Assembly: GCA_913056345.1 (NCBI GenBank) | Contig: CAJXMH010000001.1 | Location: forward strand, 124,001 to 188,000 | Length of the DNA: 64,000 nt | From: an uncultured Flavobacteriales bacterium | Lineage (GTDB): Bacteria; Bacteroidota; Bacteroidia; Flavobacteriales_E; Vicingaceae | Reading direction: 5' to 3' | Part shown: positions 1 to 64,000 of the stretch, piece by piece | How the letters are laid out: every line of letters begins with the position of its first letter | Numbering within the stretch: the stretch's first letter is position 1 | Notes under the pieces: generated by a model | Seen by the model: the letters and a program-made list of their open reading frames with translations, nothing else | Database searches by the model: none | Told to the model about the DNA's origin: nothing | Made by a program: the position numbers and the translations under genes

Positions 1-2157
1 ACTAGGCTCAGCTTCTTCCTTGGTTACGCGTTTTCTGCTGAGTTCAAAAGGGTAAGGGCCGATTTCTTTTACCTTCAAGCCTCTGCTAGTATTGTACTGC
101 ACCACAACCGTTCCTCCCTTGTTTACAAAGTCATTGAGTAAAGTATTGCCATTTTTCATGCTTTCATGAATGTTGTATGCTCTGATGCCAACTACTATGG
201 TTTCAAATTCACTCAGGTTTGTAACAGGAAGTTTATCTGCTTCTATGTTGGTCACTTCAAAGCCAATTTGACTGAGGTTTTGAGCAACTTCATCGCCGCT
301 GCCAATGATGTACCCAATTTTTGTAGCAGTTTTCTTTACATCCATCTTTACCACTTTGGCTTTGGCTTCAGGAAACATGATTTGTGGACGAATGTGATCG
401 TATTCTATTCGTTGAACTGAACGAGCCGTTTTCCCATTAACTTGAAAGTGTAATTCTCCCACAGTTGACGCTTCAGCAGGTGTTACTTCAAAACTAAGGG
501 CTGCCTGAGCTCCCTTAAAGCCTGGCTCAAACAAATGCTCTTTTGGATTAGAGCTCCAACCTTCAGGCAGCTCCAAACTAATGCGATAGCTTTTTCCTGT
601 GCGATTGCCTTCTGCTATGAAATTGATTCGCTTTGCTGTATCGGCTGTGAATGTATAGACCTTATCAGAAGGGGTAAGGGTTACTTCAGGAGATATTACT
701 ACATCACGGTGCAATTCCCCTTTAACCCTGTCTGACCATTTGTAATCGATTGGTTCAGTAAACGTAATATCCTTTTCTCCTAGTTTAAGGGTATATTCAA
801 AAGTCTTGATTGGCGCTGCCTCAGGAGTAGATCTCAACTCTGCTGGTATCTTTTTTCCATTTTCAAACTTTTCATAAGGAAGCCAATAGGGATGAGACAA
901 GTCTGATGCTGACACAAAAGAGAAGTCGAATTCATAAGGCTCATTTTCATCTAATTTTTGGCTACTGTTGCTTTGATCAATCGCCAGGTCTAATCCACTT
1001 AGATCAATATCTATGTCACAGCGGTGAAGCAAAATAAACTTCCCTTTTATGGTATCTCCGCCAACATAATTGTACTCATCGGCTAAAGCTTCAGCTTTAA
1101 TTCCACAAACCGCCTTGATCAGATTTTTTACATCTTGAAGTTTCGCTTCTTGGTATGGGTTCTCCTCAATGCTTTCAATTAAATGATAAAGTTCAATTAA
1201 CTGCTTAGCCGATTTTGCAGGCCTATCTACGCTATAATTTTGTATGATTTGATCAATTTTTTCTTCTACTTGGTAGCCGCCATTTAAGCGGTTCCAACTC
1301 AGGTCAATTCCCTCGAAAAGGTCTTCTTCTGCTTTTTCACCGGCAGTATGCTGTAAATACTCTAATCGATTACCACGGCGGCGAGCAACTCCAAAACCTT
1401 GACTTTTATGCTGTGAGCGGCTATCCGCAGCAATTTCTGAATAGGATAGTCCTAAAATTTCGTTGTAATCTCCAATGTTTACCGATACAATGCCACCTTT
1501 AGCAAGGGCGTCTTTTTTTACTTCCTCATTCCACCAATAAACATCCCATAAGATTCTTTTTGGTTGCCATAGGGTCACCTCTTCTAATTGCTCTGGAAAG
1601 CTATTGGCATCGTTTGCTTTGGCAAAGGCTTCTTCTGCCAAAATAGAGGAAGCTGTGTGGTGGCCATGTCCACCTCGGCTATCAGGAGGAAAGCGCGTAA
1701 CTATAACATCAGGTTTAAATTTTCTGATAGCATATACTACATCAGAAAGTACGGCTTGCTTGTCCCATTTTTCAAAGGTTTCTTCTGCAGTCTTCGAATA
1801 ACCAAAATCATCCACTCGACTAAAGAATTGTTCTCCGCCATCTTCCTTTCTTGCTTCTAAAAGTTCTTGTGTTCTGAGCACACCCATGGCATCACCTTTT
1901 TCGGTTCCGATCAGGTTTTGACCACCATCACCTCTGGTTAAAGAAAGATAAGCGGTTTTCACTTTTCGCTCATTTTCTAACCAAGCGATCAGGCGGGTGT
2001 TTTCATCATCGGGATGGGCAGCAATGTACAAGGCATTACCAACTACCTTTAATTTTTGAAGTTCATGCAAGATGTCAGAACTGCTTTCTATTGGTCTTTG
2101 TGCCTGAATACTCAGGACTGCAAGTAAAAGTAAAAGGCCAAAAAGTGTTTGCTTCAT
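1..2157 (-). CDS. PIG-L (LmbE-type) family deacetylase, C-terminus cut by window edge
   Basis: The product begins with a signal peptide (about residues 1-19, ending IQAQ) and then has the PIG-L zinc motif AHPDDE at about residues 47-52, followed by GGHGHH, which supplies the second metal ligand. PIG-L enzymes are zinc-dependent de-N-acetylases of sugars or small thiols. The middle is rich in beta strands, and the last 120 or so visible residues resemble a glutamine-amidotransferase-like Rossmann domain, as in long secreted PIG-L proteins of Bacteroidota. The reading frame is open for 719 codons to the first base, so the stop lies outside the window. A TAATTTAG box about 20 bases upstream of the start is a possible promoter. 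The substrate is unknown; an exported glycan is the most natural inference. Confidence 0.85.
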   Translation of the reverse strand, partial: MKQTLFGLLLLLAVLSIQAQRPIESSSDILHELQKLKVVGNALYIAAHPDDENTRLIAWLENERKVKTAYLSLTRGDGGQNLIGTEKGDAMGVLRTQELLEARKEDGGEQFFSRVDDFGYSKTAEETFEKWDKQAVLSDVVYAIRKFKPDVIVTRFPPDSRGGHGHHTASSILAEEAFAKANDANSFPEQLEEVTLWQPKRILWDVYWWNEEVKKDALAKGGIVSVNIGDYNEILGLSYSEIAADSRSQHKSQGFGVARRRGNRLEYLQHTAGEKAEEDLFEGIDLSWNRLNGGYQVEEKIDQIIQNYSVDRPAKSAKQLIELYHLIESIEENPYQEAKLQDVKNLIKAVCGIKAEALADEYNYVGGDTIKGKFILLHRCDIDIDLSGLDLAIDQSNSSQKLDENEPYEFDFSFVSASDLSHPYWLPYEKFENGKKIPAELRSTPEAAPIKTFEYTLKLGEKDITFTEPIDYKWSDRVKGELHRDVVISPEVTLTPSDKVYTFTADTAKRINFIAEGNRTGKSYRISLELPEGWSSNPKEHLFEPGFKGAQAALSFEVTPAEASTVGELHFQVNGKTARSVQRIEYDHIRPQIMFPEAKAKVVKMDVKKTATKIGYIIGSGDEVAQNLSQIGFEVTNIEADKLPVTNLSEFETIVVGIRAYNIHESMKNGNTLLNDFVNKGGTVVVQYNTSRGLKVKEIGPYPFELSRKRVTKEEAEPS

Positions 2158-2177
2158 ATTTGATAAATATTGAAGGT

Positions 2178-2185
2178 CTAAATTA
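2178..2185 (-). promoter_or_regulatory. Candidate -7 box for the PIG-L gene
   Basis: On the minus strand this reads TAATTTAG, one base off the Bacteroidota TAnnTTTG -7 consensus, 20 bases before the ATG. A TTG lies 16 bases further upstream as a weak -33 element. Confidence 0.25.
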
Positions 2186-2229
2186 AGAATAGGGAATTGA
2201 TCAAGTACTTAAAGTTTAAAGTTAAAAGT

Positions 2230-2268
2230 AGAAGAGAAGAAGAGAAGAAGAGAAGAAGAGAAGAAGAG
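2230..2268. repeat. Polypurine GAAGA microsatellite
   Basis: About 40 bases built from repeated GAAGAGAAGAA units. A near-identical polypurine tract occurs in the repeat block before hipA at about 62070-62115. Confidence 0.8.
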
Positions 2269-2405
2269 TTGACTTCTAACCTCTAAGAGCTCTAAGCATT
2301 CGCAAAGTTCTCGAAGACTTATGTATTCTTAGCGGTCTTCGCGGTTAAGAAAGAAATAAAGTGAAAATTAACTCGAGTTGCAAGCAAGCACTTTCTAAAA
2401 TCTAG

Positions 2406-2797
2406 CAGCGTAGCGGTCTAATCTGGATAAAAGATGAAAGACCAAAGCAAATAAAAAAAGAACCACTTTCATACACTAGCTTTAATCCTTCAACCTTAAT
2501 CCTTCGTCTTTAATCTCTTTTCTAACAGCGTAGCGGTCTAATCTGGATCAAAGATGAAAGACTAAAGTTTAAAGCAAATTAAAAAGAACCACTTTCATAC
2601 ACTAGCTTTAATCCTTCAACTTTAATCCTTCGTCTTTAATCTATTTTCTAACAGCGTAGCGGTCTAATCTGGATAAAAGATGAAAGACTAAAGTTTAAAG
2701 CAAATTAAAAAGAACCACTTTCATACACTAGCTTTAATCCTTCAACCTTAATCCTTCGTCTTTAATCTATTTTCTCTTTTCTAACAGCGCAGCCGTC
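2406..2797. repeat. Three tandem units of about 120-133 bp (intergenic repeat block 1)
   Basis: The word CAGCGTAGCGGTCTAATC recurs at 2406, 2526 and 2652, with a fourth, diverged copy (CAGCGCAGCCGTCT) at 2785 next to the acetyltransferase stop. Between these, each unit carries the same order of words: AAAGATGAAAGAC, AACCACTTTCATACACTAGC, and repeated AATCCTTC phrases. Units differ by small indels (periods 120, 126 and 133). The 2158-2405 stretch holds the polypurine tract and a CTTAGCGGTCTTCGCGG phrase. No open frame here looks coding. Related words occur near 22.8-23.2 kb and 61.7-62.2 kb. Confidence 0.85.
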
Positions 2798-3373
2798 TCA
2801 CGCTAGTTTCTCCCAATCGCTGCGAATAATGCAATAGAACTCACTATCCAAGAATTCTCCATCAAAGAAATAGTTTTCACGGAAGTACGCTTCTTTTTTG
2901 AAGCCACTATTCACCAATAAGTGAACTGAGCTTTGATTTCTAGGATCTGTATCTGCTTTTATGCTGTGAAGCCCTAAGTGCTCAAATCCATAATCTCTAA
3001 CCGCCCCAAGGGCCTCTGTCATGAAACCCTGCTGTTGGTGTTCTTGGTCAAGGCCAAAGCCAATCTCTGCCCTGTAATGCTGGTAATCTATTTTCCAGTA
3101 GCCGATATAGCCAATTAAATCGCTGCTTCCTTTCAAGGCAATTTTCCAACTCAAGCCCTTTTCTGTGTTAAAGTCGTGAATGATATCGTGGATGCGATCC
3201 CGTGCAGAAGACTTTTTCTTGATTGGATGCAAGCCCAAGTACATCATAAAGTCTTCATCTGATCTTAAATTAAAGAAATGGTCGACATCATTGGGTGTGA
3301 AAGCTTTTAGGCTTAGTCTTTCGGTTTCTAAAACCGGAAATTCTTCGGGAAAGTTAATCTCAGGATTCATCAT
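2798..3373 (-). CDS. GNAT family N-acetyltransferase (RimJ/RimL-like)
   Basis: This 191-residue protein has the layout of RimJ/RimL-type acetyltransferases: an N-terminal 'ETERLSLKAF' strand, a central 'RAEIGFGL' beta segment, and the acetyl-CoA loop around residues 113-118 (Q-x-x-G-F-M). An N-x-S/S-x-x-L-x-x-x-G-F segment near residues 146-158 is typical of the C-terminal half. Enzymes of this type acetylate N-termini or small amines; the target here cannot be told. The ATG overlaps the stop of the upstream membrane glycosyltransferase by four bases (ATGA), implying co-transcription and translational coupling. It is the last gene of its run and ends in repeat block 1. Confidence 0.85.
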   Translation of the reverse strand: MMNPEINFPEEFPVLETERLSLKAFTPNDVDHFFNLRSDEDFMMYLGLHPIKKKSSARDRIHDIIHDFNTEKGLSWKIALKGSSDLIGYIGYWKIDYQHYRAEIGFGLDQEHQQQGFMTEALGAVRDYGFEHLGLHSIKADTDPRNQSSVHLLVNSGFKKEAYFRENYFFDGEFLDSEFYCIIRSDWEKLA

Positions 3374-5361
3374 ACAGGTAGTTTATTGCGTTCTAAATTT
3401 GGATCCAATTCTTTTGCACGGTCAAAAGCTTTTTTAGCTTCTTCTAGCTGTCCATTGTAAAAGTAACTTAATCCAAGGTCAATAAAAGCTTTAGAGCTGT
3501 TTGGCCTGATTGAAGTAGCTTTTTGAAGCACTGTTATGGCAGCAGGGTAATTTTTTTGCAGTCCGTAAACCGTGCCGCTATTGCTCAACAACTCATAGGA
3601 GTTAGGAAAGCGCTGCAATCCTTTTTGAAAGATATCCAAAGCTTTTGTCAATTGATTTCTACCTCTGCCGTAGGCTCTACCTAGGTTAACGTAAACCATT
3701 TCTCTTTGAGGATCAATGATCCGAAGCTCTTCGTAAGTTTTTATTTTGTAATCGATCTTATCTGTTTGCTCCAAGACCACTAATATATTTCGCCAAGCAT
3801 TGGCATTCTGCGGATTGATGGATAGGATCTTAAAATAAAAAGGCATTGCTCGTTCAACCGAACGATACATTTCCCATTCGGCATTTCCCATCAGCAATAA
3901 TGCATCGATGTAATCAGGATATACTCTAAGTGCCTGCTCTAAATGGAAAATGCTTTCTTGTAATAGCCGTTTTCTTTCAGCAGGATTATTGGCCTTCAAT
4001 GCTTCTTCTGTCAATAATCCACCGGCCATTACATTACTTTTAGCTCCATTAACTGAAACCTTAGCATCATGCGTGGCAAGGGTCAGGTTATTCTCCCAAA
4101 CTAAATTTCTGCTTATTGTTTTTAGACTGTAAAGACTTAAAATTATGACTGTAAGCAAGCTGAAGACTGTTTTGAATTGCTGCTTATGCCTTACTATTTC
4201 ATGCAAGCCAAAGAGCAGAAAATGACCAAGAATGAGGCAAAAGCCTAAGGAGGAAACATAGATGAAACGCTCGTTCATAAAAGCGCCAATAGGGAATAAG
4301 AGGTTAGAAGCAATACTCAGGGTGATCAGAAAAATTAAAATTCCAAAACTGTATAGGTTTCGTTTAAAAAAACCAACGATTGCTGCACCAATCATGCTGA
4401 GGTAGAGAAAAGCACTAAGAATAACCATGGGATTATTCCAACCTACAATTGGAATGTGTTTGGGGTAATAGTCATAGGTTAAAGGATGCGGAAAAAACAG
4501 CAGCTTTACATATTTACCCAAGGTTAGCATAATGGTGGCATATTTTTCTGCTGTAGTAGATTCTAAAAAAGGATCGTTCATCAGATTGTCGGCCACATCA
4601 CTAATTCCTCCACCCACTATTTTATATCTGATTCCAAGCCAAACAAGGGCAACAAAAAGAAGCAATCCGAAAGCAGGAAGTGCCCTTTTGAGCTGTTCAT
4701 TTTTGAAATAATAAATCGCTAAAGGAAAAACGGCCAACCAGGTTATGGCACTTTCTTTTGCCAATAATGCTAAGAAGAAAACTCCTGCCATGCCTAACAA
4801 TTGCCCAATTTGTTTCTTTTCAAGCCATTGAAGCAAAAACCAAAGGGTAAGCAATTCGCCACAAAAAGCCATGATTTCATCGCGCCCTTTAATGTTGGCT
4901 ACCACCTCAGTGTGAATCGGGTGAAAAACCCAGATCAGGGTCACCAATAATGAAAGTGGAATCCAAGGGTTTTCTTCCCATTTTTTTGGCAGCAAGTGCT
5001 TTAAAACAAGAAAGAGCAAAAGTGCATTGAGCAAGTACCAAAGCACATTCATTAAATGACTGATGAATGGATTTTCACCAAATAAAGCATATTCAATGTT
5101 GAACATGACCATAGAAAGCGGCCGGTACCTCCCTCCAGAAACTAATTCCTTTTTGGTGCCGTAGAAGCCCACAAACTGATCATTAGTTAGCTGATCCCAA
5201 ATCCCTGAAAATCCTTTTTTAGTGAACTCGTTGTCGGTTATGACAATAGCATCATCTAAAGCGAAGTCGTGACCTAAGGTATTGCCATAGAGGGCAAATA
5301 CAGAAAGGCCGATAATTAAGACAATTTGCTTGCTTTTTAATTTAGCGAAGTAAGACCCCAT
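3370..5361 (-). CDS. TMTC-like polytopic membrane glycosyltransferase with C-terminal TPR repeats
   Basis: The 663-residue product has two parts. Residues about 10-410 form roughly ten membrane helices, with an acidic 'LDDAIVIT' motif in the first periplasmic loop and FHPIHTE and KGRDE segments, as in GT-C fold glycosyltransferases and the DUF1736/TMTC family. Residues about 440-660 are tetratricopeptide repeats with the usual A/L/Y/P spacing. In eukaryotic TMTC proteins this combination performs protein O-mannosylation, and Bacteroidota O-glycosylate many exported proteins. Whether this protein is a protein glycosyltransferase is inference. The adjacent upstream gene encodes a small exported protein that ends two bases before this start. 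Confidence 0.75.
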   Translation of the reverse strand: MGSYFAKLKSKQIVLIIGLSVFALYGNTLGHDFALDDAIVITDNEFTKKGFSGIWDQLTNDQFVGFYGTKKELVSGGRYRPLSMVMFNIEYALFGENPFISHLMNVLWYLLNALLLFLVLKHLLPKKWEENPWIPLSLLVTLIWVFHPIHTEVVANIKGRDEIMAFCGELLTLWFLLQWLEKKQIGQLLGMAGVFFLALLAKESAITWLAVFPLAIYYFKNEQLKRALPAFGLLLFVALVWLGIRYKIVGGGISDVADNLMNDPFLESTTAEKYATIMLTLGKYVKLLFFPHPLTYDYYPKHIPIVGWNNPMVILSAFLYLSMIGAAIVGFFKRNLYSFGILIFLITLSIASNLLFPIGAFMNERFIYVSSLGFCLILGHFLLFGLHEIVRHKQQFKTVFSLLTVIILSLYSLKTISRNLVWENNLTLATHDAKVSVNGAKSNVMAGGLLTEEALKANNPAERKRLLQESIFHLEQALRVYPDYIDALLLMGNAEWEMYRSVERAMPFYFKILSINPQNANAWRNILVVLEQTDKIDYKIKTYEELRIIDPQREMVYVNLGRAYGRGRNQLTKALDIFQKGLQRFPNSYELLSNSGTVYGLQKNYPAAITVLQKATSIRPNSSKAFIDLGLSYFYNGQLEEAKKAFDRAKELDPNLERNKLPV

Positions 5362-5362
5362 A

Positions 5363-5671
5363 TCAATCTTTTTCTATGGTTAGACCAAAGAGTGAGAATT
5401 TGACATTATTAGATTTTTCTTGTGCTTTTTTTTCAGCTTTTAACTCTGCATCGTCGACTAAATGCAAGCGCTTTTTTACCTGAAATAATAATCGGCTACC
5501 CATATATTTTAAGGATTCATCAGTATCCAGAACTGCTTTTTCAGAAGTTGAATCGCTTTTATGTATACTTTTAGAATCTGTGAGTTTGTTGTTTGATGCC
5601 TTTTGCCCAATAGCCATATGGCTGAGGCCGAAAAGGAAAACAAAAGCTAAAAGGCGAGCGAAGGGACGCAT
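5363..5671 (-). CDS. Small exported protein of unknown function
   Basis: The gene encodes about 102 residues from the chosen ATG. I chose this internal start, not the ATG 30 bases upstream, because it places a standard signal peptide (MRPFARLLAF..., cleaved after MAIGQ) at the N-terminus. The mature part is hydrophilic and Lys/Glu/Ser-rich, without a recognised domain. It lies directly before the TMTC-like gene and is divergent from the DUF3667 gene, with only about 40 bases between the starts. The function is unknown; gene order suggests expression with the glycosyltransferase. Confidence 0.6.
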   Translation of the reverse strand: MRPFARLLAFVFLFGLSHMAIGQKASNNKLTDSKSIHKSDSTSEKAVLDTDESLKYMGSRLLFQVKKRLHLVDDAELKAEKKAQEKSNNVKFSLFGLTIEKD

Positions 5672-5711
5672 AAAAGACTGATCAAAATTCACACTGACCA
5701 AAATAATTAAA

Positions 5712-6452
5712 ATGAAGGCAATTGAAGGCGAAAATTGTTTGAACTGCGGAAAAAAGTTAGATCCGTCAGATTCCTTTTGTTCCCAATGTGGACAGTCGGT
5801 TAGTAAAGATAGCAGCTTAACTGCCTTTCTGAGTCAGTTTTTGAGTGATTATTTTACTTTCGATTCTAAGATCTTTCAATCAGTAAAACCACTTTTTATT
5901 CGTCCGGGATTTTTAACCTTAGAATATTTAAAGGGAAAGCGGGTCAGTTACATTCCACCGCTCCGCTTATTTATTTTCAGCAGTATTTTCTTCTTTTTAT
6001 TGCTAAGTATATTGAAAGTTGAGGAAAGCAATGCTAGTGCGCAACTCAGCATGGATGAGCAATTTTGGGATCAGTTTTTTGAATCTTTCCTACCTAAACT
6101 CTTTTTTCTACTTTCTCCCTTATTTTCTTTGCTTTTAGCTCTTTTCTTTCGGAAAAGTGGAAGACCGCTTACTCACTTTATATTCTCTATTCATTTTCAT
6201 GCAAGCATTTTCAGTATTGGGAGTATATACCTGATCTTAAGTTGGCTATTAGCATTAGTTGAATTGCAATTGGTGAATTTTTTCCTAGCTATTTTACTTG
6301 CCTTTTACCTGCTGATCTATCTTTTTATGGCTATTCGAAAAGTTTATGAGCAAAAGGTTAAACAACTTATATGGAAACTGCCATTACTTGGAATCTTTTA
6401 CGCTAGCTTAGTTGGTGTATCTGTCATCCTCTTGGCTTTCTTTTCGCAGTAG
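5712..6452 (+). CDS. DUF3667 family membrane protein with N-terminal zinc ribbon
   Basis: The 246-residue protein starts with a CxxC...CxxC ribbon (CLNCGKKL...CSQCGQ, residues about 9-28), followed by the conserved 'RPGFLTLEYLKGKRVSYIPPLRLF' region characteristic of DUF3667. Four or five hydrophobic helices then fill residues about 90-246. DUF3667 proteins are common in Bacteroidota and of unknown function. The gene appears to stand alone. Confidence 0.8.
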   Translation: MKAIEGENCLNCGKKLDPSDSFCSQCGQSVSKDSSLTAFLSQFLSDYFTFDSKIFQSVKPLFIRPGFLTLEYLKGKRVSYIPPLRLFIFSSIFFFLLLSILKVEESNASAQLSMDEQFWDQFFESFLPKLFFLLSPLFSLLLALFFRKSGRPLTHFIFSIHFHASIFSIGSIYLILSWLLALVELQLVNFFLAILLAFYLLIYLFMAIRKVYEQKVKQLIWKLPLLGIFYASLVGVSVILLAFFSQ

Positions 6453-6495
6453 CATATGCAGTAAATGAGTACTTTTATGTAAAATCGATTTTCTC

Positions 6496-8367
6496 ATGCA
6501 AGCACAATTTATTTTACGGTTTAGCACTTTTCTGTTTTTAGTTTTCTCTTTAAAGGCTCAGCTGATTGCCGGTGATACACTTTATCATGAAGATTTTGCC
6601 GGTCAGTTGCCCACCGGATGGACAAGCCAGAGTCAAAGCAGTACAAGTCATTTATGGATTTGGTCAAACACCGCTCCCGGCGGGCAATATTCGGCCCAAG
6701 CATTGGCTTTGAATTCGCCGAGCAGTGCCAATGGTTATTTATTACTACCTTCTGATCTATACAATACTCCAAGTCCGACTGGCGGTTTCGTAAATGTGAA
6801 TGCAAGCATTACATCTTCTGCGATTTCTATTATTCCCAAACCTTCAGTACACCTTAGTTTTTATCAATCGCAACGCTTTTATGGAAATAATACCAACTCA
6901 CTTTATGTTGAGGTGAGTGCAGATAGTGTAAACTGGACCGTTTTTTCAACAATAAACAATAGAACAGCCGAAGCTTCTTCTGAAAATGGAGAATATATGC
7001 GAATCAATGTTTCTTCAGTTCTGGCAAATCAATCAACTGCCTACCTTCGGTTCGTGCAAAGCGGTGCTAGTCATTATTATTGGATGATTGATGATGTAAT
7101 GCTTTTAGAGGGCCCAAGTAGACAGTTAAAGCTTTCCAAGATTAGAATGAGCTCGTCAGACACCTTTCGGATCAATCCTATTTCATATGTTCGTCCCGCC
7201 TACAATGCATGTCCTCGATTTTTTGAGTTTGACGTAGAAAATATTGGCGCGAATACGCTTAATAATGCTTTTTGCGTTTCTAAACTTTATCAAGATTCAA
7301 GCGGCGTGCTTTCTTCTGGTTCTGGTTTGTTGAGTGTAGATACTTTATTTCTGCGGAATCAATTTAATCCGGGTGATCAACAAACGATTAATCATAGCTG
7401 TACAGGATACATTAGAAATGAAGGTGCTTATACTTATTCGCTTGAATGTATGGCAGACAGCACTTTTGACTCTCCTGCTGTTGATTCAGTTCGTTACTAC
7501 AATACAAATTCACGGTTAGCTAAAACAGAACAAGACACATTTATCGCTTCCATTGGCACTCATCAATTTATAGGTGGAGGTAACTTTAGAGACTTTATAG
7601 GCAATCTTTTCACTGTTGCACAGGGAGATACAGTTTTGTCGCTTTCTTTTTTTATTCCTGATGAACCTAGCATAATAGGAGCCCAAATACTGCCTAGGGT
7701 TTATCTTTATGAGGAAGATAGCAGCAGTTTAAGTGGAGCGCTAAGTGTTGTAATAGCAGAGTCATTGGTTCCAACTACTGTTAGTGCCTCTATGCTAGGA
7801 AGATGGATTGATTTTGACTTTAATGCTGGTACGGGTCCGCAGTGGTTGCAAGCTGGGCAATATGTTGGCGGAGTAAGTCTTGTAGATTTAAGCTCCAATC
7901 CAACTCCATTCTTGATCGGAAGAGACCTAGAGGCAGAAAGAAGTCAGGTGGAACCTCAATCATTGGTTCTTATCAACGACTCTCTTCACGGGTGGAAATG
8001 GATCAGTCAAGTTCCTGCTGTTAGGTTGAACTTTGCCACGCAAACCTTACCACCATTTTCCAATATTTTATGTTCAAACAGCTCCGTTTCGATAAAAGAT
8101 AATGAGAAGAAGACCACTCACTTTTCTCTATTTCCTAATCCAAGTAGAGGAAAAATTACTTTAAAGAGTTCAAAGTTTATAAATGAACAGATCACTTTAA
8201 GTGTAATTGACCTGCAAGCTAGGGTGGTTTTTCGAAAAGTAAATTTTGAACAAAATTCAAAAGAGTTTAATCTAAACCTAGATTTTCTTAAAAGCGGAAT
8301 TTATTTTATTCAGCTAAGAACTGATTCATATACCTCTACTAAAAGGATAGTGATTCAAGGTGAATAA
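6496..8367 (+). CDS. T9SS-secreted protein with jelly-roll (choice-of-anchor J-like) domain
   Basis: The 623-residue product has a signal peptide (residues 1-25) and then an N-terminal domain of about 180 residues with 'EDFAGQLPTGWTSQSQ' and 'WMIDDVML', the hallmarks of MAM/choice-of-anchor J jelly-roll domains. A long beta-rich middle follows without an obvious enzymatic motif. The last 80 residues, from 'FSLFPNPSRGKI', are a type A T9SS sorting domain, so the protein is probably exported through the outer membrane and anchored on the surface. It may be an adhesin or carbohydrate-binding protein; the exact role cannot be read from sequence. Confidence 0.8.
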   Translation: MQAQFILRFSTFLFLVFSLKAQLIAGDTLYHEDFAGQLPTGWTSQSQSSTSHLWIWSNTAPGGQYSAQALALNSPSSANGYLLLPSDLYNTPSPTGGFVNVNASITSSAISIIPKPSVHLSFYQSQRFYGNNTNSLYVEVSADSVNWTVFSTINNRTAEASSENGEYMRINVSSVLANQSTAYLRFVQSGASHYYWMIDDVMLLEGPSRQLKLSKIRMSSSDTFRINPISYVRPAYNACPRFFEFDVENIGANTLNNAFCVSKLYQDSSGVLSSGSGLLSVDTLFLRNQFNPGDQQTINHSCTGYIRNEGAYTYSLECMADSTFDSPAVDSVRYYNTNSRLAKTEQDTFIASIGTHQFIGGGNFRDFIGNLFTVAQGDTVLSLSFFIPDEPSIIGAQILPRVYLYEEDSSSLSGALSVVIAESLVPTTVSASMLGRWIDFDFNAGTGPQWLQAGQYVGGVSLVDLSSNPTPFLIGRDLEAERSQVEPQSLVLINDSLHGWKWISQVPAVRLNFATQTLPPFSNILCSNSSVSIKDNEKKTTHFSLFPNPSRGKITLKSSKFINEQITLSVIDLQARVVFRKVNFEQNSKEFNLNLDFLKSGIYFIQLRTDSYTSTKRIVIQGE

Positions 8368-8390
8368 ATATTTCACTACTTAATTACCCT

Positions 8391-8398
8391 TACTTTCG
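8391..8398 (+). promoter_or_regulatory. Candidate -7 box (TACTTTCG) for the DUF2797 gene
   Basis: TACTTTCG, one mismatch from TAnnTTTG, lies 5 bases before the ATG. If used, transcription would start at or almost at the start codon. The same octamer lies upstream of the gene at 10273. Confidence 0.25.
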
Positions 8399-8403
8399 CA
8401 CTC

Positions 8404-9216
8404 ATGGAGACAAGAACCTATCAAGGCAACTTACGCAAAATGCCTACTGAGTATGCTCAACCTGTAAAATACACCTTGCCTCTAGGTGATGAGAAAATAG
8501 ACATGAACCCATTAGTTGGGTCTCAATTAAAAATGCACTTTACTGGTCTGATCAATTGCATCAATTGCGGACGAAAAACCAAGAAATCTTTTGCTCAAGG
8601 TTTTTGTTACCCTTGTTTTCGAGATGCCCCTCAAAATGCTGAATGCATTATTCGACCTGAATTGTGCAGAGCGCATTTAGGAGAGGGTAGAGACCCTGAA
8701 TGGGAGGAACGCAATCATAACCAACCACATGTGGTTTATTTGGCTATTTCTTCTGGTTTGAAAGTTGGGGTAACAAGGGCTACTCAGGTTCCTTACCGTT
8801 GGATCGATCAAGGTGCTTGGAAAGCAGTGAAGTTAGCAGAAACGGAAAACCGATACCAAGCAGGTATGATTGAAATTGATCTGAAACAATACGTATCGGA
8901 TAAAACCGCTTGGCAGCGCATGCTCAAAAATGAATTGGCTGATGAGACAAAAATACTTGAAGCTAAAACCAAGATGCAAGAACTGATGGATAACGAACAC
9001 AATCAGTTTGATAGCAGTGATGATTCAGTTTTGGAAATTGAATATCCTGTGATAGAATATCCCACCAAAGTAAAAAGTCACAACCTTGATAAAGAGCCAA
9101 CACTAGAAGGAAAACTGATGGGTATTAAAGGTCAATATTGGATTTTTGAAGGAGGAAAGGTGATCAACATTCGCAAGTACGGTGGATACTTTGTTGAGTT
9201 AGAGGCGGAGGTTTAA
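8404..9216 (+). CDS. DUF2797 domain protein
   Basis: This 270-residue cytosolic protein carries a zinc-binding cysteine pattern near residues 51-72 (C-x2-C-G-R-K-T ... C-Y-P-C), a further Cys/His cluster (CRAHLGEGRDPEWEE) and the signature 'VYLAISSGLKVGVTR'. These are the features of DUF2797, a widespread Bacteroidota and actinobacterial family of unknown role. The GIY-YIG-like word order around 'VGVTR' and the zinc site hint at nucleic-acid binding, but that is inference. Its stop overlaps the stop of the convergent threonine aldolase gene by four bases. Confidence 0.8.
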   Translation: METRTYQGNLRKMPTEYAQPVKYTLPLGDEKIDMNPLVGSQLKMHFTGLINCINCGRKTKKSFAQGFCYPCFRDAPQNAECIIRPELCRAHLGEGRDPEWEERNHNQPHVVYLAISSGLKVGVTRATQVPYRWIDQGAWKAVKLAETENRYQAGMIEIDLKQYVSDKTAWQRMLKNELADETKILEAKTKMQELMDNEHNQFDSSDDSVLEIEYPVIEYPTKVKSHNLDKEPTLEGKLMGIKGQYWIFEGGKVINIRKYGGYFVELEAEV

Positions 9217-10229
9217 AGTTTTTCAAGCTGGTCGATCAGATGATTCATCTGCTTTGTGCCAATACCTAAATGTGTTACCATCCGAATTGTCTGATGTCCC
9301 ATGCCAACCACATGAATACCTTTTTCAGCCAAGCTAGCCATGAACTCATCTGCCGGGTAGTCTTCTGCTAGTTTAAATAGAACAATGTTTGTCTCAACTG
9401 GAGCAATAGATTTGATGAAAGACTTCTGCTTTAATGCGTTTGCAATAAGCAAGGCATTCTCGTGGTCTTCTTTTAAGCGTTCAACATGATGTTCTAGGGC
9501 GTAAATACCAGCTGCAGCTAGGTAGCCTGCTTGTCGCATACCGCCTCCCAAAACTTTGCGTATTCTTCGAGCCTTTTTTATAAATTGATGACTGCCAATT
9601 AACAGCGACCCAACAGGTGCTCCCAAACCTTTAGAGAGACAAATAGAAATACTATCGAAATGCTTGCCCATTTCTTCAGCTGAAACTGAAGTAGCGACTA
9701 ATGCGTTAAATAGACGCGCCCCATCGAGGTGTAAGGGGAGTTTCTGTTCACGGCAAAAGCTCGCAATCTGTTCAATATCTTGAAGCTTCCAAACACTTCC
9801 ACCGCCTTTGTTACAAGTGTTTTCAATGGATACTAATTGCGTTTCTGGAAAATGTACATCATCAGGCTGAATGCCTGCTTTTAGCTGCTCTAGAGAAAAG
9901 CGTCCTCGATCACCTTCTAAAAGCTTTACCGATAAACCTGAATTAAAGCCAATTCCACCCCCTTCGTAACGGTAAATGTGGGCTAAACTATCGCACACAA
10001 CTTCTCCCGGAGCATTAGTATGCACTTTAATGGCAATTTGGTTGGTCATGGTACCCGAAGGACAAAAAAGTGCGCTCTCATGACCGAAAAGTGTTGCAGC
10101 TTTTTCTTCTAGAGCCATTACCGTTGGGTCGTCACCTAAAACATCATCTCCAACTGCTGCATCGAACATGAATTGCTTCATGCCTTTTGTTGGTTTTGTC
10201 ACCGTATCACTTCTTAAGTCAATTTCCAT
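9213..10229 (-). CDS. ltaE: Low-specificity L-threonine aldolase
   Basis: The product matches PLP-dependent fold-type I threonine aldolases, which cleave L-threonine or allo-threonine to glycine and acetaldehyde. Visible features are 'DLRSDTVTKPT' at the N-terminus, 'GDDVLGDDPTV', the 'HLDGARLFNA' aspartate that contacts the PLP ring, and the Schiff-base lysine in 'SICLSKGLGAPVGS'. I chose the ATG giving MEIDLRSD (338 residues) because family members begin there; an ATG 30 bases upstream is also in frame and would overlap the promoter region of the divergent gene. Confidence 0.9.
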   Translation of the reverse strand: MEIDLRSDTVTKPTKGMKQFMFDAAVGDDVLGDDPTVMALEEKAATLFGHESALFCPSGTMTNQIAIKVHTNAPGEVVCDSLAHIYRYEGGGIGFNSGLSVKLLEGDRGRFSLEQLKAGIQPDDVHFPETQLVSIENTCNKGGGSVWKLQDIEQIASFCREQKLPLHLDGARLFNALVATSVSAEEMGKHFDSISICLSKGLGAPVGSLLIGSHQFIKKARRIRKVLGGGMRQAGYLAAAGIYALEHHVERLKEDHENALLIANALKQKSFIKSIAPVETNIVLFKLAEDYPADEFMASLAEKGIHVVGMGHQTIRMVTHLGIGTKQMNHLIDQLEKL

Positions 10230-10243
10230 TTTAGGGCTTTTTG

Positions 10244-10251
10244 TACTTTCG
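10244..10251 (+). promoter_or_regulatory. Candidate -7 box (TACTTTCG) for the barrel protein gene
   Basis: TACTTTCG lies 22 bases before the TTG start of the downstream gene and just upstream of the chosen ltaE start on the other strand. It resembles the box at 8391. Confidence 0.25.
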
Positions 10252-10272
10252 CTTTTCAATTAGAATACTATT

Positions 10273-11016
10273 TTGGATAAAAGTAAGATTCACTTCTGTT
10301 TCATAAAATTTTCTTTAACGGTCATTTTGATTCAACTGACTTTAATCGGCTTTGGACAAGAAGAAAAAAAAGTAGATCAATACGGCAGAAACATTGAAGA
10401 ATTAACCCTTAAAAAACGAGGTCCCAACCTTGATCGCTACAGCCATCTGTTTTTAGGTTATGGGTTTATTGTAGGTCCTTCTGAAAATGACAGTGCGCAG
10501 ACTATTGGAGGGAGCTCCTCTTCTTTTACGCTTGGCTACCTTTTCAAGTGGCGCGTTTCAAGGTGGTATGAACTCGGATTCTCGGCTAGCTACCATTATT
10601 CATCTTTTCACCTTAAGCAAGATAGCTCAAAGATAGTGCCCAATGCTGAGCTGCATAAAAGAGAGAAGATTGTTTTCAATAACATTCAGCTAGCACCTTT
10701 TCAACGCTTTAAGTTTAGAAACAGGCATCACTCAACTGGAACTTTTTTAGACCTTGGAGTTTATGCCGGTTACAACTATAGAACTAAGCACCAAACAAGA
10801 GAGCGAAATCAAACTCCAGGAACCAGTCGCACGAGAACAGTTAACCTCGGATTAAATTACGCTGACGACTTTTCTTACGGCCTTTTGGCCAGAGTTGGCT
10901 TTAACAGGGTTATGTTCTACGGTCGTTATCGTTTTTCAGATCTTTTTACAGAGAAAAGCGATCTACCTGAATTACCAAGATTTGAAGTAGGCTTTAAAAT
11001 TGGGATCCATCAATAG
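10273..11016 (+). CDS. Probable outer-membrane beta-barrel protein, unknown function
   Basis: No ATG is available near the 5' end: an in-frame stop lies 12 bases upstream, so the TTG is the best start and gives 247 residues. A signal peptide (to GFGQ, about residue 29) precedes alternating hydrophobic and polar strands rich in Tyr and Phe, such as 'YKFRNRHHSTG', 'GVYAGYNYR' and 'LLARVGFNRVMFYGRYR'. This is the usual look of a small outer-membrane barrel of 8-10 strands. The gene is divergent from ltaE and followed by the convergent ybaB-like gene. Substrate or partner unknown. Confidence 0.65.
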   Translation: MDKSKIHFCFIKFSLTVILIQLTLIGFGQEEKKVDQYGRNIEELTLKKRGPNLDRYSHLFLGYGFIVGPSENDSAQTIGGSSSSFTLGYLFKWRVSRWYELGFSASYHYSSFHLKQDSSKIVPNAELHKREKIVFNNIQLAPFQRFKFRNRHHSTGTFLDLGVYAGYNYRTKHQTRERNQTPGTSRTRTVNLGLNYADDFSYGLLARVGFNRVMFYGRYRFSDLFTEKSDLPELPRFEVGFKIGIHQ

Positions 11017-11032
11017 CATAAAAACTCCTGCT

Positions 11033-11332
11033 TTACATGCCGGGAAGCATTCCTTTCGCTACATCTTTCATTTCAGCTTCATAAACCTTTTCGGCATTTT
11101 CTAAGGCTCTGTTGGTAGCTAAAATAATCAGGTCTTCAATTTGCTCTTTATCATTTTCAGCTAATAATTCATCGCTGATCGTAACTGAAGTGATCTTTCG
11201 ATTGCCATTGCAAACTACCTTTACTAGGCCGCCTTCTGCCTCTCCATTAACTGAAATGGTTTCTAGTCTTGCTTTAACTTTTTCTGATTGTTGCTGCATT
11301 TCTTGCAGCTTTCCCATCATATCTCCAAACAT
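11033..11332 (-). CDS. YbaB/EbfC family nucleoid-associated protein
   Basis: The 99-residue product has the family's normal size and order: an N-terminal amphipathic helix 'MFGDMMGKLQEMQQQSEKVK', a central sheet with 'GLVKVVCNGNRKITSV', and a C-terminal helix ending 'KGMLPGM'. YbaB/EbfC proteins form tweezer-like dimers that bind DNA and help organise the nucleoid. In many bacteria the gene follows dnaX, but not here. It is transcribed toward the gene for the barrel protein. Confidence 0.9.
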   Translation of the reverse strand: MFGDMMGKLQEMQQQSEKVKARLETISVNGEAEGGLVKVVCNGNRKITSVTISDELLAENDKEQIEDLIILATNRALENAEKVYEAEMKDVAKGMLPGM

Positions 11333-11410
11333 CTGCTAAATTTTTTCCCAAAATTAATTATTGTGCATAAAGCCTGATGATTTGATAGGCCTTATTTGTT
11401 GAAGATAAAT

Positions 11411-11418
11411 TACCTTTG
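11411..11418 (+). promoter_or_regulatory. Candidate -7 box (TACCTTTG) for fabG
   Basis: An exact TAnnTTTG octamer, 22 bases before the chosen ATG of fabG. It supports the downstream ATG, since the ATG-less upstream extension would start inside the promoter. Confidence 0.4.
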
Positions 11419-11440
11419 GGCAAGTTCAAAATTTAGAATC

Positions 11441-12187
11441 ATGAAATTAATGGAAGGAAAAGTAGCTTTAGTAACAGGAGCTACTAGAGGAATAGGAAAA
11501 GGAGTCGCTTTAAAACTTGCAGAACAAGGGGCAAACATTGCCTTTACATATCGCTCTGCTGCAGAAAAAGCCAAGGCAGTAGAAAGTGAATTAGAGTCCC
11601 TTGGAGTAAAAGCAAAGGGCTATCAGTCAAATGCAGCAGATTACGCCCAAACAGAAGAAATGATCCAAGCAGTTGTGGCAGAATTTGAGCGAATTGATGC
11701 GGTGGTTAATAATGCCGGTATCACGCGTGATGGTCTTTTAATGCGCATGAGTGAAGAGAATTGGGATGATGTGATCGATACCAATCTAAAGTCGGTTTTT
11801 AACGTAACCAAAGCCGTGCAACGCACCTTGTTGAAACAACGCTCAGGCAGTATCATTAATATGAGCTCTATTGTTGGAGTAAAAGGAAACGCAGGACAAT
11901 CCAATTATGCGGCCTCTAAAGCAGGTATCATTGGCTTTACTAAATCGATTGCTCAAGAATTAGGCAGTCGTAACATTCGCTGTAATGCTATTGCTCCGGG
12001 TTTTATTGAAACAGAAATGACAGGTGAGTTAGGTGAAGATGCAATGGAGGCTTGGTTGAAGAACATACCGCTCAACAGACCGGGTACCACTGAAGATGTG
12101 GCTAATGCTGTACTTTACTTAGCCTCAGATCTTTCTACTTACGTTTCAGGACAGACGCTCAGTGTTTGCGGAGCGATGTTGACTTAA
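11441..12187 (+). CDS. fabG: 3-oxoacyl-[acyl-carrier-protein] reductase
   Basis: This 248-residue protein is a short-chain dehydrogenase of FabG type, which reduces beta-ketoacyl-ACP with NADPH in fatty-acid elongation. It has the cofactor loop TGATRGIG (residues 12-19), NNAG (90-93), the catalytic serine near 142, the YxxxK pair Tyr156/Lys160, and a 'GFIETEMT' substrate loop. The C-terminus 'YVSGQTLSVCGAMLT' follows the FabG pattern. The start is the ATG of MKLMEGKVAL, just downstream of a good -7 box. The VWA-like gene starts about 20 bases later, so the two may be co-transcribed. Confidence 0.92.
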   Translation: MKLMEGKVALVTGATRGIGKGVALKLAEQGANIAFTYRSAAEKAKAVESELESLGVKAKGYQSNAADYAQTEEMIQAVVAEFERIDAVVNNAGITRDGLLMRMSEENWDDVIDTNLKSVFNVTKAVQRTLLKQRSGSIINMSSIVGVKGNAGQSNYAASKAGIIGFTKSIAQELGSRNIRCNAIAPGFIETEMTGELGEDAMEAWLKNIPLNRPGTTEDVANAVLYLASDLSTYVSGQTLSVCGAMLT

Positions 12188-12208
12188 TTACAGTTTGAAG
12201 CATTAGCA

Positions 12209-14296
12209 TTGAATATTGTTAGTCAGTACCCTAATTGGTGGTTTTTGGCCTGTGCCATTCTTGGAATTCTCTATGCCTTTTTGTTATACCGGAAGGATAA
12301 AAAGTTAGCGGAGTTTTCCAAAGGTTTAATTACTTTTTTAGCGGTAACACGTGCTTTATTAGTAGCGATCTTATCAGCTTTATTGCTTGCACCCTTGATC
12401 GCTTATCAAAGTAAGCGGGTCGAAAAACCTGAGGTGCTGATCCTTCAGGATAATTCTGAATCGATCCTGCTTAATAAAGACAGTGCCTTTATAAAAACAG
12501 CCCTGCAAGACCAATTAAGCGCATTGCGTGAAAAATTAAGTGAAGACTATGAGGTGAGGTCTTTACTTTTTGATGAGTCGCTCAGACCTATGGATTCAGT
12601 TCCGAATTACTCAGGTAAACTCACTTCATTTCAAAACCTTTTTGAAGAAATAGAGCAGCGTTATCAAAATGGCAATTTAGGGGCACTTGTTTTAGCCAGT
12701 GATGGCTTGTACAATCAAGGCCTAGATCCACTTTATATTTCCGCAACCAAGCAAGTCCCCATTTACAGCATAGCATTGGGAGATTCTGCTTCCAGAATGG
12801 ATTTGAGGATTCAAGACTTGCGGCATAATGAACTTAGTTATTTGGGCAATCGTTTCCCGCTTGAAATAGAGGTTTTAGCAAAAAAAGCCCAAGGTAATAA
12901 GAGTATGATCAAGGTGCTTCATGATGGTGAAGTGCTTTGGCAAGAAACGCTAAAGCCTGATAAACAACAGCAGGTAGTTGAGTTTTCTACAAGCTTAGAA
13001 GCAGAAGAAGTAGGCTTGCAGCGCTTTGATGTAACCGTAGAACCGCTCGAAGGGGAGGACAATACGGCTAATAATACTAAGTCTTTTTATGTAGATGTAT
13101 TGGATGGTAGACAAAATATTTTATTGCTGGCGGCTGCTCCTCACCCTGATTTGGCTGCAATAAAGGAGGCAATTTTAAAGAATAAAAACTACCAAGTGGA
13201 GTCGGAGCTTATCCAAAATTTTGAGGGTGATCTCAAGCAATATAATTTGGTTATTCTGCACCAATTGCCTAGTGCTGCCTATCAAATTAATGAACTGCTA
13301 ACCGAATTAAGGAAAGAAAAGATTGGCAGTTTTTACATTTTAGGCCCGCAGACTTCATTAAGTCAGTACAATTTGCAAGAAACTGCTGTAAAAGTTCAAC
13401 CCAAAGGGAATGCTTTTAATGAAGTGCAAGCAGATTTTAATACCGCTTTTCCGCTCTTCAATCTATTAGAAGAGGAATTGAGCCTGATCAAACAGTTTCC
13501 GCCTTTGCAAGCTCCATTGGCAAACTATGAATTAGCCCAACAAGCTTATCCGATGTTTTTTCAGAAGATTGGCAGGGTAAGCACCCAAGATCCATTGATC
13601 TCTTTTCGAGAAATAGAAGGCTATAAAACTGCTAGCCTGGTTGCGCAAGGTTTATGGAAGTGGAGAATGTCCAATTACCAAATGCGTTCGAATCATGAGG
13701 TATTTGATCAGCTAATCTCGAAAATAGTTCAGTTTTTAGCCTTAAAAGCCGACAAAAGTTATTTTAGAATAAATCATGACCAGGCTTTTTATGAAAATGA
13801 AGCCATAGTTTTTGAAGCCCAGCTTTTCAACCAAAGCTATGAGTTAGTTAACGAAGCTGAGCTAAACATTCAGCTAAGTGATGAAAATGGAAAAGAATAT
13901 GACTTCACTTTTAGCCGAAATCAAAATGCTTACTCACTCGAAATCCCAAGTCTATCAGTGGGTAATTACAAGTACGTGGCAAAGGTTAATTTCGGTGGTA
14001 ACACCTACACAGAAAAAGGAGAGTTTAACATAAAAGAATTGCAGTTAGAGGCAGCTCAAACTATTGCAAACCACAACCTAATGTATCAGCTTTCAGAAGA
14101 GAGTGGAGGTAAATTATTTTACCCCGAACAGATCCAACAGCTAGGAGATAGCCTTCTGTTGAATAAAGAGTTAGTTGACCAGGTTTACTATGAAGAGAAG
14201 TATGAAGAGTTCATTGAGCTTAAGTGGGTGTTTTTCGTATTTCTTACTTTGGTTAGTTTAGAATGGTTTTTGCGTAAACGAAACGGCGCCTACTAA
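12209..14296 (+). CDS. VWA-like membrane protein
   Basis: The 695-residue product has two membrane helices at residues about 11-29 and 42-66, a long periplasmic region, and a final helix near residues 673-690 followed by a basic tail. After the second helix, 'PEVLILQDNSESI' resembles a von Willebrand A domain with a DxSxS metal site (DNSES). Later regions look like CARDB/Ig-like beta domains. This is the layout of the long membrane proteins that accompany BatA/BatB-type genes in Bacteroidota, but no such partner is visible here. Translation must start at TTG. The function is unknown. Confidence 0.7.
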   Translation: MNIVSQYPNWWFLACAILGILYAFLLYRKDKKLAEFSKGLITFLAVTRALLVAILSALLLAPLIAYQSKRVEKPEVLILQDNSESILLNKDSAFIKTALQDQLSALREKLSEDYEVRSLLFDESLRPMDSVPNYSGKLTSFQNLFEEIEQRYQNGNLGALVLASDGLYNQGLDPLYISATKQVPIYSIALGDSASRMDLRIQDLRHNELSYLGNRFPLEIEVLAKKAQGNKSMIKVLHDGEVLWQETLKPDKQQQVVEFSTSLEAEEVGLQRFDVTVEPLEGEDNTANNTKSFYVDVLDGRQNILLLAAAPHPDLAAIKEAILKNKNYQVESELIQNFEGDLKQYNLVILHQLPSAAYQINELLTELRKEKIGSFYILGPQTSLSQYNLQETAVKVQPKGNAFNEVQADFNTAFPLFNLLEEELSLIKQFPPLQAPLANYELAQQAYPMFFQKIGRVSTQDPLISFREIEGYKTASLVAQGLWKWRMSNYQMRSNHEVFDQLISKIVQFLALKADKSYFRINHDQAFYENEAIVFEAQLFNQSYELVNEAELNIQLSDENGKEYDFTFSRNQNAYSLEIPSLSVGNYKYVAKVNFGGNTYTEKGEFNIKELQLEAAQTIANHNLMYQLSEESGGKLFYPEQIQQLGDSLLLNKELVDQVYYEEKYEEFIELKWVFFVFLTLVSLEWFLRKRNGAY

Positions 14297-14331
14297 AGAA
14301 AATAAAGTACTATTAATTCGATTTTAAAAAT

Positions 14332-15849
14332 ATGAAAAGGTCAAAATTACTTAGTTCACTAGTTGTCAGTCTATTGCTCTTGGGTCAAATACAGCTTCAA
14401 GCCCAGCATGAAGCTTTTGATCAATACATTTCCTCAGCAGTTGAGGATTTTGAACTTGCAGGAGCGGCTATATCTGTGGTGAGTCACGATTCTGTGCTTT
14501 TTGAGAATGCGTATGGTTATGCCAATGCCAGCACGAAAGAGGCGGTAGAATTAGAGTCTGTTTTTGCGATAGCGTCGATAAGTAAAGCTTTTACAGCAGC
14601 TTGTATTGGTATTTTAGTCGATCAAGGTAAATTAAACTGGGATGATCGTGTGCAGCAACATTTGCCTTATTTCCGCTTAAGCGATGAATACGTTGCTTCG
14701 CAAATGACCGTAGAAGACCTGCTTTCGCACCGCAGTGGTTTTAAAACTTTTGATGGAGATCTACTGTGGTACATGAGCGACTATGAGCCTGAAGAAATTA
14801 TTGAACGTTTCAGTAAATATGAATTGAGCTATGATCATCGAACAAGGTATGGTTATCAAAACATTATGTTTATAGCTGCAGGTTTAGTGGTTGAAGAGGT
14901 AAGTGGTATGCCTTTAGAAAGTTTCATGAAGAAATACATTTTCCAACCCTTGAAGATGCAGCAAACTTATACTTCAATTGATGATTACACGGCAGAGACC
15001 AAAATTGCTATGCCCCATGTAAAAGGCAAGTTAGATGAATTGCGGAACTACGATAATTCAGCCGGAGCAGCTTTGATAAGTTCTAATGTTAAGGACATTA
15101 GCAAATGGATCATGATGTGGCTAAATTAAGGAATTTCAGGTACTGATACGATTTTACAAGCTAGCACTTGCAAGAAGCTATTGCAAATGCATACACCAAT
15201 ACCAACTTCTTCATTTGATCGGCAAACCGGTGTAGAGTTTAAAGGCTATGCTTTAGGGTGGTTCTTAATGGATTATCAAGGTCATAAAGTAGCGCATCAT
15301 GGAGGTGGTTTACCTGGCTACATTTCTAAGATTTTTTTAGTGCCTTCAGAAAAAATAGGAGGTATTATTCTAACCAATGGAGAAACCTCTTTACCAACTG
15401 CACTAATGCTTAACAGTATTGATGAATTTGAGGATAAAACGGAAAAGCCTGATTGGGCAGGAACCATTTTAGGATACACGAAAGCTTATGAAAAGCGCAA
15501 AGCACAGCAACAAGAAGCACGATATGAAAAACGCAACAAAAAGTTAAAAGCTAACCTAGAAGAATCCTCTCTATTAGGGACTTATGAAGATAAGTATTAT
15601 GGAAAAGCAGAGGTGAGTACGAAGGAGGGAAGCCTGCATCTGAGCCTGCTACCTGCCAAAGCTTATTTTAGTTCTGACTTAGAGCATTGGCAGCAAAATA
15701 CTTACCGTTTGAAATTTAAAGATGAATTCTTGCCTGAAGGCTTCGTCACCTTTAATGCTAATGCAGATGGAGACGTGGTCAACTTTACGATAGACCTACC
15801 AAATCCAGATTTTCACTTTTATAATTTAGACTTTAAAAAGCTTAAGTAA
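14332..15849 (+). pseudogene. Serine hydrolase (class C beta-lactamase family), interrupted by an in-frame TAA
   Basis: Two open segments in the same frame together make one serine hydrolase. The first 265 codons encode a signal peptide (to LQAQ), the SxxK motif (SISK) in 'FAIASISKAFT', and the YxN motif (YQN). They end at TAA (15127-15129). The frame then continues without shift through 17 codons into 'MHTPIPTSS', the third-motif region HHGGG, and a C-terminal lipocalin-like DUF3471 region. The break falls between family-conserved residues (WLN-stop-G), so a point nonsense change, possibly CAA to TAA, is the simplest explanation. A truncated product would lack the third catalytic motif. A sequencing error is also possible. 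Confidence 0.8.
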
Positions 15850-16981
15850 GTGCTTTTTTGGTCAAGGCTTTAAGAAAAGGTAATTTGCTAAAACGGTTGA
15901 TCAACTTCACTTCTTCAGTTATGTCGCTCTCTTCATCTAAGAATTCAAAAATGGACTGAATAGAGTTACGGTTGTACATTTCTGTAAAAAGTTTATTGCC
16001 AACTTTATTTTGATGGTAGAGCACCCGTAAAAAAAGATCATCGTACCATTGAAAACGGGCAGCTTTAGCAGGTGTATCTAAGCCCTTTTCTGCTTGAAGT
16101 AATTCAATGATCTTGGCTACTTGCTTCTCTGTATTTTTAAACGAATAGCCTGAAGAGGCCTTAACCCAGCCACCTGCTGTTCCAATTCGCATGTAATTGT
16201 GCGTGTTTTCTTTCCAAAATGGGAAGGAAGTCATCGGTATTACCCCAGCTTCTACTTCCTCTACGCTGAAGTTCTCAACTCCCGCTTGCTTAAGGTAGAC
16301 TTCAATTAGCTCATCGTAAGTTTTTTTGTCTACCAGACTGGGAGTAAAAAAAGTGAATTCGATGAGAGCCCTTTTAGAGCTAGTTGGCAAAACATAGGTA
16401 AAACAGCATTGATCTTGGTAACCTACACTAAAATCCATCATGGTAAAGGCCTTTGGATCAAACATATCTTCAGTAGTTTCAATCACCTTGCCCTTAAAGT
16501 GCTGAAGAACATAAGGGTATTGAGCTTCACCCTTTTTTTTAGGGGGCGAGCTATCAAAGAGTTTAGCAGTAGTGTAAGTCTTATTTTTCCCTTTGATCAG
16601 GTGTTTCTCACCAAGTTCAAAATCAATTACTTCATCTTCTATCCAAGTAATTTGCGGATGTTTTTTGAGTTCGGGGATTAAGGCTTCATAAAAGTCAACT
16701 GAACGTACTTTCTTGTATTGATAGGGAGCAAGGTCAAAATGCTTCTCGCCATAAGGGGTATTCACTTTTGCTTTATGCCAGACGTGAGAAACAAGCTGAT
16801 CCCACTTGCCCTCGCCTTTCTCCCAGAAGCACCAGGTTTTATCGTTTTTACTTTTGCTTTTAGGCTCTACAATCGCCAAGGTTTTGCTCTGAAGTAAATC
16901 ATGGTCCGCTATGGCCTTAGCAAGTTGAAGACCTGAAAGGCCTCCTCCGATAATTAAATAATCATAGTGCTTAGGTTCCAA
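15842..16981 (-). CDS. crtY: Lycopene beta-cyclase (CrtY type)
   Basis: The 379-residue flavoprotein starts with a dinucleotide-binding motif (YLIIGGGLSG, about residues 8-17), followed by 'KTWCFWE' and 'QQxGxxI'-region equivalents ('QHFKGKVIET') typical of bacterial CrtY. It later has 'MMDFSV' and 'GIxxxMTSFPFW'-like elements ('GVIPMTSFPF') and 'GTAGGWVKASSGYSF'. CrtY cyclises the ends of lycopene to give beta-carotene at the membrane, a step toward zeaxanthin-type pigments. It is the last gene of a minus-strand run with msrB, ferritin and two membrane proteins. Its 3' end overlaps the convergent broken hydrolase gene by eight bases. Confidence 0.9.
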   Translation of the reverse strand: MEPKHYDYLIIGGGLSGLQLAKAIADHDLLQSKTLAIVEPKSKSKNDKTWCFWEKGEGKWDQLVSHVWHKAKVNTPYGEKHFDLAPYQYKKVRSVDFYEALIPELKKHPQITWIEDEVIDFELGEKHLIKGKNKTYTTAKLFDSSPPKKKGEAQYPYVLQHFKGKVIETTEDMFDPKAFTMMDFSVGYQDQCCFTYVLPTSSKRALIEFTFFTPSLVDKKTYDELIEVYLKQAGVENFSVEEVEAGVIPMTSFPFWKENTHNYMRIGTAGGWVKASSGYSFKNTEKQVAKIIELLQAEKGLDTPAKAARFQWYDDLFLRVLYHQNKVGNKLFTEMYNRNSIQSIFEFLDEESDITEEVKLINRFSKLPFLKALTKKALT

Positions 16982-16988
16982 ATTGCGC

Positions 16989-17162
16989 TTACTTTGATTT
17001 TAGCCTAATAAAGAAAATAAGCATCAGAAAGACACCCAAGAAAATAGAAGCGTATGCTTTCTGATTGAGGTCAAAAGAAAGGTTTTCTTGGTTCAATCCG
17101 CTTATTCCAAAGGTAAGCAGCATAGCCCCAAGAAAACCTAAAAGTCGATTGGCATTACTCAT
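16989..17162 (-). CDS. 57-residue membrane protein between ferritin and lycopene cyclase
   Basis: A short open frame with two hydrophobic segments (about residues 7-22 and 37-53) separated by a polar loop, ending in the basic tail RLKSK. Its ATG overlaps the ferritin stop codon (TAATG), a classic coupling arrangement, and its stop lies seven bases before the crtY start, so the frame fills the gap exactly. That spacing and the clear two-helix pattern argue that it is real. No family recognised. It could be a small accessory to carotenoid synthesis, but this is only inferred from position. Confidence 0.6.
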   Translation of the reverse strand: MSNANRLLGFLGAMLLTFGISGLNQENLSFDLNQKAYASIFLGVFLMLIFFIRLKSK

Positions 17163-17659
17163 TAATGAGCCTCATGGCCTGTTGCCAATTCTTTATCAAA
17201 AAGATAAAGACTTGAAGTATCGCTTCCGATCATCTCCAACTTATCGATGATAGATCGCGCTAATGATTCTTCTTCCATTTGCTCAGAAATATACCACTGC
17301 ATAAAGTTATTGGTGGTATGGTCATTTTCTTTTAGACAATCAGTAATGATGTCGTTGATACTCTCCGTTACCAAAATTTCATGCTCCAAAATACTTTTGA
17401 AAACACTAGCCAAACTGTCAAAGTTCTTAGCAGGTGATTCTAAAGAAGGTACGGTTGCATGTCCGCCTCTTTCGTTTACGAATTTGATGAGTTTTAACAT
17501 ATGCTCTCTTTCTTCATCTGAATGGGTGTAAAGAAAGTTTGCCACTCCAGGGAATCCCTTAACGTCTGCCCAGCAAGCCATGGCTAAATAGAGCTGTGAG
17601 GATGAGGCTTCTTTGTGTATTTGGCTTTGTAATTTTTCTTCGATGGTTTTACTTAACAT
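17162..17659 (-). CDS. ftnA: Bacterial non-heme ferritin
   Basis: The 165-residue protein matches bacterial FtnA in length and order. Ferroxidase ligands are visible in the N-terminal helix ('QLQSQIHKEASSSQLYLAMACW'-like region), 'DEEREHMLKLIKFVNERGG' (E-x-x-H), and the later 'QMEEESLARSIIDKLEMIG'. The protein should assemble a 24-subunit cage that oxidises and stores iron in the cytosol. It sits between a small membrane-protein gene upstream and the 57-residue gene downstream, within a run that also holds msrB and crtY, which suggests a shared role in oxidative stress. Confidence 0.92.
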   Translation of the reverse strand: MLSKTIEEKLQSQIHKEASSSQLYLAMACWADVKGFPGVANFLYTHSDEEREHMLKLIKFVNERGGHATVPSLESPAKNFDSLASVFKSILEHEILVTESINDIITDCLKENDHTTNNFMQWYISEQMEEESLARSIIDKLEMIGSDTSSLYLFDKELATGHEAH

Positions 17660-17672
17660 CTAGCTATAATTT

Positions 17673-18185
17673 TTAGTTTGTTTTTTGTTTGTTTTCTAAG
17701 GAGGCGAAGTTACCCACAGATTTCAGTTTATTCAGTTGATAATAGGAATCAACCATAAAGTTTAATTTTTCAATACCATTGTGCGTCTTGATTTTAAGTC
17801 GAGAAAACAAATCTTCTTTTTTGCGAATCACTGCCCAAGATCTTTTCAGGCTTTCCCACCAATCAATTTCAAAGTCCATTTGCAATTGCTCAATTTCCAC
17901 CAAAGTACCTTCTTTGATCAGCTTGCCTTTATGATTGAAAACCCTAACAATGGATTGATCAATTTCGATAGTTTGCTTTTTATTAGCGGTAAAAATTTTG
18001 TGCAAAACAAAACCTGCAAACAGAACAAATAGAAGGAAAATGATGTAAAAGAGAAGCGTGTATTTACTCTCAAGATCTAGCAAGTTGGTAATAAAGAGCC
18101 CGAACAGAAAGGGCAAATTGAGGAAGAGAATCAGTTGTTGGTAGTACAAATACTTGCTATTAGCAACGTAGCGTAATTTGATCAT
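17673..18185 (-). CDS. Membrane protein of unknown function
   Basis: A 170-residue protein with two N-terminal membrane helices (about residues 17-36 and 44-66) and a cytosolic domain of about 100 residues made of short strands ('QTIEIDQSIVRVFNHKGK'), somewhat like a bacterial PH-type domain. No confident family assignment. Its start overlaps the stop of the upstream msrB gene by four bases (ATGA), so the two are translationally coupled, and ferritin follows after 13 bases. Confidence 0.65.
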   Translation of the reverse strand: MIKLRYVANSKYLYYQQLILFLNLPFLFGLFITNLLDLESKYTLLFYIIFLLFVLFAGFVLHKIFTANKKQTIEIDQSIVRVFNHKGKLIKEGTLVEIEQLQMDFEIDWWESLKRSWAVIRKKEDLFSRLKIKTHNGIEKLNFMVDSYYQLNKLKSVGNFASLENKQKTN

Positions 18186-18661
18186 TTTTTTGCTTTAAAG
18201 CCTAAAGATACTGAATTGATGCAGTAACGTAAACCTGTCGGTTTGGGACCATCTTCAAAAACGTGACCCAAGTGAGAACCACATTTTGCACATTCTACTT
18301 CAGTGCGGTTCCAACCGTACGAATTATCAGGTTTTTCGAGCACATTCCCCTCTATGTAATCGTAGAAACTTGGCCAACCTGTGCCGGATTTAAATTTTGT
18401 ATCCGATTCAAATAAAGCGTTACCGCATGCCTTACAAGTAAATGTTCCTGACTTTTTCCACTCAACGTATTTGCCAGAAAAAGCAGGTTCAGTGCCTTCA
18501 TTACGCAGTACATCGTATTCTATATCAGTAAGTTGGTCTTTCCACTCTTCTTCTGACTTCTCCACTTTGTATTGCTGACTGCTTTCTTCTTTTTCAGTGT
18601 TTTGAGCACATGCTGTGAATAAGCTTAAAACTGTAGAAAGTAAAATGATTAAATGTTTCAT
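18182..18661 (-). CDS. msrB: Peptide-methionine (R)-S-oxide reductase, lipoprotein form
   Basis: The 159-residue protein has an N-terminal lipobox (LFTAC, cysteine at about residue 18), so it is probably tethered on the periplasmic side. The MsrB domain follows: two CxxC zinc pairs (CKACG and CAKCG), 'GTGWPSF', 'HLGHVFEDGP' and the catalytic cysteine in RYCIN. MsrB reduces methionine-R-sulfoxide in proteins, here most likely envelope proteins. It is the first gene of the run leading to ferritin and crtY. A second, non-exported MsrB is encoded at 23.2 kb. Confidence 0.93.
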   Translation of the reverse strand: MKHLIILLSTVLSLFTACAQNTEKEESSQQYKVEKSEEEWKDQLTDIEYDVLRNEGTEPAFSGKYVEWKKSGTFTCKACGNALFESDTKFKSGTGWPSFYDYIEGNVLEKPDNSYGWNRTEVECAKCGSHLGHVFEDGPKPTGLRYCINSVSLGFKAKK

Positions 18662-18764
18662 GATGCCTTAGTATTTGTTCTTTATTACACCTTACTCAGC
18701 ACAATAATAATGCCCAATAAGATAAGATTGTTCTGACTTGGCGTATTTTTTGTTTACTGCTGTT

Positions 18765-18772
18765 TACTTTTG
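18765..18772 (+). promoter_or_regulatory. Candidate -7 box (TACTTTTG)
   Basis: Exact TAnnTTTG octamer 14 bases before the ATG of the secreted protein at 18787. No -33 element at standard spacing was found. Confidence 0.35.
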
Positions 18773-18786
18773 AATGAAATTGCAAC

Positions 18787-19395
18787 ATGAGAGTTTACTT
18801 TATTCTGATCTGTTTTTCTGTTTTTCTGCTTAGCAGCCTAAGATCAGTGTCTCAAGTTATAGAGGATGATGAACTTGTGCAATATCAACAGGGCTTTCCT
18901 TTTGTGGCCGGTATTTATACCAATTATGAGCAATTTAAAGACAACCAACCCGAAATCCAAGCTGCCTTTGAAAGGAGGGGCAGTGAACTTTGGCTATATG
19001 ATGATTCTTTAGCAGAATATATTTTGGTTAACCCTAATTTAGTTTGGGGTTATTCTCAGGCAGGCAATGTTTACATTTCGCAAGAAGAAACCTATTGGAG
19101 AATCATCAATGTTGGAGCTTTGTCACATTATACAGCTATTGCCATAACCACTTTTCAAACAGTTGACAATTTTGGTTTCCCGATTACACGTCAGAGCAAA
19201 AGCATGCGACAGTTATTTTTTGATTTTAATACTGGTAAAACCTACCTTTTGAATCAGGAGAATTTACAAGCCTTTATTGATCAAGACCCGCTTTTAGCAG
19301 AGCGGTATAAAAAGCTTCGTAAAAGAGAGAAACAATTGATCATGGCCTTAAAAGCATACAATGAATTACACCCTATCTATTTCCCACTTTATTAA
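18787..19395 (+). CDS. Secreted protein of unknown function
   Basis: The 202-residue product has a signal peptide (residues 1-22, ending RSVSQ). The mature start 'FPFVAGIYTNYEQFKDNQPE' resembles the 'G-x-Y-x-x-F-x-x-F-x-x-N-x-P' opening found in several small Bacteroidota exported proteins of unknown role. No catalytic motif is evident. The last 35 bases overlap the start of the next gene, so the two are probably expressed together. Confidence 0.65.
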   Translation: MRVYFILICFSVFLLSSLRSVSQVIEDDELVQYQQGFPFVAGIYTNYEQFKDNQPEIQAAFERRGSELWLYDDSLAEYILVNPNLVWGYSQAGNVYISQEETYWRIINVGALSHYTAIAITTFQTVDNFGFPITRQSKSMRQLFFDFNTGKTYLLNQENLQAFIDQDPLLAERYKKLRKREKQLIMALKAYNELHPIYFPLY

Positions 19396-19837
19396 GCGCG
19401 CACTTACCATCTTACTAGTAATTTTTTCGATTCTTTTAAGTTGTTCGCTAAAAGCACAAAGTACCACCTTGTCTAAAAGTCAGATACGCTTAGCATTAAA
19501 AATGCAAGAAGAAGCGTGGAACAGAGGCGATATAGAAGGGTTTATGCAAGCCTATTGGAAAAGTGACAGCCTACTTTTTATTGGCTCAAAAGGGCCAACT
19601 TATGGCTGGCAAAAAACCTTGAATAATTACCGTGAATCTTATCCGGATGACCAAGCTATGGGTCAACTGGTATTTGAGATCAAAAAACTTGATATTTTAG
19701 ATCAATCTCATGCCTTTGTGGTAGGAACTTGGATGTTAAAAAGAAGCCAAGATCAACCAAGTGGCTACTTTAGCTTGCTTTGGAAAAAATTTGGAAAGGA
19801 ATGGAAAATTATTGCCGATCATTCCTCCTCAGAATAA
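19361..19837 (+). CDS. SnoaL/DUF4440-like (NTF2 fold) exported protein
   Basis: After a hydrophobic signal segment, with a possible lipobox (LLSC), the protein has 'QEEAWNRGDIEGFMQAYWKSDSLLFIG', the standard opening of DUF4440/SnoaL-like domains, and ends in 'LLWKKFGKEWKIIADHSS', the last strand of the NTF2 cone. Members bind or turn over small ligands; the ligand here is unknown. The 158-residue frame starts inside the previous gene, overlapping it by 35 bases. Confidence 0.8.
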   Translation: MNYTLSISHFIKRALTILLVIFSILLSCSLKAQSTTLSKSQIRLALKMQEEAWNRGDIEGFMQAYWKSDSLLFIGSKGPTYGWQKTLNNYRESYPDDQAMGQLVFEIKKLDILDQSHAFVVGTWMLKRSQDQPSGYFSLLWKKFGKEWKIIADHSSSE

Positions 19838-19850
19838 GCATTGAATGGTG

Positions 19851-19858
19851 TATATTTG
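19851..19858 (+). promoter_or_regulatory. Candidate -7 box (TATATTTG) for pyrR-pyrB
   Basis: Exact TAnnTTTG octamer 9 bases before the pyrR ATG, which would give an almost leaderless transcript. This leaves no room for the RNA attenuator found before pyrR in Bacillus. Confidence 0.35.
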
Positions 19859-19867
19859 CCCCCTAGC

Positions 19868-20419
19868 ATGAACAATAAGCGAATTCTCCTAGATCAAACC
19901 CACATTAATTTAACCATTAAGCGGCTTTGTTTTCAGCTTATTGAAAATCACAATGACTTTTCTGAATCTGTGCTTATAGGTCTACAACCTAGAGGTATCT
20001 ATTTGGCTGAGCGCATTCAAGCGGAGCTTTCGCGTATCTTGACCGATCAAGAAATACATTTGGGAAGTCTCGATACTACTTTTTTTCGCGATGATTTTAG
20101 AAGAAGGGATAGCCCCTTAATTCCCAATAAAACCAAGATCGATTTTATAATTGAAGAAAAGAAAGTGATACTGATTGATGATGTGTTATATACAGGCAGA
20201 ACGATTCGCTCGGGGCTTGATGCCATGCTAGCCTATGGAAGGCCCCAATTAGTAGAGCTTTTAGTTTTAATAGATCGTCGTTACAGCAGACACTTGCCCA
20301 TTGAGCCCAATTATGTTGGTGAAACCGTTGATTCGGTTGCTAGTGAAAGGGTAGAAGCTATTTGGCAGGAAACAGATGGAAAAGACCAAGTCATTTTAAA
20401 ATCTCAAGAAAATGGCTGA
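19868..20419 (+). CDS. pyrR: PyrR-type phosphoribosyltransferase
   Basis: The chosen ATG gives 183 residues. The PRPP-binding motif is clear in 'VILIDDVLYTGRTIRSGLDA' (about residues 96-115), and 'LVLIDRRYSRHLPIEPNYVG' is typical of PyrR. In Firmicutes this protein binds pyr mRNA with UMP and also has weak uracil phosphoribosyltransferase activity; in this lineage only the enzymatic or regulatory link to pyrimidine synthesis can be inferred. An upstream TTG in frame is rejected because it lies ahead of a -7 box. The stop overlaps the pyrB start by eight bases. Confidence 0.88.
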   Translation: MNNKRILLDQTHINLTIKRLCFQLIENHNDFSESVLIGLQPRGIYLAERIQAELSRILTDQEIHLGSLDTTFFRDDFRRRDSPLIPNKTKIDFIIEEKKVILIDDVLYTGRTIRSGLDAMLAYGRPQLVELLVLIDRRYSRHLPIEPNYVGETVDSVASERVEAIWQETDGKDQVILKSQENG

Positions 20420-21359
20420 GCTAAGCACAAGACACCTAATGGGAATTAAGCAGCTCACTAAAGAGGATATTGATCTCATCTTTAATACCGCTGATAATTT
20501 CAAAGAGGTAATCAATCGACCAATTAAAAAAGTACCCTCCCTGCGTGATATTACCATTGCTAATCTCTTTTTCGAAAACTCAACACGCACAAAGCTCTCT
20601 TTTGAATTAGCAGAGAAAAGGCTTTCTGCTGACGTAATCAACTTTTCAGCTTCTGCTTCTTCTTTAAGCAAAGGGGAAACGTTGATCGATACGGTTAACA
20701 ACATACTAGCTATGAAAGTGGATATGGTGGTGATGCGTCATCCCAATCCAGGTGCACCGATCTTTCTTTCAAAGCACATCAACGCTAACATCATTAATGC
20801 AGGCGATGGAGCACACGAGCACCCTACTCAAGCCTTGTTGGATGCTTACAGTATTCGCGAAAAGCTTGGTCAAGTAGCAGGTAAAAAAGTAGTGATCGTG
20901 GGCGATATACTGCATTCTAGGGTAGCACTTTCCAATATATTTTGCCTACAAAAATTAGGAGCCAAAGTGATGGTTTGCGGACCACCAACCTTAATTCCAA
21001 AGTACATTGAAACCCTAGGAGTGGAGGTTAGTTACCAGCTAGACCGTGCTCTTGAATGGGCAGATATTGCAATGATGCTGCGTATTCAACTTGAACGACA
21101 GGGGAAGCAAAATGAAGTGAAGTACTTTCCTTCTTTAAGAGAATACCACAATTTATACGGCTTAACGCTTGAAAGATTAGAGCGCCTAAATTCCAAACTA
21201 GTGGTGATGCACCCTGGACCGATTAATCGAGGGGTTGAAATTTCATCAGAACTAGCAGATTCAGCTTATTCCATCATTTTAAATCAAGTTGAAAATGGAG
21301 TTGCAATCCGCATGGCCGCGCTTTACCTTTTGGCTTCTTCGGAAAAGATTGAGGATTAA
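20412..21359 (+). CDS. pyrB: Aspartate carbamoyltransferase catalytic subunit
   Basis: The 315-residue enzyme has the carbamoyl-phosphate motif 'FENSTRTKLSFE' (residues about 52-63), 'GDGAHEHPTQALLDAY', 'VGDILHSRVALSN' and the C-terminal 'HPGPINRGVEI'. It joins carbamoyl phosphate and aspartate, the first committed step of pyrimidine synthesis. It follows pyrR with an eight-base overlap; no pyrI regulatory gene is adjacent. Length is normal. Confidence 0.95.
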   Translation: MAELSTRHLMGIKQLTKEDIDLIFNTADNFKEVINRPIKKVPSLRDITIANLFFENSTRTKLSFELAEKRLSADVINFSASASSLSKGETLIDTVNNILAMKVDMVVMRHPNPGAPIFLSKHINANIINAGDGAHEHPTQALLDAYSIREKLGQVAGKKVVIVGDILHSRVALSNIFCLQKLGAKVMVCGPPTLIPKYIETLGVEVSYQLDRALEWADIAMMLRIQLERQGKQNEVKYFPSLREYHNLYGLTLERLERLNSKLVVMHPGPINRGVEISSELADSAYSIILNQVENGVAIRMAALYLLASSEKIED

Positions 21360-21365
21360 ATTCTC

Positions 21366-21373
21366 TAATTTTG
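21366..21373 (+). promoter_or_regulatory. Candidate -7 box (TAATTTTG) for the STAS gene
   Basis: Exact TAnnTTTG octamer 20 bases before the ATG, just after the pyrB stop. It suggests that the STAS-rnz pair has its own promoter. Confidence 0.4.
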
Positions 21374-21392
21374 CAGCAAAACCTAATATAGA

Positions 21393-21788
21393 ATGAGTCA
21401 TCCAAGTTATTCGATAGAGGACAAGGATAATTTTCACTTAATCAGTCTGCTAGATAGCAAGTTTACCGCCAAAATAGCGCCCGACCTTAAGGCAGATCTG
21501 GTTCAACTTAAAGCAAATCAAGTAAAATACATCATTATTGACTTGGAGAAAGCCAGTTATTGTGACTCATCAGGCTTAAGTGCTATTTTAGTTGCCAATA
21601 GAATTTGTAAGGAAATGGGAGGCTGCATGGTAGTCTGTAACTTACAAACTGCAGTAGAAAAACTGATTGATATTTCTCAGCTAAATAATATTCTCACCAT
21701 TACACCTAGTCTAAACGAGGCAGTGGACTTTGTCTTTATGGACGACCTTGAAAAGGGCCTAGGCGAGATGGAAGAGGAAGAGGATTAA
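21393..21788 (+). CDS. STAS domain protein (anti-sigma factor antagonist-like)
   Basis: The 131-residue protein is a single STAS domain with 'YIIIDLEKASYCDSSGLSAIL', where the serine pair in DSSGL is the position phosphorylated in SpoIIAA-type proteins, followed by a highly acidic tail. No anti-sigma kinase is encoded nearby. In Flavobacteriales this gene commonly sits before the RNase Z gene, as here; the two overlap by one base (TAATG). The partner and signal are unknown. Confidence 0.85.
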   Translation: MSHPSYSIEDKDNFHLISLLDSKFTAKIAPDLKADLVQLKANQVKYIIIDLEKASYCDSSGLSAILVANRICKEMGGCMVVCNLQTAVEKLIDISQLNNILTITPSLNEAVDFVFMDDLEKGLGEMEEEED

Positions 21789-22705
21789 TGGGTTTTTCTG
21801 TCCTTATATTGGGTAGCGGCTCTGCTTTACCTACCATTTCTTCTCATCAAACAGCGCAAATAATAGAGGTTGGAAACCAACTTTTTTTAATGGACTGTGG
21901 CGAAGGCACGCAAATAGAGCTGCGCCGAAACAAGGTAAAAGTTCAAAAGATCGACCATATTTTTATTTCTCACCTGCACGGAGATCACTTTTTTGGACTA
22001 GTCGGCTTAATGTCAACCATGCATTTATTGGGTAGAAAAAAGACACTGCATATTCATGGTCCTAAAGGTTTACAAGAAATAATTGAGGTGCAGTTTAGAA
22101 ATGCGGGGAGCCACCTTTCTTATCAGATGGAGTTTCACTTAACCGAAAAAGCAGGTCAGCTTGCTTATGAGGATGAAAAAGTAAAAGTTACAGTATTGCC
22201 CTTACATCATCGCATAGCCTGCTTTGGTTACCGTTTTGATGAAAAAGAGAAGCCTCGAAAATTGATTCCTCGGGCCTTAGAAGAGTATGCTATTCCGACT
22301 TACGCAAGAAATGAAATTACCAAAGGCGCTGACTTTAGAGGAGAAGATGGGAGGGTAGTACCCAATCATTTGCTTAGCAAAGCCGCAGAGCCTCCGAAAT
22401 CCTATGCTTACTGCTCAGACACTGCATATTTCAAAAAATTGATTCCTTACTTGAAAGGGGTAGATCTGTTGTACCATGAAGCAACTTTCCTTGAAGAAGA
22501 CCAAGCAAGGGCGAATAAAACTTACCATTCCACAGCGAAAGAGGCTGCTCAGGTAGCTGCAGAAGCTGATGTAAAAAAACTTTTATTGGGTCACTTCTCT
22601 AACCGCTACAAAAATAAAGAGCGATTTTTACAAGAAAGCCGTCAAGTTTTTAAGGAAACTTACATTGCAGAAGAAGGGAAGAGGTTTGAAGTTGGAAGTA
22701 TTTAA
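21788..22705 (+). CDS. rnz: Ribonuclease Z
   Basis: The 305-residue metallo-beta-lactamase fold enzyme has 'GSGSALPT', the metal motif HLHGDH (residues 62-67), 'LPLHHRI', 'YCSDTAYF', 'LLYHEATF' and 'LLLGHFSNRY'. RNase Z removes 3' trailers from tRNA precursors. Its last codons (EVGSI and stop) are the first unit of a 16-bp tandem repeat that runs on into the intergenic region. The start overlaps the STAS stop. Confidence 0.94.
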   Translation: MGFSVLILGSGSALPTISSHQTAQIIEVGNQLFLMDCGEGTQIELRRNKVKVQKIDHIFISHLHGDHFFGLVGLMSTMHLLGRKKTLHIHGPKGLQEIIEVQFRNAGSHLSYQMEFHLTEKAGQLAYEDEKVKVTVLPLHHRIACFGYRFDEKEKPRKLIPRALEEYAIPTYARNEITKGADFRGEDGRVVPNHLLSKAAEPPKSYAYCSDTAYFKKLIPYLKGVDLLYHEATFLEEDQARANKTYHSTAKEAAQVAAEADVKKLLLGHFSNRYKNKERFLQESRQVFKETYIAEEGKRFEVGSI

Positions 22706-22777
22706 AGTTAGAAGTATTTAAAGTTGGAAGTATTTAAAGTTAGAAGTATTTAAAGTTAGAAGTATTTAAAGTTGGAA
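22689..22777. repeat. 16-bp tandem repeat starting inside the rnz 3' end
   Basis: Five full units of AAGTTGGAAGTATTTA (with G/A variation at the sixth base) run at 22689, 22705, 22721, 22737 and 22753, plus a partial sixth. The first unit encodes the final residues and part of the stop codon of RNase Z. Confidence 0.9.
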
Positions 22778-23233
22778 CCTTCTAAAAGCTAAGCGATTTC
22801 ATGTCAAACAGCGAAGCTGCCTCAATTATCACTTTTAAAAGCGCAGCGGTCTAAATTCTACTTTTCTACCTCAAAGGACTCTAAGTTTTCGCTAAGCTAT
22901 CCATGGGTTTTCTAAGTGTTTTCTTTATTTTCTTTGTGATTTCTTGGTGTACTTAGCGGTTAAGATGATATCTGCTTGTCTAAAGTCTAAACTCTAAAAG
23001 CAAAGCGATTTCATGTCAAACAGCGAAGCTGTCTCAATTATCATTTTTAACAGCGCAGCGGTCTAAATTCTACTTTTCTATCTCAAAGGGCTCTAAGTTT
23101 TCGCTAAGTTCTCAAGGTTTTTTCTTTGTGTTCTTTGTGATTTCTTGGAGTACTTAGCGGTTAAGATGATATCTGGTTTTCTAAAATCTAAAAGCGCAGC
23201 GATCTTATGTCTATCAGCGCAGCATTCTATTTC
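22778..23233. repeat. Two long tandem units of about 212 bp and a partial third (intergenic repeat block 2)
   Basis: AAGCGATTTCATGTCAAACAG begins a unit at 22791 and again at 23003; a shortened third copy starts near 23191. Each unit carries, in order, AGCGCAGCGGTCTAAATTC, CTCTAAGTTTTCGCTAAG, TTTCTTTGTGATTTCTTGG and TACTTAGCGGTTAAGATGA. The block separates convergent rnz and msrB. No plausible coding frame. Words overlap those of blocks at 2.2-2.8 kb and 61.7-62.2 kb. Confidence 0.85.
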
Positions 23234-23608
23234 CTATTTCTTAAAATCCAAACTAGCTGAATTAATGCAATAGCGCTGACCGGTTTTGTCACTTGGCCCA
23301 TCATCAAAAACATGACCTAGATGACCTTCACAATTGGCGCAAACCACTTCTGTTCTGATCATACCTAAAGAAGTATCTCGAATTAGCTTAACATTTCCTT
23401 GGTCGATCACATCATAAAAACTCGGCCAACCGCTGCCTGAATCAAATTTGGTTTTGGAATCAAACAATGGTTTACCGCAGGCAGCACAACAATATTGGCC
23501 ATCTTCTTTATTGTCGAGGTATTTTCCGGTAAAAGGCCGTTCTGTTCCTTTTTCTACTAAAATTCTATATTGCTCGTCTGTAAGTTTAGCTTTTGTTGCT
23601 TCGTCCAC
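23234..23608 (-). CDS. msrB: Peptide-methionine (R)-S-oxide reductase, cytosolic form
   Basis: The MsrB domain is complete: CxxC pairs CAACG and CANCE, 'GSGWPSFYD', '[10 protein letters not shown]' and catalytic RYCIN. There is no signal peptide, unlike the copy at 18.2 kb, so it should act in the cytosol. The start is uncertain. The frame is open up to an ATG at 23716, but that would overlap the helicase gene by 131 bases and make the first 36 residues an out-of-frame reading of the helicase's basic tail. I prefer the GTG before DEATKAKL, which gives 124 residues and a 23-base overlap. Confidence 0.88.
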
Positions 23609-24842
23609 TTTTGTTGTTCCTTTTGTTACGGTTTTTAGACCGTGGGTTATAATTCTTTTTATTCCGACCTTTTCCACCGCTTCTACCTTTGGCGGGATTG
23701 TAGGCTGGGCCTTCACCTATCTCAGGTGGATTAGGCAATTTTGGAACGTCCTTTTGAATTAATTGTTCAATCTTCTGAAAGTCTCGTTGACCTGTCTCAT
23801 CTATAAAGGTTAAGGCCATACCGGTAGATTTAGCCCTTGCTGTTCTGCCCACACGATGCACATAATCTTCAGGATCATTGGGCACATCGTAATTCATCAC
23901 CAAATCAATGTTGTCAATGTCAATGCCCCTTGATATAATGTCAGTTGCCACTAAAATCCGCAAGCGCTTGTTTCGGAAGCGCCGCAGAACGTCTTCACGT
24001 TCATCTTGATCAAGGTCTGAAGAAATACCATCTGCATCCATCTTCATGCGTTTCAGGTCGCGGACTAGCTCTTTAACGGTATTTTTTCGTGAAGTAAAAA
24101 TGATGATGCTTGAAAGCTCATCTTTTCCTTTGAGCAGGTGTTTAACTAACTCATTTTTCTGGCCACCATAGGTGAGGTAAGCAGCCTGCATAATGCCTTC
24201 TGCAGTTTGCGAAATGGCAATGTTTACTTCTTCAGGTTCATGCATAATTGCCTTTGCAAGCGATCTGATCTTGGGTGGCATGGTTGCCGAAAACATGATG
24301 TTTTGGCGCTTTTTGGGTAAATACTCTGCAATTTTTTTAATGTCATCTGCAAAGCCCATATCCAACATTCGGTCAGCTTCATCTAAAATGAAATGTTCTA
24401 GCTGATCGATCTTGACATAGTCCATATTCAGATGAGATAATAGCCTACCTGGAGTAGCCACAATAAAATCTGCCCCTTGGGTTAAGGCGGTTTTCTCCGC
24501 TTCAAAGGACGAGCCTGAACCACCGCCATAAATGGCAATGCTGGAAGCTCCTGTGAAATAAGAGAAACCTTCCATTTGTTGGTCAATCTGCATGGCCAAT
24601 TCTCGGGTAGGAGCAATGATCAAGGTGCTAATATGTCCACCACCACTGCGAACTGCCTTATCCATTACCGGCAATAAATAGGCAGCAGTTTTTCCCGTTC
24701 CGGTTTGAGCAACTGCAATGATGTCTTTCCCTTTTTGAAGAATCGGGATGGATTCAGCTTGAACCGGAGTTGGCTCTTCAAAGCGCATGGCGTCTAGTCC
24801 TTGCTGAATTTCTTCAGTGAATTTAAAATCTTTAAAAGTCAT
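23586..24842 (-). CDS. DEAD-box RNA helicase (RhlE-like)
   Basis: The 418-residue protein has all helicase motifs: Q motif ([14 protein letters not shown]), Walker A 'AQTGTGKTA', 'PTRELA', 'DEAD' with '[12 protein letters not shown]', 'SAT', 'RGIDI' and 'HRVGRTAR'. Residues about 375-418 are a Lys/Arg/Asn/Gly-rich tail, which in RhlE-like proteins helps RNA binding. Likely roles are RNA unwinding in ribosome assembly or mRNA decay. The tail-coding region overlaps the beginning of the downstream msrB. Confidence 0.93.
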
Positions 24843-24876
24843 ACGGTAATATTACTGATTTAAGCCCTAGTTTAAT

Positions 24877-24903
24877 AAAAAAAGCCCCAACTTGGAGCTT
24901 TTT
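24877..24903 (-). terminator. Rho-independent terminator after the DUF2911 gene
   Basis: On the minus strand a stem AAAAAGCTCC / GGGGCTTTTT (one G-T pair) with a five-base loop is followed by Ts. It separates the DUF2911 gene from the helicase gene. Confidence 0.75.
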
Positions 24904-24924
24904 AAAATACTGTTTGAATTGGCT

Positions 24925-25440
24925 TTAAGGCGCAACTGATATGCTCATTCTGGTATCAGCCCAATCTAAATGAATCATGCCATCTTCGTCAACCATGTAG
25001 GTCATGTTTTCAGTGTAATCAGTTTCGGAAGTCTTAGCTTTTACGCGTAGAGCGTCTTTACTTTGATCATACTTGTAGGCACCCCACTGCTTAGTTTCTT
25101 TGTTAAAAATAACAGTCCATACTCCATTATCTTCCGGAATTACAAATAAGGCATACTCTCCTGCAGCCAATGCTTTACCTTCAACCATTACATCTTTGCT
25201 AAAAGCGATGGTTGTCGCCTCATTAGCGCCTGCTCTCCAAATTTTTCCATAAGGTACAAGTTCACCGTAAATGGTTCTATCTTTTGCTCTTGGACTACTA
25301 TACTTAATGGTGATTTCAGCTTCGCCAATCATACCTTCAGCAGTTGCAGGTGGACTTGGGCGGTCAGCCATTTTTCCTTGAGCAAAACTTAAACTGCTTA
25401 GTATAAAAATACCGGCTAATAATAGTGTAATTCTTTTCAT
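24925..25440 (-). CDS. DUF2911 family exported protein
   Basis: From the chosen ATG the product is 171 residues with a signal peptide (residues 1-20, ending SFAQG). The mature part has 'SPPATAEGMIGEAEITIKYSSPRAKDRTIYGELVPYGKIWRAGANEATT', the signature of DUF2911, a Bacteroidota periplasmic or surface family of unknown function. An in-frame start 39 bases upstream would add a non-signal-like extension and is rejected. The gene ends at a strong terminator. Confidence 0.85.
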   Translation of the reverse strand: MKRITLLLAGIFILSSLSFAQGKMADRPSPPATAEGMIGEAEITIKYSSPRAKDRTIYGELVPYGKIWRAGANEATTIAFSKDVMVEGKALAAGEYALFVIPEDNGVWTVIFNKETKQWGAYKYDQSKDALRVKAKTSETDYTENMTYMVDEDGMIHLDWADTRMSISVAP

Positions 25441-25509
25441 TTTTCTTGTTTTTAATTTGGTTAAGCTAAGGTAACACAAAAAGGGGAGGAGTGTTGAGGG
25501 TAATTGTTT

Positions 25510-26364
25510 TTAGGAGTTCAAAAATGTTTGAGCGCCACTTTTTTCTATCTCGTAAGCAACTTTTTCTGCTTCATCTGAGCTGATAAGTTTTACAAGACTA
25601 TCCTTTCTAAGATTATTGAAATATTTCTTTTGATCCTTATTTTCCTTTGTGGGTTCGTCTGCAATTAAAAACATCTGGTTATCCTGCCCTTTAGAATAAC
25701 GATTAGAAAAATGATACATCACATTAAAGTAATTTCCTATCTCTTTTGTGATAGTAGGCATGGAAGATGAAAATAGGAGAGATTTAGCACTAATGATACT
25801 TCCATTTTTCCCAATACAATCTAAGTCAAAAGAAGAACTAATAGAAGGCACAATTTTCGGCTCTACTTTAAGATTTGTGTGTACTTGAGTCGAAACCTTA
25901 CTTAATAAATTAGATTCAATTTTAGTTTTAAAATTTCGGTCTGATTTTTTACTTTCTCGATCTTGCAGGCTTGCGCTATCAACGTATAACTTAAAAAGTT
26001 GGTTGATCAGACTAGTGTTTAATTCAGTGGCGATGTAATTGGCATCAGAAAAAAGCAATAGACCGTTGCTGTAGTTTTTTAAATAATTAAAATATTCACC
26101 ATCTAGGAGTTCATTTAGTTCAAATAGCCCTTTTGCTCTTTCTTGGTTTAGCTTATTGGTTTCTTCGATTTTGTCTGTTAATTCTTTGATTACAAAATCA
26201 ATTATTTTAGAACTATCGCCTAATAGACTGTTGATTAAATTCTTCTTTCTCTTAGAGCTTTTAAAGAAGAGACGTTTGCCATTTGAGGCAATGATTCCCA
26301 GACTCAAACGCTCGTGTGCGTTGGAGTTTGGAGAAATACTAATGATGGAATAAAATGATTTCAT
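25510..26364 (-). CDS. DUF3037-like partner protein of HipA-like kinase
   Basis: The 284-residue protein opens with 'FYSIISISPNSNAHERLSLGIIA', close to the 'YSI-x-R-x-x-P-x-x-x-x-E-x-x-N-I-G-V' opening of DUF3037, a family usually encoded next to HipA_2-type kinases. The rest is helical, Lys/Ser/Asn-rich and not recognised. Its start overlaps the stop of the upstream kinase by four bases (ATGA), so the pair is made together. I assign DUF3037 from that N-terminal pattern plus the gene order; the biochemical role is unknown. Substrate or immunity protein are both possible. Confidence 0.55.
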   Translation of the reverse strand: MKSFYSIISISPNSNAHERLSLGIIASNGKRLFFKSSKRKKNLINSLLGDSSKIIDFVIKELTDKIEETNKLNQERAKGLFELNELLDGEYFNYLKNYSNGLLLFSDANYIATELNTSLINQLFKLYVDSASLQDRESKKSDRNFKTKIESNLLSKVSTQVHTNLKVEPKIVPSISSSFDLDCIGKNGSIISAKSLLFSSSMPTITKEIGNYFNVMYHFSNRYSKGQDNQMFLIADEPTKENKDQKKYFNNLRKDSLVKLISSDEAEKVAYEIEKSGAQTFLNS

Positions 26365-27173
26365 GATGCGATATCTTTTACAATACTAAGGAATAATTCT
26401 TTTACCGATTTGTTTCTTTTTTGATCAAAAAGGTAGCTTCTAAGTGTTTTGCTTTCTGTTTCTGAAAGCCTTATTTCTTTTGGTAATTGGGCTAGAGTTG
26501 CATCGTAGTTTTTTTCAGTTTCTGCGATACAAAGGTAAGCTTTGTCAAGCAAATCTTGGGTCCATGCTTTTAAGCCCTTCTTTTTTGGGATTAAATTCTT
26601 TGCTGCACTAATGTTTAAAATAGAGTCATTAAAACTAAAGTTAGCTCCCCATGAGGCATTTAATTGTTGAAATGGTAAGGATTCAAAAGTGGCGGCATGG
26701 TCAATCGCCATTAGCTCTAAGCTATTATTCTTTGGACAAAAAAGGAGGTTTTGATTAGTGGGTTTTCGGTCACCATTGCTCGTCCAAATATCAAAATAGG
26801 CAATCTTAAATAGATCATCGAGGTTTAGCACCTTATTGCGACTGGGCTTTTTGTTAAAAGTGAAAAAACTTTGAGCATCAATACTATTGGCTATATGCTG
26901 AGAACCAAAGTGATAACCTAATATCTTACTGCCGTTTATTTTTTCTGCTAGGGTTTCATCTTCAATTTTCAAACAAGCGATATCGGGGCTAGCAATTTTC
27001 CAAACCTTTAAAAGTAAATGACATAAAAATTCCTTTTTAATGGAATGTAAATCTTTTTGATTGTGAGGTGTTTTTAAAACGTAGCGAGAAAAATCATCGG
27101 CAATCACCAAATAAGGGCTATGCCCTTTTGTGGTATATTGCTTTTCGATTGATATGACCTTGAGCTTTTTCAA
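26361..27173 (-). CDS. HipA-like kinase (HipA_2 type)
   Basis: This 270-residue protein has the HipA_2 kinase pattern: an ATP-lysine region 'SRYVLKTP', 'KKEFLCHLLL', a catalytic loop 'FDIWTSNGDRKPTNQNLLF' (D-x-W-x-x-N-x-D-R-x-x-x-N) and 'MAIDHAATF' as the metal-binding Asp equivalent. Unlike HipA, there is no N-terminal HipA_N domain and no HipB-like gene beside it; instead a DUF3037-like gene overlaps its stop. These kinases probably phosphorylate a protein or nucleotide target, but no substrate is known to me. It is separate from the canonical HipBA pair at 62-64 kb. Confidence 0.7.
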   Translation of the reverse strand: MKKLKVISIEKQYTTKGHSPYLVIADDFSRYVLKTPHNQKDLHSIKKEFLCHLLLKVWKIASPDIACLKIEDETLAEKINGSKILGYHFGSQHIANSIDAQSFFTFNKKPSRNKVLNLDDLFKIAYFDIWTSNGDRKPTNQNLLFCPKNNSLELMAIDHAATFESLPFQQLNASWGANFSFNDSILNISAAKNLIPKKKGLKAWTQDLLDKAYLCIAETEKNYDATLAQLPKEIRLSETESKTLRSYLFDQKRNKSVKELFLSIVKDIAS

Positions 27174-27327
27174 ATTTTATTTTTCCATCTTCCGCATCAT
27201 CATTCTTACCAACAGGCAGCTTTAGTAAAGTGCGGCTTCAACTTCTTCTTCCTTTTTTTCATGTCGATTTTTGCCGTCTTGTCAATGAAGTGCATAAAAT
27301 TTAAGTGATCTTTTTTTAGTAGCTCTT

Positions 27328-27360
27328 AGACCTTTCAGGTTTTTAAAACCTGAAAGGTCT
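27328..27360. repeat. Perfect 16-bp palindrome with one-base centre (REP-like)
   Basis: AGACCTTTCAGGTTTT, one T, then its exact reverse complement. Very similar CCTTTCAGGTTTT palindromes are dispersed between genes in many Bacteroidota. It may fold as a terminator-like hairpin in either direction. The remaining 27174-27617 sequence holds the short frame at 27421 and otherwise nothing I can identify. Confidence 0.8.
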
Positions 27361-27420
27361 TGCTACACTTTTATTTTTTATTACATATTGGTCACAGCCT
27401 TCAGCTTTCAAATTTTACAT

Positions 27421-27564
27421 TTACTCAACACTCTCCTCCACAATTCTAATCTCCTTCTCCGGAAACAGATAAAACATATCACAAGAATCACCAATCTGCG
27501 AGTGATTGGGGTTTACCTTAAGAAAGGCTTTATTTAAGGCTTGAGCTATTTTTTGTGCAGGCAT
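27421..27564 (-). pseudogene. 47-codon frame, possible remnant of a type IIG restriction-modification N-terminus
   Basis: The frame encodes 47 residues. The first 24 (AQALNKAFLKVNPN...) resemble the 'ALNKAFLK-x-K-P-x-R-x-x-I' opening of large Eco57I-like methyltransferase/endonuclease proteins common in Bacteroidota. After that the similarity stops, and the final 23 residues look unrelated. Such proteins are over 900 residues, so this would be a decayed fragment. It lies just upstream of the HipA-like kinase on the same strand. The resemblance is from memory of the family and needs a search. Confidence 0.3.
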
Positions 27565-27617
27565 TGAAATTGGTTTTCCAAGAAGACTGCAAGTTACAAA
27601 AAAGGGTAGACTAAAAA

Positions 27618-28295
27618 TTAGCTATGAATCGTCCATTCCTCCACCTCAATTACATTCCGCTGATTCAGGTAATTTTGGTAATCGCCTTCAAAAGCCATGC
27701 GTTTTTCGATCACTTCTGCATAATTGCCATTTAAACCGATAAGCAGTTCACTAATTTCTCTTACCGCATGCTGATCGCCGGCATGGGCAGTCCGATAATC
27801 ACATAATTTATGCTGATCTACAAAATCCGAAAATAGGGGATTAGCAGTACGATTAACTTGAATTCGAGCAGTCGCAATTTTGGCTGCGCTCAAGTCTAAA
27901 ATATCATCAAAAACAAAGAGGCATTCTTCAACTTTTAGCTGATTCTGCTTGAGGAGTAGAGTGAGCGATTCGCCTTTGTTTTTGGCTTTCAGCATTACTG
28001 CATCCAAGTGCTCACGTTGGGCAAATTGCAAGGCAGTTTGGTTATTCTCTCCACTAATAATGGCAGTAAAAGGAAGATGGCCATTTTGAAGCCAAAAACT
28101 AAAACGCAGCATATTTAAGCCCATACTATCAGGTTCTGAGAAAGGGCTGCCCGCTGCCTGACTTTTTACTCCAGCATTAAAAACTCCATCCCAATCGAAG
28201 ACCAAGGCTTTCACCTTCGCTAATTTGGCTTTCCAAGCTTCTTCCGAAAGAAAGAACTGACCTCCTAAGTTTTCAAACTGTGCTTGCAATTCCAT
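27618..28295 (-). CDS. KdsC-like HAD phosphatase
   Basis: The 225-residue HAD-fold protein has the nucleophile motif 'LVFDWDGVFNAG' (KdsC has DVDGV), a second motif 'ISGE', a lysine in 'KAKNKGES', and 'FDDILDL' with 'DQHAVREISELLI' near the end, as in KdsC, the Kdo-8-phosphate phosphatase. It is longer than usual KdsC (about 170-190 residues), with about 30 extra N-terminal residues and a C-terminal extension. The start chosen is the ATG one base after the stop of the upstream transaldolase-CBS gene. Context with kdsA supports a role in Kdo synthesis, but another eight- or nine-carbon sugar cannot be excluded. Confidence 0.75.
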   Translation of the reverse strand: MELQAQFENLGGQFFLSEEAWKAKLAKVKALVFDWDGVFNAGVKSQAAGSPFSEPDSMGLNMLRFSFWLQNGHLPFTAIISGENNQTALQFAQREHLDAVMLKAKNKGESLTLLLKQNQLKVEECLFVFDDILDLSAAKIATARIQVNRTANPLFSDFVDQHKLCDYRTAHAGDQHAVREISELLIGLNGNYAEVIEKRMAFEGDYQNYLNQRNVIEVEEWTIHS

Positions 28296-28296
28296 T

Positions 28297-29301
28297 TTAA
28301 ATGGTTTGTTGTACATCGATCAATCCCACGAAGCGCACTCCATCTTTAGCTACTAAAGTATCTACCTGCTTGGCGCTGAAAAGTTTTTGAGCATCAAAGA
28401 GGGTAGCGTTTAAGTCAATGGATAAAGGTTCTTGAGCTTCTAGGCTGCTGAGCTTGGTTTGATGAATATCCGCTCCTTGGTTTAAAAGTCGTCGAAGGTC
28501 ACCATCGGTAAAAACTCTCTGTAACTCTTCTGCTTGATTCATAACCGCTACTGCACCTAACTTGCTTTTAGTCATCAGTAATAAGGCGTCGTAAACCGTG
28601 GCATCTGCTGAAATACTCACGTTTTCAGTCCGAACTACATCACCAACTTTTTGGGTCAATAGTTTGGTGTCTTGCACAAACTGCTCGGTGCCAATAGCGG
28701 TAAAGTGGTTATCAGTCAGATTTTTCATCACCTTCCAAGGTACGGTAATGGTGTGTACGCCAATATTCAAAGCATTTTTTACGTGCTCCATGTGTCGAAC
28801 CGAAGAGAACATGATTTTGGATTGATAGCCGTACTTTTCTACCGTTTCCACACATTGTTCCACTAAACCAAGTGCATCATGACCTTGATCTTGCAAACGA
28901 CCAACCAAAGGACAAACATAGGTAGCTCCGGCAGCAAATGCCATATAGGCTTGCTGTAGGGTATAAACCAAATGCAGATTTACTTGAAAGCCTTCATTTA
29001 CCAGCAATTTGCACGCTCGGGTTCCTTCTAAGGAAATGGGAATTTTAAAGACAGTTTTGTCTTTATCTAAGCCCATTTTTACCATCCTTTTAGCTTCCGT
29101 GATGATCTCCTCAGCGCTATCACCTAAAGCTTCTACTTGAAGGATGTCGGTATACTTGGCAATTTCCAAGATCTGTTGGTCCACATCTTTAACCCCTTCT
29201 CGCACCATAAAAGTTGGTGTCGTGGTCAAACCGGTAAGGTAACCTAATTTGTGAGCGGCTTTTATCTCTTCTAGATTTACAGAGTCTAAGTATAATTCCA
29301 T
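28297..29301 (-). CDS. Transaldolase (TalC/FSA-like) fused to a CBS domain pair
   Basis: Residues 1-215 align with the small TalC/fructose-6-phosphate aldolase barrel ('MELYLD', 'FKIPISLEGTRA' with the Schiff-base lysine at 86, 'ATYVCPLVGRL', 'SSVRHMEHV'). Residues about 219-334 are two CBS motifs ('DATVYDALLLMTKSKLGAVAV', 'RVFTDGDLRRLL', 'FVGLIDVQQTI'). Several usual active-site positions differ: Thr28 where the family has Asn (TTNPS), His110 where it has Thr, and Leu132 where transaldolases have Phe and FSA has Tyr. Asp6, Glu57 and Asn108 are kept. It lies between kdsA and the kdsC-like gene, where a SIS-CBS isomerase KdsD would be expected. Confidence 0.85.
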   Translation of the reverse strand: MELYLDSVNLEEIKAAHKLGYLTGLTTTPTFMVREGVKDVDQQILEIAKYTDILQVEALGDSAEEIITEAKRMVKMGLDKDKTVFKIPISLEGTRACKLLVNEGFQVNLHLVYTLQQAYMAFAAGATYVCPLVGRLQDQGHDALGLVEQCVETVEKYGYQSKIMFSSVRHMEHVKNALNIGVHTITVPWKVMKNLTDNHFTAIGTEQFVQDTKLLTQKVGDVVRTENVSISADATVYDALLLMTKSKLGAVAVMNQAEELQRVFTDGDLRRLLNQGADIHQTKLSSLEAQEPLSIDLNATLFDAQKLFSAKQVDTLVAKDGVRFVGLIDVQQTI

Positions 29302-30105
29302 TTAGCGGTATTTTTTTTCTAAGTGATGAATTTCAATTAGGGGTTTGATGAATTCTTCCAGTTCGCTTAATTTAAGTTGACTAGCAGCATCGCAAAGCGC
29401 TTTAGGCGGATTGGGATGAACTTCTATGAACAGGCCGTCAATGCCCGCAGCTACTCCAGCTCTAGCAAGGGTAGGAAGGTACTGTCTCAAACCTCCTGAA
29501 GGATCTGAGCTGGGAATGCCGTACTTTCGGATGGAATGAGTGATATCAAAGATCACCGGATAGCCGCATTGTTTCAGGTCGTAAAAACTTCGTGGGTCGA
29601 CCACTAAATCATTGTAACCAAAAGTGAAGCCCCGTTCTGTCAATAAAATGTCTCGATTGCCACAGGCTTCGATCTTCTTTACCGGTTTGATCATATTTTC
29701 AGGAGCTAGAAACTGACCGTGTTTTAGGTTCACTGTTTTGCCCGTTTTGGCAGCTTCTGTTACTAGGGTGGTTTGCATGCAGAGGTAAGCGGGAATTTGG
29801 ATGATGTCTAATACTTCTGCGGCCGGCTTTACCTGTTCGGGAAAATGCACATCAGAAAGCACAGGCAGGTCAAACTCATCTTTCACTTTTTGTAATATGC
29901 GCAAGCCTTCTTCCAAACCCGGTCCACTGTAATAATCAATTGAGCTGCGGTTGTCCTTCATAAAAGAAGATTTGAAAACCAGATTAAGCTCGAGTTTTTC
30001 AGAAAGTTTTTTTAGTTCTTCAGCGGTTTTCATCATCACATCTTCCTCTTCGATCACACAAGGACCTGATATCAAGAAGAGTTCATTCCAGTCGTATAAG
30101 GGCAT
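29302..30105 (-). CDS. kdsA: 3-deoxy-8-phosphooctulonate synthase (Kdo-8-phosphate synthase)
   Basis: The 267-residue enzyme has 'FLISGPCVIE' near the start, 'LVFKSSFMKDNRSS', 'PVLSDVH', 'IQIPAYLCMQTTL', 'VNLKHGQFLAPENM' and 'FIEVHPNPPKALCDAASQL', the standard KdsA sequence landmarks. It condenses phosphoenolpyruvate and arabinose 5-phosphate to Kdo-8-phosphate for the lipopolysaccharide core. It is first in a three-gene run with no spacing before the transaldolase-CBS gene. A TACATTTAG box 26 bases upstream may be the operon promoter. Confidence 0.95.
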   Translation of the reverse strand: MPLYDWNELFLISGPCVIEEEDVMMKTAEELKKLSEKLELNLVFKSSFMKDNRSSIDYYSGPGLEEGLRILQKVKDEFDLPVLSDVHFPEQVKPAAEVLDIIQIPAYLCMQTTLVTEAAKTGKTVNLKHGQFLAPENMIKPVKKIEACGNRDILLTERGFTFGYNDLVVDPRSFYDLKQCGYPVIFDITHSIRKYGIPSSDPSGGLRQYLPTLARAGVAAGIDGLFIEVHPNPPKALCDAASQLKLSELEEFIKPLIEIHHLEKKYR

Positions 30106-30130
30106 CTTTTCAATTTGTTGTTTGCTGAGC

Positions 30131-30139
30131 CTAAATGTA
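30131..30139 (-). promoter_or_regulatory. Candidate -7 box for the kdsA operon
   Basis: Minus-strand TACATTTAG, one mismatch from TAnnTTTG, 26 bases before the kdsA ATG. No well-spaced -33 element. Confidence 0.3.
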
Positions 30140-30164
30140 ATTAAAGCAGTTTACTAAAGTGAAT

Positions 30165-31349
30165 TCAAAGTCGATCTAAAAGTTCTTTTATAGATTTTAT
30201 GCCTTTTTTTAAGTCTTGCTTTTCAATATTCAATGGCGGTGCCAATCGAAAGGCATTTGGTGTAGAAAGAAACCAGAATAACAATAAACCTTCCTGCAGT
30301 CCTTCAAGTACTACTTTTTTTACTGCTTCTTCATTTTCTAATTCTACGGCTAGCATTAATCCTATTCTTCGAATCTCTTTTATGGCAGGATGTTGTAGCG
30401 CTCTCTCTAGAAAGGCACCTTTTTCTTCCACTTGATCGAGGAGCTTTTCTTCTCGGATCACTTTTAATCCTGCTGCTGCTGCCGCGCAAATCAAAGGATG
30501 TCCACCAAAAGTGGTAATGTGACCTAGCATTGGATCAAAACTGAACTGTTCCATTAAATCTTTTGAAGCAGCTAAACAGCCAATTGGGAGTCCGGCCCCA
30601 AGCGCTTTACCTGCGGTAAGCAGATCAGGTGTAATGGGATAGTGTTGAAAGGCCCACATTTTAGCAGTTCTGCCCATGCCACATTGAATCTCATCTAAGA
30701 TAAGCAGTGCCCCAACCTCCGAGCAGCGCTCTCTTAAGGCTACAAGGTAAGCTTCATTAGCTATTCTGACTCCTGCATCACCTTGAACGGTTTCTAAGAT
30801 CACGGCTGCAGTATTTTCGTCAATTCGCTCTAAATCAATGTGATGATTGAGTTGGATAAATTCTATTTGAGGCAATAAGGGCTCAAAGGCTACCTTTTTA
30901 GCAGAATTGTAACTCACACTCAATGAACCGTGGGTGCTGCCGTGATAGGCGCCTTCGAATGCAATCAATTTTTTACGGCCTGTTACTCGCTTGGCAAGCT
31001 TTAAGGCTGCCTCATTAGCCTCAGTTCCCGAATTAACAAAGTAAAAAGAGTTTAAAGGTTCAGGTAGGGTTTGTAGCAATTCATTGGCTAAGTCGTTTTG
31101 AGCTGTTTGCTCAAATTCTCCATAAACCATTACGTGCAGGTGTTTTTCGGCCTGATCTTTAATGGCATTAATTACTTCGGGGTTTCCATGACCTAAGTTG
31201 CTTACCGCAATGCCTGAGATTAAATCAAGGTAGGCTTTACCATCATGGTCGTAAATATAAGACCCCTTAGCATGGTCGACTTTTATTCCGAAAGGGAAGG
31301 GAGTAGTTTGAGCAAGGTGCTGTTTAAAGAAGTCTTCTGTTTTATTCAC
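30165..31349 (-). CDS. Class III aminotransferase (acetylornithine/succinylornithine type)
   Basis: The fold-type I PLP enzyme has 'YDHDGKAYLDLISGIAVSNLGHGNPEV', 'FVNSGTEANEAALKLAK', 'GAYHGSTHGSLS', 'LILDEIQCGMGRT' and the PLP lysine in 'LLTAGKALGAGLPIG'. This pattern fits acetylornithine or related omega-aminotransferases; no arg genes adjoin, so the exact substrate is open. I use the GTG start of VNKTEDFF (394 residues). The next upstream ATG would add 18 residues, but it sits inside the terminator hairpin of the preceding gene and is rejected. Confidence 0.88.
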   Translation of the reverse strand: MNKTEDFFKQHLAQTTPFPFGIKVDHAKGSYIYDHDGKAYLDLISGIAVSNLGHGNPEVINAIKDQAEKHLHVMVYGEFEQTAQNDLANELLQTLPEPLNSFYFVNSGTEANEAALKLAKRVTGRKKLIAFEGAYHGSTHGSLSVSYNSAKKVAFEPLLPQIEFIQLNHHIDLERIDENTAAVILETVQGDAGVRIANEAYLVALRERCSEVGALLILDEIQCGMGRTAKMWAFQHYPITPDLLTAGKALGAGLPIGCLAASKDLMEQFSFDPMLGHITTFGGHPLICAAAAAGLKVIREEKLLDQVEEKGAFLERALQHPAIKEIRRIGLMLAVELENEEAVKKVVLEGLQEGLLLFWFLSTPNAFRLAPPLNIEKQDLKKGIKSIKELLDRL

Positions 31350-31382
31350 CTTGCAAAGGTAAGTCGGGAGAGGAGAAAAAGA

Positions 31383-31412
31383 AAAGAGGCGATGAAAATT
31401 CATCGCCTCTTT
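31383..31412 (-). terminator. Rho-independent terminator of the sigma-factor operon
   Basis: Stem AAAGAGGCGATGAA with its exact complement, a very short loop, and a T-rich tail on the minus strand, just after the stop at 31417. Confidence 0.85.
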
Positions 31413-31416
31413 GACA

Positions 31417-31935
31417 TTATGGTCTTTCTTCCATTTTCCGTCTTTTTCGCATCAACTCTTCCCGTAGTTCATGGTTTCTTCGATCATCTTTGTAGAGGTG
31501 CAGCAATTCTCTTTTAAAGTCCATCTCAGCCATTTTAAAGGCCATAACTTTTTTAGCACCAATGGATTCGACCATTTTGTTCAAGTAGTCTTTTTCCATT
31601 TTCAGTTTTCGTTCTTCCATAGCTAATTGTTTCTTTAGCATTTTTAGTGCTTCTTCTTCACTTAGTTCTGCAAGACGTTCTTTGTTTTCTAAGTCAGAGT
31701 CCATTTTCTTTCTTCTTACAAAAGCTTCGGTTCTTAGCGATTTTCGCTCATCCTGATAATCTTGGTAGATTTTGGTGAAGTTAATTTCCTCTTCATCATC
31801 AAGTTCAAGTTCCATTAAAATATAGGCTTGTTTTAGCTTTTCAATTTTTTCTCTTTTCTCTTCGCCCAATCGTTGCGCATTTAGACTAAGCGCAGAGATG
31901 AGCAAGACAGTAAGGGATACAATGATTTTTTTCAT
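31417..31935 (-). CDS. Exported helical protein, Spy/CpxP-like
   Basis: The 172-residue product has a signal peptide (residues 1-20, ending SLNAQ). The mature part is almost entirely charged helix, rich in Glu, Lys, Arg and Met, with phrases such as 'EEEINFTKIYQDYQDERKSLR', as in periplasmic Spy/CpxP-like stress chaperones of Bacteroidota. It is the third gene after an ECF sigma factor and a membrane protein, an arrangement that suggests an envelope-stress operon. No LTxxQ motif was clearly seen, so the family assignment is tentative. Confidence 0.65.
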   Translation of the reverse strand: MKKIIVSLTVLLISALSLNAQRLGEEKREKIEKLKQAYILMELELDDEEEINFTKIYQDYQDERKSLRTEAFVRRKKMDSDLENKERLAELSEEEALKMLKKQLAMEERKLKMEKDYLNKMVESIGAKKVMAFKMAEMDFKRELLHLYKDDRRNHELREELMRKRRKMEERP

Positions 31936-31950
31936 GATAAATTATTTTAA

Positions 31951-32358
31951 TTAAAAGGATTGAATGAGTTCGTGTTCAATGTTTTCTTCTTTCAGGTACA
32001 TGAGCAATTCTTGATCGCTGATATAACTTGGAGATTTGGCCTCGTAAGTAAGATCCATGAGTTCATCTGTGCTCGACCAATCAGTGTTTTCTTCTGCTAG
32101 GAAAAGCATAAGGTCTTGATCGTTGAGTTGAACAGTGTCGTTTTGTTCATACCAAATACCAAAGAAAGAAAGCATCACAACTGTCATTAAAGGCACCGAC
32201 CACCTTAATTTTAAAGTGTAGGCTATTTTTGTTAGCCAAGAGGTTTTTTTCTCTTCTTCCCCGATAGTCATTTGCATCCGGTAGGCAAACTTGTCAAAGT
32301 AGTCTTCAGGTGTTTTTAGTACCTCTTCTTTTCTGTATTTCTTTAATTCGTCTTTCAT
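31951..32358 (-). CDS. Membrane protein, probable anti-sigma-like regulator
   Basis: A 135-residue protein with a cytosolic N-terminus ('KTPEDYFDKFAYRMQ'), one membrane helix (about residues 52-67), and a periplasmic part containing two copies of a short acidic motif (DQDLMLFLAEEN and DQELLMYLKEEN). The gene follows an ECF sigma gene by 36 bases, so an anti-sigma role is likely from position. It lacks an obvious zinc HxxxCxxC anti-sigma motif. Confidence 0.65.
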   Translation of the reverse strand: MKDELKKYRKEEVLKTPEDYFDKFAYRMQMTIGEEEKKTSWLTKIAYTLKLRWSVPLMTVVMLSFFGIWYEQNDTVQLNDQDLMLFLAEENTDWSSTDELMDLTYEAKSPSYISDQELLMYLKEENIEHELIQSF

Positions 32359-32394
32359 GCTTTCACTATTTAGATGGTTATGACCAAAGAAGGT

Positions 32395-32922
32395 TTAATC
32401 TGTTAGTAGAAAATCTTTAATTTTTTTACAAGCATGGTGGTAACTGGCCTTTAAAGAACCTTCTGTACCGCCATGTAAGTCAACAATATCAGCGTAAGGC
32501 AGCCGATCAAAATATTTTAAGTTAAACACCAGTTTCTGCTTCTCAGGTAAAGCGTCAACTGCTTGAATAAACTTTTTATAGGCTTCATCTCCATCAAAGT
32601 AAGGATCATCTTCTAACTGCTGAAGTAAGGTTTCATCCCAATCTTGACTAATTTTCTTTTGCTTTTTGAGGTGGTTTAAAGCTTCATTAGTTGCAATACG
32701 GTGCATCCAAGAGTACAATTTAGCTTCTGCTCTGAATTGAGGCAATCCCTTCCAGACTTTTATAAAAGTATTTTGCAGCACATCATCAGCATCTTCGTGA
32801 ACATGCACCAATCGCCTAATATGCCAATACAAGCGTTTTGAATAACTGCGAACCATAAGGTTAAAGGCATAGTGCTTTCTTCCTTCTATGAAATAAATAT
32901 TCAGTAACTCTTTATCTTTCAT
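32395..32922 (-). CDS. ECF-type RNA polymerase sigma factor
   Basis: The 175-residue protein has region 2 'DADDVLQNTFIKVWKGLPQFRAEAKLYSWMHRIATNEALNHLKK' and region 4 'ALPEKQKLVFNLKYFDRLPYADIVDLHGGTEGSLKASYHHACKKIKDFL'. This is a standard sigma-70 family ECF factor of Bacteroidota. It heads an operon with a membrane protein and an exported helical protein, and is probably held by the former. The signal is unknown. Confidence 0.92.
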   Translation of the reverse strand: MKDKELLNIYFIEGRKHYAFNLMVRSYSKRLYWHIRRLVHVHEDADDVLQNTFIKVWKGLPQFRAEAKLYSWMHRIATNEALNHLKKQKKISQDWDETLLQQLEDDPYFDGDEAYKKFIQAVDALPEKQKLVFNLKYFDRLPYADIVDLHGGTEGSLKASYHHACKKIKDFLLTD

Positions 32923-32934
32923 ATTCTTTCAAAA

Positions 32935-32976
32935 AAAAATCCATGATCTTAAGATTCATGGATTTTAAACGTAAAG
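32935..32976 (-). terminator. Rho-independent terminator of the transketolase operon
   Basis: On the minus strand AAAATCCATGA pairs with TCATGGATTTT around a small AT-rich loop, and is followed by a run of Ts. It lies 15 bases after the stop of the transketolase C-terminal subunit gene. Confidence 0.8.
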
Positions 32977-32990
32977 TATTTTAATGATTC

Positions 32991-33941
32991 TTAACGCTTC
33001 ATGACTCTCTTAACCGCCGCAACAATGTCCTTCGAACTCAAACCATATTTCTCGAACAATTCTTCAGGTTTTCCACTCTCTCCAAACTGATCGTTCACGG
33101 CTACCATCTCCATTGGAGTGGGCTGCTTCATCGCTAATAATTGTGCAATGCTATCTCCCAAGCCACCGTTTCTTTGGTGTTCTTCTGCAGTGACCACTCT
33201 TCCTGTTTTGGCTGCTGAACGTAAGACTGCTTCTTGGTCCAAAGGTTTAATGGTGTGAATGTTTATTACTTCAACACTTATGCCTTCTTCTTCTAATGCT
33301 TCCGCTGCCTTTAAACTTTCCCAAACACAATGTCCGGTAGCAAATATGCTGATATCGTTTCCTTCTTGAAAGGTGAGGGCTTTCCCGATTTCGAAAGTTT
33401 GGTTTTCAGGCGTAAAAACTGGCCACTTGGGTCTGCCAAAGCGCAGGTAAACCGGACCTTCATGTTCTGCTATGGCAAGGGTCGCAGCTTTGGTTTGATG
33501 ATAATCACAAGGGTTGATCACGGTCATGCCTGGAAGCATCTTCATTAAGCCAATGTCTTCCAATATTTGATGCGTAGCGCCATCTTCACCTAGAGTAAGC
33601 CCTGCATGCGAGGCGCAGATCTTCACATTTTTTCCGCTGTAAGCAATTGATTGCCTGATCTGATCATAAACCCTTCCGGTAGAAAAGTTGGCGAATGTAC
33701 CTGTGAACGGAATTTTACCGCCAATGGTAAGACCTGCGGCAACTCCCATCATGTTAGCCTCTGCGATACCCGCTTGGATAAAACGTTCGGGGAAGGCATC
33801 TCTAAAAGCATCCATTTTAAGACTGCCGGTTAAGTCTGCGCAAAGAGCAACAACATTAGGATTTTGCTTTCCCAATTCTAGTAAACCTGCTCCAAATCCT
33901 GAGCGTGTGTCTTTTTTTTCGGTGTAAGCGTATTTTGCCAT
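32991..33941 (-). CDS. Transketolase, C-terminal subunit
   Basis: The 316 residues match the PYR and C-terminal domains of transketolase: 'TRSGFGAGLLELG', 'ALCADLTGSLKMDAF', 'FIQAGIAEANMMGVAAGL' with the catalytic glutamate, 'SHAGLTLGEDGATHQ', and 'VVTAEEHQRNGGLG'. The N-terminal (TPP-binding) half is encoded at 35362-36207. Together they make one functional enzyme of the pentose phosphate pathway, a split form known in many bacteria. Unusually, a VWA protein gene lies between the two halves; it ends four bases before this start. Confidence 0.92.
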   Translation of the reverse strand: MAKYAYTEKKDTRSGFGAGLLELGKQNPNVVALCADLTGSLKMDAFRDAFPERFIQAGIAEANMMGVAAGLTIGGKIPFTGTFANFSTGRVYDQIRQSIAYSGKNVKICASHAGLTLGEDGATHQILEDIGLMKMLPGMTVINPCDYHQTKAATLAIAEHEGPVYLRFGRPKWPVFTPENQTFEIGKALTFQEGNDISIFATGHCVWESLKAAEALEEEGISVEVINIHTIKPLDQEAVLRSAAKTGRVVTAEEHQRNGGLGDSIAQLLAMKQPTPMEMVAVNDQFGESGKPEELFEKYGLSSKDIVAAVKRVMKR

Positions 33942-33945
33942 GGTG

Positions 33946-35316
33946 CTAAAATTTTATTTGGGTGCTTTGCCCTGATTGTATGGTGAATGATTCTTCTTTA
34001 GTGTAGATGCTTTGCTTAGCATTGATTGACCTGAATACCAAATGGTAACTACCCGGTTGCAGTACAATGCTTTGTCTAGTTGATTTTTCTGATAGGTCGC
34101 AAACCCAAACTAATTCATCTGATTTTTTCAGGAATATGCTGCCATAACCTTTTGAATTATTGCTAATCGTTACAATTCCTGCTTGCGGTATTTCAACTGT
34201 AGTGGTATGGCTTTGCGCAATATTAACATCTTTAATATTGGTTCTTGGAAGGGTTAAAACTTCTAGGTCATACTTACCGATCAAGTAGCGTTGAATGTGA
34301 TCAAAATCTTGAATGATCATGATTTCTTGTTCTCCTGCTTTTCTCACAATGGCTTTCAAATCTTCGTATTCATTGTAGCCATTCATTTTCAGTTCGAGGT
34401 CTCCACGTGGTGCGTCTAAAGCAATGATGTTATGCTTACCTGCAGTAAGTGTAATGTTCTTTTTTTCTACAGGGGGAACAGTGTGAACTACTAGGTCATA
34501 GGATCCTAATGGATCAATTGGGATGGTATCAGGGTTTCCGCGACTATTAATGGTGTGGATAAAGTTGTAGCGGGCTTGTTTAGAAAAAGCATCATAAAAG
34601 GTCATGGCTACGTTAGTCTCATTTGGTCGGCCAAGTTCATCGAGTAAGTTGACTTGAGCGGTAGTGTTGTTAAGGGCTTGCGAGATTACAATGTCAAGTA
34701 CATTTTTAAAACTTACTTCGTCTTTTGCATCGTAGAAGTTACCTATGCACTTAAAAGCGTCCATAATATCAGGTTCAAGCCCTAAGCCAATCACAAAAGG
34801 CTTAAGTATAACCCCTTTTTTCTGCAAGGCAAGTGATACGGCACAAGGATCACCATCACATTCCTCAATGCCGTCGGTAATTAAAATGATCACATTTCGG
34901 CAATTGGTGCAAGAAGGAAAGTCTTTTGCCGCCTGTTCAAGTGAGTAGGCGATCAGGGTGGTGCCTTTTGGACGAATGCTTCGCAGTTTGCTTTTGATTT
35001 TTGCATGATTGCCTTTCGCAAAAGGAACCTCAAGCTTGGTGTCTTTGCAGTTCCTGCCGTCAGAGCTTACACTGTTTTGATGTCCGTATGCTCTTAAGGC
35101 TAATTCTACTTCATCAACGTTTTCTAAGCTATCAACCAAGTTACGAAGTAGACGAGTGGCTACTTGCATCTTTTGCCCGTTTTCCCAGCGGGCATACATG
35201 CTTTGTGAACCATCAAGTACAAAGAGTATTCGGGTTTTTTGGGGTTCGTTTTGTGCCTCGGTAGTAGATAGAAGACCAAAAAGGCAAAAGAAGAGTATGC
35301 TAATGGATAACCTCAT
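33946..35316 (-). CDS. Exported VWA domain protein between split transketolase genes
   Basis: The 456-residue protein has a signal peptide (to TEAQ) and a von Willebrand A domain with an intact metal site, 'ILFVLDGSQSM' (DxSxS), plus 'PKGTTLIAYSLE' and 'ILITDGIEEC'. An even set of cysteines (C-x-x-C in 'CTNCRN', 'CDGDPC') suggests disulfides, consistent with export. The remainder is Ig-like beta structure. VWA proteins bind other proteins or matrix through Mg2+. The gene lies between the two transketolase subunit genes (45 bases after one, 4 before the other) and must be co-transcribed, with no obvious functional link. Confidence 0.85.
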   Translation of the reverse strand: MRLSISILFFCLFGLLSTTEAQNEPQKTRILFVLDGSQSMYARWENGQKMQVATRLLRNLVDSLENVDEVELALRAYGHQNSVSSDGRNCKDTKLEVPFAKGNHAKIKSKLRSIRPKGTTLIAYSLEQAAKDFPSCTNCRNVIILITDGIEECDGDPCAVSLALQKKGVILKPFVIGLGLEPDIMDAFKCIGNFYDAKDEVSFKNVLDIVISQALNNTTAQVNLLDELGRPNETNVAMTFYDAFSKQARYNFIHTINSRGNPDTIPIDPLGSYDLVVHTVPPVEKKNITLTAGKHNIIALDAPRGDLELKMNGYNEYEDLKAIVRKAGEQEIMIIQDFDHIQRYLIGKYDLEVLTLPRTNIKDVNIAQSHTTTVEIPQAGIVTISNNSKGYGSIFLKKSDELVWVCDLSEKSTRQSIVLQPGSYHLVFRSINAKQSIYTKEESFTIQSGQSTQIKF

Positions 35317-35361
35317 AAATCATTTTGTTTGGTAAGGATATTTGAATTCCAAATACCATAC

Positions 35362-36207
35362 CTAAAAATCGCCAAGGGTTTCTTCAAGCTGCGCCAATGC
35401 AGCTTCTTTTTGCTCATCATTGGGTGGAATGCCATGCCATTTGTGGCTTCCCATCATAAAATCAACTCCTTGGCCCATTTCGGTTTTCATTAAGATTACC
35501 ACAGGTCTGCCATGTCCCGTTCTATCCTTAGCAGTTCTAAGTCCATCTAAAACATCGGCCATTTTGTTGCCGTCCATTTCTAGCACTTCCCAGCCAAAAG
35601 CCTCAAATTTTGCTCTCAGATTACCTAGGGAAAGAATATCTTCTACATCTCCATCGATCTGTCGATTGTTCCAATCAATTGTAGCAATTAAATTATCTAC
35701 TTTTTGGTGAGCAGCAAATAGAGCAGCTTCCCAAATTTGTCCTTCTTGCAATTCACCATCGCCGTGCAGACTATAAACCAAATTCGAATCTTGATTCAAT
35801 TTTTTAGTAAGAGCAGCACCACAGGCAACTGATAGGCCCTGACCCAATGATCCACTAGCAACCCTAACGCCTGGCAAACCTTCATGGGTAGTAGGGTGGC
35901 CTTGTAACCTAGAATCAATTTTCCTGAAAGTGCTCATTTCTTCTAAAGGGAAATAGCCACTTCTTGCCAAAACACTGTACCAAACGGGCGAAATGTGTCC
36001 GTTAGACAAAAAGAAAAGGTCTTTTTCTTCTCCATCCATTTCAAAATTTTGAGGATTGTGCTTTAAGATCTCAAAATAGAGCGCAGTAAAATAGTCAGCA
36101 CAGCCCAATGAGCCACCGGGATGACCTGATTGGACGGCATGGACCATTCTAACAATATCTCTTCTGACTTGAGAGGCAATTTTTTCTAATTCTTGATGGT
36201 TAGGCAT
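35362..36207 (-). CDS. Transketolase, N-terminal subunit
   Basis: The 281-residue product is the thiamine-diphosphate-binding half: 'VHAVQSGHPGGSLGCADYFTALYFEIL', 'LSNGHISPVWYS', 'GSLGQGLSVACGAAL' and the TPP motif GDGELQEGQIWEA ... NN. With the product of 32991-33941 it forms transketolase. It is first in the operon. A conserved order of N-terminal then C-terminal genes is preserved except for the intervening VWA gene. Confidence 0.92.
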   Translation of the reverse strand: MPNHQELEKIASQVRRDIVRMVHAVQSGHPGGSLGCADYFTALYFEILKHNPQNFEMDGEEKDLFFLSNGHISPVWYSVLARSGYFPLEEMSTFRKIDSRLQGHPTTHEGLPGVRVASGSLGQGLSVACGAALTKKLNQDSNLVYSLHGDGELQEGQIWEAALFAAHQKVDNLIATIDWNNRQIDGDVEDILSLGNLRAKFEAFGWEVLEMDGNKMADVLDGLRTAKDRTGHGRPVVILMKTEMGQGVDFMMGSHKWHGIPPNDEQKEAALAQLEETLGDF

Positions 36208-36345
36208 GTTGATGTGTTGATGTAAGAATCAAAAGTAAATCAAATAAAGCAGTGAGAAAGAAAGATGTTGAAAAGTATTGTAGGCTGTGGAAATTTTAAT
36301 TTTTTCACTACGTAGAATAGAGCTTCTAAACTGCCTGCAAAGTGC

Positions 36346-36353
36346 TACCTTTA
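36346..36353 (+). promoter_or_regulatory. Candidate -7 box (TACCTTTA) for ychF
   Basis: One mismatch from TAnnTTTG, 18 bases before the chosen ychF ATG. It argues against an in-frame TTG-type start at 36342. Confidence 0.3.
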
Positions 36354-36371
36354 CCACCCAAAAAAATAGCT

Positions 36372-37469
36372 ATGGCCTTAAAATGTGGAATTGTAGGATT
36401 GCCGAATGTTGGTAAATCAACCTTGTTTAATTGCTTATCTAATGCAAAGGCACAATCGGCCAACTTTCCCTTTTGCACCATAGAACCAAATGTTGGGGTA
36501 ATTACCGTACCAGATGAACGCTTAAATAAACTAGCCGATTTGGTGGAGCCTGAGAATGTGCAGCCCACCACCATAGATATTGTAGACATCGCTGGTTTGG
36601 TAAAGGGAGCTAGCAAAGGAGAGGGTCTAGGTAATAAGTTCTTGGGTAACATACGTGAAACTGATGCCATCATCCACGTATTGCGGTGCTTTGATGATGG
36701 TAATGTGGTGCATGTGGATGGTTCAGTAAATCCGGTGAGAGATAAAGAAACCATTGATTACGAGCTTATTCTAAAAGACCTAGAGGCAGTTGAAAAAAAG
36801 ATGGAGAAAGTTAAGCGGGCTGCCAAAACAGGAGATAAAGCTGCTAAAAAAAGTTTTGAAGCCTTAGAAAAGTACCAAGCTCATTTTGAAGATGGTAAGC
36901 CTGCTAGAACGGCTCCTGTAAATGAAGACGAAGCAGAGGAGGTCGATGATCTCTTTTTGCTAACCAATAAGCCTGTTTTATACCTCTGTAATGTGGATGA
37001 GTCGGCTATTGCAAGTGGAAATGAGCATGTTGAAGCGGTAAAAAAAGCTGTTGCAGATGAAAATGCTCAAGTCTTAATGGTAGCCGCAGGCCTAGAAGCC
37101 GATATTGCTGAATTAGAGGATGCTGAAGAACGTCAACTCTTTTTGGAAGATGCGGGTCTGAAGGAGCCGGGAGTAAACAAACTAATCCGCGCAGCTTACG
37201 AGCTATTGAACCTTCAAACTTATTTTACGGCAGGTAAGAAAGAAGTCCGCGCATGGACTATTACCAAAGGCATGAAAGCGCCACAAGCAGCCGGGGTAAT
37301 TCACACCGATTTTGAAAAAGGCTTCATTAAAGCTGAGGTTATCAAATATGAAGATTACCTTGAATATGGCTCAGAACAAGCAGTAAAAGAAGCAGGTAAA
37401 ATGAGCATGGAAGGAAAAGAGTACGTGGTGCAGGACGGCGATGTAATGCTTTTTAAGTTTAACGTTTAG
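36372..37469 (+). CDS. ychF: Ribosome-associated ATPase YchF (OLA1-like)
   Basis: The 365-residue protein starts MALKCGIVGLPNVGKSTLFNCLS (P-loop, residues 9-16) and carries 'DIVDIAGLVKGASKGEGLGNKFL', 'VLRCFDD', 'LYLCNVDE', and a C-terminal TGS domain ending 'GKEYVVQDGDVMLFKFNV'. YchF is an Obg-family protein that prefers ATP and binds ribosomes. Length is as usual for the family. Start chosen at the ATG typical for YchF. Confidence 0.95.
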   Translation: MALKCGIVGLPNVGKSTLFNCLSNAKAQSANFPFCTIEPNVGVITVPDERLNKLADLVEPENVQPTTIDIVDIAGLVKGASKGEGLGNKFLGNIRETDAIIHVLRCFDDGNVVHVDGSVNPVRDKETIDYELILKDLEAVEKKMEKVKRAAKTGDKAAKKSFEALEKYQAHFEDGKPARTAPVNEDEAEEVDDLFLLTNKPVLYLCNVDESAIASGNEHVEAVKKAVADENAQVLMVAAGLEADIAELEDAEERQLFLEDAGLKEPGVNKLIRAAYELLNLQTYFTAGKKEVRAWTITKGMKAPQAAGVIHTDFEKGFIKAEVIKYEDYLEYGSEQAVKEAGKMSMEGKEYVVQDGDVMLFKFNV

Positions 37470-37483
37470 CGTTAAAAGGGAAT

Positions 37484-38863
37484 TCAGAGGGCCACGTAAA
37501 CTCTGTAATAATTACCTAGCTCGCTTACTTTATTGAGCTTCCCTTTTATGACCATTTTCTCTAAACGCTCCTTTTCAATTCCACCATCTACCGGGGCATG
37601 CCAGTTGTCCCAAATGATCAAGTCTCCTTTTTGGATCAACTCCCAATTGTTCCTATGTAATTGCAGGTAATCGTTAGGGTTGAATGGATCAATGCCATAC
37701 CTTAGTGAGAGGTAAGGATCGGCGTAAACAAGACGTTTACCTGCCGGGACAATTTCATAATTGCTCAAGGCTAGTTGCTTCTCTGTTAAACTTAAATCGC
37801 TTTTAAAATCAGTAGCAGCAGGATTGGAGGTAAAAGGGAAAACTAGAATATAGCCCAATAAAGCGAATTGCAAAACCTTACGAATGTTATGGTTGAGAAG
37901 TTGAAAAATGTTCTCAAAACCCCATAAGGTCAAAATAGCCATCAGTGGAGTGAGGGCAGCAAAAACCCGTTTTAAACCCATGGAATTAAAGATTCCCAAA
38001 CTCCAAAAAAGGCTGTGGGCAAGAAAGAAGGCCAAAAAGCAAGCCGGAATAAAAAGCTTGTTTGGAAGAGGAAATCCTTTTTTTAGAGATTTATAACTAA
38101 AGCCAACAAAGCCGAGCCAAAACAAAATCATCAAGGGAATCCCCATCACATAAGTCATTTTATCAAAAAAGTGGAACCAATCACCTGACCCATATGGGCT
38201 TCCGATATTAGCATAAGGAATGCGGTTGAAAACCCAAAAAAAGTCTTTGAAATAAAATGCACCGATTAAAGCAAATAGAAGATGACCCGCTAAAAGGTAG
38301 GGGAGGCTTTTCCACTTGGCATGTAAACTTTGAAAAAGGCCAAAAGCTAAGATGATGATCAAGCCTTCCGAGCGAATGAAAGGAGTAAAAGAGATCAAGA
38401 CAAGAGCAATGCTTACCTTCCCTTTCAAGAGCAGCCAAATGGCCGTGATTAAGAAGCTAGCAAAAAGCGGCTCTGTTAAACCAGTATAAGTAGTGCTTAA
38501 GGTTAGGGGGAACAATAAATAGAAGAAGCCCGCTAAGGCGGGAAATTTGAAGTTGAGATGACGACAGATCTTGAAAATGAGTACCAAATTGATGCCCACG
38601 CAGAGGGCATTAAAAATTTTGATCCCAACAAATCCCCATTGCGCAAAAGGAGAGGCTAAAAGGGTGAAAATTGGTTTACCCCAATGATCGAGAAACAATT
38701 CAGGGTACTGGGGCGCATATTTGGCAATCAAAAAATGGGTAATGCTGTCAGCTTCTGTTCCAACTCCTTTAAATTTAATTATCAACACAATAGAGCCAAT
38801 AATATAGAGGAGAAGTAGAAGCGGTAAAGACTGCCTGAGAATATAGTTTTGTACCCCTTTCAT
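37484..38863 (-). CDS. Polytopic membrane glycosyltransferase-like protein
   Basis: The 459-residue protein has about ten to eleven membrane helices. An early periplasmic loop has the acidic motif 'GTEADSITHFLIAKYAPQYPELF' and 'DHWGKPIFTLLASPFA', a layout seen in GT-C fold membrane mannosyl/arabinosyltransferase-like proteins that use lipid-linked sugars. A soluble C-terminal domain of about 100 residues follows. The donor and acceptor are unknown. It is convergent with ychF. Confidence 0.65.
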   Translation of the reverse strand: MKGVQNYILRQSLPLLLLLYIIGSIVLIIKFKGVGTEADSITHFLIAKYAPQYPELFLDHWGKPIFTLLASPFAQWGFVGIKIFNALCVGINLVLIFKICRHLNFKFPALAGFFYLLFPLTLSTTYTGLTEPLFASFLITAIWLLLKGKVSIALVLISFTPFIRSEGLIIILAFGLFQSLHAKWKSLPYLLAGHLLFALIGAFYFKDFFWVFNRIPYANIGSPYGSGDWFHFFDKMTYVMGIPLMILFWLGFVGFSYKSLKKGFPLPNKLFIPACFLAFFLAHSLFWSLGIFNSMGLKRVFAALTPLMAILTLWGFENIFQLLNHNIRKVLQFALLGYILVFPFTSNPAATDFKSDLSLTEKQLALSNYEIVPAGKRLVYADPYLSLRYGIDPFNPNDYLQLHRNNWELIQKGDLIIWDNWHAPVDGGIEKERLEKMVIKGKLNKVSELGNYYRVYVAL

Positions 38864-39007
38864 TGAACTGACTAAAGTAACACTTGTTGCTCAATCTCCT
38901 CTTAACTGCAGGCAGGCAGTAATGTTAAAAGTCTTGTTGATAAATCCTTTACGAATACATTTAAGCGATTTGCTTTTATAAATACTTTAGAGCTTTCAAT
39001 CTACTTT

Positions 39008-40867
39008 ATGGCAGAAGAGGTTCAATATACCGAAGACAATATCCGATCGCTTGATTGGAAAGAACACATCCGCATGCGTCCCGGCATGTATATTGGTAAG
39101 CTAGGCGATGGCTCTGCTTATGATGACGGAATTTACGTTTTGTTGAAGGAGGTTTTAGATAACTCCATTGATGAGTTTGTAATGGGCAACGGTAGAACCA
39201 TAGAAGTCACCATCAAAGACAAAACCGTTAAAGTTCGCGACTACGGTCGTGGAGTGCCTCTGGGAAAGGTAGTTGATGTGGTTTCTAAGATCAATACCGG
39301 AGGAAAATATGACTCCAAAGCCTTTAAGAAATCTGTAGGATTAAATGGGGTTGGTACCAAAGCAGTGAACGCTCTATCTTCTATGTTCCGTATTGAATCC
39401 TCGAGAGACGAAAAGTGGAAAGCAGCTGAATTTTCAAGAGGAGAATTAACTGAAGATACCGACATTGAGGAAAGCAGCAGACGAAAAGGCACGAAAGTGG
39501 TCTTCATGCCCGATGAAGATATTTTTCACAACTACCAATACCGCACCCAGCATGTTGAGCGGATGTTGTGGAATTATGTCTACTTAAATCGAGGACTTAC
39601 CATTATTTTCAATGGTGAAAAATACCATTCTGAAAGAGGTTTATATGATCTGTTAGAAAAGAACATGTCTGACGAGCCGCTTTATCCCATCATCCACTTA
39701 GAAGATGAAGACATTGAAGTGGCTATCACGCACACTAACTCCTACGGGGAAGAATACTATTCGTTCGTAAACGGACAGCATACCACTCAAGGTGGAACGC
39801 ATCAAGGCGCTTTTCGGGAAGCTTTGGTAAAAACCATTCGCGATCATTTTCAAAAGGATTATGATGCGAGAGACGTTCGTTCTTCGGTAGTGGCTGCCAT
39901 TGCCGTAAAGGTGATGGAACCAGTTTTTGAATCGCAAACTAAAACCAAGCTTGGCTCTAATGATGTAGGTCCTGATGGACCTTCTATGCGTGCCTTTGTA
40001 AACGATTTCTTAAAAAAGCACTTAGATAACTTTTTGCATAAGAATCCCGAGGTGGCTGAAGCGCTGCAGAAAAAGATCATGCAATCGGAGCGCGAGCGCA
40101 AGGATTTGGCCGGCATAAAAAAACTAGCTCGAAAAAGAGCCAAGGAAGTAAGCTTGCACAACAAAAAGTTGAGAGATTGTCGAATACACTTCAACAACGA
40201 TAAAAAAGAGAGAAACGAAGAAACGACCTTGTTTATCACCGAAGGAGATTCAGCTTCTGGTTCAATCACCAAAGTACGTGATGTAAATACCCAAGCGGTA
40301 TTTAGTTTAAAGGGAAAGCCTTTGAACTCTTATGGCTTGACCAAGAAAATCGTTTACGAGAACGAAGAATTTAATCTTTTACAAGCTGCCTTGAATATTG
40401 AGGATGGTTTGGACGATCTGCGTTATAATAATGTGGTGTTGGCCACGGATGCCGATGTCGATGGCATGCACATTCGTCTGTTGCTGATCACCTTCTTCTT
40501 ACAGTTTTTTCCCGATTTGGTGAAGAATGGGCATTTATATGTGTTGGCTACTCCGCTTTTTAGAGTAAGAGACAAAAAGCAAACTTTTTACTGCTACAGC
40601 GAAGAAGAGCGCAAAGATGCCTTAAAGCAATTAAAAGGCAAACCTGAGATTACACGATTTAAAGGTTTGGGTGAAATATCACCCGATGAGTTCAAGAACT
40701 TTATTGGAGAAGATATTCGCTTGGAACCGGTGGTGATCGGAAAAGAGCAATCGGTTAATGATCTATTGAAATTTTACATGGGTAAAAATACCCCCGACCG
40801 ACAAGAGTTTATTATTGAGAATTTGAAAGTTGAACAAGACCTAATAGAAGACGCTGAAGTCGCCTAA
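39008..40867 (+). CDS. parE: DNA topoisomerase IV subunit B
   Basis: The 619-residue type IIA subunit has the GHKL ATPase motifs '[16 protein letters not shown]', 'DYGRGVPLG' and '[16 protein letters not shown]', and the TOPRIM motifs '[11 protein letters not shown]' and '[12 protein letters not shown]'. With ParC it unlinks replicated chromosomes. In Bacteroidota this pair is distinct from gyrA/gyrB; the short length and pairing with parC, five bases downstream, support ParE over GyrB. Confidence 0.9.
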
Positions 40868-40872
40868 ATAAT

Positions 40873-43614
40873 ATGGCAGAGGAAGATAAAAACGAAAACG
40901 AAGAGCAAGAAGAGCCGATTGATGAGGTAGAAGATTCAGAGGGGCTGGAGAATGTGATTCAGGTCTCGGGCATGTACAATGAATGGTTCTTGGATTATGC
41001 CTCTTATGTAATTCTGGAGCGGGCTGTGCCTCATGTCAATGATGGCTTAAAGCCGGTGCAGAGACGAATTCTACATTCCCTCAAAGAACTGGATGATGGC
41101 CGCTACCATAAGGTGGCCAATGTGATCGGAAATACCATGAAGTATCATCCTCATGGAGATGCCTCTATTGGAGATGCCATGGTGCAATTGGGACAGAAAG
41201 AATTGCTTTTAGATACCCAAGGAAACTGGGGAAATATTTTGACCGGAGACCGAGCCGCAGCTCCTCGTTACATTGAAGTTCGGCTGTCGAAGTTTGCCTT
41301 AGACGTAGCTTTTAATAAGAAAACTACCGAATGGGCTGCCTCTTATGATGGCCGAGGACTAGAGCCGGTAACTCTACCCATGAAGTTTCCTTTGCTTTTA
41401 GCCCAAGGGGTAGAAGGAATAGCCGTAGGTCTTTCATGTAAAATTTTACCGCACAACTTTAATGAGTTGATTGACGCTTCCATCAAAATATTAAAAGGTA
41501 AGAAGACCAACATTTTACCGGATTTCTTAACCGGGGGAATGGCTGATTTCTCGAACTACAACAATGGATTGAGAGGAGGGCGAATTCGGGTAAGGGCCAA
41601 GGTTGGTATACAGGATAAAAAGACTTTGGTTATCACTGAGATTCCATTTGGCACCAATACTTCAAGCCTAATCGATTCGATCATTAAAGCCAATGATAAG
41701 GGTAAGATCAAGATCAAGAAGGTAGAAGACAATACCGCCGAGAATGTAGAGATCAACATTCATTTACCTTCCAACGTGTCGCCAGATAAAACTATTGATG
41801 CGCTCTATGCCTTCACCGATTGTGAAGTCTCGATTTCTCCAAATTCCTGTGTAATTGAGGATGATAAGCCCAAGTTTTTGGACGTGAATGAAATACTTCG
41901 AATTTGCACGGAACACACCAAACACTTGCTCAAACGTGAATTGGAAATTCGCAAAGGAGAGTTGGAGGAGCAGTGGCATTTTGCTTCCTTAGAAAAGATT
42001 TTTATCGAGAATAAGATCTACCGCGATATTGAGGAACAAGAAACCTTAGAAGGCATTATGAAAGCCGTTCACGATGGTTTAAAGCCTCATGTTAAGAACC
42101 TTATCCGTGAAGTGACCGATGATGACGTAAATCGTTTGTTGGAAATTCGGATCAAAAGGATTTCAAAATACGACAGCTTCAAGGCAGATGAGTTGATCAA
42201 GCGGATAGAAGATGAAATTGAAGAGATCAAGTACAATCTTGAACACCTCACCGATTTTGCCATTGATTACTTCAAGAATATCAAAGAAAAGCACGGCAAG
42301 GGAAGAGAGCGTAGAACTGAGATCAAATCCTTTGAAAACATTGATGCCTCTAAAGTAGCCGTTGCCAATGCCAAGCTTTACGTAAACCGTGCTGAAGGTT
42401 TTATCGGTCATGGTTTAAAGAAGTCAGAATCTGAGTTTGTAGCTGATTGTTCTGACATAGACGATATTATTGTATTCCGCGAAGATGGTGTAATGCAAGT
42501 CCAAAAGATTCAGCCGAAATCCTTTGTAGGAAAAAACATTATCCATGTTGCAGTTTGGAAGAAAGGTGATAAGCGCACCATCTACAACATGGTCTATCAA
42601 GATGGGAAAGCAGGCAGGGCCATGGTAAAGCGTTTTGCAGTGACTTCTATCACCAGAGAAAAGGAATACGACTTAACAGCCGGAAACAAAGGCTCTAAAG
42701 TGCTGTATTTTACCGCAAATCCAAATGGTGAAGCTGAGGTGATTCAAGTGCAGCTTCGAGCAAAGGCAAAGCTGAGAAAGCTAAAATTTGACTTTGATTT
42801 CGCCGAACAAGCCATTAAGGGTCGAGGGGCTAAAGGAAATATTCTCAGTAAGCACCTTGTAAGTAAGGTGAAATTAAAAGAGGAAGGAAGTTCTACTTTA
42901 AGTGCTCGAAAGATTTGGTTTGACGACACTGTTCAGCGTTTAAATACAGAAGGAAGGGGAGAACTGTTAGGCCGCTTCAAAGCGGATGATAAAATTCTAA
43001 CCATTACCCAATCTGGTCATTATAAATTAACCGGAACCAATGTAAGCACCCACTTTGAAGATGATTTGATCTTGATTGAAAAGTGGATTCCTAAGAAGCC
43101 GGTGACTGCCATTTATTACGAAGGAGAAAAAGAAGATTTCTACGTAAAGCGCTTTTTAGTAGAAGATACGGATAAGAAAGTTTCCTTTATTAGCGAGCAT
43201 GAAGACAGTTACTTAGAGTTAGTTTCGACTGATTTTCATACTGTTATCGACTTAAGTTTTGTGAAACCAAGAGGTAAAGACCCCAAGCCCAATGAAATCT
43301 TTGATCTACAAGATTTTATAAGTGTGAAGGGCTTAAAAGCCATTGGGAACAAACTGAGTTACGACAAAGTAAAGGCGATTGATCGCTTAGGTTTGGAGGC
43401 AGCAGCTGAAGCCTTAGAAACCACTGTTGAAGAATTACAAAAAGACCCTTTTACAGAAACTGAAGAAAAGGAGAAGCAAGCGGAAAAGTCTGAATCGGAA
43501 AATTCTTCAGAGAAAAACGAGGAAGAGGAAGGTGATGAAAAGGAAACGGAAGGTAAAGCCAAAGAAGGAAAGTCTTCTTCAGGTGAAGCACCTCAAATGG
43601 ACCTCTTTTCTTAG
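40873..43614 (+). CDS. parC: DNA topoisomerase IV subunit A
   Basis: The 913-residue protein begins with an acidic leader, then the winged-helix/tower core 'YASYVILERAVPHVNDGLKPVQRRILHSL', 'HPHGDASIGDAMV' and the active tyrosine in 'RAAAPRYIEVRLS'. A beta-propeller C-terminal domain follows (about residues 510-815). The last 60 residues are a Glu/Lys/Ser-rich linker that ends 'APQMDLFS'. QMDLF closely matches the sliding-clamp binding consensus QL(S/D)LF, so docking on DnaN is possible but inferred. The rhomboid gene starts two bases later. Confidence 0.92.
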   Translation: MAEEDKNENEEQEEPIDEVEDSEGLENVIQVSGMYNEWFLDYASYVILERAVPHVNDGLKPVQRRILHSLKELDDGRYHKVANVIGNTMKYHPHGDASIGDAMVQLGQKELLLDTQGNWGNILTGDRAAAPRYIEVRLSKFALDVAFNKKTTEWAASYDGRGLEPVTLPMKFPLLLAQGVEGIAVGLSCKILPHNFNELIDASIKILKGKKTNILPDFLTGGMADFSNYNNGLRGGRIRVRAKVGIQDKKTLVITEIPFGTNTSSLIDSIIKANDKGKIKIKKVEDNTAENVEINIHLPSNVSPDKTIDALYAFTDCEVSISPNSCVIEDDKPKFLDVNEILRICTEHTKHLLKRELEIRKGELEEQWHFASLEKIFIENKIYRDIEEQETLEGIMKAVHDGLKPHVKNLIREVTDDDVNRLLEIRIKRISKYDSFKADELIKRIEDEIEEIKYNLEHLTDFAIDYFKNIKEKHGKGRERRTEIKSFENIDASKVAVANAKLYVNRAEGFIGHGLKKSESEFVADCSDIDDIIVFREDGVMQVQKIQPKSFVGKNIIHVAVWKKGDKRTIYNMVYQDGKAGRAMVKRFAVTSITREKEYDLTAGNKGSKVLYFTANPNGEAEVIQVQLRAKAKLRKLKFDFDFAEQAIKGRGAKGNILSKHLVSKVKLKEEGSSTLSARKIWFDDTVQRLNTEGRGELLGRFKADDKILTITQSGHYKLTGTNVSTHFEDDLILIEKWIPKKPVTAIYYEGEKEDFYVKRFLVEDTDKKVSFISEHEDSYLELVSTDFHTVIDLSFVKPRGKDPKPNEIFDLQDFISVKGLKAIGNKLSYDKVKAIDRLGLEAAAEALETTVEELQKDPFTETEEKEKQAEKSESENSSEKNEEEEGDEKETEGKAKEGKSSSGEAPQMDLFS

Positions 43615-43616
43615 CG

Positions 43617-44243
43617 ATGTCAATTACCCTACTGCTCATCATTTTAACGGCAGCCGTCTCTATTCCGGCTTTTAACAACAAGCAATTGTTTTACAAGCTC
43701 GATTTTTCACCCTTTGAGGTGGAAAGCCGTAAAGAGTGGTACCGCTTTTTAAGCCATGCTTTGCTGCATGCAGATTGGATGCATTTAATCTTCAACATGC
43801 TCGTTTTGTGGTTTTTTGGCGATCATACCCAAGCTTACTTTGAGGCTTACGCCGGCACTAAGGGTACTTTTTACTTCATTTTACTGTATGTGGGTGGAGT
43901 TGCTTTTGCCACCATTCCAAGCTATAAGAAACACAAACACAATCCAAATTATCATTCGGTAGGAGCTTCAGGTGCAGTTTCTGCGGTTTTGCTGTCTTCA
44001 GTCATGTTTTCACCAATTAGAGAGCTATGCTTTTATGGTTTACCGTTTTTGTGTTTTCCAGGAATTCTATGGGCTTTATTATACCTTGTTTATTCATATC
44101 GAAAAGCAAAGCAAGGAGGAGACTACATTAATCACGATGCACACTTTTGGGGAGCGGTTTATGGCGCACTTTTCACTTTCGTTACTGTGCCGCAGTCTAT
44201 CCCTTCATTTTTCGAGCAATTATGGGGACTTTTGCCTTTCTAG
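43617..44243 (+). CDS. Rhomboid family intramembrane serine protease
   Basis: The 208-residue membrane protein has six helices, 'HADWMHLIFNMLVLWFFG' (the H/N pair of helix 2), the catalytic serine in 'SVGASGAVSAVL' and the catalytic histidine in 'NHDAHFWGAVYGALF'. Rhomboids cleave membrane helices of substrate proteins. The gene directly follows parC, and the aminotransferase gene begins 10 bases after it. Confidence 0.92.
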   Translation: MSITLLLIILTAAVSIPAFNNKQLFYKLDFSPFEVESRKEWYRFLSHALLHADWMHLIFNMLVLWFFGDHTQAYFEAYAGTKGTFYFILLYVGGVAFATIPSYKKHKHNPNYHSVGASGAVSAVLLSSVMFSPIRELCFYGLPFLCFPGILWALLYLVYSYRKAKQGGDYINHDAHFWGAVYGALFTFVTVPQSIPSFFEQLWGLLPF

Positions 44244-44253
44244 AAAGGGCATT

Positions 44254-45093
44254 ATGGCTGAAGAGATATACTTTTGGGAGGGTGAATGGCAAGCGAATGA
44301 ACCTAGACTTGGATTGAATAGAGCATTTCGTTTTGGTGATGGATTATTCGAAACGATTCGAATTACGGAAGGTAAAGCTCCATTATGGACTCAACATTTA
44401 GAAAGACTTAAGCAGTCAGCTTTAATACTGAAACTCGACCTTCCAAAGAATTTTACAACCACCCTTAATAACATCCTTTTTGACTTGTTAGAAAAGCCAG
44501 CATTTCGATCATCGATCTTTCGCATCTGGATTTTTAGATCTGGCAAAGGAAAGTACACCCCTGAGACCAACTCCGCTAGCTTTGTTTGCAAAGCTGAAAC
44601 CCTGCCGGCGCAAAAAAATGATAATACTCAGCATGGGTTGATCATAGATTTGTGTGAAACTGTGACACTTACAGCCGATACTCTTTCAAATCTTAAAAGC
44701 TTGAATTCATTGATTTACGTAATGGCTGCAATTGAAAAGTCGGAAAAAGGTTTCGATGAGTTGCTTTTGCGCAATCAAAAAGGGGAACTTGTTGAAGGGA
44801 CTTCTACTAACTTGTTCATCGTGAAAAAGAAAGCCATTTACACGCCACCATTAAGCTCTGGTGCCCTTGATGGAGTAATGCGAAAACAGATTATACAAGT
44901 GGCTAAAAGGCTTGGTTTTAGTGTAAGCGAGGAGTCAATTTCTCAAGAAGCATTAGAGTCTGCTGATGAGGTTTTTCTGAGCAATGCAGTATCTGGAATT
45001 CAGTGGGTGAAAGCCTTTAGAAAAAGAAGGTATTTACACCAACTTTCCAATGTTTTGAGTTCAAAGCTTTATAGCTCAGCACCAAAAGTATAG
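44254..45093 (+). CDS. Class IV aminotransferase (aminodeoxychorismate lyase/branched-chain aminotransferase type)
   Basis: From the ATG of MAEEIYFWEG the product is 279 residues. 'NRAFRFGDGLFETIRITEG', 'LKSLNSLIYVMA' (with the PLP lysine in 'SNLKSLNS') and 'LLLRNQKGELVEGTSTNLFIV' are class IV aminotransferase landmarks, closest in feel to PabC (folate synthesis). A D-amino acid or branched-chain aminotransferase cannot be excluded. The open frame extends far upstream inside the rhomboid gene, which is not a plausible start. Confidence 0.85.
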   Translation: MAEEIYFWEGEWQANEPRLGLNRAFRFGDGLFETIRITEGKAPLWTQHLERLKQSALILKLDLPKNFTTTLNNILFDLLEKPAFRSSIFRIWIFRSGKGKYTPETNSASFVCKAETLPAQKNDNTQHGLIIDLCETVTLTADTLSNLKSLNSLIYVMAAIEKSEKGFDELLLRNQKGELVEGTSTNLFIVKKKAIYTPPLSSGALDGVMRKQIIQVAKRLGFSVSEESISQEALESADEVFLSNAVSGIQWVKAFRKRRYLHQLSNVLSSKLYSSAPKV

Positions 45094-45396
45094 TAGTAAT
45101 AGATCTCATTAAGTCTGTCGTTAGACAACAGACTGCAAATTAGCGTAAAATCTAGCACTTTATACTTTGTATATCTCTAATCACAAAGTAAAACTGCGCT
45201 AATGCATATTGTTAAATGTAGTGGATAGTGGAAGTTGAAATGCAAACGCATTCAGTTTTACATGATATTCTAATCTTGCTTAATTCAAAAAGCAATCTAA
45301 AAATGAGCGCATAAATTACCTTTATGATGTATGCTCTTAAGTAAATTTTGTTAAAATTTGCTTAAGGTTATTCAAACAACGCTGTTATTCAGTCTA
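45094..45396. promoter_or_regulatory. 303-base 5' region of the T9SS calcium-repeat protein, with several inverted repeats
   Basis: No gene seen. Inverted repeats: AGTCTGT/ACAGACT near 45114-45136; TACTTTGT/ACAAAGTA with a 12-base loop near 45160-45190, nested in TTAGCG/CGCTAA; and CTTAAGTAAATTTT/AAAATTTGCTTAAG (one mismatch, 3-base loop) at 45336-45366, 30 bases before the ATG. The last could act as an operator or a 5'-UTR hairpin. The role of each is unproven. Confidence 0.5.
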
Positions 45397-47988
45397 ATGA
45401 AGAAGATTACACTTTTCTTAGTAGTTATTTCCCTAAGTGTTTATGCTTTGAATGCTCAAATATTGCATGATAACAGTTGTTCTTCAATTAGTACTAGCTT
45501 CACTCTGGATTGGGAAGATAATCCTGGCGCAAACCAATTTAACTGGACCCCACAAGGAAATACTTCTTTTACAGCTTCTAATATTCAAGGAACAGGAAAC
45601 CAAATTGCTTTTGCAGTAACTGGAGCAACAGGAACCTTAACCACAGAAAACTCAATTTCAACCCCTGGTGTAACTAATTCACTTAGTGGTGGTGTAGACG
45701 CCCTTCACATATCTTCTAGTGGTTTAAGTGCAAGTCAAGAAATAAGGCTTACCATGACTTTTACACCTGCTTTAGCAGGTGATATTTCTTTTGATTTATA
45801 TAATTTAATAGAATTGTCAGGAGGTGGAATAGGGGGGCAGCAAATGGAGGTTTTTGGCTTGACTTCAACCGGTTTTGCCATTGTTCCTGAGTTAACAGAT
45901 AATGGCTCACCCTCTTGGGAATTGGAAGGTCCAGGTGTGATTGATGGAAATGCAACAAGCACTGCGGGCACCAATGATCAAGTCGGAGTTAATTTCAGAA
46001 GTATCTCTGATATTTCGACCATCACGGTTATTTTAAGAAGATGCTCTGGTTGTGGAAATGCCACTAATACAGAATTTGCTCTTGGTGATATTGATATTTG
46101 CCTAACCCCTGATACTGATCAAGATGGTATACCTGATACCCAAGATCAAGATGATGACAATGATGGAATTTTAGATGTGATTGAAAAATGCCCTACCCAA
46201 GACAGATCTCTAGCAGATTGGGATAACTACACATACAATAATGGGGATGCTAGCAATACTTATAATCTTCCTGATGGGACCAATATGACAGTTGCTGTGT
46301 CTTCAAATGGTGCATCAATTGTTGCTGGAGAAACAAATTCAGATCTCACAGGAGGACAAGGAGCAGGAACGGTTGGATTATTCTTAAACGGAAACCAAAA
46401 CCTCCAAGTAAACAGTATTGATGTTACTTTCAGTTTTGATCAAGCCATAGATAGTTTGGAGTATACCATTTTCGATGTAGACCAATTGGGAGGGCAATAT
46501 GTTGATTCAATAACGGTCATTGGCTATTTTGATGGCTTTGTAGTATTTCCCAATTTAACTTCAAGCGCCAATAACACTGTAACTCAAAACAGAGCCGTAG
46601 GGGATGTCAGTACGGCCGACAATCTTGCTACCGCAAATTTAGACGTTGCTTTTACAGAGCCGATCGATAGTATGGTTGTGTACTATGGAAATGGGTCAAC
46701 GGCACCTGCAGCTCCCGGCAATCAATGGATAACCATATGGGACTTCTCGTACATCGGGGATTGTGGTTCGGTTGATAGTGATGGGGATGGTGTTGCAGAT
46801 TACCTCGATATTGACGCTGATAATGATGGAATAGTAGATTATATAGAGTGGCAGGCTTCAACAGCAACACCAATTGCTCCTGCAGGGGCTGATGCCGATA
46901 GCGATGGTATTGATGACAACTTTGAAGTTGTTTCAGCACCAGTTGATACCGACGGAGATGGTATTCCTGATTTTCAAGATCCTGATGCCGATAACGATGG
47001 AGACTTGGATATTTTAGAAGGATGGGATACTAATAATGACGGTGTCGCAGACACCAGTCCTTCAGGAATCGATACAGATGGAGACGGTTTCCCGGATTGG
47101 CAAGAAGGTTTTGATGATGACGAGGATGGAGATGCTCAAAATGATCTAGAGGATCGAGCAGATGCTTTTGAAACAGCAGCCGGCAATCCTTTATTTTACA
47201 TCAACACCGATGATGCCGATAATGACGGATTACCGGATTGGTTAGAAGATGATGATGCAGACAATGTTCCGAACTTCTTGGATCCGGATAATGCCTTCTA
47301 TCAAGATACCGATGGTGACGGAACAGTTGATCTTTATGATACGGACAATAGCGGTACAGTGGCAAGCACTCCTGATACCGATGGAGATGGAGAATACGAC
47401 TTTAGAGACACAGACAATCAAACATCTTTACCGGTTGAGTTAATTGGCTTTACCGCACTTGCAGAAGGTGATCGCAGTAAATTGATTTGGGCTACCGAAT
47501 CTGAATTGAATAACGATTATTTCTTAATTGAGCGGGCAGGAGAGGATGGTGATTTTAAAGTGATTGCTCAAGTAGATGGGGCAGGCAACAGTAATAGAAG
47601 ATTAGACTATTTCACCTATGATGAGAATCCATTAGAAGGCAATAACTATTACCGCTTAAAGCAAGTTGATTTTAATGGGGAGTATAGTTACTCTCAGATT
47701 GAGGTTCTTCAGTACAAGTCCGAAATGATGGACGCTAGCCTGTATCCTAACCCGACCAATGGAGAACAATTGTTTTTAACTATAACAGAGCCAAAAGCAG
47801 GTAAGTATACTTTAAGAGTATTAAGTTCTGAAGGTAAAGTAATGCTAGTAAGAGAACTAAGCCTTGAGGCAGAAACTTTATACTTTGAGCTTGAGTTGCT
47901 CAACAGATTGAAGTTAAGCTCTGGAACTTATTTTGTAGTGATTCAATCAGTCGAAAGGTTAAAGACTTTGCCCTTTATTGTTAGGTAG
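45397..47988 (+). CDS. T9SS-secreted protein with calcium-binding thrombospondin type 3-like repeats
   Basis: From the chosen ATG the protein is 863 residues with a signal peptide ([10 protein letters not shown]..., ending LNAQ). Two beta-rich domains precede and follow the first group of DxDxDG-type loops (e.g. [17 protein letters not shown]). From about residue 460 a long series of these acidic loops follows ([27 protein letters not shown] and others), typical of thrombospondin type 3 calcium repeats that stiffen cell-surface proteins. The end, from '[13 protein letters not shown]', is a type A T9SS sorting domain. It is probably a surface adhesin or matrix protein. An in-frame start 39 bases upstream is less likely. 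Confidence 0.85.
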
Positions 47989-48010
47989 AACAAACTTAAA
48001 CTGAATAAAC

Positions 48011-48045
48011 AACAAGCCACCGAGGAATCGGTGGCTTGCTTTGTT
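48011..48045 (+). terminator. Rho-independent terminator after the T9SS protein
   Basis: Stem CAAGCCACCGA / TCGGTGGCTTG with a GGAA loop, followed by CTTTGTT. It could also serve the convergent yqgE-like gene. Confidence 0.8.
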
Positions 48046-48099
48046 ATGCGCTTTTTTTGAGCAAAAGCAAATGATTACAACAGTTAGCTAGTCGATCAA

Positions 48100-48693
48100 T
48101 TAATTCAAATTAGGATTTTCAGGATAATTAACCATCATTGCGATTTCTTTTTCAGCTTTCGCCATTACCTGTTTCCACAAATCCTCTGAATCATTACTGA
48201 GAATTAACGAAGGGTCGCTATCTTGAACAAACCATGAATTTGTTTTGAGTTCATTTTTTAATTGTCCAAAGTCCCAACCTGAGTAGCCAAGAAAAAATTT
48301 GATCTCGTTTTTTTGAATGAGTTCTTGTTCAATTAATCCCTTGAGCATATCAAAATTTCCACTCCAATAGATGTCTCCGCTTACTTGAATTGCTTCTGGG
48401 ATCAAATCACCTTTGGAGTGAAGAAAAAATAAATTTTGCGGTTGTACAGGACCTCCTAGGTAGACAGGAAAGTCAAGCTCAGGAAAATCTTCAATTAATT
48501 CAGATAACTTTATATCAAGCGCTTGGTTTAAAATAAAACCTACCGATCCTTCTTTATTATGTTCCGTTAGCAACACAACAGATCGTTTAAAGTAAGGGTC
48601 TTCCATAAAGGGCTCTGAAACCAAAAATCTGCCTTTTGCTGCCTCTATTTTATTTAATTCTGAAATTTTTCTTTTAAAAGGGTTGTAATCCAT
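48100..48693 (-). CDS. YqgE/AlgH family protein
   Basis: The 197-residue product has 'GRFLVSEPFMEDPYFKRSVVLLTEHNKEGSVGFILNQ', 'YLGGPVQPQNLFFLH' and 'FFLGYSGWDFGQLKNEL', the hallmarks of UPF0301/YqgE. Members are cytosolic proteins of unclear role, first linked to alginate regulation in Pseudomonas. The gene appears to stand alone. Confidence 0.93.
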   Translation of the reverse strand: MDYNPFKRKISELNKIEAAKGRFLVSEPFMEDPYFKRSVVLLTEHNKEGSVGFILNQALDIKLSELIEDFPELDFPVYLGGPVQPQNLFFLHSKGDLIPEAIQVSGDIYWSGNFDMLKGLIEQELIQKNEIKFFLGYSGWDFGQLKNELKTNSWFVQDSDPSLILSNDSEDLWKQVMAKAEKEIAMMVNYPENPNLN

Positions 48694-48824
48694 AGTTGTT
48701 ACGGCTTTAAATTCTGCCTTAAAGCGTTTTGTGATCTTATAATTTTATTCAACTTTACGGTTAAATTACCAATAGCAAACAAAACATCGATAGTTAACTC
48801 TTGTTTAGCAACAAATAGACCGTT

Positions 48825-49472
48825 ATGAGTGATATTAGGAAAAAGGTCAAATCTTTAAGAAGGGATTTTGAACTCGACAGTTTAAGCAAATCTGATGTGA
48901 CTGAAGAACCGTTAGACCTTTTGCATCAGTGGCTGGAATTAGCCATTGAAAGTGAATTAAAAGATCCGAATGCCTTTGTTTTATCTACGGTTAAGAATGG
49001 GCAGCCTGATAGCCGGGTAGTACTGTTAAGAGATGCGCATGAAGAGGGTTTACAGTTTTTTACCAATTATTCAAGCAAGAAAGGCGAAGACCTTGTAAGA
49101 AATAATCGCGTTAGCCTAAATTTCTTTTGGGCAGAACTAGATCGTCAAATCAGAATTCATGGTAAAGTAGATCAGCTTTCTGCTGAACAGTCCGACGAAT
49201 ACTTTCACTCCCGACCTCGATCAAGCCAAATTGGAGCATGGGCAAGCAATCAAAGCCATGAACTTAAAAGCCGAAAATTATTAGAAACTAGAATCAAGGA
49301 GCTTGAAGAGCGTTTCGAAGATCAAGAGGTTCCTCGACCTGAGTTTTGGGGCGGTTACTTGATTAAACCTTCTTATTATGAATTTTGGCAGGGTAGATCG
49401 AGTAGATTACACGATCGAATTATCTACGAACAAGATGGAGCAAATTGGAAGATAAAAAGGTTGTTTCCTTAA
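48825..49472 (+). CDS. pdxH: Pyridoxamine 5'-phosphate oxidase
   Basis: The 215-residue flavoenzyme matches PdxH in size and sequence: 'DPNAFVLSTVKNGQPDSRVVLLRDAHEEGLQFFTNYSSKKG', 'NFFWAELDRQIRIHGKV', 'RPRSSQIGAWASNQS' and C-terminal 'WQGRSSRLHDRIIYE'. It oxidises pyridoxine or pyridoxamine phosphate to the cofactor PLP. The 3' end overlaps the next gene by 28 bases. Confidence 0.95.
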   Translation: MSDIRKKVKSLRRDFELDSLSKSDVTEEPLDLLHQWLELAIESELKDPNAFVLSTVKNGQPDSRVVLLRDAHEEGLQFFTNYSSKKGEDLVRNNRVSLNFFWAELDRQIRIHGKVDQLSAEQSDEYFHSRPRSSQIGAWASNQSHELKSRKLLETRIKELEERFEDQEVPRPEFWGGYLIKPSYYEFWQGRSSRLHDRIIYEQDGANWKIKRLFP

Positions 49473-50710
49473 TTGATCGTTACCTAGAAAGGCATGCTTT
49501 TAGCAATCAACTGATAGATGAAAAGCCGTCGTCCAAGCTAGGTCAAATTGTAATCATTCCGGCATTTGAAGAAGATTCTCTTATTGCTACCCTAGAAAGT
49601 CTATACGCTTGCGAAAAACCAAAATGTGCGCTTGAAGTTATCGTTGTATTCAACGCTTCAGAGCATAGTGAAACAAGCTCTATTACTATTAATCAAAAGG
49701 CTCGGCTTGAGTTAGAAAAATGGTACAGCTCACTTTCGCAAGCTTGGTTCAAAATCCATACAATTGAGCAGAATAACCTTCCAGCAAAACATGCAGGAGT
49801 TGGCCTTGCCCGAAAAATAGGCATGGATGAAGCTGTGAGGCGTTTTCTGCAGTTAGGGCGAGATGGTTTGCTAATTTGCTTTGATGCAGATAGTCGGTGT
49901 CATCAAAATTACCTCACGGCCATTGAACAGCATTTTGAAATACAGGTTAACACACCTGCATGCTCCATTTATTTCGAACACCCAACGGCAGGGAAAGATT
50001 TTGATTCTGAAGTTTATGAGGGCATTGTAGCTTATGAGTTGCACTTGAGGTATTATAAACAAGCACTTGCTTTCGTACAATTACCCTATGCTTTCCATAC
50101 GGTAGGCTCATCTATGGCCGTGAAAACTTCGGCCTATTGCAAACAAGGGGGAATGAACAAGCGAAAAGCAGGAGAGGATTTTTACTTTCTTCAGAAATTC
50201 ATCAAATCAGGAAATTTCACTGAGTTGAACTCAAGCACGGTCATTCCTTCTCCTAGACCATCACATCGAGTGCCTTTTGGCACCGGTCGATCCATTGCTG
50301 AGATGCAGCAGAATAAAAGGCAACTAGACGAAAGCTATGCGTGGGAGAATGTACTTTTACTAAAAGAGGTTTTGCAAGATGTCGGAAAGTGGTACACTGG
50401 CCAATTTCAAGCACATCCATTATTTGAAGAATTTTATGGACGAGAAAAATGGCTTAGCTCAATTGAGCAAATTCGTGCCAATTCAACTTCACTTGAAAGT
50501 TTTAGGAAACGCTTTTTCAATTGGTTTGATGCTTTTCAATGCTTAAAGTTCATGCATTTTTTAAGAGATACCAATGCCACTCAGAAGCCTTTAATTGAGG
50601 AAGTTCCTAAACTATTAAGAGCTAATGGTTTGATGATTAAAGAAAAGCATGAAAGCCTCTATTCGCTCCTCATGCGACTTCGAGAAATTGACCAAAAAGG
50701 CTTGATCTAG
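49445..50710 (+). CDS. Family 2-like glycosyltransferase, unknown specificity
   Basis: The 421-residue protein has an N-terminal GT-A-like domain: 'GQIVIIPAFEEDSLIATLESLYACE', the DxD-type 'LLICFDADSRCH', and 'SSMAVKTSAYCKQGGMNKRKAGEDFYFLQKF', where GED is the usual acidic motif of GT2 proteins. About 150 residues of helix follow. No lipid or membrane segment is seen. Translation must start at a TTG within pdxH; no ATG is available. The final base region overlaps the stop of the convergent gene. Confidence 0.75.
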   Translation: MEDKKVVSLIDRYLERHAFSNQLIDEKPSSKLGQIVIIPAFEEDSLIATLESLYACEKPKCALEVIVVFNASEHSETSSITINQKARLELEKWYSSLSQAWFKIHTIEQNNLPAKHAGVGLARKIGMDEAVRRFLQLGRDGLLICFDADSRCHQNYLTAIEQHFEIQVNTPACSIYFEHPTAGKDFDSEVYEGIVAYELHLRYYKQALAFVQLPYAFHTVGSSMAVKTSAYCKQGGMNKRKAGEDFYFLQKFIKSGNFTELNSSTVIPSPRPSHRVPFGTGRSIAEMQQNKRQLDESYAWENVLLLKEVLQDVGKWYTGQFQAHPLFEEFYGREKWLSSIEQIRANSTSLESFRKRFFNWFDAFQCLKFMHFLRDTNATQKPLIEEVPKLLRANGLMIKEKHESLYSLLMRLREIDQKGLI

Positions 50711-51189
50711 TTTTGGTTGAGTAATCGCAAATTTTCCAAGTAGCGGTAATTCTCTTGACTACTCACAAAATGGCCTGCTTCTATTAACTGGAATACCTCG
50801 TCTTCGCGGTTTTTAATGTATGGTCTTACCTCTTTAAAACACTTAAACCCCGACCAGAAGTTTTGTTCCACTAGACTAAGCGATTGAATTTGAGTAAAAT
50901 CGAATTGCAGCTGCTGCGGAGCTTTAATGCCGATAGCTGTTATATCCTCTTCTAGGCATTCAAAAGCAATTAATTGGTCGCTACTGCGGTACTCTAAATA
51001 CTTTACTGATTGCATTACTTTTTCAAAGGTCTCATCGCTATAGCGGCTTAGCATATTTAAGGCTTGCTCAGAGTGCTGATCTTGTAATACTTTCCAGTCA
51101 TAACCACTAAAGCCTTCAGCATATAGAAAATCTGAAAAGTCTTCATTCATGACCGTTAGTTCTTGGTAGGTTAAGTAGCGATATTTCAT
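50707..51189 (-). CDS. DUF6495-like protein
   Basis: The 160-residue protein begins 'MKYRYLTYQELTVMNEDFSDFLYAEGFSGYDWKVL', the opening I associate with DUF6495, a family found in Flavobacteriia. It is soluble and acidic, with no catalytic motif visible. Function unknown. The assignment is from sequence memory only. It is a single gene, with its stop overlapping that of the convergent glycosyltransferase. Confidence 0.6.
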   Translation of the reverse strand: MKYRYLTYQELTVMNEDFSDFLYAEGFSGYDWKVLQDQHSEQALNMLSRYSDETFEKVMQSVKYLEYRSSDQLIAFECLEEDITAIGIKAPQQLQFDFTQIQSLSLVEQNFWSGFKCFKEVRPYIKNREDEVFQLIEAGHFVSSQENYRYLENLRLLNQN

Positions 51190-51244
51190 GATGCTAAGTA
51201 AAATCCCTTACAAGATAAAAACAATCTTCAATTTCCCAAAATGC

Positions 51245-51679
51245 TTAAAGACTTGGTTCAAAGTGCTCGATTTTTTCTTTGATCTCTTCAGGAATGCTAA
51301 TGGTCTGTTGCTTTTGTACATCAAAAGTCACCAAGGTTTGCAAGGCTTTGGCTGCTACTTTTTCTTTCCCATCGTGAATGGAGCAAACCAAGCATTCAAA
51401 GGTGAAACTCTTATTGCCCATTTTATTAACTCGAGTATAGATCTTTACCGCATCACCAAATAAAATTGGCTGTAAATAATCGATCTCAATTCTTGCTACA
51501 AGCACGTTGAGCTGCTTAATGTCTCTAAACAAACCGAGTACATCTTGAGAGTAAGCTATCCTTGCTTCTTCTAAAAAGTTAAGGTAACGGGCGTTGTTTA
51601 CGTGGTGAAGTGCATCTAAGTCCATAAACCTAACTTTCAGATCAAGTTGATGGCGAAATTTATTGAGTTCATTTTCCAT
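51245..51679 (-). CDS. Acyl-CoA thioesterase, 4HBT family
   Basis: The 144-residue hotdog-fold protein has 'LKVRFMDLDALHHVNNARYLNFLEEAR', with the 4-hydroxybenzoyl-CoA thioesterase active-site region (D-x-D-x-x-x-H-V-N-N). 'VARIEIDYLQPILFGDAVKIYTRV' follows. It likely hydrolyses acyl-CoA thioesters in the cytosol. The start overlaps the end of the upstream gene by 11 bases, so the two are co-expressed. Confidence 0.9.
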   Translation of the reverse strand: MENELNKFRHQLDLKVRFMDLDALHHVNNARYLNFLEEARIAYSQDVLGLFRDIKQLNVLVARIEIDYLQPILFGDAVKIYTRVNKMGNKSFTFECLVCSIHDGKEKVAAKALQTLVTFDVQKQQTISIPEEIKEKIEHFEPSL

Positions 51680-52253
51680 AGGGCGTAAGGGATATTAGTT
51701 TTTTAAAATGTAGTCGGTAAAAATGATCAAGTTCATTTAATTGCTCTAATGGTAAAGCTACGGCAATTTTTAAGAATGCTGCGCTGCTATATTGCTCCAT
51801 TTTTTCTCTAGAAAAAGGTTCATAGTTATTCGATTCCAAGTCGTGTTCCCACTCATTTCCATGCCATGAAACTTTATACTCTATATCCTTCGAATATAGA
51901 TCCAGCAGGGGTAAATGGTCTAATGAACTTTCTAGGTGTTTTCCTTTAAGATGAAGTGTCATGGTGCAGCTTTTTCCCCACCATACAAGGGTTCTTATGG
52001 CTAAAATGTGCTCTTGTCCAAAAAGCCTTGGAAAGTCGAGCACCCTAAAAGGAAATCCTTTTAAGTTTTCCCCTTTGCTTACCTTACAGTTTGGACTTAC
52101 CTTTCTTAATTGAGGGTAGTCCTTCAGGCATGCTTTACCCAACTCATCAAGCTTTGCTTGTACCTTATCGAGTAGGGTATTTTTTTGGAGTATGACTTCT
52201 TGATTATTCAGCAGCTTGATTTCTGCAGGCAGAAAATCTATTTTGTTTTGCAT
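51669..52253 (-). CDS. Conserved protein of unknown function
   Basis: This 194-residue soluble protein has no motif I recognise. It contains 'GFPFRVLDFPRLFGQEHILAIRTLVWWGKSCTMTLHLKG', suggesting an alpha/beta domain, and a C-terminal helical segment. It overlaps the 4HBT thioesterase gene and is divergent from the SPFH operon. Confidence 0.6.
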   Translation of the reverse strand: MQNKIDFLPAEIKLLNNQEVILQKNTLLDKVQAKLDELGKACLKDYPQLRKVSPNCKVSKGENLKGFPFRVLDFPRLFGQEHILAIRTLVWWGKSCTMTLHLKGKHLESSLDHLPLLDLYSKDIEYKVSWHGNEWEHDLESNNYEPFSREKMEQYSSAAFLKIAVALPLEQLNELDHFYRLHFKKLISLTPYGK

Positions 52254-52289
52254 CCCTTAAAAGTACTTGCAAAAGTTTAAAATAATATT

Positions 52290-52316
52290 TATCATTGTGA
52301 TATCAAATCAATATCA
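52290..52316 (+). promoter_or_regulatory. Overlapping inverted repeats before the SPFH gene, candidate operator
   Basis: TATCA-TTG-TGATA (52290-52302) and TGATAT-7 bases-ATATCA (52298-52316) share an arm. The set ends 7 bases before the SPFH ATG. Ribbon-helix-helix proteins bind short tandem inverted repeats, and the operon's last gene encodes one. Confidence 0.45.
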
Positions 52317-52323
52317 TATTAAA

Positions 52324-53184
52324 ATGAGCATTAGTCACGAAAAAGAAATTAAGCCAACTTCTGGTTACACGATGTTGGCGACCAACTTAGGTCTTGTTGT
52401 TATTGGGGTACTTGGAATTGTCTTCCTTAAAAACCCCTTATCCATTATCCTTATTCTTCTAGGTTTAATATTATGCATCGGCTTTTTCTTTGTTTACCCC
52501 AATGGTTCTAGGGTTTTGACCTTATTTGGAGAATACAAGGGAACGGTTAAAGAACATGGTTTCTTTTGGGTCAACCCCTTTTACGTAAGGAAAGGGATTT
52601 CACTTAGGGCAAGGAACTTTGATAGTGAACGCTTAAAGGTGAACGATAAATTGGGTAATCCGATCAACATTAGTGTGATTCTAGTTTGGCGGGTAAAAGA
52701 CACTTACAAGGCAGCCTTTGAGGTGGATATTTATGAGAATTTTGTGCGCGTTCAAACCGATGCTGCAGTAAGGAAGTTAGCCAATTTGTACGCCTACGAC
52801 AATTTTGATGATGATGAATCTGAAGTCACTTTGCGCAGTGGAATGGGAGAGGTTAATGATAATTTGGAAAGAGAAGTTTCAGAACGTCTAGCCATTGCAG
52901 GAATAGAAGTCTTAGAAGCTAGAATTGGTTACTTGGCTTACGCTTCAGAAATTGCTTCAGCCATGCTTCGTCGCCAACAAGCAACAGCCATTGTAGCAGC
53001 TAGAATGAAAATAGTTGAAGGGGCTGTTTGGATGGTTGAAGAGGCTATCAAGCAACTGAAGAAAAGAGAGGTAATTGAATTAGATGATGATAAGAAGGCC
53101 GCTATGGTAAGCAATCTAATGACGGTTCTTTGTGCTGATAAAGACGCTTCTCCCGTAATCAATACTGGAACTTTAAATCAATAA
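52324..53184 (+). CDS. SPFH domain (stomatin/prohibitin family) membrane protein
   Basis: The 286-residue protein from the ATG of MSISHEKEIK has two adjacent N-terminal hydrophobic segments (about residues 15-60), then the SPFH domain: 'SRVLTLFGEYKGTVKEHGFFWVNPFYVRKGISLRARNFDSE', 'GNPINISVILVWRV', 'DTYKAAFEVDIYENFVRVQTDAAVRKLA'. SPFH proteins form oligomeric microdomain scaffolds in membranes and often affect proteases. It heads a three-gene unit with two small genes at four- and three-base gaps. Confidence 0.88.
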   Translation: MSISHEKEIKPTSGYTMLATNLGLVVIGVLGIVFLKNPLSIILILLGLILCIGFFFVYPNGSRVLTLFGEYKGTVKEHGFFWVNPFYVRKGISLRARNFDSERLKVNDKLGNPINISVILVWRVKDTYKAAFEVDIYENFVRVQTDAAVRKLANLYAYDNFDDDESEVTLRSGMGEVNDNLEREVSERLAIAGIEVLEARIGYLAYASEIASAMLRRQQATAIVAARMKIVEGAVWMVEEAIKQLKKREVIELDDDKKAAMVSNLMTVLCADKDASPVINTGTLNQ

Positions 53185-53187
53185 GAA

Positions 53188-53340
53188 ATGGAACGCTATC
53201 GACTTATATCAAAAGGTGTTTTTGAAAGTACTGGAAAATTCGAAAAACGACTAAATAGCTTGTCACTTGAAGGGTGGAAGGCGATTTCCATCAGTCATAA
53301 TGGAGGGCATATGGTGGTTTTGATGGAAAAGCCCAAATAA
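53188..53340 (+). CDS. DUF4177-like 50-residue protein
   Basis: A small frame of 50 residues reading 'MERYRLISKGVFES', 'LNSLSLEGWKAISI' and 'MVVLMEKPK'. The pattern of a strand, a helix with L-N-x-L-x-x-E-G-W, and a final strand matches DUF4177-type small proteins. It is fitted between SPFH and the Arc-like gene with gaps of three bases each, which supports translation. Function unknown. Confidence 0.75.
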   Translation: MERYRLISKGVFESTGKFEKRLNSLSLEGWKAISISHNGGHMVVLMEKPK

Positions 53341-53343
53341 TTT

Positions 53344-53514
53344 ATGGCTAAAAAGAAAGCATTTGCATTACGTCTAGATCCAGAGCTTTTAAAAGCCGTT
53401 GAGAAATGGGCTGCAGATGAGTTTCGCAGTACTAATGGTCAGCTTGAATGGATTATTACCCAAGCTCTGAAAAAGGAGGGAAGGCATAAAAAGAGGAAAC
53501 CAAAAGAAGACTAG
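53344..53514 (+). CDS. Arc-like ribbon-helix-helix DNA-binding protein
   Basis: A 56-residue protein, 'MAKKKAFALRLDPELLKAVEKWAADEFRSTNGQLEWIITQALKKEG' in outline, with the ribbon-helix-helix order: a short strand (AFALRLDP), helix 1 (ELLKAVEKWAADE), turn (RSTNGQ), helix 2 (LEWIITQALKKEG), and a basic tail. Similar Arc-type proteins are encoded after SPFH genes in other bacteria, to my recollection. It is probably a local repressor of its own operon; a candidate operator lies before the SPFH gene. Confidence 0.8.
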   Translation: MAKKKAFALRLDPELLKAVEKWAADEFRSTNGQLEWIITQALKKEGRHKKRKPKED

Positions 53515-53521
53515 TTTTTGG

Positions 53522-54010
53522 CTACCGCTTTTCACTCTTACTTTTTAGAAAAAGACTCACTATTGCTGAAGTTACCACTCCCATTACAAATGCCCCGATT
53601 GCCGATTGAAAGATGTAGCTTTTTAAGTTAAAATACTCATCTGCCTCGCTTTGTGTGCTTTGGCCAGACTCTACTGAGTAATGTATGGCATTTTCAAAAT
53701 AATCTGGAGTGATGAAGGTGTGTGTGATGTATTGTGATAGCGGACTGATCAAGGCCACAAATGCTGAAATGATCAATCCACAGATCATGCCTTGTCCCCA
53801 ACTCATTTTGCCTTGATAGTAGTTGATCTTTTTATCACGCAAGGCTAGCACGTAGAGCACAACTGCTGGCAATGAAAATAATAAAGTATAAGTAGCGTGG
53901 TCGGCTATAAATTCATCGTGCCAGCCCATGGCCTTTTCAAATACCATCCATAAAAGGGTAAAAAGCACGAAAATAACTGCCCACTTGAGCTCAATTTTAA
54001 TTTTATTCAT
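53522..54010 (-). CDS. DUF4199 family membrane protein
   Basis: From the chosen ATG the protein is 162 residues with four membrane helices and the DUF4199 pattern: 'WAVIFVLFTLLWMVFEK', 'YVLALRDKKINYYQGKMSWGQGMICGLIISAF', and a final helix with a basic tail. Function unknown. The start is fixed by a well-formed promoter 24-51 bases upstream; an earlier in-frame ATG would lie in that promoter. Confidence 0.85.
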   Translation of the reverse strand: MNKIKIELKWAVIFVLFTLLWMVFEKAMGWHDEFIADHATYTLLFSLPAVVLYVLALRDKKINYYQGKMSWGQGMICGLIISAFVALISPLSQYITHTFITPDYFENAIHYSVESGQSTQSEADEYFNLKSYIFQSAIGAFVMGVVTSAIVSLFLKSKSEKR

Positions 54011-54030
54011 CTTTTTGGTTTTGGTTGATT

Positions 54031-54061
54031 GAAATATAATAAAAATTGAGCTTTTCCCAAA
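54031..54061 (-). promoter_or_regulatory. Bacteroidota-type promoter for the DUF4199 gene
   Basis: On the minus strand TTTG (54058-54061), a 19-base spacer, then TATATTTC (54031-54038). It fits the TTTG / TAnnTTTG pattern with one mismatch at the last base, about 21 bases before the ATG. Confidence 0.5.
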
Positions 54062-54071
54062 CAATATGGGC

Positions 54072-54617
54072 TTAGCGATGCGTTTCCAAGCATCTTTTCG
54101 CTTGTGCTACATGTCTTTCATTGTGGTAAATATCAAACCGCATACTGCTGCCTAAATTCATGCTTAGCAAGGGTAAGGTAATATTGCAGCGGTTTTTATT
54201 TAAATCTACTTGCTTTGCTTCTTCCAATACACTTAACCATTCTTTTTGCTGCTTGATGAAAATTTGAAGTACACGTTCATCTACCTCTCCCGCTTTGGGA
54301 TTCTTGTCAGGGAAGGTCTTCATTTTGAGCATATTTTTCTTTGGCAACATCATCTTTGTAAAAAGTTTGCCTAACCAACCGGGTTTGAACACTTTGTCAG
54401 CTGAAACATTCTTAGCCTGAGTTGCCTTTTGGCCACATTCATCAATGTAAAAGCGGTCATAGCGGTTCATATGTTCTAAGCACTGCAGCACATTCCATCC
54501 TCCTGAAGGTGGTGGTTTTTTTAATAGATCCTGCTTTTCGGCAGTAAGTGATCGAGCAAAGGCTAAGTGAGCCTCTGTTTTAGTAATGAGTTCTTCGATT
54601 AAGGCTGATTGTTTCAT
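54072..54617 (-). CDS. DinB-like four-helix protein
   Basis: The product is 181 residues from the ATG of MKQSALIEELI (an earlier in-frame ATG adds six residues). It has 'PPPSGGWNVLQCLEHMNRYDRFYID', the first metal histidine being in 'CLEHM', and 'RFDIYHNERHVAQAKR' with the paired later histidines. This is the DinB/YfiT-like fold, often a metal-dependent thiol transferase or of unknown activity. The thiol substrate is not known. Confidence 0.85.
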   Translation of the reverse strand: MKQSALIEELITKTEAHLAFARSLTAEKQDLLKKPPPSGGWNVLQCLEHMNRYDRFYIDECGQKATQAKNVSADKVFKPGWLGKLFTKMMLPKKNMLKMKTFPDKNPKAGEVDERVLQIFIKQQKEWLSVLEEAKQVDLNKNRCNITLPLLSMNLGSSMRFDIYHNERHVAQAKRCLETHR

Positions 54618-54672
54618 CTTGCTTGTTTTAGACAAAGTTGCAGCAAAGCCAGAAGAAATTTCTTGATTGAAA

Positions 54673-55200
54673 TCAAGAATTTAAGAGCCGGCTTAAGGTT
54701 TCCGGACTCATCCGCAGATAAGAGGCGATGTATTTATGAGGAACTTCCTGAAATACTTGAGGAGAGCGATTTCGAATTCTTTTCAAACGGTCAGCAGGGG
54801 ATTGGGTAAGGAGATCGATCTCCCTTTCATAAAAAGAGGTAACGAGGCCCTCTAGCACCTTTTGGTACTTAATACTAAGGCTCAAATCACTTTGAAAGAA
54901 GCTGTCAAGCTCAGCTTTGCTAAAAACAATGACCTTACTTTTCCTGATCGCTTGAATGTTTAAGTCAGCAGTTTTATTATGGAAGTAGGCGGGTAGAGCC
55001 GCAACGATAGAGTTTTTGTAGGCCAAACGAATGGTAAACTCTTCTTCCTCAATCCACTTAAAAGCCCGTAATGCTCCTGATCTAACCCAATAAAAGTGCT
55101 TGGCTTTTTCATTCTCATGAACTAAAAAATCACCTCTATTAAGCTCAAGCTCTTTGCCTTTTAAGCCCGGCTGTTCCAATATTTCATAAAGCGCTTCCAT
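54673..55200 (-). CDS. Crp/Fnr family transcription regulator
   Basis: The 175-residue protein has a cyclic-nucleotide-binding-like barrel ('LELNRGDFLVHENEKAKHFYWVRSGALRAF') and a C-terminal winged helix ('IRNRSPQVFQEVPHKYIASYLRMSPETLSRLL'). No cysteine cluster for an iron-sulfur centre is visible, so it is not FNR itself. It starts one base before the YitT stop, and its 3' end carries a short inverted repeat (TTCTTGATT/AATCAAGAA, 54660-54679) that may end transcription. The signal is unknown. Confidence 0.88.
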   Translation of the reverse strand: MEALYEILEQPGLKGKELELNRGDFLVHENEKAKHFYWVRSGALRAFKWIEEEEFTIRLAYKNSIVAALPAYFHNKTADLNIQAIRKSKVIVFSKAELDSFFQSDLSLSIKYQKVLEGLVTSFYEREIDLLTQSPADRLKRIRNRSPQVFQEVPHKYIASYLRMSPETLSRLLNS

Positions 55201-56091
55201 TTATGCTTTGATGCTTCCCATCTTGCGTTTTTTATTTTTCTCAAGGTACTTTCTTAATACTCCACCTTTAATATCATTCACATCATATTCCACTACAAAA
55301 GCTTTATGGTCAACTTCATCAATAATGTTGTGAATTTTTCTAATATCCATTCGGTTAATAATGGTATCAATAATCTCCATTTCTTTTTGCTCACCTTCTT
55401 TGCCATAGCCACCGGCACCTTTGTAGAGTGTTACGCCAACGCCCATTTCATTCACGAGCTTTTCCTTGATGGCCTCTGTTTTGCCTGAAATAACCCGAAG
55501 TCCAATAAAGTCTTCAAAGCCTTTGATCATGGAATCAATCACTTTTGCCGTAACCAAATAGGTCAGGGTAGAGTACAAGGCGGTTTCCACCGAAAGGGTT
55601 AAGGCGGTTAGTGCAAACAGAACCACATTGAAGATCAAAATTATTCTGCCAATGCTGATGCCGAATCGGTCGTTGAGAAAGACGCCTAAAATTTCAGAAC
55701 CATCTAATACTGCTCCATTGCGAATGCTCAAGCCAATTCCCATGCCCAAGAATAAGCCACCGAAGATCGAGATCAAGAGTTTATCATCGGTAATGATGCT
55801 AAAGTTCTCAAAGTGAATCATAATGGAAAGGGCCAAAATGCTAAAGGTTGATTTGATCAAAATGCGTTTGGAAACGGTGTAGTAGGCTAGGGCTAAAAAA
55901 GGTAAGCTTAAAACAAAAAGCAAAACAGAAATATTTACAGGAAGCAGCCGGCTGATCAGAATGGCAATACCGGTAACACCCCCATCTAAAAAGCCATTGG
56001 GTAATAAAAAGGCTTTTAAGCCGATGCTAGCAAGAATTACCCCAACTGCAATTTGGAATAGCTCTCCTAGTACTTCTCTCTGTAATTTCAT
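55201..56091 (-). CDS. YitT family membrane protein (DUF2179 C-terminal domain)
   Basis: The 296-residue protein has five or six N-terminal helices, including 'ASIGLKAFLLPNGFLDGGVTGIAILIS' and 'GLFLGMGIGLSIRNGAVLDGSEIL', followed by a soluble DUF2179 domain of about 80 residues ('LRVISGKTEAIKEKLVNEMGVGVTLYKGAGGY'). This is the YitT transporter-like family of unknown substrate. The Crp-like gene follows directly, so a shared promoter is likely. Confidence 0.9.
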   Translation of the reverse strand: MKLQREVLGELFQIAVGVILASIGLKAFLLPNGFLDGGVTGIAILISRLLPVNISVLLFVLSLPFLALAYYTVSKRILIKSTFSILALSIMIHFENFSIITDDKLLISIFGGLFLGMGIGLSIRNGAVLDGSEILGVFLNDRFGISIGRIILIFNVVLFALTALTLSVETALYSTLTYLVTAKVIDSMIKGFEDFIGLRVISGKTEAIKEKLVNEMGVGVTLYKGAGGYGKEGEQKEMEIIDTIINRMDIRKIHNIIDEVDHKAFVVEYDVNDIKGGVLRKYLEKNKKRKMGSIKA

Positions 56092-56120
56092 AGATGAATG
56101 CTTTTTTTAACTGAAAGCCT

Positions 56121-56128
56121 TACTTTTG
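56121..56128 (+). promoter_or_regulatory. Candidate -7 box (TACTTTTG) for isocitrate dehydrogenase
   Basis: Exact TAnnTTTG octamer about 83 bases before the ATG. It would give a leader of about 75 nucleotides. Confidence 0.4.
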
Positions 56129-56210
56129 TCGCTGTTAAAAATATGGATTAAACCTCCATTGAATAAACCTAAGTAACATAAATTCTAACAGCTAAACATA
56201 GCCCTAAGCC

Positions 56211-57650
56211 ATGACAAAAATAACCATTGCAAAAGGAGACGGAATCGGACCAGAAATCATGGATGCGACTTTAAGCATCTTGAAGGCAGCCAACGTACCA
56301 CTCGAATATGACGAAGTAGAAATTGGTGAAAAATCATATCTAAAAGGAAACACTTCTGGAGTTGATGAAGCAGCCTGGAGCAGCATTAGAACCAACAAAG
56401 TATTCTTAAAGGCACCGATTACAACCCCTCAAGGTGGAGGTTATAAAAGCTTAAACGTTACCATGCGTAAGACATTAGGTTTGTATGCAAACGTTCGTCC
56501 TTGTAGAGTTTATCCTCCTTACGTTACCACTAAGCATCCTGAAATGGACATGGTGATCGTACGTGAGAATGAAGAAGATCTTTACGGCGGAATTGAGCAC
56601 CAGCAAACTGATGAAGTAGTGCAGTGCTTGAAACTGATCTCTCGTCCAGGTTGTGAAAAAATTATTCGTTACGCTTTTGAATATGCTAAAAGCTATAACC
56701 GTAAGAAAGTAACCTGCTTTACGAAAGACAACATCATGAAGCAAACCGATGGTTTGTTCCATAAAGTGTTTGATGAAATTGCACAAGAGTACCCTGAAAT
56801 CGAGAATGAGCATTGGATCATCGACATTGGGTCAGCTAAAGTGGCTGATAGCCCAGAAGTATTTGATGTGGTAGTTATGCCAAACCTTTACGGTGATGTA
56901 GTATCTGATATTGCAGCTCAAATTGCAGGTTCTGTAGGATTAGCAGGTTCTTCTAACATCGGCCAAGAATGTGCTATGTTCGAAGCTATCCACGGTTCTG
57001 CTCCTGACATTGGCGGACAAAACAAAGCAAACCCATCGGGCTTGATCAACGCTTCAGTCATGATGTTGTCTCATCTAGGGGAATTTGAAAGTGCTGAAAA
57101 AATCCAAAATGCATGGTTAAAAACCATTGAAGAAGGCACGCATACTTTTGACATTTACAAAGAAGGAATCAGTAAAAAGCTAGTTGGCACCAAAGAGTTT
57201 GCTGAAGCTGTAGTAGCGAATCTTGGTCAAAAACCTCAAGAATTAGCTCCTGTATCGCTTAAAGATGCTAAGCCGGTTAAGATCAAAGACTATCAAAAAG
57301 CAGCGAAAAAGGATAAAGAATTAGTTGGCGTTGACGTTTTTGTTGACTGGGCCGGTACAAATCCTGATGACTTAGGCGCAATCCTTAAAGAGCTGAATAC
57401 CGATAAGATCGAATTGATCATGATCACCAACCGTGGTGTGAAAGTTTGGCCTAATGGCTTTGAAGAAACTTTCTGCACGGACCATTGGAGATGTCGCTAC
57501 AGCACAGCTAATGCTGATGTAGAAATTGCAAAAGAAGAAATCTTGAAAGTACTTCAAAACGCAATTGACAAAGGGGTTGACGTGATTAAAACTGAAAACC
57601 TTTACACCTTCGACGGAACGAGAGGTTTCTCTTTGGGTCAAGGGCAATAG
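56211..57650 (+). CDS. icd: Isocitrate dehydrogenase, long Bacteroidota form
   Basis: The 479-residue enzyme has 'GDGIGPEIMDATL', 'KAPITTPQGGGYKSLNVTMRKTLGLYANVRP', 'IVRENEEDLYGGIEH' and 'HGSAPDIGGQNKANPSGLINASVMML', i.e. the isocitrate/isopropylmalate dehydrogenase core. A C-terminal extension of about 140 residues, as in the Thermus-type enzyme, follows the core. It converts isocitrate to 2-oxoglutarate in the TCA cycle. NADP+ versus NAD+ use was not decided. A strong terminator follows. Confidence 0.92.
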   Translation: MTKITIAKGDGIGPEIMDATLSILKAANVPLEYDEVEIGEKSYLKGNTSGVDEAAWSSIRTNKVFLKAPITTPQGGGYKSLNVTMRKTLGLYANVRPCRVYPPYVTTKHPEMDMVIVRENEEDLYGGIEHQQTDEVVQCLKLISRPGCEKIIRYAFEYAKSYNRKKVTCFTKDNIMKQTDGLFHKVFDEIAQEYPEIENEHWIIDIGSAKVADSPEVFDVVVMPNLYGDVVSDIAAQIAGSVGLAGSSNIGQECAMFEAIHGSAPDIGGQNKANPSGLINASVMMLSHLGEFESAEKIQNAWLKTIEEGTHTFDIYKEGISKKLVGTKEFAEAVVANLGQKPQELAPVSLKDAKPVKIKDYQKAAKKDKELVGVDVFVDWAGTNPDDLGAILKELNTDKIELIMITNRGVKVWPNGFEETFCTDHWRCRYSTANADVEIAKEEILKVLQNAIDKGVDVIKTENLYTFDGTRGFSLGQGQ

Positions 57651-57676
57651 TATTGAATTGAGATTATTCTAAATAC

Positions 57677-57704
57677 AAAAGGGCGACCAAGTCGCCCTTT
57701 TTTT
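57677..57704 (+). terminator. Rho-independent terminator after icd
   Basis: Eleven-base stem AAAAGGGCGAC / GTCGCCCTTTT, CAA loop, T-run. Confidence 0.92.
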
Positions 57705-57734
57705 ATGCCCCTTTTTATTTAAGATATTTGAAGC

Positions 57735-58493
57735 ATGAAAGATAAAGTCCTTTCCGTCCTCCATTTTCTTATGGTGGTTTTCTTAATTGCTTGGAACTAC
57801 CTCACCAATACCGGCAAAGTTCATGAAGCAAGCGTGGGGGAGGTGAGTGCTAAATATTACAACCTTTTTACCCCAGCTTCTTATGCTTTTGCTATTTGGG
57901 GACTGATTTTCCTTGGATTATTGATCATGTCCATTTACCTGCTTTACCGGTCTTTTAAAACTGAGTTGATAAAGGAAATTAGCACCGCTATTCCTGCCAT
58001 CTTACTTGCTTATGTAGGCATTATGGCTTGGTTATGGTTTTGGCTGCAGCAAGAAACCCTGATCTCGGTCGGCATTATGATCCTCATACTAATTAGCATT
58101 CTTAGAGCCAGAATGCTGATGGATCAAGGGCTTGAAAAACTAAACAAGCAAGAAGTTTGGCTTTTAGTAAAACCCATTGAATTAACTGCTGCTTGGATTA
58201 CTGTTGCTTTAGCAGCCAACATTACCGCTCATTTAAAAGCCATAAGTTGGGATGCTTGGCAGTTAAAAGAAGAAAGTTGGGTGATCTTGCTCATAGGCAC
58301 TTTAATGCTGGTGAATTACTTTGTTTTGAAAAAGAGAAATTATATCCTCTTTCCACTTGTTACGGTTTGGGCCTTAGTAGCCATTTCATACAAGCACTAC
58401 GGTGAGAATCAAATCCTGTTCTACGTTCCAATTATGGCTAGCATTGGTTTAGTCATCATGCTGATCAGGCAACTAAAAGTTAAGATCAGTTAA
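57735..58493 (+). CDS. TspO/MBR-related (tryptophan-rich) membrane protein
   Basis: The 252-residue product has seven or so helices and the phrase 'NLFTPASYAFAIWGLIFLGL', typical of the larger TspO-related proteins of Bacteroidota. Real TspO is about 160 residues with five helices, so this is a longer relative and not necessarily a porphyrin transporter. It is a single gene between the icd terminator and the metal-uptake operon. Confidence 0.75.
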   Translation: MKDKVLSVLHFLMVVFLIAWNYLTNTGKVHEASVGEVSAKYYNLFTPASYAFAIWGLIFLGLLIMSIYLLYRSFKTELIKEISTAIPAILLAYVGIMAWLWFWLQQETLISVGIMILILISILRARMLMDQGLEKLNKQEVWLLVKPIELTAAWITVALAANITAHLKAISWDAWQLKEESWVILLIGTLMLVNYFVLKKRNYILFPLVTVWALVAISYKHYGENQILFYVPIMASIGLVIMLIRQLKVKIS

Positions 58494-58542
58494 GACTTGT
58501 TCGCTCAACTCTTGCTATTCAATTCGTTTAGGCAGACTTTCT

Positions 58543-58550
58543 TAATTTAG
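58543..58550 (+). promoter_or_regulatory. Candidate -7 box (TAATTTAG) of the metal-uptake operon
   Basis: One mismatch from TAnnTTTG, 5 to 14 bases before the two possible GTG starts of the first gene. Confidence 0.3.
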
Positions 58551-58554
58551 CGAA

Positions 58555-58965
58555 GTGGAATTAGTGAAACGTATTTCTGCTTTATGCTTATTGTTCGTGT
58601 TTGTTTTAAGCACTTCAGGAGTAAGTGTATACAAACATTACTGCGGCAATCATCTTGCGGCAGTCAGCTTATTTCACGCACACAATCCATGTTTAGATGG
58701 AGAAGAGGAAGAGAGCTGTTCAATGGAGCAGGAAATGGATTGCTGCGATGATGAATTCCAATTCTATCAATTAGATGTTGAACTTCAAAAGGTAAATGCG
58801 CAAAGCTTGTCTTTGAATGTTGAACTTACCGCTCAAGAAAGCAGCCGCTTACTTCCTTTAGTTGAAGATATTAAATTGGATCAGCAAGCGGCAGAGCCGA
58901 AGCCACCTCCCTTGGTCAGGCCGCCAATTTACATCACTTCTCAACAATTAATCTTTTACGGCTGA
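58555..58965 (+). CDS. HYC_CC_PP family exported protein
   Basis: A signal peptide opens the 136-residue product, followed by the family's landmarks: HYC ('YKHYCGNHLA'), CC ('EMDCCDDEFQFY'), and PP near the C-terminus ('PPPLVRPPIYITSQ'). Members are small Bacteroidota proteins usually encoded with metal-uptake genes, and the Cys/His residues suggest copper or zinc binding. There is no ATG: GTG at 58555, or GTG at 58564, which gives a cleaner MKRISALCLL signal peptide. It is the first gene of a unit with an HMA protein and a TonB receptor. Confidence 0.88.
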   Translation: MELVKRISALCLLFVFVLSTSGVSVYKHYCGNHLAAVSLFHAHNPCLDGEEEESCSMEQEMDCCDDEFQFYQLDVELQKVNAQSLSLNVELTAQESSRLLPLVEDIKLDQQAAEPKPPPLVRPPIYITSQQLIFYG

Positions 58966-59026
58966 TACTGTTTTAATGCCTCTTAAGGCACCGTATAGTA
59001 CCTTATTTTTAATCTAAAACAGTATC
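58964..59026 (+). repeat. Perfect 12-bp inverted repeat between the first two metal-uptake genes
   Basis: GATACTGTTTTA at 58964-58975 and its exact complement TAAAACAGTATC at 59015-59026, with 39 bases between. The left arm overlaps the HYC_CC_PP stop codon and the right arm ends three bases before the next ATG. The interval itself holds a small TGCCT/AGGCA hairpin. Confidence 0.85.
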
Positions 59027-59029
59027 AAA

Positions 59030-59389
59030 ATGAAATATTTAATCATCACTTTAGGCATGTTCTTAAGCCTAAATGTTCAAGCACAAGAAAGAAAAATTGA
59101 TAAAAAGAACGTTGAAACAACTCTTGAAGTTAAAGGCGTTTGTAAAATGTGTAAAGACCGTATTGAGAGTGCTGCTCTCCGAACCTCTGGTGTCAAATTA
59201 GCAGAGTGGAATAAAGAAACAAAGCAGCTCAAATTGGTCTACAATTCTAAAAAGACTTCTGAGGAAGAAATCCAAAAAGCAGTTGCCATGAAGGGACATG
59301 CCTCTGAGGGTATGCCAAAAGACACTGCAGCTTATCAAAAGCTTCCCGATTGTTGTCGCTATGCCGATGGGGCAAAGTGCAATAATTAA
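59030..59389 (+). CDS. Exported heavy-metal-associated (HMA) domain protein
   Basis: The 119-residue protein has a signal peptide (ending NVQAQ) and an HMA-like ferredoxin fold with 'VKGVCKMCKDRIESAA', the CxxC metal site being CKMC, and a C-terminal Cys cluster 'LPDCCRYADGAKC'. Such proteins bind Cu(I), Zn or Cd and pass them between partners. It probably hands a metal between the outer-membrane receptor and the cytosolic side. It lies 14 bases before the receptor gene. Confidence 0.9.
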   Translation: MKYLIITLGMFLSLNVQAQERKIDKKNVETTLEVKGVCKMCKDRIESAALRTSGVKLAEWNKETKQLKLVYNSKKTSEEEIQKAVAMKGHASEGMPKDTAAYQKLPDCCRYADGAKCNN

Positions 59390-59402
59390 AGGCTGAGTCA
59401 TT

Positions 59403-61667
59403 ATGTTATCATATCGATTCGTATTCCTGCTGTTTCAGCTTGGAACCATCGCTTTATGCGCTCAAAACAGCCTTAAGGGAGTAGTAATCACTGAAAGTGA
59501 AAAAGGGAAATTGGAGCCGGTTCCTTTTGCCAATGTGTATTGGATGGACTCCAACTACGGTACTAGTACCGACTCCTCGGGGACCTTTCAGATTGCTATT
59601 CCTGATAATGCTACTGTTTTAATTGCAAGTTTTGTTGGTTACCAGTCTGATACCGTTGTAGTAGAAGACTTAAGCCAAACAGTGACCTTACAGCTAAAGT
59701 CGAGCATACAGCTAGATGCTGTAGAAGTAGTGTCGCGCAGAAAAAGCACTGAAATGTCATTCATCAATCCCATCAAGATGGAAAACCTTTCAGAGCGTGA
59801 GCTTTTTAAAGCCGCTTGTTGTAACCTTTCGGAGAGTTTTGAAACCAATCCATCGGTAGACGTCAATTTTACCGATGCGGTTACTGGGGTGAAACAAATT
59901 CACATGCTAGGCCTTGACGGACCCTACACCATGATCAGCCGAGAGAATATGCCAGGCATTCGAGGTTTGGGAAATGCCTACGGCCTAACGTTTATTCCCG
60001 GAACCTGGATCTCTTCCATTCAAGTCACCAAAGGAGTTGGCTCAGTGGTGAATGGTTATGAAAGTATAGCTGGTCAGATCAACACCGAGCTCAAAAAGCC
60101 CGACGAAGGAGAGGAGGTGTTTGTAAACCTTTTTGCCAGCCAAGCGGGACGTACTGAGTTTAACTTTGTCAATACCCAGCGCCTTTCTGAAAAGTGGGGG
60201 ACTACCATCATGCTGCACGGAAATTATCGCCCATGGGAACGAGACCGCAATCAAGATGGTTTTCGGGAATTTCCTCTGCAAGAGCAGATCAATGTCATGA
60301 ACCGTTGGAAATACTTTGGTACCCGTTTAAGGGCTCAACTAGGGGTGCAGTATGTGCAAGATGATAAAGAAGGCGGACAAACCGATCAATCAATTGAAGA
60401 TGCTGAAAGATCCCAGCCTCAGTTTCAGCCATGGCGCATGAATGTCAATACGCAAAAGGCTGAGCTTTTTGCGAAAGTTGGTTTGGTTTACCCTGAATTC
60501 AAATACCGCAGCATGGGGCTTCAGCTTTCTGCTAACTACCATGAGCAAAATTCAACTTTTGGGCAAACTGACTACGATGCTGAGCAGCGATCGGGCTATG
60601 CAAACTACATTTACCAATCTATTTTAGGCGATACCCGACATAAATTTAAAACTGGTGTAAGCTTACTCTATGATGAGTACGATGAGAAGGTAGATTCGAT
60701 TAACTTCAGAAGAATAGAGCAGGTGCCAGGTGCTTACTTTGAATATACCTTCACGCCCAATCCAAACTTGACTCTGGTAGCGGGCATTCGAGCAGATCAC
60801 CATAATTTATTTGGAACGTTTGTAACCCCACGTTTGCACTTTAGGTATGCTTACGATGAACAAACGGTTGTGCGTTTGCTTGGTGGAAGCGGCCAAAGAA
60901 CAGCCAATGTGTTTGCAGAGCATCAAGCCATGTTTGCTACTTCTCGGCAAATTGGACTTTTAGGCAATCGGAACTTGCCTTATGGTTTACAAGCTGAACG
61001 CGCTTGGAATGTGGGTTTCAACCTTACAAGAGACTTTCGTTTAGCCTACCGAGAGGGTTATGTTAGTTTTGACCTTTACCGAACGGATTTTGAACAGCAA
61101 GTGGTCTACGACCTCTACCAGTCGGCTGATCAAGCACTCTTCTATAATTTAGATGGGCGTTCTTATTCCACGAGTTTTCAGGCAGAAGTTAGTTATGAGC
61201 TATTGAAGTTTTTAGACATGCGCTTAGCTTACCGTTGGTTAGAAGTGCGAACTGATTACTTGAGTGGACAGCGGCAAAAGCCTTTTGTGCCCAAACACCG
61301 TTTGTTTGCCAACTTTGCCTACGAAACGCAGTCTTCGCTATCGGGTGCTAATTGGACCTTCGACCTCACAGCCCAGTGGATTGGCGAACAAGACATACCC
61401 GGTACGGAGACCAATCCGGTGGAATTTCAACGATCTAGTAAGTCTCCTGCCTTTAGCTTGTTCAATACTCAAGTCACCAGAAATTTTAACAAGAAGTGGG
61501 CAGTTTATGCCGGTATGGAAAACATCTTTGATTTTCGTCAAGATAATCCCATCATTGATGCCAATAATCCCTTTGGAAATAATTTTGATGCCTCTTTGGT
61601 TTGGGGACCCATCTTTGGCCGCATGATCTACGGAGGAGTGCGGTTTAGGATAAAGGATGAAAAATGA
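59403..61667 (+). CDS. TonB-dependent outer-membrane receptor, likely metal transport
   Basis: The 754-residue receptor has a signal peptide, an N-terminal carboxypeptidase-regulatory-like domain ('GTSTDSSGTFQIAIPDNATVL', 'SFVGYQSDTVVVE'), a plug with the cysteine pair 'KAACCNLSESFETNPSVDV' and a 22-strand barrel ending 'FGRMIYGGVRFRI'. The CC in the plug recalls receptors encoded beside HYC_CC_PP genes, so copper or another soft metal is the probable cargo. It takes energy from TonB/ExbBD encoded elsewhere. It is the third and last gene of the unit, and it ends in repeat block 3. Confidence 0.9.
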   Translation: MLSYRFVFLLFQLGTIALCAQNSLKGVVITESEKGKLEPVPFANVYWMDSNYGTSTDSSGTFQIAIPDNATVLIASFVGYQSDTVVVEDLSQTVTLQLKSSIQLDAVEVVSRRKSTEMSFINPIKMENLSERELFKAACCNLSESFETNPSVDVNFTDAVTGVKQIHMLGLDGPYTMISRENMPGIRGLGNAYGLTFIPGTWISSIQVTKGVGSVVNGYESIAGQINTELKKPDEGEEVFVNLFASQAGRTEFNFVNTQRLSEKWGTTIMLHGNYRPWERDRNQDGFREFPLQEQINVMNRWKYFGTRLRAQLGVQYVQDDKEGGQTDQSIEDAERSQPQFQPWRMNVNTQKAELFAKVGLVYPEFKYRSMGLQLSANYHEQNSTFGQTDYDAEQRSGYANYIYQSILGDTRHKFKTGVSLLYDEYDEKVDSINFRRIEQVPGAYFEYTFTPNPNLTLVAGIRADHHNLFGTFVTPRLHFRYAYDEQTVVRLLGGSGQRTANVFAEHQAMFATSRQIGLLGNRNLPYGLQAERAWNVGFNLTRDFRLAYREGYVSFDLYRTDFEQQVVYDLYQSADQALFYNLDGRSYSTSFQAEVSYELLKFLDMRLAYRWLEVRTDYLSGQRQKPFVPKHRLFANFAYETQSSLSGANWTFDLTAQWIGEQDIPGTETNPVEFQRSSKSPAFSLFNTQVTRNFNKKWAVYAGMENIFDFRQDNPIIDANNPFGNNFDASLVWGPIFGRMIYGGVRFRIKDEK

Positions 61668-61697
61668 TTTTAATTTCGAATTACGAATCAATTTTCA

Positions 61698-61719
61698 GGC
61701 ATGCTGAGCGGAGTCGAAG
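61698..61719. repeat. Interspersed ATGCTGAGCGGAGTCGAAG motif
   Basis: ATGCTGAGCGGAGTCGAAG is a word I know as widely dispersed between genes in Bacteroidota and other phyla. Here it stands just after the TonB receptor gene. Confidence 0.7.
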
Positions 61720-61790
61720 TATGGCTGAAGTTAAAGATATAAGTCTAAAGCGGAAAGCAAAAAGCCTAAAGCTTAAAGCATTGAGCTGAA

Positions 61791-62235
61791 TATATGAGTT
61801 TCTTCGTATTGACTTTGGGTACTTTGCGGCTTCTTAGAGTCCTTTGCGGTTAGATGAAAGTTGAAGAGTTGAAGAGTGGAAAAGGGAAAGAGCATAGAGC
61901 GAAAAGCTGAAAGCCAAGAGCTTAAAGTGGAAGAGAAGAAAAGTGGAAAAGAGCTAAGAGCTTAAAGCGAAAAGCCTAAAGCTGAAAGCATCGAGTTAAA
62001 TGTATGAGTTTCCTCGTATTGACTTTGGGTACTTTGCGGCTTCTTAGAGTCCTTTGCGGTTAGAGGAAAGTTGAAGAGTTGAAGAGTTGAAGAGAAGAAG
62101 AGAAGAAGAGAGAAAAGTGGAAAAGGGCTTTAAGCTTAAAGCTGAAAGCGAAAAGCCTAAAGCTTAAAGCATCGAGTTGAATGTATGAGTTACTTCATAT
62201 TGACTTTGGGTGCTTTAAGGCTTCTTTTAATTCAG
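61791..62235. repeat. Tandem units of about 210 and 181 bp and a partial third (intergenic repeat block 3)
   Basis: ATGAGTTTCTTCGTATTGAC-like words recur at 61794, 62004 and 62185. Each unit has, in order, TTGACTTTGGGTACTTTGCGG, CTTAGAGTCCTTTGCGGTTAG, polypurine AGTTGAAGAG phrases and AAAGCTTAAAGC phrases. The block lies between the convergent TonB receptor and hipA genes. The rest of 61668-62269 shows no gene. Confidence 0.85.
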
Positions 62236-62269
62236 GAGGAATGACCAAAGGCTTTTACTGTTCAAAGCA

Positions 62270-63583
62270 TTACGAAATATCCTTTACTTGTATTAAGGTG
62301 CTTTTAATGCCTTTCCTTTTTTCAGCATCTACATGCACATCCTTCGCATAGGATTCCCATTTTGAAATTGCATGATCGACCTGTTGAATGATGGTTTTGG
62401 CATTCTTTATGTTCATAGATTTGGCTAACGTAAGAAAATCTTGAACGGTAATATTTTGTCTTTTCCCATTGACACTTAACGCATGCTGACTAACCCATTT
62501 GCTACCTGGACGATAGGCATAGCAAATATCATAGGCGGGTGCTAATTCCCATACGCCTCCTTGTTTGAGTAGAAAGGCAAAATTCTTAGTATGATCGTCA
62601 CAATTTCTGGCTAGTACATTAAATACCATTCTTCTATAAAGTTCTTCGGCATCCGTGTACGGAAGGCGAAGTTCACGCATCGTTTGAAACAGCTGTTCGT
62701 AACTAAAACTAGTCACTTCATTGAAATCATAATGCTTGATGGCACAAAAGGTTTGTACATGGTGTTTCGTATTATTATCCCTATCGAAACGTTTGGTCAT
62801 GAAATGAGCACGACCATTTTCTTCTAGTAATTGGCAGGGCATCATGTTTATGCCTGCTTCTTTTGCCATTAGGTAATAGGCCATTTCCACCCGACCGTAG
62901 CCATGTGATTCTCCTAATTGCACATCGCTTACTCCGTCTAATTTAATGAGCCAATGCTCAAAGTCCTTGGGTACTTTTGTTTGACCCGAGCGTACTTCTT
63001 TAGTTTTTTCATTGTACCCTATCACCGCTTTAGGTCTGGCCCCACCTGCAGAAGTTCCAATCGTAATCAATTGCTTTACAGCCTGCTCCCCATCTTGCTT
63101 GAAAGTGGTTTGAAAAGCTTCTCTGCTATTGAGTATTCTTTGGGCGACTTCAACTAAAGTGTCAATTTCAACTTCTGTAGTTTTTGATCTGGCTTTTAAA
63201 GTGCTGGGCTCAAACTCAAGTGCTCCCATTCCCCGGCTACCAATAAAACATAATTGTTCTACCGGATTCATGCTGTTTTCAGGGCGCCCTACTTTTGCTA
63301 AATAAAGATTGATCAATTGGTTTCCGTATTGGTCAGGCAGAACATCTGCTAAAAGCCCGGGCAATCCTTTGAAGGTATTGAATTCACTGTTTCTAACTGA
63401 TCGATTTTCTGGAAATTGGAAAATACGATTACCAGAATTTAGTGGCATTTTAAGTGGAGAAATATCCCAATTTAAGTTTTGAAATGTTGGATCATATTCG
63501 AAAATGCCTAGTTCTTGTAGCTCATCCCAAGCAACTGCTCCTACCATTTCTCCCCATATTTTCACAAAAGCTGTTTTTACCAT
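62270..63583 (-). CDS. hipA: HipA family serine/threonine kinase toxin
   Basis: The 437-residue kinase has an N-terminal HipA_N domain ('FVKIWGEMVGAVAWDE'), the P-loop 'GTSAGGARPKAV' whose serine is autophosphorylated in HipA, 'LIKLDG', the catalytic loop 'RMVFNVLARNCDDHTKNFAFLL' and 'PAYDICYAY' as the metal motif. HipA of E. coli phosphorylates glutamyl-tRNA synthetase and slows growth. The start overlaps the hipB stop by seven bases. Both subdomain motifs look complete, so the toxin is probably functional; its target here is not known. Confidence 0.92.
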   Translation of the reverse strand: MVKTAFVKIWGEMVGAVAWDELQELGIFEYDPTFQNLNWDISPLKMPLNSGNRIFQFPENRSVRNSEFNTFKGLPGLLADVLPDQYGNQLINLYLAKVGRPENSMNPVEQLCFIGSRGMGALEFEPSTLKARSKTTEVEIDTLVEVAQRILNSREAFQTTFKQDGEQAVKQLITIGTSAGGARPKAVIGYNEKTKEVRSGQTKVPKDFEHWLIKLDGVSDVQLGESHGYGRVEMAYYLMAKEAGINMMPCQLLEENGRAHFMTKRFDRDNNTKHHVQTFCAIKHYDFNEVTSFSYEQLFQTMRELRLPYTDAEELYRRMVFNVLARNCDDHTKNFAFLLKQGGVWELAPAYDICYAYRPGSKWVSQHALSVNGKRQNITVQDFLTLAKSMNIKNAKTIIQQVDHAISKWESYAKDVHVDAEKRKGIKSTLIQVKDIS

Positions 63584-63927
63584 TCCGAATCTTTTTTGTT
63601 TTGGTTCTTTGTTTTAGCGCGAACCCTTTGTCTTTCTTTTTGCTCTGCTTTAGCTAAGGCTATCGGGCTAATGGTTTTGTTTATGGTAAACACTTCCATA
63701 ATGTGGAGCAAATTAAGTACTCTTAATACCTGAAGCAGGGTAGATAGGGTAACGGTTTCTCCTCTCTCCAGCAAACTTAAAGTGGATCGACTTATATTGG
63801 CTTTATTGGCTAATTCACTTTGGGTTAACTGTTGTGCTGTTCGATGATGCTTTATGAAAGTACCAATGGTTTTACCCAGCATTTGATCGCTATTAGCATA
63901 CCATTTTGTGTGTGATTTATCATTCAT
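63577..63927 (-). CDS. hipB: HipB-type helix-turn-helix antitoxin
   Basis: The 116-residue protein has an HTH domain with 'QLTQSELANKANISRSTLSLLERGETVTLSTLLQVLRVLNLL', then a basic tail. HipB dimers bind DNA and hold HipA, repressing the operon. The first ATG gives 15 residues before 'MLGKTIGTFIKHHRTAQQ'; the second ATG (63882) is the more usual HipB start and would place both operator copies upstream of the gene. The downstream hipA overlaps by seven bases. Confidence 0.9.
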   Translation of the reverse strand: MNDKSHTKWYANSDQMLGKTIGTFIKHHRTAQQLTQSELANKANISRSTLSLLERGETVTLSTLLQVLRVLNLLHIMEVFTINKTISPIALAKAEQKERQRVRAKTKNQNKKDSEW

Positions 63928-63967
63928 AAAGTCTGTTTTTTGATTGTAATGTATGATTTATCATTCA
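63913..63967 (-). promoter_or_regulatory. Two copies of a TGATTTATCATTCA operator before hipB
   Basis: TGATTTATCATTCA occurs at 63913-63926 and 63954-63967, 41 bases apart, about four helical turns. Each contains a near-palindrome TGAT-n2-ATCA. The outer copy abuts a minus-strand TATATTTG -7 box (63966-63973); the inner one overlaps the first hipB ATG. This fits HipB autoregulation. Confidence 0.65.
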
Positions 63968-63973
63968 AATATA
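63966..63973 (-). promoter_or_regulatory. Candidate -7 box (TATATTTG) of hipBA
   Basis: Exact TAnnTTTG on the minus strand; transcription would start near the outer operator copy. The -33 element is unclear, and the window ends soon after. Confidence 0.45.
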
Positions 63974-64000
63974 ATAAACCTGAAACAAATCGTTAGTTTA

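Follow-up and report, generated by a model that had tools for sequence, protein, structure and literature searches.

The kdsA2, fusion and phosphatase genes

The window, a stretch of 64,000 nucleotides from an uncultured Flavobacteriales bacterium, contains on its minus strand three genes arranged head to tail: kdsA2, a transaldolase-CBS (Tal-CBS) fusion gene and a HAD phosphatase gene. The first (29302..30105) encodes a second Kdo-8-phosphate synthase, KdsA2, of 267 residues, which matches TIGR01362 with 344 bits (cut-off 314). It abuts, with a gap of zero bases, the gene for the 334-residue fusion protein (28297..29301), in which Pfam and NCBIfam profiles, residue comparisons and an AlphaFold2 model distinguish a TalC/FSA-type barrel (residues 1-212; 28666..29301) and a KdsD-type pair of CBS domains (residues 216-334; 28297..28656). 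The third gene (27618..28316) encodes a divergent KdsC-like HAD phosphatase of 232 residues if read from the first ATG, in which case it overlaps the fusion gene by 20 bases, or of 225 residues from the second Met (28295), which leaves a gap of one base. The coordinates confirm the gene order and the zero- and one-base gaps described in the initial annotation, the latter gap being counted from the Met at 28295.

The barrel was recognised by PF00923 over residues 3-202 (Pfam E 1e-37; 130 bits, cut-off 27) and by Foldseek, which retrieved bacterial transaldolases (best 1vpx, E 8.7e-21, and also 3s0c and 3r8r). With this fold and an invariant Schiff-base lysine, Lys86 (codon 29044-29046, minus strand), it belongs to the PF00923 superfamily. 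It lies outside the TalC/FSA equivalog TIGR00875, where it scored 167 bits against a cut-off of 245.95, and no NCBIfam equivalog matched the fusion. The C-terminal part has the CBS pair typical of KdsD, with its FTDGDLRR motif (Pfam CBS match, E 6e-12). The KdsD profiles TIGR00393 and NF008141 both match it, the former (KpsF/KdsD) over residues 214-328 with E 2.3e-18 and in the CBS part only; the SIS catalytic domain of KdsD is absent and the PF00923 barrel is found instead. Among solved structures it is closest to the CBS parts of the arabinose-5-phosphate isomerases 4o9k, 3k2v and 3fna, and in a tree of CBS domains the fusion pairs form their own clade, for which that tree does not resolve the nearest CBS group. 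The AlphaFold2 model has a mean pLDDT of 86.6 and a pTM of 0.58, the relative placement of the domains being less certain than each domain by itself.

Across the complete active homologues of the fusion (about 100), Asp6, Glu57, Lys86, Asn108, Arg135, Ser167 and Arg169 are all retained, and Thr28, Thr30, His110 (codon 28972-28974, minus strand), Cys130 and Leu132 are all fixed where TalC has Asn, Ser, Thr, Ser and Phe, respectively (N28T, S30T, T110H, S130C and F132L). The last of these positions (132/131) is Phe in transaldolases and Tyr in aldolases, and Leu in every complete active homologue. The seven fusion residues singled out in the initial annotation (Asp6, Thr28, Glu57, Lys86, Asn108, His110 and Leu132) were each read correctly. 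In KdsA2, residues K55, N62, R63, S64, D95, K138, R168, H202, E239 and D250 are kept and Ala61 is replaced by Asp. The HAD protein scored 23 bits with the KdsC profile TIGR01670, below the cut-off of 107, and its nearest solved structure is KdsC (4um5, E 1.8e-5). It retains the motifs DWDG, SG and FDDILD, and DDxxD is present in all 65 of its 65 homologues; judged by profile and motifs, it is KdsC-like at a distance only.

Directly downstream of the operon are a HipA_2-type kinase gene (PF20613) and a second gene that overlaps it (25510-27173), the latter without a Pfam match and DUF3037-like by eye. The pair, with a G+C content of 33.5% compared to 39.6% for the window, looks like a recent insertion. 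Class-III aminotransferase and DUF2911-like genes flank the operon (24925-31403), and the same two genes lie together beside the canonical kdsA of genome G153 (L219:2-1422), which suggests insertion of the kdsA2 set and of the HipA pair next to a kdsA neighbourhood of older date. Elsewhere in the window a transketolase is split into two genes, for an N part (35362-36207) and a C part (32991-33941); between them, on the same strand, lies a gene whose product was judged VWA-like by eye (33946-35316; whole region 32991-36207).

Distribution of the fusion relative to KdsD and KdsA

The initial annotation had presumed that KdsD is missing and that the fusion occurs in its place, and had proposed a proteome search for KdsD whose success would speak against this. 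In the window's own genome (2.9 Mb, 99.7% complete) that search returned a normal KdsD, a 321-residue SIS+CBS+CBS protein adjoining tatC on contig C40 (321 bits, cut-off 203.7), and the premise is wrong for this genome. Further contigs carry a second KdsA (KdsA1; C25, 373.5 bits), a true KdsC (C27, 141 bits), KdsB (C3) and a normal TalC (C36), the last of which rules out the fusion as the sole transaldolase. Tetranucleotide use of the KdsD, KdsC, KdsA1 and KdsB contigs correlated with that of the window at r 0.97-0.99, the same as for the window compared with itself, and this rules out contamination as the source of the double Kdo set. Since a canonical KdsD is present, the fusion fills no hole here; its operon is a second, co-inherited set beside a full canonical one. 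KpsF and GutQ duplicate KdsD in E. coli, and by analogy the second Kdo branch is comparable to that duplication.

Across the class, the idea that the fusion takes KdsD's place fared better. We scanned an evenly drawn sample of 149 genomes of the class for fusion, KdsD and KdsA, and found the fusion in 28, the other 27 being 33-60% identical to that in the window. Among the 112 genomes with KdsA (six of the KdsA calls being below cut-off or partial), 86 had KdsD only, 24 the fusion only, one both (the window's) and one neither, where eight KdsD calls in the sample, two of them full-length and six SIS-only or fragmentary, scored under the curated cut-off. The genome with neither, G013, has a fusion fragment beside HAD that runs off the contig end (L197, L198), and part of a KdsA at the edge of a different contig. 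This near-perfect exclusion among KdsA-bearing genomes (Fisher p 3.6e-22 for the 112 genomes, with kinship ignored) supports the fusion taking the place of KdsD. Fusion and KdsA occurred in 11 families of the sample. Families f5, f11 and f38, like f1 to which the window belongs, include sister genera with KdsD instead of the fusion, and because each of f5, f11 and f38 has genera of either kind, the exchange must have taken place several times.

A second sample comprised 50 fusion genomes reached via 80 named loci among the matches listed. KdsA was present in all 50 and KdsD above the cut-off was absent from 46, one of them with a 113-residue fragment. Three of the four genomes with KdsD as well are close relatives as regards the fusion (L107, L108 and L111; 70-73% identity to the window's), and two of these three also have two strong KdsAs. 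Hence, the subgroup that includes the window's genome holds both the KdsD and the fusion sets. Species that carry the fusion and lack KdsD include Raineya orbicola, Thermonema rossianum and Flammeovirga pacifica. A separate normal TalC is usual in fusion genomes. The fusion is carried by at least 546 confirmed stretches in Bacteroidota, and these, being further to the homologues across the class, rule out a chance gene fusion or an assembly error. The survey also turned up, in G028 (L247:1166-2131) and G105 (L248:1659-2645), diverged KdsD-like proteins of SIS-CBS type that narrowly miss the TIGR00393 cut-off and share their region with KdsA.

The operon arrangement recurs in the 80 homologous loci among the matches listed, with the same KdsA in 49 and the same HAD in 63 within the fetched flank, and is therefore not due to chance; KdsA lies directly upstream on the same strand in 42 of the 80. 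In a KdsA tree, the 67 KdsAs of fusion genomes or loci group without exception in a single pure clade (support 0.71), outside which fall 33 KdsAs of KdsD genomes, the second KdsA of the window's genome and the second KdsAs of the genomes with both sets, those of G000, G149 and G153 among them. The A61D change, which gives KDNRS in place of the usual KANRS, is found in 67/67 KdsA2s and in none of the other KdsAs of the tree set. Moreover, the fusion and KdsA2 trees are correlated (r 0.86, Mantel p 0.0005, 60 loci). On the evidence of these trees, fusion and KdsA2 have been passed on together, as would be the case if the product of one were the substrate of the other.

In family f3, three genomes contain a fusion of distant similarity (33-41% identity) that has lost most of the active site and has Arg, Arg and Ser, respectively, in place of Lys86; KdsA is absent from exactly these three. 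Their sequences look as if the barrel had decayed after its partner KdsA was lost, with the CBS pair remaining. Lys86-less Tal-CBS proteins with a well-kept CBS pair were noted at L063:9888-10889, L064:9277-10281 and L065:9427-10437, in genomes that lack KdsA, and are possibly CBS sensors on a dead barrel.

Proposed product and chemistry of the fusion

We consider it likely, from the genomic patterns above, that the fusion supplies arabinose 5-phosphate (Ara5P) to KdsA, performing the function of KdsD through a catalytic domain unrelated to it. From the observed gene order, residues, exclusion of KdsD and co-inheritance with KdsA2, we infer a reaction, a donor and a CBS ligand as follows. The operon would be a self-contained Kdo branch, in which the fusion would provide D-arabinose 5-phosphate to KdsA2, KdsA2 would join it with phosphoenolpyruvate to give Kdo-8-phosphate, and the HAD protein would take off the phosphate. 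Lys86 would form a Schiff base, probably with a two-carbon donor (a glycolaldehyde unit), that adds to glyceraldehyde 3-phosphate (G3P); the threo stereochemistry of the enzyme family would give exactly the arabinose configuration, and His110 would probably act in the proton-shuttle role of FSA Tyr131. Feedback would probably come through the CBS pair, by its sensing of CMP-Kdo or a related end product, a hypothesis that starts from 4o9k as a structure containing CMP-Kdo.

Could the operon instead make a different 2-keto-3-deoxy sugar acid, with the fusion forming some other aldose phosphate for use by the KDNRS-type KdsA2? The A61D change, exclusive to KdsA2, adjoins the substrate-binding Asn-Arg-Ser and the substrate may therefore differ, and the genome of the window and some of the closest fusion relatives retain a canonical set alongside. 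Yet all other checked substrate and metal residues of KdsA are retained in KdsA2, which is by the tree the only type of KdsA in KdsD-less genomes, and KdsB scores above the cut-off in almost all of these; in 13 of the KdsD-less genomes, the search for KdsC-like proteins found the divergent HAD alone. The operons of relatives provide a further indication of the sugar. In the same stretch as the fusion, kdsB occurs at 21 of the 80 loci and kdnA plus kdnB at 14, the best solved matches of the kdnA and kdnB products being the Kdo8N transaminase 5k8b (1.5e-129) and the Kdo 8-oxidase 5k8c (4e-125). KdnB, going by the name of the solved enzyme and its family, presumably acts on Kdo, so that the product of KdsA2 and HAD in these sister operons would most simply be Kdo and the substrate of KdsA2 Ara5P. 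The presence of kdsB, kdnA and kdnB in sister operons makes another C8/C9 sugar, as raised in the initial annotation, less likely, and we regard a different sugar acid as improbable.

Supply of Ara5P by the fusion still allows more than one chemistry. Formation by an aldol reaction of glycolaldehyde is the route that we put forward tentatively. E. coli FsaA/B have a reported preference for glycolaldehyde as donor and G3P as acceptor, yielding Ara5P (PMC6298115), and there is further precedent for this reaction by FSA (PMC9947464), so the aldolase family can already carry out such a reaction, and with the stereochemistry required. In FSA, protons are shuttled mainly by Tyr131, which together with Gln59 and Thr109 also binds the catalytic water, and the donor pocket is bordered by Asn28 and Ala129 (PMC13259622); at position 129, Ser favours dihydroxyacetone and Ala less polar donors (PMC3962226). 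Set against these roles, the pattern at the five changed positions of the fusion suggests a donor other than dihydroxyacetone, with His110 replacing Tyr131 as proton carrier. The aldol route from glycolaldehyde and G3P is chemically sound and would extend to the fusion by analogy. Free glycolaldehyde is scarce in cells, and no glycolaldehyde-making gene was found linked to the operon.

The loss of the equivalents of FSA Tyr131 and Thr109 could also mean different chemistry, and the fusion might make Ara5P as a Lys-dependent ribose 5-phosphate 2-epimerase or ribulose 5-phosphate isomerase with His110 as second base. Such an enzyme would not depend on a scarce donor, since its substrates, ribose 5-phosphate or ribulose 5-phosphate, are the ordinary precursors, and with the same product it fits the genomics equally well; it would also accommodate the change of the aldolase shuttle residue (Tyr131/Phe) to Leu and the new invariant His at the position of the catalytic water (PMC13259622). 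Against it, the entire Schiff-base set of the aldolases (Lys86, Asp6, Glu57 and Asn108) and the phosphate site (Arg135, Ser167 and Arg169) are retained. We also know of no isomerising member of the TalC/FSA family. We hold this option to be rather unlikely; as the same role by other chemistry, its probability overlaps with that given to Ara5P supply. Least probable is that a different isomerase, for instance GlmS, is the source of Ara5P, eukaryotic GlmS-type enzymes being able to isomerise ribulose 5-phosphate to Ara5P and rescue the E. coli K-12 kdsD gutQ double-deletion mutant TCM15 (PMC11301363), and that the fusion is an ordinary transaldolase or regulator: general GlmS-type SIS proteins leave the near-perfect exclusion of KdsD unexplained, and an ordinary transaldolase is at odds with the separate normal TalC of fusion genomes, the five fixed active-site differences and the TIGR00875 score (167 against a cut-off of 246 bits).

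Relation to known systems

Kdo is a near-universal part of LPS, and KdsD/KpsF/GutQ is treated as its first committed step and a drug target. The fusion resembles KdsD/KpsF/GutQ (SIS plus CBS pair, TIGR00393) in the type of its CBS pair and in its inferred pathway position, and the two are mutually exclusive across genomes; it differs in having no SIS domain and, as its catalytic part, a Schiff-base TIM barrel. With TalC/FsaA (PF00923, TIGR00875) it shares the fold, the Schiff-base lysine, about 35-40% identity to the TalCs of the class and, in the case of FsaA, which is able to form Ara5P out of glycolaldehyde and G3P, the proposed reaction, but it has five active-site changes, an added CBS pair, an operon with kdsA and a TIGR00875 score below the cut-off. 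Synthetic Ara5P aldolase pathways (PMC6298115, PMC9947464) employ the same proposed reaction via E. coli FsaA, but are engineered, use KdsD to proceed towards ribulose 5-phosphate, and are not a natural Kdo route. KdnA/KdnB (5k8b, 5k8c), encoded in sister operons, are absent from the window's operon.

Ara5P formation by an aldolase is, to our knowledge, known only as a side activity of FSA and in engineered pathways, and the open-licence literature on transaldolase-CBS enzymes, on KdsD loss in Bacteroidetes and on CMP-Kdo and CBS domains yielded nothing on the fusion. The sampled carriers mostly have KdsA and KdsB without KdsD, a gap in gene content that the fusion fills, and across many Bacteroidota the fusion probably constitutes a second, unrecognised route to the Kdo precursor. 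In its fullest form, which we advance as a possibility falling somewhat short of an even chance, it would be a natural class I Ara5P aldolase with a His proton shuttle and CBS control, one that displaced KdsD several times in Bacteroidota and forms a C-C bond rather than isomerising. If true, the missing Kdo step in KdsD-less genomes would be explained, likely annotations as 'transaldolase' would be corrected, and a natural, regulated Ara5P-forming aldolase may become available for biocatalysis.

A further combination was seen in G133, G059, G143 and G037, genomes with no KdsA or KdsD by our search, where a ribulose-phosphate-3-epimerase-fold barrel is joined to a CBS pair in proteins of 334-340 residues (L235:1434-3927, L236:910-3388, L237:4118-5140 and L238:1385-2389). 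At L235 and L236 the epimerase-fold-CBS gene is followed by genes for a DAHP-synthase-family protein and a KdsC-like phosphatase, with a similar cluster at L187:4739-7364, and these epimerase-fold-CBS proteins may provide a third route, to the same sugar acid or to one related to it.
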